The position numbers and the translations under genes were made by a program. The notes under the pieces were generated by a model. The model was not told where the DNA came from. It made no database searches and was given only the letters and a program-made list of their open reading frames with translations. Of a stretch of 21,538 bases of DNA, positions 1 to 21,538 are shown piece after piece. Numbering within the stretch: the first letter of the stretch is position 1; each line of letters starts with the position of its first letter. The stretch comes from a virus, in IMG/VR virus record IMGVR_UViG_3300047476_000917, positions 1-21,538 of that record; one strand, given 5' to 3'.

Positions 1-58
1 ACGCTACCAAAAACCATGGGTTCGTATTTTCTGCTGGGTCTTCAAAATATTTCTTCAT
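1..58 (-). CDS. 5' end of an unrecognised gene, cut by the left window edge
   Basis: An ATG at 56-58 overlaps the TGA stop of the upstream micro-ORF as ATGA, the same coupling used by several other genes here. The frame stays open for 19 codons to the window edge, reading MKKYFEDPAENTNPWFLVA. That is too short to assign a family. Its place after the putative ssDNA-binding protein would suit a recombination or nuclease gene, but this is only inference from position. Confidence 0.55.
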   Translation of the reverse strand, partial: MKKYFEDPAENTNPWFLVA

Positions 59-132
59 TTCTTTTTTTTGTCTGATAGCAGCCAACTTATTACTAAGTCA
101 GCTACTATGATTAAGATAATTAATTCTAACAT
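55..132 (-). CDS. 25-residue single-pass membrane micropeptide
   Basis: This 25-codon ORF starts MLELIILIIVADLVISWLLS and ends in an acidic residue plus four lysines, so it reads as one hydrophobic helix (about residues 2-20) with a basic tail that would stay cytoplasmic. Its ATG (130-132) overlaps the stop of the 145-residue gene as TAATG, and its TGA (55-57) overlaps the next ATG as ATGA. Overlap at both ends is the junction style of confident genes in this window, which is the main reason to believe in so short an ORF. Function is unknown; small phage membrane peptides can be holin-like, exclusion or lysis-inhibition factors, but nothing here decides among these. Confidence 0.5.
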   Translation of the reverse strand: MLELIILIIVADLVISWLLSDKKKK

Positions 133-569
133 TAAAATTCAGATTTAATGTAATCTGTGACCTTCTTTCCTGCTTGCATTACTCTTGTAACTTCGCCAGT
201 GTTTTCGTCAACTACATCAATGAAAAACTTTATTGACCTAAGGAAGTCCTCACGTTCTTTGGTTTTCACCTTCAAATCTGACCATACAGCATCGTTCGAG
301 TAGTCGTAAGTAGTTTTCCCTGCTACGCTCATTTTTACGCCATGAGCATGATTGTTTCCTTTCCTTACTTCTTCTATTGCATCATCTTTAATGCCATCAA
401 CTACTTTATCAATCAATTCTGATATTTTTTTAAGAAATGCAAATGCCTTCTCGCTTGATCCAGATTCTAAAATGTAGTCTGCTTGCTCTTTTGCAAGACT
501 TTTAAGATCCGCCTTACTGATGTCGTAAAGCGGGCTTAATTGTTCGTAAATTGCTAATGGGTTTCTCAT
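132..569 (-). CDS. Hypothetical protein next to the putative SSB
   Basis: A 145-residue soluble, charged protein that I do not recognise by family. Residues about 1-65 are rich in Leu, Lys and Glu and probably helical, possibly coiled. The second half has a motif-like run (TTYDYSNDAVWSDLKVKTKE, about residues 86-105) followed by a predicted strand/turn segment around FIDVVDENTGEV. It starts one base after the stop of the putative ssDNA-binding gene and ends in a TAATG overlap with the micropeptide, so it is part of the replication/recombination operon. Its position beside an SSB-like gene suggests a recombination or host-nuclease-modulating accessory role, but no catalytic motif supports this. 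Confidence 0.8.
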   Translation of the reverse strand: MRNPLAIYEQLSPLYDISKADLKSLAKEQADYILESGSSEKAFAFLKKISELIDKVVDGIKDDAIEEVRKGNNHAHGVKMSVAGKTTYDYSNDAVWSDLKVKTKEREDFLRSIKFFIDVVDENTGEVTRVMQAGKKVTDYIKSEF

Positions 570-570
570 A

Positions 571-1182
571 TTAAAAAGGGACCTCTTCGGTTGTTTTATT
601 ATTTTCCAAAGCTCTACTTGTTGCTATTTCTTTATATTCGTTAGAACTCTCAATCTTCTTTTTAAGGAAGTCTGGAAGGCTATCAAATAAATCCCAGTTA
701 AACTCATCATAACTTAAAACTTGTGTCGGGTTTACCTGCTCTAAGCAAGCCGTTCCCTTCATTAATGGGCTGATGCTTCCAATCTCGGCATAAACCTTTG
801 CAGTCTTGCTTTCTTTATGAACAACATTAATAGTGCAAGGCACTCCAATTAACCTCGTTATGTCAAAGCTTTTGGATTCTTCCTCCGTAAACTTCTTGCC
901 TCTCCACGTCTCCAAGTGCTGGCGTAAGGTTGCTTTTTCGTGGAAGCTTAGTGTATATTCCTTTGAAAGAAAATAAGGCTGCTCTCCATTCTCTTCTTTA
1001 TATACTTTTGTTTCTGTCGGGAACTCAAACCCTAATCTTACTTTGTGGTGTGTCTTTGTTTCACCATTTATAATTTCGGTTATTGTACCGATTTGTATCA
1101 TCTGTACGCATCTTGCCACGTACATCCCTGATTCCATTGGGGCATAATCTCCACCGCCTGAATTTTTAGCTATTATAGCCAT
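571..1182 (-). CDS. Putative phage single-stranded DNA-binding protein
   Basis: A 203-residue protein. The N-terminal 130 residues alternate likely beta strands (YVARCVQMIQIGTI, HHKVRLGFEFPTE, GVPCTINVVHKES, AKVYAEIGSISPL), as expected for an OB-like fold, and the C-terminus is acidic and ends TTEEVPF. A short acidic tail ending in Pro-Phe is the protein-interaction tip typical of bacterial and phage SSBs. It resembles the proteins placed in phage replication modules as ssDNA-binding proteins, but I cannot confirm the family. It would coat ssDNA made by the primase-helicase encoded upstream. No Shine-Dalgarno is visible; the leader is A-rich (TTTAAACAAGTAAAATT before ATG). Confidence 0.55.
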   Translation of the reverse strand: MAIIAKNSGGGDYAPMESGMYVARCVQMIQIGTITEIINGETKTHHKVRLGFEFPTETKVYKEENGEQPYFLSKEYTLSFHEKATLRQHLETWRGKKFTEEESKSFDITRLIGVPCTINVVHKESKTAKVYAEIGSISPLMKGTACLEQVNPTQVLSYDEFNWDLFDSLPDFLKKKIESSNEYKEIATSRALENNKTTEEVPF

Positions 1183-1194
1183 AATTTTACTTGT

Positions 1195-1422
1195 TTAAAA
1201 TATTACTAATACTACTTTGTCCAATACTTGATCATAATCCACATAACAATTTACATGGTCAATACCATCTATAATGCCTATTAATTTAGTAGGACTAAAC
1301 TGTTTTGAATTCTTAGAGTAAACTTTTAACCAACCTCCATCGATTTTATATTCGATTTGATGAAGTTGAAGGCTTATGGAATTCTCTAAGATTTCCATGA
1401 TTAGGTTGAGTTCTTTTTTCAT
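1195..1422 (-). CDS. Small hypothetical protein
   Basis: A 75-residue protein, MKKELNLIMEILENSIS..., with a helical first 20 residues and then alternating strands (YKIDGGWLKVYSK, KLIGIIDGIDHVNCYVDYD, VVLVIF). I do not recognise it. It is separated by 4 bases from the gene before it and by 12 from the putative ssDNA-binding gene after it, so it is in the same operon. The leader is A-rich (AATTAAAACA before ATG) with no Shine-Dalgarno. It has no membrane segment or enzyme motif. Confidence 0.7.
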   Translation of the reverse strand: MKKELNLIMEILENSISLQLHQIEYKIDGGWLKVYSKNSKQFSPTKLIGIIDGIDHVNCYVDYDQVLDKVVLVIF

Positions 1423-1426
1423 TGTT

Positions 1427-1750
1427 TTAATTGTTTAAAAATTTTAAAATAATACCTGTTAACGCACCGATTAAAGTAAGCGTTATAATTAACCCAATTC
1501 CAAATTGAATTAAATTATTTCGTGTTGCTTTATCCATGCCCAAAATTAAAACAAAAATTTGATTAAAAAAATAAATACGATTATTTTTTTTATTCTTTAC
1601 TTTCCTCCAAAAAGAACCACCCTCTGGAGTTGAACTAAAAAGGAATGCAGTTAATAATAGTTGTTCTATGTTTGATTTGCCTTGATAAGCTTGCTGCCTT
1701 ATTAATGCCAGCTTTCTAACCTCCACGTCTTGAATATCTTTTATTAGCAT
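1427..1750 (-). CDS. Hypothetical protein with C-terminal membrane segment
   Basis: A 107-residue ORF starting at the ATG at 1748-1750, which overlaps the previous stop as TAATG; the frame is open further upstream to 1840, but that would overlap the neighbour by 91 bases. Residues 1-55 are soluble and include FSSTPEGGSFW, a Thr-Pro-Glu-Gly...Phe-Trp motif seen at the C-termini of many small phage proteins. After a basic linker comes a hydrophobic patch (IYFFNQIFVLILG) and then, from an internal Met at residue 72, a strong transmembrane helix (FGIGLIITLTLIGALTGII). The soluble motif joined to a membrane tail looks like two small genes fused, or a second ORF read from the internal ATG at 1537. 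Function is unknown. Confidence 0.6.
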   Translation of the reverse strand: MLIKDIQDVEVRKLALIRQQAYQGKSNIEQLLLTAFLFSSTPEGGSFWRKVKNKKNNRIYFFNQIFVLILGMDKATRNNLIQFGIGLIITLTLIGALTGIILKFLNN

Positions 1751-2007
1751 TAGTTTATTACTGTTAAGGTATAACCATCTCTTTCCCACCTTGCTTTCAT
1801 TATATCCAGCTGGTGCAATTCTATTGTTTTGTTTAAACACCCTCTGCGTTGGTGTGATAGCAAAATATTGATTTTTTCTAATCTTGGATCTGCTATTGAC
1901 TTTACTTTTGATTTTTTATGATTTCTTGTAAAATCTTCCTTTGGGAAATTCCTATTTCCTTTTGTTGCAAATTGATTAACTTTGTTTGCTTGTTTTTCTT
2001 CTACCAT
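1750..2007 (-). CDS. Small basic hypothetical protein
   Basis: 85 residues, MVEEKQANKVNQFATKGNRN..., rich in Lys, Arg and Asn, with no membrane segment. I chose the ATG at 2005-2007 because it overlaps the end of the preceding gene by only 7 bases (ATGGTAG); the longer frame from 2052 would overlap by 52. The middle (HKKSKVKS) is strongly basic and could bind nucleic acid. The C-terminal half, KINILLSHQRRGCLNKTIEL and on, is likely helical. Not recognised as a family. Confidence 0.6.
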   Translation of the reverse strand: MVEEKQANKVNQFATKGNRNFPKEDFTRNHKKSKVKSIADPRLEKINILLSHQRRGCLNKTIELHQLDIMKARWERDGYTLTVIN

Positions 2008-2279
2008 GATATTCCTGAATCTATTAAATCTAAACTTACTTTTTCTAACCATTTGTCAGCAAATTCCGCATCTCTTAATCGCTGGTCTTTGTTTGCTAAC
2101 TTTAAACCTTTTTCTGTTTTAATGAAAACCCCTATTTTGTCCTGCAGGCTACAAATGTGATTCATTGGCTTGGATCCGGAAAGAACAAAATCCCTTTCGC
2201 ATATTTGCTTGATTGTTTTGTAGAATGCTTTGTGATTCTCCAAAGTTTCTATCTCTTGTTTTTCTTTATTGTAATTCAT
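2001..2279 (-). CDS. Hypothetical protein of the replication operon
   Basis: 92 residues, mostly helical and soluble, beginning MNYNKEKQEIETLENHKAFY. It starts in an ATGA overlap with the stop of the VRR-NUC nuclease, so it is almost certainly translated by coupling with it. There is one Cys pair (C27, C43) but no zinc-finger spacing. No family recognised; its place directly after a nuclease could mean an accessory role, which is inference only. Confidence 0.7.
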   Translation of the reverse strand: MNYNKEKQEIETLENHKAFYKTIKQICERDFVLSGSKPMNHICSLQDKIGVFIKTEKGLKLANKDQRLRDAEFADKWLEKVSLDLIDSGISW

Positions 2280-2515
2280 TCTGTTAATATTAATGTTTCA
2301 AATCCATATTCTTTCAATTCCTTTATCCTGTATTCCTGAACCTTTGACAATTTGCCCAACAATGGTCTTTTAACCTCCACAAATAAAACCTTACCATCTT
2401 TTAAAGCCATTAAGTCTGGGATTCCGTTTTTTGATGTTTTGATTAATTTAATAACCAAAAAGCCTGAATCGGTAAACCTCTTTATAATCTTAGCTTGTAT
2501 CTTGCTTTCTAACAT
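2276..2515 (-). CDS. VRR-NUC family PD-(D/E)XK nuclease
   Basis: A 79-residue stand-alone nuclease domain. The PD-(D/E)XK signature is readable: E3 in the first helix, GIPDLMAL with D34, the E-V-K core strand VLFVEVKR with E47 and K49, then LSKVQEYRI with Q60. This matches VRR-NUC proteins, which in phages are short, cut branched or Holliday-type DNA, and often neighbour an SNF2-like helicase as here. The gene overlaps the helicase end by 26 bases and its own stop overlaps the next ATG. It likely acts in recombination or resolution of replication intermediates. All catalytic positions are present. Confidence 0.85.
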   Translation of the reverse strand: MLESKIQAKIIKRFTDSGFLVIKLIKTSKNGIPDLMALKDGKVLFVEVKRPLLGKLSKVQEYRIKELKEYGFETLILTE

Positions 2516-3734
2516 ATTCTTTAAAAAATTGCAGTGTAAAATCTTTTTTATTCATTACAGCCTTGTAAATATAAAACTCTATACCATTCTCGGCAAAAAT
2601 CCAAAAGACATCATTTTTAAGCCTTTCCATCGTGCTAAGCCTGTCTCTGCTTTGCCAATATGATGTTGCTGAAAAATCAATATTGAAATATATCAAATAT
2701 TTGGCATTTTTCAAACTTATTCCTTCCCGACCTGAAACAATTTGTAAAGCGATGTTCTTATCGGTGCTGTCAAACTCTTCAACTGTGTTACATAAGTTTT
2801 CACCAAATACCTTTTTTAATAGGTTATATTCTTCTTTGAATTTGTAGAATATCCCTATTTTAACTCCAGAAAACCTTTCTTTTATAAACTGGGCTTTACT
2901 GTCGTCTATAATCATAGAATTACCGCTTTCAAACTTTACCGTTCCGCTATAAAGCTGGTGAACCTTACTCATTAGCTTTACGTTTGTGTCCGCCAATATT
3001 ACTTCCTGCTTACCCTCTATTATTAAATCTTTTTTAAGCTTGTTAATAATATCGTATGTCTGCTGTTTCATTTTTACGGTCAATACATTTTCCTTAACCT
3101 CCGTTGTAAAGCCAGCCTGCTTTTGCGTAAAACTTATAATATAAGGATTGATGTACTTTTGTATCAATTCTATATTTGCATCGCTGTAATCGTTTAATTC
3201 ACCGTAAGATACATATTTCTTTTTAATGGTTACAAAATCTACAGCCCATTTATAAAAACTCTTATAATTAATAAAAGGACTATAATCCGAAACTGAAAAT
3301 TGGTGATAAATCTGTGAATATGATTCTGGGCAAATTGTACCGGAAAGAAATATCATTGGCAAATGTGAAAACCTTTCTTTAATAAATTTTGTAGCAATAT
3401 TCATTTTTGGATATGCTCCGTTCCTGTGATGCTCATCAGAAATAAGTAAATCAAAATCTTTGTCAGTTACTTTATGTAATGATTCATTATTAATAATTTG
3501 AATTTCAAAAGTATGCCCAAAGCTTTTGTAATCACTTTCTATTGACCCAATTGCTTTTTTCTTTGTCAAAAATAAAACCTTTTTAGCTCCGAAGTTTTTA
3601 GCTACCTCTAATGAAGTACAAGTCTTTCCTGTTCTAACTTCCATGTTAAGGTAAACAATCTTTTTGGCTTGTAATATATTTAAAGCCTTCATCGCTATTT
3701 CCTGCTGGTAGTCTCTTAATTTAAAATGGTGCAT
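2490..3734 (-). CDS. SNF2-like superfamily 2 DNA helicase/translocase
   Basis: A 414-residue SF2 helicase. Motifs in order: Q-like entry LRDYQQ (6-11), Walker A EVRTGKT (32-38), motif Ia strand VLFLTKK, Walker B as DEHH (100-103, a variant of DEAH), motif III FLSGT (129-133), motif V SGREGISL (about 334-341) and motif VI QSRDRLS (about 361-367). Short phage SNF2-like proteins of this build are often beside VRR-NUC nucleases. I chose the ATG at 3732-3734 because LRDYQQ must be included and it overlaps the primase gene by only 14 bases; the frame is open to 3872 but those residues are a shadow of the primase. It probably remodels replication or recombination intermediates using ATP. Confidence 0.88.
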   Translation of the reverse strand: MHHFKLRDYQQEIAMKALNILQAKKIVYLNMEVRTGKTCTSLEVAKNFGAKKVLFLTKKKAIGSIESDYKSFGHTFEIQIINNESLHKVTDKDFDLLISDEHHRNGAYPKMNIATKFIKERFSHLPMIFLSGTICPESYSQIYHQFSVSDYSPFINYKSFYKWAVDFVTIKKKYVSYGELNDYSDANIELIQKYINPYIISFTQKQAGFTTEVKENVLTVKMKQQTYDIINKLKKDLIIEGKQEVILADTNVKLMSKVHQLYSGTVKFESGNSMIIDDSKAQFIKERFSGVKIGIFYKFKEEYNLLKKVFGENLCNTVEEFDSTDKNIALQIVSGREGISLKNAKYLIYFNIDFSATSYWQSRDRLSTMERLKNDVFWIFAENGIEFYIYKAVMNKKDFTLQFFKEYVRKQDTS

Positions 3735-6051
3735 CTTCCAATGTATTAACGTCTGTAACCATGAACCACCTTTCGCCCTGTGTATTTCCTTCCGAAAATA
3801 TAAATCCTTTGTAATTTGAATACTTCTCAACCCAAATATGAAACCTCTTTCTTGATAGTTTTTTGTAGTCAATATATTCGTTCACAAATGCTTCATAAGC
3901 TTTGCCCTTATTGTTTCGTGTATTGCTCCTAAAGTTTTCGCTATCATTGATCCATTCGTAAAACTCCATTGAAGTCTCTGCGATAAATTTTCTTAGCTTG
4001 ATGTTTTTGGCATCCTGTTGCATCAATCCATCTCTTAAATAAGATTGCAAGCAAAAGACCATGTAATTATCGAAATGCGTAAAATCATTAACTGTCCAAT
4101 CGTCAAAGATTTGTCTTTTGAACTCATCAAAAGGTGTGTTTTTCTTTCCGTAGTGCTGGGCAAATTCTATCTCAAATCTTCTTCTGTCGTGGCTGTTTCC
4201 CTCTCCTTTTATAGCGTAGTTGGTGCTGATAACCATTTTCGGGCTTTCCTTAACTGTTAACTTGATTGCATCTTTGTTCTTTCGCTCCAATGTCATGCCT
4301 TCGGTAACAAGACTAAATTTAGATTCAAAGTTAAAATTCTTAACTACATCATCAAAAACAAGTATTTGGGTGTCTTGCTGAACTGTTTGGTATGGAAAAG
4401 ACTTCTTGTCGTCAAAAGTTTTACCATCCAAGATAGCAACCTTTCGGATCTGTTTAATTCCCTGAATAAATAAACCTTTGCCGGTGCCACCCTCTGGGTT
4501 TTCGCTTATTACTTCATCATTTAATATTATAGCCTTGTTATTGGTATTGTCCTTATAAGTACTAAGTAGATACCCAATTACAGATTCTATTGATTTATCC
4601 TTACAAATATTGTTTATAAAGCTTTTGTAATCATTCTCAAAGTTCAATGTCCTTTTAAACTCTCTATTAATTATTTGGTTCTTCCAAATATAACCTTCAA
4701 TATCAATGTAATCTTTCAGTTCTATTTTGTCTGCTGTTACTTCTAATATGCCATTTCTAAATGCTATGTAAGATTTGTCCTTTTCATCCTTGAGCATCAT
4801 TAATTCAATGGTGCTTAACATAGTTAGGTAATCGTCCGAAAACAATTTAGAAGAAGTACTGCAATAGTTCCAAACTTCGTTCTCTCGCTTACTTAAAAGG
4901 TATTCTAATACAAAGTCCTTAATCTTGTCCGATGATGTCTCCTCGACCTTGTTTGATTCAATAAAAACCAAGGTCGGATTATTTGATTCATGCGGGAAAA
5001 ACTTTTTATAGCCATGCCTTTCTAAGAAGTTTTTAAAAAGCAAAGAATCTATTTTTAATTTTGGCTTTTTTTCTTCTGTATAATACCAAAAGAAGTCATG
5101 ATCAACTTCCTCTTTTATTTCGGTGTAGGTGGAATCATCAATGCCAAACTTGTTAATAATTTCATTTTTTTTTAAATCCTTAAACGAACTTTTGATTTTA
5201 TTAATCTTCTGCTCATTTTCAAAGTACTTAGTCCCAAATGTCATTTTTTTGTATGCTGACCGGATTGCCGTTATAGCCTCTTTCTCTGGAAAATCTCCAA
5301 TAACAATATTGTTGTTAATATATCCAATAGCATAATCTTGGCTTACTCCATATTCACAAAAAGCACAAGCTAAAACGTAAATGTTTTTATTTCTTTCGCC
5401 AGCAACAAACCCATACTTTGCATCCCACCACTTCATCAAACGATTTACAATTTCTTCCTCGCTATCAATCGGGAGCAAAGGAACTTTCTCTGTCATTTGA
5501 TAGCCTTCATCGTTTTCAATATTGCATTCAAATACTTTGGCATTTGGATTGTAATACAAGTCCGGATCATAAGATTCAAAACACACCCTATCAATGTTTG
5601 AACAAGCCGAATCGAAGTAATCGTAATTGAATCTATTTTCAAAACCTTTAAAATACTTTTTGTGGCTTTCCTTATTTGCCTCTGGAATTTTAATAACAGC
5701 TTTTAAGCCATTACCACTTGGGCTTTTAAATATTAATGTAATATGCTCATTCTGTTTTAATACTTCTTTAAATGATTTAATCTCATCCAATGGTATTCCA
5801 TCAAAGTCAAGAACGCAAAGCCCTGAATGCTTAATTAAAGAGTTTGAATTTCTTTCCGAAAAATTGCCAGCAAAAAGAATGCAAGGTAAAGTAAGTTTTA
5901 ACTTCTGCTTTGTCTCTTTATCTTCGGCATCTGCTATGGCTTGAATTGTTGCAGCGGAGGATCCGTTTTTTATTCGGTCTATTACCTTTTCCATGCTTAC
6001 ATGGTAAGGTACATCTTTACTGCCGTAAAGTGTTTTAAAAATAGTTATCAT
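3721..6051 (-). CDS. Primase-helicase (VirE-N/BT4734-like N-terminus, SF3-type ATPase)
   Basis: A 776-residue replication protein. Residues about 1-175 resemble the BT4734/VirE N-terminal domain typical of Bacteroidota elements: VLDFDG at 80-85 with paired acidic residues, then SPSGNGLKAVIKI at 110-122. Residues about 200-270 are a helical PriCT-like segment. The ATPase follows: Walker A NPEGGTGKG (518-526), Walker B QILVFDD (562-568), a sensor strand MVISTNYAI (606-614) and a likely arginine finger DRRRFEIEF (622-630), as in D5/DUF5906 phage helicases. It should prime and unwind DNA at the phage origin. It is preceded by the repeat-rich gap at 6052-6327, which suits origin recognition. It ends in an acidic-Pro-Phe tip (LEDAPF). 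Confidence 0.88.
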   Translation of the reverse strand: MITIFKTLYGSKDVPYHVSMEKVIDRIKNGSSAATIQAIADAEDKETKQKLKLTLPCILFAGNFSERNSNSLIKHSGLCVLDFDGIPLDEIKSFKEVLKQNEHITLIFKSPSGNGLKAVIKIPEANKESHKKYFKGFENRFNYDYFDSACSNIDRVCFESYDPDLYYNPNAKVFECNIENDEGYQMTEKVPLLPIDSEEEIVNRLMKWWDAKYGFVAGERNKNIYVLACAFCEYGVSQDYAIGYINNNIVIGDFPEKEAITAIRSAYKKMTFGTKYFENEQKINKIKSSFKDLKKNEIINKFGIDDSTYTEIKEEVDHDFFWYYTEEKKPKLKIDSLLFKNFLERHGYKKFFPHESNNPTLVFIESNKVEETSSDKIKDFVLEYLLSKRENEVWNYCSTSSKLFSDDYLTMLSTIELMMLKDEKDKSYIAFRNGILEVTADKIELKDYIDIEGYIWKNQIINREFKRTLNFENDYKSFINNICKDKSIESVIGYLLSTYKDNTNNKAIILNDEVISENPEGGTGKGLFIQGIKQIRKVAILDGKTFDDKKSFPYQTVQQDTQILVFDDVVKNFNFESKFSLVTEGMTLERKNKDAIKLTVKESPKMVISTNYAIKGEGNSHDRRRFEIEFAQHYGKKNTPFDEFKRQIFDDWTVNDFTHFDNYMVFCLQSYLRDGLMQQDAKNIKLRKFIAETSMEFYEWINDSENFRSNTRNNKGKAYEAFVNEYIDYKKLSRKRFHIWVEKYSNYKGFIFSEGNTQGERWFMVTDVNTLEDAPF

Positions 6052-6129
6052 TGTTAAAATTAAAATTTAAAAAATAAAAATATACCTTTTTAGGTAAAAT
6101 AAAAAATAGAATTACTTAAAAAAATATCA

Positions 6130-6322
6130 AATGTGTTGCGTGATACACTTCCAAAACACTTTAAAAAAATAAAGTGTTGTTTATAACTACCTAATTTATA
6201 ATAAGTTATAAGCTACGCAACACTTGCAACACATTGAAACCCGATTTTTTGTAATTTTTATTTTTTTCATTTTTCCCGCTAAAGCAGTATATAGAGATAC
6301 TTTTTTTTTCAATGTGTTGCGT
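6130..6322 (-). repeat. Repeat cluster (iteron-like) upstream of the primase-helicase
   Basis: The 276 bases between genes contain four copies of GTGTTGC. AATGTGTTGCGT occurs exactly twice in plus orientation, at 6130-6141 and 6311-6322. Two inverted copies lie next to each other: ACGCAACAC at 6215-6223 and GCAACACATT at 6226-6235. A weaker GTGTTGT is at 6174-6180. The rest is A/T tracts. Repeated short motifs plus AT-rich DNA next to a replication initiator suggest an origin with iterons or an operator array; the sequence does not decide which. Confidence 0.6.
6155..6178. repeat. 9-bp perfect inverted repeat within the pre-primase gap
   Basis: AACACTTTA (6155-6163) and TAAAGTGTT (6170-6178) are exact inverted repeats around an AAAAAA spacer. 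Its right arm runs into one of the weaker GTGTTG copies. With no GC-rich stem and no following U-tract it is not a convincing terminator; a protein-binding palindrome is more likely. Confidence 0.5.
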
Positions 6323-6327
6323 TTGCA

Positions 6328-6651
6328 TCATGATTTTAACTTATACTTAGTTATCAACGCATTCCAGTCTTGCTCAAAACATTGCTGTTCTAATCTTGAT
6401 AATTCTCCTGTTGCAATCAAAATATTATACATTTGTTTATGCCATACCGTAAGATTGACCAGCTGGTCAACTGCTCCTTCACTCCCAAGGTCTTTATTCA
6501 TTAAAACCATAAGGTCTTCTAATAAGGCTTTGGCTCGCTGTTTTGTCTTCATCTTAAACAATCCTATGCCATCGTCAATTTCGTCTATCAGAGACTGGCT
6601 TAATAAGGCTAAATACATAAGCCTTTTGGCTTCTTCAAATCTGTCTTTCAT
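6328..6651 (-). CDS. Hypothetical helical protein
   Basis: 107 residues, MKDRFEEAKRLMYLALLSQS..., almost entirely predicted helix with heptad-like Leu spacing, so a small helical bundle or coiled coil is likely. The ATG at 6649-6651 is used here; a TTG at 6660 would add three residues. It overlaps the end of the 57-residue gene by 17 bases. It is the last gene before the repeat-rich gap. No family recognised. Confidence 0.7.
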   Translation of the reverse strand: MKDRFEEAKRLMYLALLSQSLIDEIDDGIGLFKMKTKQRAKALLEDLMVLMNKDLGSEGAVDQLVNLTVWHKQMYNILIATGELSRLEQQCFEQDWNALITKYKLKS

Positions 6652-6808
6652 AATCTTCAATTACATCTGTTAACGAATATGGTAACTTCTTTAAAATAGT
6701 GTTAATCGCATTTAATTTATCTCTTAACATTGCTTGAACATACCAATCATGCTCTCCAGCAAGTTGTTGCTCAATAAAACCATACAATTCAATTAGTTTT
6801 TCTTTCAT
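6635..6808 (-). CDS. Small hypothetical protein (57 residues)
   Basis: An ORF of 57 codons starting at the ATG at 6806-6808 (MKEKLIELYGFIEQQLAGEH...) and ending in a TGA at 6635-6637. It fills what would otherwise be a 160-base gap between two genes in a packed operon, and overlaps the next gene by 17 bases. The product is helical (QQLAGEHDWYVQAMLRDKLN in the middle), with no membrane span or known motif. Support is positional plus the protein-like composition. Confidence 0.6.
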   Translation of the reverse strand: MKEKLIELYGFIEQQLAGEHDWYVQAMLRDKLNAINTILKKLPYSLTDVIEDYERQI

Positions 6809-6819
6809 AATTCTTGTAC

Positions 6820-7143
6820 TTATATTAAAGACCCCAAATGATTCTGGATTTTTATTTGTTCACCATAATTTTCTCGAACTATGTCAATATGAGCTAAAAT
6901 TGATTTCGCAAATAACTCTAAATCATTAATTGGTGCATCAAGCATTATTGTTTTTTCTTTTTCTTTACCAAATTCTATCCACAACCCAAAAATAGTTGAA
7001 TCCATTTCTTCATTAATTTCATTGTAACGAATTAACTCACGTGTGTCCGAATATACTTTTATATTAATCCCGTTTTCAAAATCTGAACTTTCAAAGTTTT
7101 CAAAGTCAATTATACATTCTGTTAATTCAATTATGTTTTTCAT
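6820..7143 (-). CDS. Acidic hypothetical protein
   Basis: 107 residues, strongly acidic (FENFESSDFENG near residues 15-26; EINEEMDS near 41-48), with probable strands such as GLWIEFGKEKEKTIMLDA and a C-terminal helix. Its start overlaps the stop of the HTH-like gene as ATGA, so the two are co-translated. Acidic small phage proteins expressed first in an early operon are sometimes host-takeover or anti-restriction factors; here that is speculation, as I recognise no family. Confidence 0.7.
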   Translation of the reverse strand: MKNIIELTECIIDFENFESSDFENGINIKVYSDTRELIRYNEINEEMDSTIFGLWIEFGKEKEKTIMLDAPINDLELFAKSILAHIDIVRENYGEQIKIQNHLGSLI

Positions 7144-7394
7144 TTGTTTAATAATTTATTATTCATTTTTAAAATTTCCTTTACATCTTCCCGAGCCAAA
7201 AAGACAGTTGCCTTGTCTTTCATCTTTTGAGTTTTAAACACTGGCATCGACTGCTCCACCAGCATCTTGTAGAAGTAATGATAACTTATGCCTGTATCAT
7301 CTGCCAATCGTTTGATTGAAACGCCTTTTTTCACCAATTCCATGTACTGATTAACTATTAATCGTACATCGTCTTTTATCTTATACTTTTTCAT
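7140..7394 (-). CDS. Small helix-turn-helix-like DNA-binding protein
   Basis: 84 residues with a basic N-terminus (MKKYKIKDDVRL). The segment KGVSIKRLADDTGISYHYFYKMLV (about 23-46) fits a helix-turn-helix: SIKRLADDTGIS as helix and turn, then a recognition helix YHYFYKML. It is the first gene after the terminator and promoter-like box and heads the operon leading to replication, so it may be an early regulator. I chose the ATG at 7392-7394; an upstream start at 7409 would run through the TAnnTTTG box. With the box only 4 bases before the ATG the message may be nearly leaderless. Its target is unknown. Confidence 0.6.
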   Translation of the reverse strand: MKKYKIKDDVRLIVNQYMELVKKGVSIKRLADDTGISYHYFYKMLVEQSMPVFKTQKMKDKATVFLAREDVKEILKMNNKLLNK

Positions 7395-7398
7395 TTGA

Positions 7399-7406
7399 CA
7401 AAAGTA
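7399..7406 (-). promoter_or_regulatory. Bacteroidota-type -7 promoter box before the HTH-like gene
   Basis: The minus strand reads TACTTTTG, an exact match to TAnnTTTG, followed by TCAA and the ATG of the HTH-like gene. It lies just downstream of a terminator, where a new promoter is expected. A TTTG sits at 7436-7439, but 29 bases away, too far for a standard -33 element, so the -33 box is not convincing. Confidence 0.5.
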
Positions 7407-7436
7407 CAAAAAATAATTTGATTTATTTTTATTAAC

Positions 7437-7464
7437 AAAAAAAATAGGACTAAAATAGCCCTAT
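7437..7464 (-). terminator. Intrinsic terminator closing the structural/lysis operon
   Basis: On the minus strand the RNA would fold AUAGGGCUA / UAGUCCUAU (7444-7464): nine consecutive pairs including one G-U wobble, with a UUU loop, followed directly by a run of seven U (7437-7443). It lies 33 bases after the end of the putative spanin gene and before the next promoter-like box, as expected for an operon boundary. Confidence 0.8.
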
Positions 7465-7496
7465 CTTTAAAATAAATAATAAAATTTAAAAAATGA

Positions 7497-7913
7497 TTAC
7501 CGTAATGTCTTTTCTAAACTATCGCAATTCACTTCCACCAGCACCGTTTTATGTTTCATAAACCCGACCTTGATTTTTTGCGGAACTTTACAAATCAAAC
7601 CATTCTTATATCTTTCTATCGCTTTGGCTTTTGCCTTAATATCTTTGCTCTGCTCCTGTACTAATATCTGAAATAATGAATCGTTGGTCTTCTTTGCTTG
7701 TATCGTTTCATCAAGCATCCTTTGCGTATCATTAGCCCATTTGTTCAATTTTGCCTTATGAACAATTAACGTGTCTCTTTCGATTAACAATTTTTTGTAC
7801 TTTCTGTTGTTGACTGTGGTATAATTCCAAAAACTAAAAAAACTAATAATTATAAATATGCCAATAGCGATATTGGTAATTACTTTACTCATTTTTAAAT
7901 AATTCCAAATCAT
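7497..7913 (-). CDS. Membrane-anchored coiled-coil protein, possible inner-membrane spanin
   Basis: 138 residues. A single N-terminal transmembrane helix (about 11-27, VITNIAIGIFIIISFFSFW) is followed by a long charged helical region (about 38-105) likely to form a coiled coil facing the periplasm, and a short C-terminal part with two Cys. This topology matches Rz-like inner-membrane spanins, which finish lysis of Gram-negative hosts, and the gene ends the lysis cassette. The start at 7913 overlaps the previous stop as ATGA; an internal Met at 7892 is an alternative. No partner outer-membrane lipoprotein (lipobox) was seen nearby, so the spanin call is tentative. Confidence 0.5.
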   Translation of the reverse strand: MIWNYLKMSKVITNIAIGIFIIISFFSFWNYTTVNNRKYKKLLIERDTLIVHKAKLNKWANDTQRMLDETIQAKKTNDSLFQILVQEQSKDIKAKAKAIERYKNGLICKVPQKIKVGFMKHKTVLVEVNCDSLEKTLR

Positions 7914-8077
7914 GTCTTTTTAAATTTTTTGATGTAACAAATTGTGCGAACCACAAAGAAAACTGTTGCTGCAATCCTACTCAATATCAATAACCCTAAA
8001 TCAATATCTTTCAAATCTGCCAATGCTATGATTCCGAACAATATAATCGATGCATATTCCCATAACCTTGATTCCAT
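7910..8077 (-). CDS. Small membrane protein of the lysis cassette (55 residues)
   Basis: 55 residues, beginning MESRLWEYASIILFGIIALA. Two hydrophobic segments (about 8-20 and 27-44, GLLILSRIAATVFFVV) are separated by an acidic loop DLKDID, and the C-terminus is basic (KKFKKT). Its ATG overlaps the previous stop as TAATG and its TGA overlaps the next ATG as ATGA, filling an otherwise empty 160-base gap. A hairpin-like two-helix topology with basic tail is seen in class II holins and antiholins, but no family is recognised. Confidence 0.65.
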   Translation of the reverse strand: MESRLWEYASIILFGIIALADLKDIDLGLLILSRIAATVFFVVRTICYIKKFKKT

Positions 8078-8283
8078 TATTTACTTTTATCGCAATTATA
8101 AACCGCTTTCTTTAAAGAATCTTTATTTACACCTTCTTTTACTGATTCTTGTATTACTGCCTTAATTATGCCCTCTGACCTCTTATATTTGTTTTGGTAG
8201 TGAATCATACTACCCAACGACAAAACTATTAACAGAATCGAAACAAACACCAAATAAGTATCTTCGCTAATTAGCTTATTCAT
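8077..8283 (-). CDS. Small single-pass membrane protein of the lysis cassette
   Basis: 68 residues from the ATG at 8281-8283: MNKLISEDTYLVFVSILLIV..., with one transmembrane helix (about 9-27) and a charged helical tail ending DKSK. I preferred this start over 8295 because a GGAG Shine-Dalgarno-like box (8290-8293) sits 6 bases before it, one of the few in the window, and overlap with the holin-candidate gene falls to 8 bases. It could be a spanin- or antiholin-like accessory; no motif decides. Confidence 0.65.
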   Translation of the reverse strand: MNKLISEDTYLVFVSILLIVLSLGSMIHYQNKYKRSEGIIKAVIQESVKEGVNKDSLKKAVYNCDKSK

Positions 8284-8671
8284 TATTTTCTCCATTGCCT
8301 ATGGTTTTAATTACACTGTCCTTAAATGCTAATATTATATCCCAAGTAAATTGTGCAATGGATCCCATACCTAAGCCAACCAATAACTCTGGAAGATTAA
8401 ATCTCGATGAAATAAAAGGTGTGCTGATATACGCTAAAATAGCACCCAATGTTATTGATGCAACCCAGTACCAAACTGGCTCTTCTTTGCTTTTGACTTT
8501 CTTTCTAAATTCGCTTACTTTTCTCGAACCAATGGCAATGGCTTGACCGCCTGCCCCGACAATAGCATGAGCAATGTTATATTCAGCTAAAAATGCAAAT
8601 GTAGTTGCCGGTACACTTAACGTAATAAACGCATCTACCAACTTGCCAAATACCTGCTCTTTTGTTACCAT
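8276..8671 (-). CDS. Putative holin
   Basis: 131 residues with a hydrophobic, amphipathic N-terminal third (about 12-48), a basic linker (SRKVSEFRKKVKSKEE), and two good transmembrane helices (about 66-86 and 93-115), then a short charged tail. Size, topology and place between the endolysin and other small membrane proteins fit a phage holin that permeabilises the inner membrane so the endolysin can act. The start is immediately after the stop of the homing endonuclease (TAA-ATG with no gap). Family not named with certainty. Confidence 0.6.
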   Translation of the reverse strand: MVTKEQVFGKLVDAFITLSVPATTFAFLAEYNIAHAIVGAGGQAIAIGSRKVSEFRKKVKSKEEPVWYWVASITLGAILAYISTPFISSRFNLPELLVGLGMGSIAQFTWDIILAFKDSVIKTIGNGENNE

Positions 8672-9184
8672 TTATTTTAACTCTTTAAATTCGAAGTGCA
8701 TACCAAAAATAGGTCTTTTATGTTTTATGGACCAGCTAACAGAACCTGAACCTAAGTTTAATTTTCTTGATGCTTCAGATTGTGAACCATAAATCACTCC
8801 AGTTTCTACACAAATAACAGACATGCTTCTATTATGGTCTTTTCCAAATTTGCCTTTATAATGCAAAGGTTTATATTTCTTTAATCCCATACTATATGCA
8901 TGTTTAATGTTTTCAGACTGTGTATTCCATTCTAAATTTTTTAAACTAATATCTGTTTTAATTCCGTTTTTATGATTAACAAAATCTTTGCCTTTTACAT
9001 GAGGAATAAATGCAAAAGCTATCGCCCTGTGAGTAAAATAACTTTTATTTCTAATATTGACAAAATAATAGCCACTATTTGATATAGATTTTTTTAATAT
9101 CTTACCTTTTGGGCTTTTTATGTCTCCGTATTTATTTACCAAATAATCTTTTGGCAAGTAATTTGTTTGTATAAAATTTTCCAT
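8672..9184 (-). CDS. Free-standing HNH homing endonuclease (NUMOD-type)
   Basis: 170 residues with the layout of phage HNH homing nucleases. Residues about 10-50 (VNKYGDIKSPKGKIL...GYYFVNI) resemble the NUMOD4 region. The HNH core follows: THRAIAFAFIP (H52), FVNHKNGIKTD (N70-H71), NLEWNTQSEN (N83-N92). The C-terminal part, YGSQSEASRKLNLGSGSVSW (about 132-151), is a NUMOD1-like DNA-binding helix-turn-helix. Such enzymes cut cognate phages lacking the gene and so spread. It sits between the endolysin and the holin candidate, both of which appear intact, and has its own promoter-like box 3 bases before the ATG. Confidence 0.88.
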   Translation of the reverse strand: MENFIQTNYLPKDYLVNKYGDIKSPKGKILKKSISNSGYYFVNIRNKSYFTHRAIAFAFIPHVKGKDFVNHKNGIKTDISLKNLEWNTQSENIKHAYSMGLKKYKPLHYKGKFGKDHNRSMSVICVETGVIYGSQSEASRKLNLGSGSVSWSIKHKRPIFGMHFEFKELK

Positions 9185-9187
9185 TTA

Positions 9188-9195
9188 CAAATATA
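9188..9195 (-). promoter_or_regulatory. TAnnTTTG promoter-like box before the HNH endonuclease
   Basis: The minus strand reads TATATTTG then TAA then the ATG of the HNH gene, the same arrangement as before the HTH-like gene. It suggests the homing endonuclease can be transcribed separately from the lysis operon, perhaps on a nearly leaderless message. No clear -33 TTG is seen at the usual distance, and AT-rich DNA gives some chance matches. Confidence 0.4.
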
Positions 9196-9215
9196 CAAAA
9201 TAAATATTAGCTATA

Positions 9216-9261
9216 AATGCATTCAGGAAATTATTGTAAGTGCAATATTTCCCAATGCATT
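9216..9261 (-). other. Long stem-loop across the 3' end of the endolysin gene
   Basis: AATGCATT (9216-9223), GGAAA (9226-9230) and TATTG (9232-9236) pair with CAATA (9243-9247), TTTCC (9248-9252) and AATGCATT (9254-9261), giving 18 base pairs interrupted by a CA/C internal loop and one bulged T, with a 6-base loop. The endolysin stop codon lies inside the stem. There is no U-run after it on the transcribed strand, so it is not a standard terminator; RNA processing, mRNA 3'-end protection or partial termination are possible. Confidence 0.65.
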
Positions 9262-9698
9262 GCATCAAACCCTTTTTCTTTCCCTTGATTTATAAAGCCA
9301 TTTTTATAGTAAATATCTATCATCGGCTTATATTCCTGTTTAAAAAATTGTGAATTTTTCCACGTCATTTTCAACCCGTTCTTAATTGGGTTTAAATCTT
9401 CTGCAATGCCCCAGCTATGCCTTGACCAATCCGAACCACCTCGCATTTTCCTAAAGTTATAACACCCACCAAAAATATCAATCTCCAGCCTTTTAATTTC
9501 CTCAATGCCGTAATGCTCCAATATCTCGGTGTGAATCTTTTGAAATACTGGAGCAACTAATTTGTGACATTGCATCTTATTGGTAAGTGCCTTTAAATCC
9601 CAAGCAATACGCCTTGAATATGGCATAGTGACAGTGATTAAGTTTCTGTCATCTCCTGCTTTGCCAAAGATTGATATTATTTGTTTGGTACTTAGCAT
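9231..9698 (-). CDS. Endolysin, M15 family zinc peptidase
   Basis: 155 residues. The M15 zinc-peptidase signature is clear: SRHSWGIAED with H94 and D101 as metal ligands (the SxHxxGxAxD motif), and near the C-terminus FDAMHWE with D145 as the likely catalytic acid and H148 as the third ligand. M15 enzymes of this size act as phage lysins that cut the peptide stem or cross-bridge of peptidoglycan (D-Ala-D-Ala/L-Ala-D-Glu type). There is no signal peptide, so export would need the holin. Its ATG overlaps the previous stop as TAATG. The final codons lie in a long stem-loop. Confidence 0.88.
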   Translation of the reverse strand: MLSTKQIISIFGKAGDDRNLITVTMPYSRRIAWDLKALTNKMQCHKLVAPVFQKIHTEILEHYGIEEIKRLEIDIFGGCYNFRKMRGGSDWSRHSWGIAEDLNPIKNGLKMTWKNSQFFKQEYKPMIDIYYKNGFINQGKEKGFDAMHWEILHLQ

Positions 9699-10054
9699 TA
9701 TTCAGGTACAATTATAATATTACCGATTAAATTTTCTGCTGCCCATTTGGCATCTACTTGTCCTCCGTTTTGTAGGCTTATAACCTCTCCTTTAATATTA
9801 CCAATATCGTTGATATTAACATAAAAGAAATTTCCTTCAAACTCTTTGTTTAAAAAAACATCCAATGCCTCTTCTTCATCCTTGCTTTCCTTTTCTTTAG
9901 AAATTTTCTTTATCTCATTTTCATCAGCAATAATCTTTTCAGCTATTTGCGATTGGTTTTTTCTTAACTGCAATGCCGTTAATAATCCCACTTGATTAGA
10001 ATAACTTAACAAGCTTGCAATGATACACTTTTCTTTTGCTTCTCTGTTTGTCAT
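9698..10054 (-). CDS. Hypothetical protein between fibre and endolysin genes
   Basis: 118 residues. The N-terminal half (about 1-65) is helical and charged, with a coiled-coil-like run (AEKIIADENEIKKISKEKES), while the C-terminal part (NFFYVNINDIGNIKGEVISL...NIIIVPE) is likely beta. It is 3 bases from its upstream neighbour and overlaps the endolysin start. Its place after the tail fibre gene suggests a minor structural or fibre-accessory protein, but I recognise no family. Confidence 0.7.
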   Translation of the reverse strand: MTNREAKEKCIIASLLSYSNQVGLLTALQLRKNQSQIAEKIIADENEIKKISKEKESKDEEEALDVFLNKEFEGNFFYVNINDIGNIKGEVISLQNGGQVDAKWAAENLIGNIIIVPE

Positions 10055-10057
10055 AAA

Positions 10058-10447
10058 TTAAATTTTAGTTTCTACAAAAGTAGCATTTAAATTTGATTTT
10101 AGTAGAACGTAACCATACATTGAAGCCAATTTTTCGGCATTTAATTCTATTTCGTCAAGTGTTCCATAATCAAGACCTTTTAAAATAGATTTAACATTAA
10201 GCGTTGCCTCCTCTTCTGTTTCTCCTCCTGCTACTAATTTCTGAACCAAGTCATTGCTTGAAAAATACCTTGCGTTATAAAGCGAGCCTGAATCTTGCAC
10301 AAATGCAATCCATAAATCCCTTACTTTAAATTCGTTTCTGCTGTATTCCACTGCTGAAACTGCACTGCACATTATGCCGACTATTGTTCTTGTTTCTCCT
10401 ACCTCGTCAGTAAATGACTTTGGCTCTACATCCCAAATGTACCCCAT
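10058..10447 (-). CDS. Hypothetical protein following the tail fibre gene
   Basis: 129 residues, MGYIWDVEPKSFTDEVGETR..., a soluble mixed alpha/beta protein with a hydrophobic core segment (TIVGIMCSAVSAVEYS) and a helical second half (about residues 64-115). It starts 11 bases after the stop of the tail-fibre gene, in the late operon. It could be a fibre assembly protein or minor virion protein, as often found after long fibre genes; no motif confirms this. Confidence 0.7.
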   Translation of the reverse strand: MGYIWDVEPKSFTDEVGETRTIVGIMCSAVSAVEYSRNEFKVRDLWIAFVQDSGSLYNARYFSSNDLVQKLVAGGETEEEATLNVKSILKGLDYGTLDEIELNAEKLASMYGYVLLKSNLNATFVETKI

Positions 10448-10458
10448 GGTTTTTTTGT

Positions 10459-13400
10459 TTAAATTACTAAATAATTTCTTGAATCGATTGGACTTGTATA
10501 AACTTGTACTTTTTGCATTACAAAAGCATTTTTGCTTGTATCATAAGAAAATAAAACTTTATCACCTAAGGCAGGTGTATAAGGTTCAGCCCAGAAGTCA
10601 GAATAAGCTAACTTAAAAGGTGTACCATTTATATTTACAAATCCATTTGAGTATGGATATCCAACATTAATATTATTACCTAACAAGTCTAAATCTGACC
10701 CAGCTTTTAATTGTAATTTGTTTCCAGTAGTAGAATTAAATGACAGTACATCAAGCAAATGAATAATATTTCCTTTTAAAGTTCCTGAATTATTTTTAAA
10801 GTGTAAATATGGATTTGTTTCACTGTTTTGAAGATTAAAAGTTTTCTCAAAAGAAGTACTTCCAGCTGCTAAAACTTGGTCAATATTGCCAATGCCACCG
10901 CTTGGTATTGCTTGCTTACCAAATAGCCCATCGTTGTCAACAGTTACCATTTGTAAACCTGCACCACCTAATTCGTTAACTCTAAAATAACCATCTGAAA
11001 CCAAAACGCCAAAACTACCTCTTGCTTGAAGTTCTAAATTTCCATTAACTGATTCAATAAATCCAAGCCCACCTGATGCACCGATGTTAAAATTAGAACT
11101 TGAGGCTGTAATTGAAATATACCTATTGTCTTTCCATGTAAATCCAGCACTTCCACTTAATACATTAGTTAAACTTCCAAAACCTATTTGTGTACTTGCT
11201 AAAGTACCACCTGATATAGTTGTCCAAGTTGGATTTGCTGATGATCCTTGACTGGTTAAAACTTGTCCTGCAGTTCCATAATTTCCGTTTAGCCCAATCT
11301 TAAATTCAAAATTATGATTGTTTTTTGAAATAACCGTAGTTCCATATAAATTCAAACTTGTGCTTGGTACATCAATCCAATAAGCCCCTGCTACATTACC
11401 CATAAGCATATATCCTGTGCCACCATCGATTTTAAGGTTACCTGTTAAATGTAACTTGGTATCTGGTACAGAATTGCCAATTCCAATATTTGTTCCATTG
11501 TCAAATATTTGAGAATTACTAATGCCTCCACTTGTATTTGACCATTTTGTTACAAAATTAGCCACCCCTGTGTTGTACGGTAAATATCTTGTAGTTCCTA
11601 ATAATGCGGTTAAATCAGAAACTACAACCGCTGTGTTGCCTGTTACCCTTCCTTTTGTATCAATAGTAATTTTCCTAAAGTCGCCTGTATTTGCTTGCGT
11701 TACAGTTGCCAAAGTTGCTGCTACACTACCCGACCCACTTGCTGTTACATCTCCTGTAAGTGCTGTAATGCCTCCTGTTGGCAATGTCGCCCAAGTTTGG
11801 TCACCTCTTAAATAAGTACTTGCTGATGCTGTGCCTGATGCCAAGCGAGCTGTTGCAATGACACCCGAAACAATATCTGTGGCTGCGTGTGTGTGTGCTG
11901 ATGGTGCAAACGTTGCAGGTACTCCAGTAAGTTTTGACCAAGCTAATGATGTAATCCATGACGGGTTTGAATAAAGTACTGAAGTTAAAACGAATCTTTC
12001 ATCTGATTCCGTTTTTGTATAAGCATCCGTTATGGCATACCCTGCCAATGTTGTCGGGTTTGTTCCTGCGGTTACTCGTCCATAGGTATCAACTGTTACA
12101 CTGCGATAAGTTCCTATTGTAACCAAACCGCTTTTTTGGTTTATAACTCCGAACCCATTAATCTCCATTGTTGTGCCAACAGCAACAAATCCTAATTGGG
12201 TTGTGGTAGCCCTAAAGTCAATTAAGTTTCCAGAATGGACAAAAGTATTAGTGTCTAAACTCCAAGTGTTTGCTGCAGTTTTTCTTAATATCCCATTAGT
12301 ACCTGTTAATGCTCCAATGGCTGTTAAGTCAGCATCTAAACCTTGATACCTTCCATCCGATTCTGTCTTGGTATAAGCATCCGTTATGCCATAACCTGAT
12401 ATAGTTGTCGGGTTAGTTCCTGATGTTACTAATCCTTTTGCATTGATTGTAACACTTCTGTACGTTCCTGCGGTGGCTACATTTGCAAGTGTCAAAGCTA
12501 TTGATGTAGTTCCTGACCCAGTAGCATCACCAGTTATTGATATGCTTTGGTTTGCCGTTAAATAACTATTTGTATCTAATGACCATGTATTTGCTGCGGT
12601 CTTTCTTAATATTCCACTTGTTCCTGCTAATCCAGCTATTGAGGTCAAATCTGCATCAAGCGGTTGATACGTTGTTGATGCCGTACTTGCTAATAAATAC
12701 CCTGCACTTGCATGATTACCCCAGCCAAATGCCGTATTCCAATTAGCTGAATTGTTAGTAACATAAGTTATTGTTCCAGCAGTTGATAATACTAATCCTG
12801 TTCCGCTTAATGTGGCTTGTTTACTATCTAATGCTGTTTGTAATCCTGATGTCTTAGCAATGCTTAAAGCGGCATCGGCTATTGCTGTGGTTATTGCAGT
12901 CGTTCCCGAACCTGTTACTATACCACTTAGCGTAATCGTTTGATTGCCCGAAATCCTCGCGTTTATCTGACCTTGCAACTTCTCCAAAGCAACCTCCAAA
13001 GAATCTGTATTAAGTACACTTGAATTTTCACCTGTAACAAAACCACTAACTATTTGAGCATAAAAATCAGTAATTCCATACCCCGAAACCGTTGTTGGGT
13101 TTGTTCCTGCGATTACCAAACCTTTGGCGTTAATTGTAACGCTCCTATAAGTGCCTGCTGTTACTACGTCTGCCAAAGTCAAAGCCCCTGACACATCGGC
13201 ACTTCCATTAAAAGTAACCGACCAAGTGCCATCGCCAGTCATTGCGATGTTTCTTGCAGTAGCTAGTAACCCTGCCGAACCTGTTGTGTTTTGGTTTAAT
13301 GTTGGGATATCTGATGCAATTAAGTTTGTTGCCGCAGTAACTAGCCCTTTTGCATTAACTGTTACCTTTGTAAATTGCCCAACGTTGCTATTAACTGTTG

Positions 13401-16400
13401 CTAATGTCAATGCAATCGTACCTGTTCCCCCACTTCCACTCACATCACCTCCAAACGTGTGTGCATGGTCTCCAACTGCCGCAGTTGTGGAAGTTACTCC
13501 ATAAGCCACCGACAAATCACCTGTGCCATTAATTGAAAGCCCTGTGCTTATTTTTACACCTCCAAGTATCGAAGCCGTAGCAACTGGCAATGTAAATGAA
13601 CTTGGTATGCGTTGCCAAATAGTGCCATTGTAATAAACTTCATCACCAACTGCAAAAGTTAAGCCGTTCCAAGTGCCTGCTACGGTTACAATATAAAACT
13701 GCCCTGCTACTCCTGTTCCGTCTGCTATTGTTGGCGTGTTTGTATTTGCGTTCCATGTGCCTAAATAACCGCTTGTATTAAGCGTAACCCATGAAGCATT
13801 TCCATTTGCGTCCGATTGCAAAACTCTCCCTGCTGCTGCTCCCGAAGTCATCCTAAAGTTAGTCGTTGCAATCGTTCCAGCCACGTCTAATTCTACCGCT
13901 GGAACTGTTTTGTTTATACCGATTCCAACGTTTCCTCTAAAATAGTTTTGAGCAGTACCATCCATGAATGCATTCCAGCGTCCAGTGCCAGCAGGGATAT
14001 TACCTCTAAAACCATAATTGGCAAATGAAGCCCCAACAAGTGTACTACCAGCTAAAAAAGCAGTTTGAACCGTTACCGAACTTCCTGCACCTATCGTTCC
14101 TTGTGTAGCATCAAAATGCCTTATTTCTGGTAAAGTAAAAGCAGTTGGTTGTGTATTTGCAAATGACCTAAAATACCAAGCAGCCCCTGTAACATCACTT
14201 TGAATTTGCCCATCTGAATAATTTGCGTAAGAAAATCCACTTGCTCCACCAGTTATTGTTTTACTATTTCTAATTCCATGTCCAGCCAAAGCCGTTGTAC
14301 CAATCCCCAAACTACCTGCCATGTGATTTGGTGCAGTACCGACCATAAATAGATTCCACCTATTGTTTCCAGATGCAATCGTACCTTGAAATCCATAAAC
14401 ATTCGTAAAACCAGCAGAAGTAGCAGCAGCTCTATAATTTACGAAATTTGTTCCTGTCCCAGAAATAGTACCTATATTCGATTCATAAACTATCAATGTA
14501 GGCAATGCAAAGTTAGCCTGATTGACAACTGCTCTAAACATAAAAGCACTGTTCGTTACATCGCTTTGTATTTGACCACTCGACCTAATGCCTGATGCAT
14601 CTACTCCGCCTGTGATGTTTTTAGTAACCAAAAGAGAATTACCTCCAACCGCTCCGCCACCAATTATGACATCGTTTGTAAACCTCGCCCCACCTGCTAC
14701 ATCTAATTTTTGCGTTATTGTTGTTGTACCTATACCTACATTGCCAAATTGGTTTATTTGCATGAAATTATTTGACCTTCCTCTTATGAAATTAAGAGTT
14801 CCGTTCAAACCATTTGTAATATCCCAAAAATTGGCGTTTGTATTAAAAATAGAAATACCTACATCATTACCTCCATGAATTTCTAATTTTTGAGTTGGGC
14901 TTGGCGTACCAATTCCAACATTAACCCCATTGTCAAAAATCTGCGAATTAATTAACCCTCCCGTTGCATTTGACCACTTGGTCACAAAGTTTGTCGTTCC
15001 GGTTCCTGATGATAACCCTAACTCCGCATAAGTCTTGTTCTTCCATAAACTTGTACTTGATTCGTAAGCTAATAGGTTATTGTTCGCCAACGTACCAATC
15101 GCTACATCGTGAATTTCGTCAAGTTCAAATCCGTTTTGGACTTTTACAAATATTACTCCAAGTGTTGCATGGCTTCTTAAACAAAATCCAACTACCACCA
15201 TGTGATTGGGTGCTGATGGCTTTGTTGTTGTCATACCTCCTGCAACTGTCGGGCTTAAATATATCGTTGCACCTTCGGCAAATGCGGAGGTGTTTATACC
15301 TTCAATATTTCCAAACGTTATACAAAATGCTTTACCTCCACCCGTTACGGTTTCCGCTATAATACCAAATGTTTTACTGCTTGTACTCTCTGCGTTTGCC
15401 TGTGCTAATCTTACGGTCTTATTAGTGCCATCACTTCCTGCTGTATAAACAACCGTTCCCTTTGTTAGCCCTGCATTGTCGGCACTCTTGACATAAACGA
15501 TTGAACTTTGACCTAAACGGTAATTAACATTCCCGCCTTTTAAGCCAAATTCTAATGTCCCAAAAGTATCGTTCCAAATAGTTTTAGCAACGCCAACAGT
15601 TTGAGCCGTTGCTACGTTAAACTGAACCGCTCCAACGTCTAATCTATTGTCTAAAAGGTCTAATCCTGTGGACTTAATTTGTCCAATATTAATATTGTTC
15701 CTGATTATGTTAAAATCAAAGTTATCAAGCGTTCCCAGCTTCTTTGTCGCTACCGTTGCCGTATTTCCCTCTTGTAACCAAGCTAAATCCTCAATATCTT
15801 CTAATAAAGCATAAGTACCATCTTTTGCTGGCTTTATTAGCGTGAAATTGCCTTCCGTATCTTCTGCAACGTCTTGAATGCTTCCATCGCTTGCCGTCCT
15901 TAAAAATACGTCAGTTGAATATAATCTGCTGATTCTAAAATCTTGTCTAAGACTTAAACTCTTTTGCCCATCGGCTAAGGTATTAATTTGAATATTCTTG
16001 TCAACAAACTTTAAATTAAGGTTGTCTCCATACTTCCTATTCATATCAATATCAACTTGATTAAGAATAGAATCAATATCTAAATTAACATCCGAATCGT
16101 AAACTGGTAGTTCCTCAATCGTATCAGCATTAACTCCTAATCCGATTGTTTTAATATTTGCCTGCTTTAATTTATAGTTGTATTCGTAATTATGTATTCT
16201 GTGCTTTTCGCCATCAATATCTAATAAGTCTCCAAACTCAATATTGGCAATTACTGTACCTTGATAAAACTTTTGTCTTTGTGATAAAACACTCAAATAA
16301 GAATCAGCAATAAATTCTTCAATAGGTAAAGAATTGTACAGTGTTATTGGCTTTGTTGTTGATCCGTTAAAAAACAAAGAATCATAAGCAACCGGAAACG

Positions 16401-17976
16401 ATGGATAACCTACACCAAGTTTTATCGTTAAATCTCCACTTCTATCTTTTTGACTTACAACCCCGAACTTTTTTGTAAAACCATTAAGGGAATTATTATT
16501 AATTTCCTCTGCTGTTATATGAATATAATCTATTTGAGTTGTTAAATCTAAAGCTGGTAAACCTGCTGGTATATCATCTCCCAACCTTTCTGGTCTAAAT
16601 ACCCTAACGTAAATTTTATAAGGCAAATTAGAAACTGCATCAAGATATGGAAATGGCATAAATTCACCATAAACTGGTATGACGTTTGAAAGAACTGGAG
16701 GTGTGTCCGGTAAAAGAAAAGGAACTTGTGGGATTGGTATTACCTCTTCAACACCATCTTTAAAGTTTGCAGCATAAATCGGAGTGCCTACACCTTCAAC
16801 TGCTCTATACCAACTTGACTCGTTTGTTAAATAATAAAAATTGGCATCTAAGTCTTGAACGGCTATTATTTGAAGCCTTAAATTTTTTATAAAACTACCT
16901 TTTGTAGATTTAAATTTAATCTTTAGCTCTTGTTTAGGTGTAAGTTCAAAACTACTTTTAAAAGGAAAATATGTTGTTGGAGGACTTTGAGCATAAGAAC
17001 CATCAACTTCTGGATTAAACAAAGTATTTCCAAGATTTGTCAAATAGCCATTTGTAATCTCAAAAATTGCAGCCCCGAAACCCTCAAAAGTCCAACCTGT
17101 CGGATTATCAAAGCCTGAATTTGGGTTTAAACTTCTTGATATGGATTTAGTCTTTTCAATCGTTACGCTCTTTTGGCTGAACATAAGACCAAAATCTCCA
17201 CCTGCTATCCTTGTTACGCTTTCATCTGGTCTTGTGTACGTTGTGCTTGCTTGAAGAACTCCAGCATTGCTGTAAGTCCTTTTTACGCTATTTACTTTTG
17301 ATATTTCTGCAATATTTTTAATATCCCATCTTCCATCTGTAAACGTAAATTGTCCGTATTGCTGAATTATGCTATTAATAACATCGTAACAACTTAGCCC
17401 CTCAAAGAACTTATCTTCTATAAACGATTCGTAATAGTATGGCTTATTTAAATCTGCATCCCTTAAATCTACATTATCAACTACTGAATATCCAAAGCTA
17501 TTGACGTATGGAATATTATTAATACATTCTATAATTACATCTAATAATTTCTTTCTTGTTCCCGATGGTAAAAAAGTTATAGTTTTTAAATTTACCAATC
17601 CACATTCAGCACTTAAATTAACAGAATAAATCCCATCATTTAAATCTGAATCCGAACCTTCAAAAGGCACAATAATAGCATTGTATTGCAAAACAGTATT
17701 CTTGTAAACAACCGCTACCGCATCTCCATAATTTTGACCGGTAAAGTCAACCGCATGGAACGAAGCATTTGAAATGGCTTCAATGCTAATAACTGATGGA
17801 ACAATTCCACCGAGATATTTCTCGCCAACGTCTTTGTTGTAGGTTCGTGTTAGTGGATTACCTCCTGCAATTAATTCTGTTGCTGTGCCTGCAAAACCTT
17901 CGACCCAAATTTCTACTTTGTAATCGTCTGCGTCAATATCTGAAAACTCAAAGAAATATTTTAATGCCTTAGCCAT
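10459..17976 (-). CDS. Giant tail-tip/tail fibre protein (2505 residues)
   Basis: The N-terminal about 620 residues look like a tail-tip hub domain set, with beta-rich segments ending near IANIEFGDLLDIDGEKHRI. A module at about 820-960 (VVYTAGSDGTNKTVRLAQAN ... KPSAPNHMVVVGFC ... VQNGFELDEIHDV) is a common tail-fibre domain. From about 1000 on it is a repetitive trimeric-fibre region with GIGT...KL.V.G turns (near residues 1020, 1080, 1225, 1350 and 2160) and AGTYRSVTINAKGLV...GYGITDAYTKTESD cassettes (about 1600-2000). The last 350 residues include KDNRYISITASSSN and finish DSRNYLVI. No S74 intramolecular chaperone motif was recognised. It likely fuses adsorption-apparatus base and receptor-binding fibre in one chain. 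It starts within the tape measure stop region (8-base overlap). Confidence 0.85.
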   Translation of the reverse strand: MAKALKYFFEFSDIDADDYKVEIWVEGFAGTATELIAGGNPLTRTYNKDVGEKYLGGIVPSVISIEAISNASFHAVDFTGQNYGDAVAVVYKNTVLQYNAIIVPFEGSDSDLNDGIYSVNLSAECGLVNLKTITFLPSGTRKKLLDVIIECINNIPYVNSFGYSVVDNVDLRDADLNKPYYYESFIEDKFFEGLSCYDVINSIIQQYGQFTFTDGRWDIKNIAEISKVNSVKRTYSNAGVLQASTTYTRPDESVTRIAGGDFGLMFSQKSVTIEKTKSISRSLNPNSGFDNPTGWTFEGFGAAIFEITNGYLTNLGNTLFNPEVDGSYAQSPPTTYFPFKSSFELTPKQELKIKFKSTKGSFIKNLRLQIIAVQDLDANFYYLTNESSWYRAVEGVGTPIYAANFKDGVEEVIPIPQVPFLLPDTPPVLSNVIPVYGEFMPFPYLDAVSNLPYKIYVRVFRPERLGDDIPAGLPALDLTTQIDYIHITAEEINNNSLNGFTKKFGVVSQKDRSGDLTIKLGVGYPSFPVAYDSLFFNGSTTKPITLYNSLPIEEFIADSYLSVLSQRQKFYQGTVIANIEFGDLLDIDGEKHRIHNYEYNYKLKQANIKTIGLGVNADTIEELPVYDSDVNLDIDSILNQVDIDMNRKYGDNLNLKFVDKNIQINTLADGQKSLSLRQDFRISRLYSTDVFLRTASDGSIQDVAEDTEGNFTLIKPAKDGTYALLEDIEDLAWLQEGNTATVATKKLGTLDNFDFNIIRNNINIGQIKSTGLDLLDNRLDVGAVQFNVATAQTVGVAKTIWNDTFGTLEFGLKGGNVNYRLGQSSIVYVKSADNAGLTKGTVVYTAGSDGTNKTVRLAQANAESTSSKTFGIIAETVTGGGKAFCITFGNIEGINTSAFAEGATIYLSPTVAGGMTTTKPSAPNHMVVVGFCLRSHATLGVIFVKVQNGFELDEIHDVAIGTLANNNLLAYESSTSLWKNKTYAELGLSSGTGTTNFVTKWSNATGGLINSQIFDNGVNVGIGTPSPTQKLEIHGGNDVGISIFNTNANFWDITNGLNGTLNFIRGRSNNFMQINQFGNVGIGTTTITQKLDVAGGARFTNDVIIGGGAVGGNSLLVTKNITGGVDASGIRSSGQIQSDVTNSAFMFRAVVNQANFALPTLIVYESNIGTISGTGTNFVNYRAAATSAGFTNVYGFQGTIASGNNRWNLFMVGTAPNHMAGSLGIGTTALAGHGIRNSKTITGGASGFSYANYSDGQIQSDVTGAAWYFRSFANTQPTAFTLPEIRHFDATQGTIGAGSSVTVQTAFLAGSTLVGASFANYGFRGNIPAGTGRWNAFMDGTAQNYFRGNVGIGINKTVPAVELDVAGTIATTNFRMTSGAAAGRVLQSDANGNASWVTLNTSGYLGTWNANTNTPTIADGTGVAGQFYIVTVAGTWNGLTFAVGDEVYYNGTIWQRIPSSFTLPVATASILGGVKISTGLSINGTGDLSVAYGVTSTTAAVGDHAHTFGGDVSGSGGTGTIALTLATVNSNVGQFTKVTVNAKGLVTAATNLIASDIPTLNQNTTGSAGLLATARNIAMTGDGTWSVTFNGSADVSGALTLADVVTAGTYRSVTINAKGLVIAGTNPTTVSGYGITDFYAQIVSGFVTGENSSVLNTDSLEVALEKLQGQINARISGNQTITLSGIVTGSGTTAITTAIADAALSIAKTSGLQTALDSKQATLSGTGLVLSTAGTITYVTNNSANWNTAFGWGNHASAGYLLASTASTTYQPLDADLTSIAGLAGTSGILRKTAANTWSLDTNSYLTANQSISITGDATGSGTTSIALTLANVATAGTYRSVTINAKGLVTSGTNPTTISGYGITDAYTKTESDGRYQGLDADLTAIGALTGTNGILRKTAANTWSLDTNTFVHSGNLIDFRATTTQLGFVAVGTTMEINGFGVINQKSGLVTIGTYRSVTVDTYGRVTAGTNPTTLAGYAITDAYTKTESDERFVLTSVLYSNPSWITSLAWSKLTGVPATFAPSAHTHAATDIVSGVIATARLASGTASASTYLRGDQTWATLPTGGITALTGDVTASGSGSVAATLATVTQANTGDFRKITIDTKGRVTGNTAVVVSDLTALLGTTRYLPYNTGVANFVTKWSNTSGGISNSQIFDNGTNIGIGNSVPDTKLHLTGNLKIDGGTGYMLMGNVAGAYWIDVPSTSLNLYGTTVISKNNHNFEFKIGLNGNYGTAGQVLTSQGSSANPTWTTISGGTLASTQIGFGSLTNVLSGSAGFTWKDNRYISITASSSNFNIGASGGLGFIESVNGNLELQARGSFGVLVSDGYFRVNELGGAGLQMVTVDNDGLFGKQAIPSGGIGNIDQVLAAGSTSFEKTFNLQNSETNPYLHFKNNSGTLKGNIIHLLDVLSFNSTTGNKLQLKAGSDLDLLGNNINVGYPYSNGFVNINGTPFKLAYSDFWAEPYTPALGDKVLFSYDTSKNAFVMQKVQVYTSPIDSRNYLVI
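11995..13165 (-). repeat. Degenerate direct repeats encoding tail-fibre cassettes
   Basis: Three copies of a cassette encoding GTYRSVT...KGLV..GTNPTT..GY.ITD lie at about 11995-12135, 12360-12480 and 13050-13165; the first two continue into AYTKTESD. A second unit encoding GILRKTAANTWSLDTN occurs at about 12240-12310 and 12565-12640. DNA similarity is visible (for example GTATAAGCATCCGTTATG in two copies, plus strand). A further duplicated block encoding NSQIFDNG is at about 11465-11560 and 14890-14990. These are internal to the fibre gene. Confidence 0.75.
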
Positions 17977-19600
17977 TTGCTCTATTTACGTTATTTAATA
18001 CCCCTACTAATGTATTACCTTGAATCTCGAATTTTACGGTGTTGTTAAATCCTGATGGATTTTGAAATGGTACAATATTCCTTGCTCCTGTTGATGTACT
18101 AACAGAACTGTTAGAATTGTTACCAATAGCAGAACCTCCGCCCATTAATGCACCCCCTAAAGCAATCAAACCAAGACCTGATTGTATTTCTTTTTCTGCA
18201 AAAGGAGCTCCAGCAATTGAACTACTTAATCCTAAACCTATCGCTAAAAGAGCACTACCCATAGATATTGCCATTTGACCCAATGACTTCATAAAAGACG
18301 ATAATACTTTCTTAAAGTCAAATTTAATATCTTTACTGAACATTGATTCAAAAATTCCTGAAAAAGTATCACCTAAACTGTTTGAAACAATAGCCATTAC
18401 TCCTTTAAGTACATCTCGCATTTTAAGGAAACTTTCAATCATTTCTGATTCTGCATCACTAATACCATCTTTCCAATCTATTTTTAATTTCTCAAAAATT
18501 TTCTGATTACTTGGGAACTCTGGTAAATTTAATTCGCTAAATCTTGACCTTAAATTATTCCAATTATTTAATAAAAAATCGCTCAATCCTCCAATCTCTT
18601 GACCTAAGTCGCTTTTTAATCCTGTAATATTTAATGATTGTTCTTCGCTAAAGTTTAAAGATATAGGATTTACTGCTGGCAAATCTTCTAAGCTTAAAAC
18701 TTTCTCCATTTCTAAAGCATATTCTCTTTCTTTCTTTAGCCTTTCAGAAAACTGCTTATCCCTTTCCCTCATCTCATCGGAGTGCATTTTTTTAAATGCT
18801 TCAAGTCTTTTATAACCAGCATCTTTTATTTGCTTCTCTGTAATTCCTGTTTTAACTTTGCCGCCTGTTTTTCCTGTAAAATCAAGTAAGCCAGTCATGG
18901 AGACATTAGCTTTTTTTACTTCTGCAACAAATTTTTGTATGCTTTCTCCAAAACCTATATTATTAATTGCATCAGAACGCTTTACAAGTTCTTCTTGCAA
19001 TTCCATTAAGCGATTGTTTGTCCATTCGTTACCGTTGATTATCCTTAAAAGTCTAACCATTGTCCGTTCAAAATTATAAAACTCTCTATTAAGAGTATGT
19101 AAATTTGTCTTTAGTGTAGAAAAGTTTTCACTTGCACCATAAGCAAGAGCAGCAATTAAAGCTATTACTGCTATGATTGGAGCATTAAGTGCTGCAATAG
19201 CAACACCTATTGTTTTAACTGCCGTTATTAATGCTCCTATTGCCACTAAAGTTGGTCCAATTGCAGCCACAAAAACTGAACCTATAATTATATTTTTCTT
19301 TGTTTCACTGTCTAATTTAGCAAACTCTTTCATAAAATTATTTACAAGAGTTATTCCTTTTGTAAATGATGGTAAAACAGTTGTTCCAAAAGTGTCTCCT
19401 ATTTCTTTTAACGATTCTCCAAACATTCTCATTTGGTTTGCCGCACCTCCTCCAGTTCTTGCAAAATCACCTTGTGAATTTGTGGTGTTTGCCAATACAT
19501 AATTATACCTAAGTAAAACCTTTTCAGCCTGTGTTAAATCTTCTGCATTTCCTTTGAATCCTTTTGATAAAGCATAAGCCTTTAAATTGGCTTCTGTCAT
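17969..19600 (-). CDS. Tape measure protein, C-terminal part (downstream of a frame break)
   Basis: 543 residues from the first in-frame ATG, but the frame is open back to 19675 and the codons before the ATG (ALKGIFTGETESLKTLGIV) are clearly protein-coding and typical of tape measure proteins, so 19600 is not a true start. Features: a hydrophobic stretch (about 97-155, IIIGSVFVAAIGPTLVAIGA...), a charged coiled-coil-like centre (about 250-300, KKMHSDEMRERDKQFSERLK), and a second Gly/Ala-rich hydrophobic region near the C-terminus. Tape measure proteins fill the tail tube and set its length. Joined to the upstream part it would be about 706 residues, suggesting a tail near 105 nm by the usual 1.5 angstrom per residue rule. 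Confidence 0.85.
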   Translation of the reverse strand: MTEANLKAYALSKGFKGNAEDLTQAEKVLLRYNYVLANTTNSQGDFARTGGGAANQMRMFGESLKEIGDTFGTTVLPSFTKGITLVNNFMKEFAKLDSETKKNIIIGSVFVAAIGPTLVAIGALITAVKTIGVAIAALNAPIIAVIALIAALAYGASENFSTLKTNLHTLNREFYNFERTMVRLLRIINGNEWTNNRLMELQEELVKRSDAINNIGFGESIQKFVAEVKKANVSMTGLLDFTGKTGGKVKTGITEKQIKDAGYKRLEAFKKMHSDEMRERDKQFSERLKKEREYALEMEKVLSLEDLPAVNPISLNFSEEQSLNITGLKSDLGQEIGGLSDFLLNNWNNLRSRFSELNLPEFPSNQKIFEKLKIDWKDGISDAESEMIESFLKMRDVLKGVMAIVSNSLGDTFSGIFESMFSKDIKFDFKKVLSSFMKSLGQMAISMGSALLAIGLGLSSSIAGAPFAEKEIQSGLGLIALGGALMGGGSAIGNNSNSSVSTSTGARNIVPFQNPSGFNNTVKFEIQGNTLVGVLNNVNRANG

Positions 19601-19650
19601 TACTATTCCTAAAGTTTTAAGAGATTCTGTTTCGCCTGTGAATATGCCTT

Positions 19651-19675
19651 TTAAGGCTGCTCTATGCCTATATTT
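19651..19675 (-). other. Frame-break window in the tape measure gene
   Basis: The upstream frame stops at TAA 19651-19653, and the downstream (-1) frame first opens after a TAA at 19676-19678, so any switch must lie in these 25 bases (AAA AAT ATA GGC ATA GAG CAG CCT TAA in the upstream frame). Re-reading the G of CAG as GCC TTA AAA gives ...IEQ-ALKGIF..., which restores the family sequence. I see no XXXYYYZ slippery heptamer in the upstream frame, so a single-base loss is as likely as recoding. Confidence 0.7.
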
Positions 19676-20088
19676 TTAAATGAAGCCAAATCTGCAGCTA
19701 AGCCTACTAAAGAAGTCGATAAACTTGCGGCTTGTTCTTGCGTTAGACCCATAGAAGTCGACATATCTCCATAAGTCGAAGCCATGTCCATTGCTGAACC
19801 TTTAGCGATACCGAATTGAGTTAATGATGTACTTGCAAATTCTTTTACCGCATCCGCTGATTTGCCAAAAGCAACCTCGACCTTATTAGTAGCTTCTTGT
19901 GAATCGGAAGCTAACTTAATCATTTGCTTGCCAATCAAAAGCAAAGGTGTGGTAATCGCCAATGACATTGCCGAGCCTATGCTGGTCATTTTTTTACCAA
20001 ACTCTTCAAATTTTTTGCTTGCTGAATTTAAGCCATTATTTAACCCATCAACATCTACGCCTATACTAACCTCTAAATCTGCCGCCAT
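19651..20088 (-). CDS. Tape measure protein, N-terminal part (frame broken)
   Basis: 145 residues starting MAADLEVSIGVDVDGLNNGL, the standard opening of siphophage tape measure proteins, followed by SKKFEEFGKKMTSIGSAMSL, a hydrophobic helix and the conserved GDMSTSMGLTQEQAASLS block. It stops in IGIEQP-TAA at 19651, where the family normally continues into an ALKGIFTGETE-like segment; that segment is present but in the -1 frame. The ATG overlaps the stop of the frameshifted chaperone as TAATG. Whether the full protein is made by a ribosomal frameshift, or the break is a mutation or sequence error, cannot be told here. Confidence 0.85.
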   Translation of the reverse strand: MAADLEVSIGVDVDGLNNGLNSASKKFEEFGKKMTSIGSAMSLAITTPLLLIGKQMIKLASDSQEATNKVEVAFGKSADAVKEFASTSLTQFGIAKGSAMDMASTYGDMSTSMGLTQEQAASLSTSLVGLAADLASFKNIGIEQP

Positions 20089-20393
20089 TATTTTAACATG
20101 TTTTTAAATAAATCAATACTTGCACTTTCATTATGTTGGATTCTGCTATCTAAATTTAAAGGTTTAATCTTTTCTGGTGTTATTGGTTTGCATCCCATAC
20201 TTGTATTATTAATCATCGTCATTAATTCCCTTGTATGCACCCATTTTAATTCCTCTCTTCTGTTATAACCCTCTCTAAGCATAAAGAACTCGAACAAAGT
20301 AAGCTCAATTATTTCACTTCCTTTTAGTCCGAGTTCCCCGTAACAAAATAATAAAATGTCAAAGTGACTTTCCTTTATGCTTTCACCTTTGTT
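20088..20393 (-). CDS. Tail assembly chaperone, -1 frameshift extension (gpT-like part)
   Basis: A -1 frame ORF of 101 codons that runs without a stop from the slippery A-run to TAA at 20088-20090. It reads NKGESIKESHFDILLFCYGE... and later FFMLREGYNRREELKWVHTR, a pattern typical of the second half of frameshifted tail chaperones. No good start codon or leader is needed: reading on from residue 115 of the upstream protein gives a 216-residue fusion. By analogy with lambda gpG-gpGT, the short form is made in excess and the fused form recruits tail tube subunits to the tape measure protein encoded next. The stop overlaps the tape measure ATG. Confidence 0.8.
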   Translation of the reverse strand, partial: NKGESIKESHFDILLFCYGELGLKGSEIIELTLFEFFMLREGYNRREELKWVHTRELMTMINNTSMGCKPITPEKIKPLNLDSRIQHNESASIDLFKNMLK

Positions 20394-20737
20394 TTTTTTT
20401 GTTCAACTTTTGCGAAACCTGAAAATAAAGCCGTTGTCATAATAGCAATATTACTTTCGTTTAAAAGCCCTTCTACGTCAATTAACAGAAACGTTTCTTT
20501 TTGCGACAAAGTATATTCTTCCTTTTTGTAAACAGAATAATTAACTGCAGCAAAATAAATTAATGACATAAAATTTTTCATTAATTGAATCGTGTCCGTA
20601 TTGTCTCGCAAAGATTCCTCAAACTGACTAAATGACAATTTTCTGTCTTCGCAAAAATCCATAATTGCCATCATACCAAATAGGCAAGTTAGTTTAACTT
20701 CTCCCTCGCTATTTTTGAACTCTACTAATCCCTTCAT
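20375..20737 (-). CDS. Tail assembly chaperone, short form (gpG-like)
   Basis: 120 residues, MKGLVEFKNSEGEVKLTCLF..., with an N-terminal beta pair and a helical remainder (MAIMDFCEDRKLSFSQFEES, QLMKNFMSLIYFAAVNYSVY). It lies between the major tail protein (1 base before) and the tape measure gene, the fixed position of tail chaperones, and ends just after an A9 slippery run. The last five codons are replaced in the fused product. The short protein would be the abundant form that keeps the tape measure protein soluble during tail assembly. Confidence 0.85.
   Translation of the reverse strand: MKGLVEFKNSEGEVKLTCLFGMMAIMDFCEDRKLSFSQFEESLRDNTDTIQLMKNFMSLIYFAAVNYSVYKKEEYTLSQKETFLLIDVEGLLNESNIAIMTTALFSGFAKVEQKKTKVKA
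20391..20401 (-). promoter_or_regulatory. Slippery sequence for -1 programmed ribosomal frameshifting
   Basis: The minus strand reads C-A9-C. In the chaperone frame this is CAA AAA AAA ACA, giving the canonical A AAA AAA heptamer at 20393-20399 five codons before the last sense codon. A -1 slip continues AAC AAA GGT GAA into a 101-codon open frame with tail chaperone character. Confidence 0.85.
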
Positions 20738-20738
20738 A

Positions 20739-21161
20739 TTATGCTGCTACTGTTGAAATAGTCGGACTTCCTGTTGGAGTTAAATCACAAGTAAATGTCG
20801 CTGCTTCATCCTGTCCAAATGTCAAAGGTACACTTGTAACAAAGCATGCCCATTGATAAGTTGTATCTCCTGTGGTTGTGGTCTTAAACTTAACAGTTAA
20901 CTGTGTACCATTAACCAAAGCATCTACCAGTTGATCCACTTGGTTTGTGCCTGAATAATTCACCATTCCACTAATAGAAATTGAACCTTCTTTTAATCCA
21001 GCTATTACTTCTCTCCAACCGTTTGAATCTTTGGTTGTAGTGTCTATTGGCGACATCGTGAAACTAATTTCACTCGAATCTGTATCCGTTATTAAGGTTT
21101 CTGTTCCACCTGAAACGGTGTAAACCTTCATGTCTTTCCCGTTAAATTTTCCGCTTGGCAT
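20739..21161 (-). CDS. Major tail tube protein
   Basis: 140 residues, beta-rich and low in Cys, starting MPSGKFNGKDMKVYTVSGGT. Recognisable TP901-1-type tail tube features: SSEISFTMSPIDTTTKDSNG near residues 29-48, the GLKEGSISISGMVNYSG strand pair, and a C-terminal TFTCDLTPTGSPT strand and tail. Hexamers of this protein stack to form the tail tube through which DNA passes. Gene order (terminator-like protein, tube, chaperones, tape measure) fits. It is a short version with no extra Ig-like decoration domain. Confidence 0.85.
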   Translation of the reverse strand: MPSGKFNGKDMKVYTVSGGTETLITDTDSSEISFTMSPIDTTTKDSNGWREVIAGLKEGSISISGMVNYSGTNQVDQLVDALVNGTQLTVKFKTTTTGDTTYQWACFVTSVPLTFGQDEAATFTCDLTPTGSPTISTVAA

Positions 21162-21170
21162 TGTATTATA

Positions 21171-21538
21171 TTATTTTTCAAAAAATTTATGTTGCAAAAT
21201 TGCTACTGTCCTGTAATTCGTTTCACTATTACCATCATTGAACCCATCAAAACTACCACTTAATTCTAAACTGACAAAATTAAATATTGTACTTGTTAAA
21301 TTAATTGTGTCTCTGCTTGGATTAACGATTGTTAAAACTGCGTTTAATATATCGTCCGCTTGTTTCCTGCCTCCATACGTTGGTATAACCTCTGTATTAA
21401 CTTCTATATTTAACGTTGCAGTTCCTCCAAAATTGTCCTTTGTGTTTTGGTCTTCAGTCTGAACGTATGAACCTAAAATTATAAATGGTCTTGGTGAATT
21501 AATCGGTGCTTCCATGTCGTAAACTTTTACAACTTGTC
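21171..21538 (-). CDS. Tail terminator/completion-like protein, 5' end outside window
   Basis: The frame is open through the right edge: codons before the ATG at 21515 read QVVKVYD, joining naturally to MEAPINSPRPFIILGSYVQT, so that ATG is probably internal and the gene is cut off. The pattern of RIYD-like segment, PFIILGS, a beta hairpin and TYGGRKQADDILNAVLTIV (helix after a strand) resembles DUF3168/tail-terminator proteins, which cap the finished tail at the head-proximal end. The position just upstream of the tail tube gene supports this. About 120 residues are visible. Confidence 0.65.
   Translation of the reverse strand, partial: QVVKVYDMEAPINSPRPFIILGSYVQTEDQNTKDNFGGTATLNIEVNTEVIPTYGGRKQADDILNAVLTIVNPSRDTINLTSTIFNFVSLELSGSFDGFNDGNSETNYRTVAILQHKFFEK

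Follow-up and report, generated by a model that had tools for sequence, protein, structure and literature searches.

A hairpin junction between a phage lysin gene and an HNH gene is probably the internal seam of a terminus-replacing homing cassette

In the 21,538-nucleotide stretch of viral DNA analysed here (IMG/VR record IMGVR_UViG_3300047476_000917, positions 1 to 21,538; the whole stretch is called the window below), a hairpin lies between an endolysin gene and an HNH endonuclease gene, and we conclude that this junction is probably the internal seam of an HNH homing cassette that replaces the terminus of the gene it enters. The unit is about 670 bp long, stands at the codons of the conserved MH(F/W)E motif of the lysin, and consists of a substitute lysin 3′ end, a hairpin spacer, and the HNH gene, which comparison of sequences shows to be one cassette. 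A preliminary description of this DNA had placed a homing-type HNH gene after the endolysin gene, with a hairpin between the two and upstream of the HNH start codon, and this layout is right. The check that it proposed, a look at the same junction in relatives without the HNH gene, exposed the insertion within the lysin 3′ end; in those relatives there is neither intergenic space nor hairpin.

Four close relatives (L003-L006), whose lysins are 89-91% identical to that of the window in the best segment over residues 1-150, have no HNH gene. Their lysin ends MHFEFKEFK and a stop, followed at once by ATGGTAAC of a holin-like gene, and a more distant relative (L007, 75%) is also without the HNH gene and has a lysin ending MHFEF. 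In the window, this native end is displaced about 560 bp downstream, where GMHFEFKELK and a stop are followed by ATGGTAAC, as in the relatives. The final nine codons and the stop of the HNH gene (MHFEFKELK; 8672-8701, minus strand) match L003-L006 at 29 of 30 bases. The HNH gene thus sits within the lysin 3′ end, the lysin has a foreign end, and the native lysin end now forms the C-terminus of the endonuclease. The holin-like gene (8276-8671, minus strand) starts right after the TAA in the window and in the empty relatives, and its protein is 98-99% identical in the four empty relatives and one carrier. It has no Pfam or PHROG match, so we call it holin-like as a guess based on where it lies and how small it is.

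The lysin gene (9698-9231, minus strand; Pfam Peptidase_M15_4) has a native-like part and a substituted one. Codons 1-110 (9369-9698, minus strand) are 96.1% identical to those of the empty allele L003, with 98 codons the same, 10 silently changed, and 2 replaced, whereas the cassette-borne substitute end, codons 111-155 and the stop (9231-9368, minus strand), which ends MHWEILHLQ, has 18 codons the same, 10 silently changed, and 17 replaced. Identity to L003 is 71.9% over codons 111-148, so that the replacement starts near codon 111. Among 83 distinct lysins, a set that does not include that of the window, MHWE is present in one, that of the carrier L002, and MHFE in 75. No donor of the foreign end was found, and codons 111-148 are no closer to L007 (67.5%) than to L003 (71.9%). 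The substituted lysin keeps the catalytic-motif residues D145, M147, H148, and E150, and is presumably still functional. Its end reads as a foreign one and not as a purely silent respelling, which makes it the least pure of the cases described here.

The unity of the cassette is seen best in a comparison with L002, the only other carrier among the 24, 16, and 80 loci listed (the last being the best 80 of 587). From 9378 to 8706, the window and L002 differ at a single one of 673 columns, vs. 77 of 1195 columns in the flanks. From this comparison, the whole cassette spans approximately 8706-9378 (minus strand), with its left border between 9369 and 9386 and its right border at or just past 8702; the tips of the HNH protein past the right border differ between the carriers (KELK vs. 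NQFK). Two histories would fit such a pattern: the cassette may have moved recently into the two alleles, or it may have been inserted once, longer ago, with the flanks exchanged afterwards.

The HNH gene is an ORF that as a whole spans 8672-9184 (minus strand), of which 8702-9184 (minus strand) has no equivalent in the four empty alleles and is the part that the cassette brought. The protein matches HNH_3 above cut-off and an I-TevI DNA-binding model below cut-off, is assigned to PHROG 59 (HNH endonuclease), and has the pairing of an HNH domain with a NUMOD-like DNA-binding C-terminal part by which we class it as I-HmuI-type. In its AlphaFold model (pLDDT 92.3, pTM 0.64, 49 sequences), the captured lysin residues FEF form the last strand, and the best solved match to the model is I-HmuI (PDB 1u3e, E 6.8e-11), so the lysin end may take the place of the terminus that such domains normally have. 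The likeness to I-HmuI is in the predicted fold, with 25% identity and a TM of 0.52 over the whole chain. I-HmuI is encoded within an intron, whereas the HNH gene of the window is not in one. A search for relatives of the HNH protein in genome contigs gave two distant matches only.

A similar arrangement recurs at other phage genes. At a distant lysin (L079), an HNH gene that belongs to this family (51% identity) begins one base past the lysin stop, and the two ends are alike, AMHFEINS in the lysin and GMHFKINQ in the HNH protein. The mirror survey covered four sets of HNH loci with 187 HNH ORFs in 148 clusters, 135 of them with an upstream ORF, and the lists of relatives used were the best 80 of 587, 529, 566, and 596. 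The null was taken from clusters (5,996 random pairs; maximum 50, 99% at 38), since near-duplicate loci had inflated it to a maximum of 77. Three clusters are far above the null, at a DnaB helicase (75), a terminase (72), and an SNF2-type helicase (72). Scores at or near the null maximum were left uncounted: L204 (51), L184 (50), L212 (45), L176 (44), and L153 (41) were judged by eye to be chance between odd frames or helix-turn-helix resemblance. The window cassette itself fails this test, with a score of 7 for the carrier L002, and was detected through its empty alleles.

With the score anchored at the ends, 9 of 127 HNH-downstream pairs reach at least 29 vs. none of 523 neighboring non-HNH pairs (best 28); this cut-off was chosen after the scores had been seen, and at 33 the counts are 4 of 127 and 0 of 523. 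Anchored scores of 29-31 are weak singly, being found in 0.2-0.35% of random pairs. Two of the nine pairs, L184 and L279 (31 each), are doubtful and perhaps reflect helix-turn-helix resemblance, two others (L187 and L151) are the same gene, and the nine thus include at most six independent genes that are likely cases. The architecture was found at none of 10 HNH loci of nine named phages (one of these loci being an intron) and is thus a minority habit.

Two of the other genes allow the substituted end to be compared with empty alleles codon by codon. Among the terminase relatives listed, 78 of 80 are without the HNH gene and 2 have it. When the terminase carrier is set against L292, codons 223-244 are divided into 6 the same, 14 silent, and 2 replaced, as compared with 180, 42, and 0 for codons 1-222, and the native terminase end now makes up the 3′-terminal stretch of the HNH gene, where it is read in another frame and gives the HNH stop codon. 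At an unnamed gene (carriers L370-L373), the HNH gene is present in 4 of the 12 relatives listed and in none of the other 8, 5 of which are close (77-86% identical). The carriers end in RKDERLS (in L370 this end of the unnamed gene is at 1930-1953). Compared with L375, 6 of these 7 codons differ, all of them silently, and compared with L374 there are five silent changes and one replacement; the native spelling of RKDERLS ends the HNH gene. For both sets of relatives, the presence of the HNH gene was scored with a short regular expression over at most 700 nt past the stop, and some contigs are too short to cover all of this; in the 78 terminase relatives scored as empty, the bases past the stop differ from those of the carriers. 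The terminase locus L152:2340-3060 (also L154 and L158) holds a terminase large-subunit gene, respelled last codons, a spacer with a TATATTTG box, and the HNH gene.

The hairpin of the window lies at 9216-9261 on the minus strand and spans the lysin stop codon, as the preliminary description had claimed of a long imperfect hairpin with matching ends. It has 19 pairs, two one-base bulges, a six-base loop, and AATGCATT at each outer end, and the lysin TAA (9233-9231) is inside its 3′ arm. The minimum free energy of −16.9 kcal/mol is matched by none of 200 dinucleotide shuffles (z −4.47) of a 52-nt stretch that was picked after the hairpin had been seen; in a 101-nt frame around the hairpin, 16 of 200 shuffles are equally stable (z −1.54), which is not exceptional. 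The hairpin is the strongest at any of the 23 stop codons tested in the window (−16.9 vs. −7.7 for the next best), and its best 55-nt stretch ranks 19th of 4,297 overlapping stretches window-wide. L002, the sole other carrier found, has the same 19 pairs, and its one base change turns the loop-closing G-C into a wobble-compatible G-U (−14.8).

Both the hairpin and the TATATTTG box are absent from the four empty alleles L003-L006, so the hairpin belongs to the cassette, in which it stands between the replacement lysin end and the HNH gene. The cassette architecture does not require it, since there is no notable hairpin at L079 (z +0.51) or L133 (z +0.82); in the spacer of the terminase cassette, RNA structure is predicted but unremarkable (z −1.23, 26 of 200 shuffles). 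We find that the hairpin of the window is not a canonical terminator and does not lock the start codon. The role that we prefer for it is to protect the endolysin mRNA, and we put forward only tentatively that it could serve the lysin message as a 3′ UTR brought by the cassette, which would slow decay of the message or uncouple the HNH gene. Elsewhere in the window, downstream of the lysis genes, a terminator-like stem with a T-run was called at 7440-7468 on the minus strand.

The TATATTTG sequence, a Bacteroidota −7-like box identified from the sequence and a pattern scan (9188-9195, minus strand), has the position that was claimed for it, with its bases 9195-9188 lying 20 bases past the hairpin and 3 bases 5′ of the ATG at 9184. 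It had been proposed as the HNH gene's own promoter; the box is there, but its placement and frequency weaken the case for that use. The TAnnTTTG box of Flavobacterium spans −12 to −5 of the transcript start, and when this spacing is applied to TATATTTG, the predicted start is base 9183, within the HNH ATG, so that a promoter here would require leaderless translation. Moreover, the two strands of the window together have 51 occurrences of TANNTTTG vs. 36.4 expected (sd 5.9; 51 was reached by 0 of 100 shuffles), and a single box therefore tells little alone. At the −33 place upstream of the box, no TTTG was seen by eye; the −33 motif TTTG is reported to be much less evident in F. johnsoniae. 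That Flavobacterium promoter rules apply at all is suggested by the nearest phage lysins, 146 of the 167 matching records being from Flavobacterium phages, every one at less than 60% identity. A sigma-70-type scan gave a weak 9-of-12 site at 9217-9190 on the same strand, over the bases of the box (25 such sites vs. 20.9 expected). An HNH promoter at TATATTTG is thus unlikely, and it stays conceivable because leaderless mRNAs exist (5.5% in an F. psychrophilum set).

These features bear on two readings of the junction that concern expression. The junction could be regulated as in T4, with the hairpin holding down HNH expression from long transcripts and a promoter at TATATTTG allowing separate expression. 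The preliminary description was right that such hairpins are a known feature of T4 homing endonuclease genes, and the available text of PMC2988022 describes how they are paired with promoters; the TATATTTG box and the sigma-70-type site would supply the second element here. However, the hairpin ends 31 bases 5′ of the HNH ATG (9184) and leaves the start codon open, so the HNH start region is not sequestered, and the promoter meets the objections of spacing and frequency given above. We regard T4-type regulation as quite unlikely, and as it concerns control only, it is compatible with the cassette reading. A partial transcription terminator between the lysin and HNH genes, also raised in the preliminary description, is less probable still: a stable stem-loop does stand directly behind an ORF, but the sequence has no T-tract 3′ of the stem, and a terminator scan of 7001-11000 called two terminator-like sites without making any call at the hairpin.

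Other readings concern the insertion itself. Because the lysin end is foreign rather than respelled, a plain free-standing homing endonuclease gene with ordinary co-conversion is a live rival for the lysin-end part, in which the HNH gene stood behind the lysin gene of a diverged donor phage and homing copied a stretch of that lysin gene along with it, as passenger DNA without a function in the element. Co-conversion of flanks is normal in phage homing, as far as the account in PMC2988022 goes, and the many replaced residues of the foreign lysin end are what a diverged homologue would give. By itself, however, co-conversion does not account for the retained native lysin end that is fused to the HNH gene, nor does it explain why the arrangement recurs elsewhere with the last 7 to 22 codons changed almost exclusively at silent positions. 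On balance, we think it unlikely. A self-splicing intron or an intein in the lysin gene, whose removal would restore the native end, is very improbable. The native lysin end does stand beyond the insert, but the lysin has a complete substitute end, and a stop codon closes the lysin frame, so there is no intein. Rfam gave no match at the gathering score window-wide, and within 8600-9800 a search with E up to 10 yielded nothing but weak, unrelated matches. Besides the ORF about 75 nt are left, a space in which a group I core would not fit. We also rejected a ribosomal bypass like that of T4 gene 60, since the native end lies about 560 nt away behind a complete ORF.

In the reading that we prefer, a homing cassette that replaces the lysin terminus, the HNH enzyme would nick or cut the lysin gene of a co-infecting phage at its intact 3′ end, and the cassette would then be copied in during repair; both cleavage and homing are putative activities of this HNH protein. 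The substitute end would keep the lysin working while no longer matching the target, and each target would provide the endonuclease gene with the 3′ end that it needs. Silent change could be selected through escape from cutting, through avoidance of loss between direct repeats, or through both. Whether phages have a natural home-and-rescue class of HNH elements, which hit the 3′ ends of conserved genes and carry respelled ends under silent-change selection, with the hairpin of the window as the substitute 3′ UTR of this one cassette, is to our minds evenly balanced. In this wider proposal, the targets would be lysin, terminase, DnaB, SNF2-type helicase, and other genes, each of which would go on working, and the respelled end would avoid re-cutting and repeat-mediated loss; in several cases the displaced native end gives the endonuclease its last residues or its stop codon.

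The closest known parallels are the C-terminus-carrying mobile ORFs (mORFs) of fungal mitochondria, found in Allomyces atp6 and in Glomus atp6, atp9, cox2, and nad3 (PMC3630166). According to the available text of that work, mORFs resemble the window cassette in three respects: an endonuclease ORF has entered a conserved gene in its 3′ part and supplies that gene with a foreign C-terminus, the original end now lies downstream, and similarity is higher in the protein than in the DNA. The window cassette likewise has an in-frame substitute end upstream of the ORF and the native end displaced downstream of it, and its mobility is suggested by the sequence discordance between insert and flanks (1/673 vs. 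77/1195). mORFs encode LAGLIDADG or GIY-YIG enzymes in mitochondria, whereas the enzyme here is an HNH protein in a virus record, so we say that the cassette works like an mORF and not that it is one. Unlike mORFs as far as they are described there, several phage cases have the native end fused in frame to the endonuclease or giving its stop, and the substitute ends are as short as 7 codons.

Within phages, the nearest relatives in arrangement are the free-standing insertions of the T4 group, such as Aeh1 mobE in nrdA, T4 mobA at gene 60/39, and seg43(25) (PMC2988022). They share with the window a free-standing homing endonuclease gene in a conserved phage gene and RNA hairpins near the junction, but as that account has it, they split the gene into separate polypeptides, whereas the window lysin is one piece with a substitute end. 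The T4 hairpins mostly sequester the RBS, which the window hairpin does not; seg43(25) of Aeromonas phage 25 has a predicted hairpin upstream of the RBS that is described as not sequestering it. In the mycobacteriophage ShiLan (PMC11855218), an HNH ORF was likewise inserted into a methylase gene without a detectable intron or intein, but the insert is read through in the frame of the host gene, with a hidden HNH, and the available text describes no substitute terminus. The engineered HomeR drive (PMC7968924) is similar in its 3′ coding-end target, re-coded end (22 or 27 residues in the text available), and own 3′ UTR; it is, however, a designed CRISPR drive in flies, whereas the arrangement here is natural, with cutting and rescue putative. 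As far as open-access texts reach, we found no account of phage homing endonuclease genes that carry substitute 3′ ends.

If this reading is true, a selfish endonuclease can occupy a conserved gene by way of a substitute end, without an intron, an intein, or splitting of the gene. The recurrence at unrelated genes, two of them with almost only silent ends, would then make a testable case for a natural counterpart of engineered home-and-rescue drives, and the cassettes would offer a possible route by which phage lineages exchange the 3′ ends of conserved genes. Annotators would have to expect that phage lysins, terminases, and helicases beside HNH genes can have swapped C-termini, as can the HNH genes themselves.

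The loci surveyed also differ among themselves in form. At L029:2469-3465 (also L030-L032 and L041), a small lysin-like gene ends VHISYNHGKNRKQVLRIK, and an HNH gene follows 55 bases on; no mirrored ends were seen there by eye. At the DnaB locus (L180:1036-1100), the HNH frame closes at a stop of its own and the native helicase end is left behind it as a remnant, whereas in the lysin and SNF2 cases the two are fused. At L133:2-3106, an SNF2-type helicase gene has both a LAGLIDADG (intein-like) insert and a 3′ HNH cassette with the mirrored ends DTTEETLIDSVITLFSKQ and DQTEETLIDSVMTLFSK, which places two kinds of mobile element within one phage gene.
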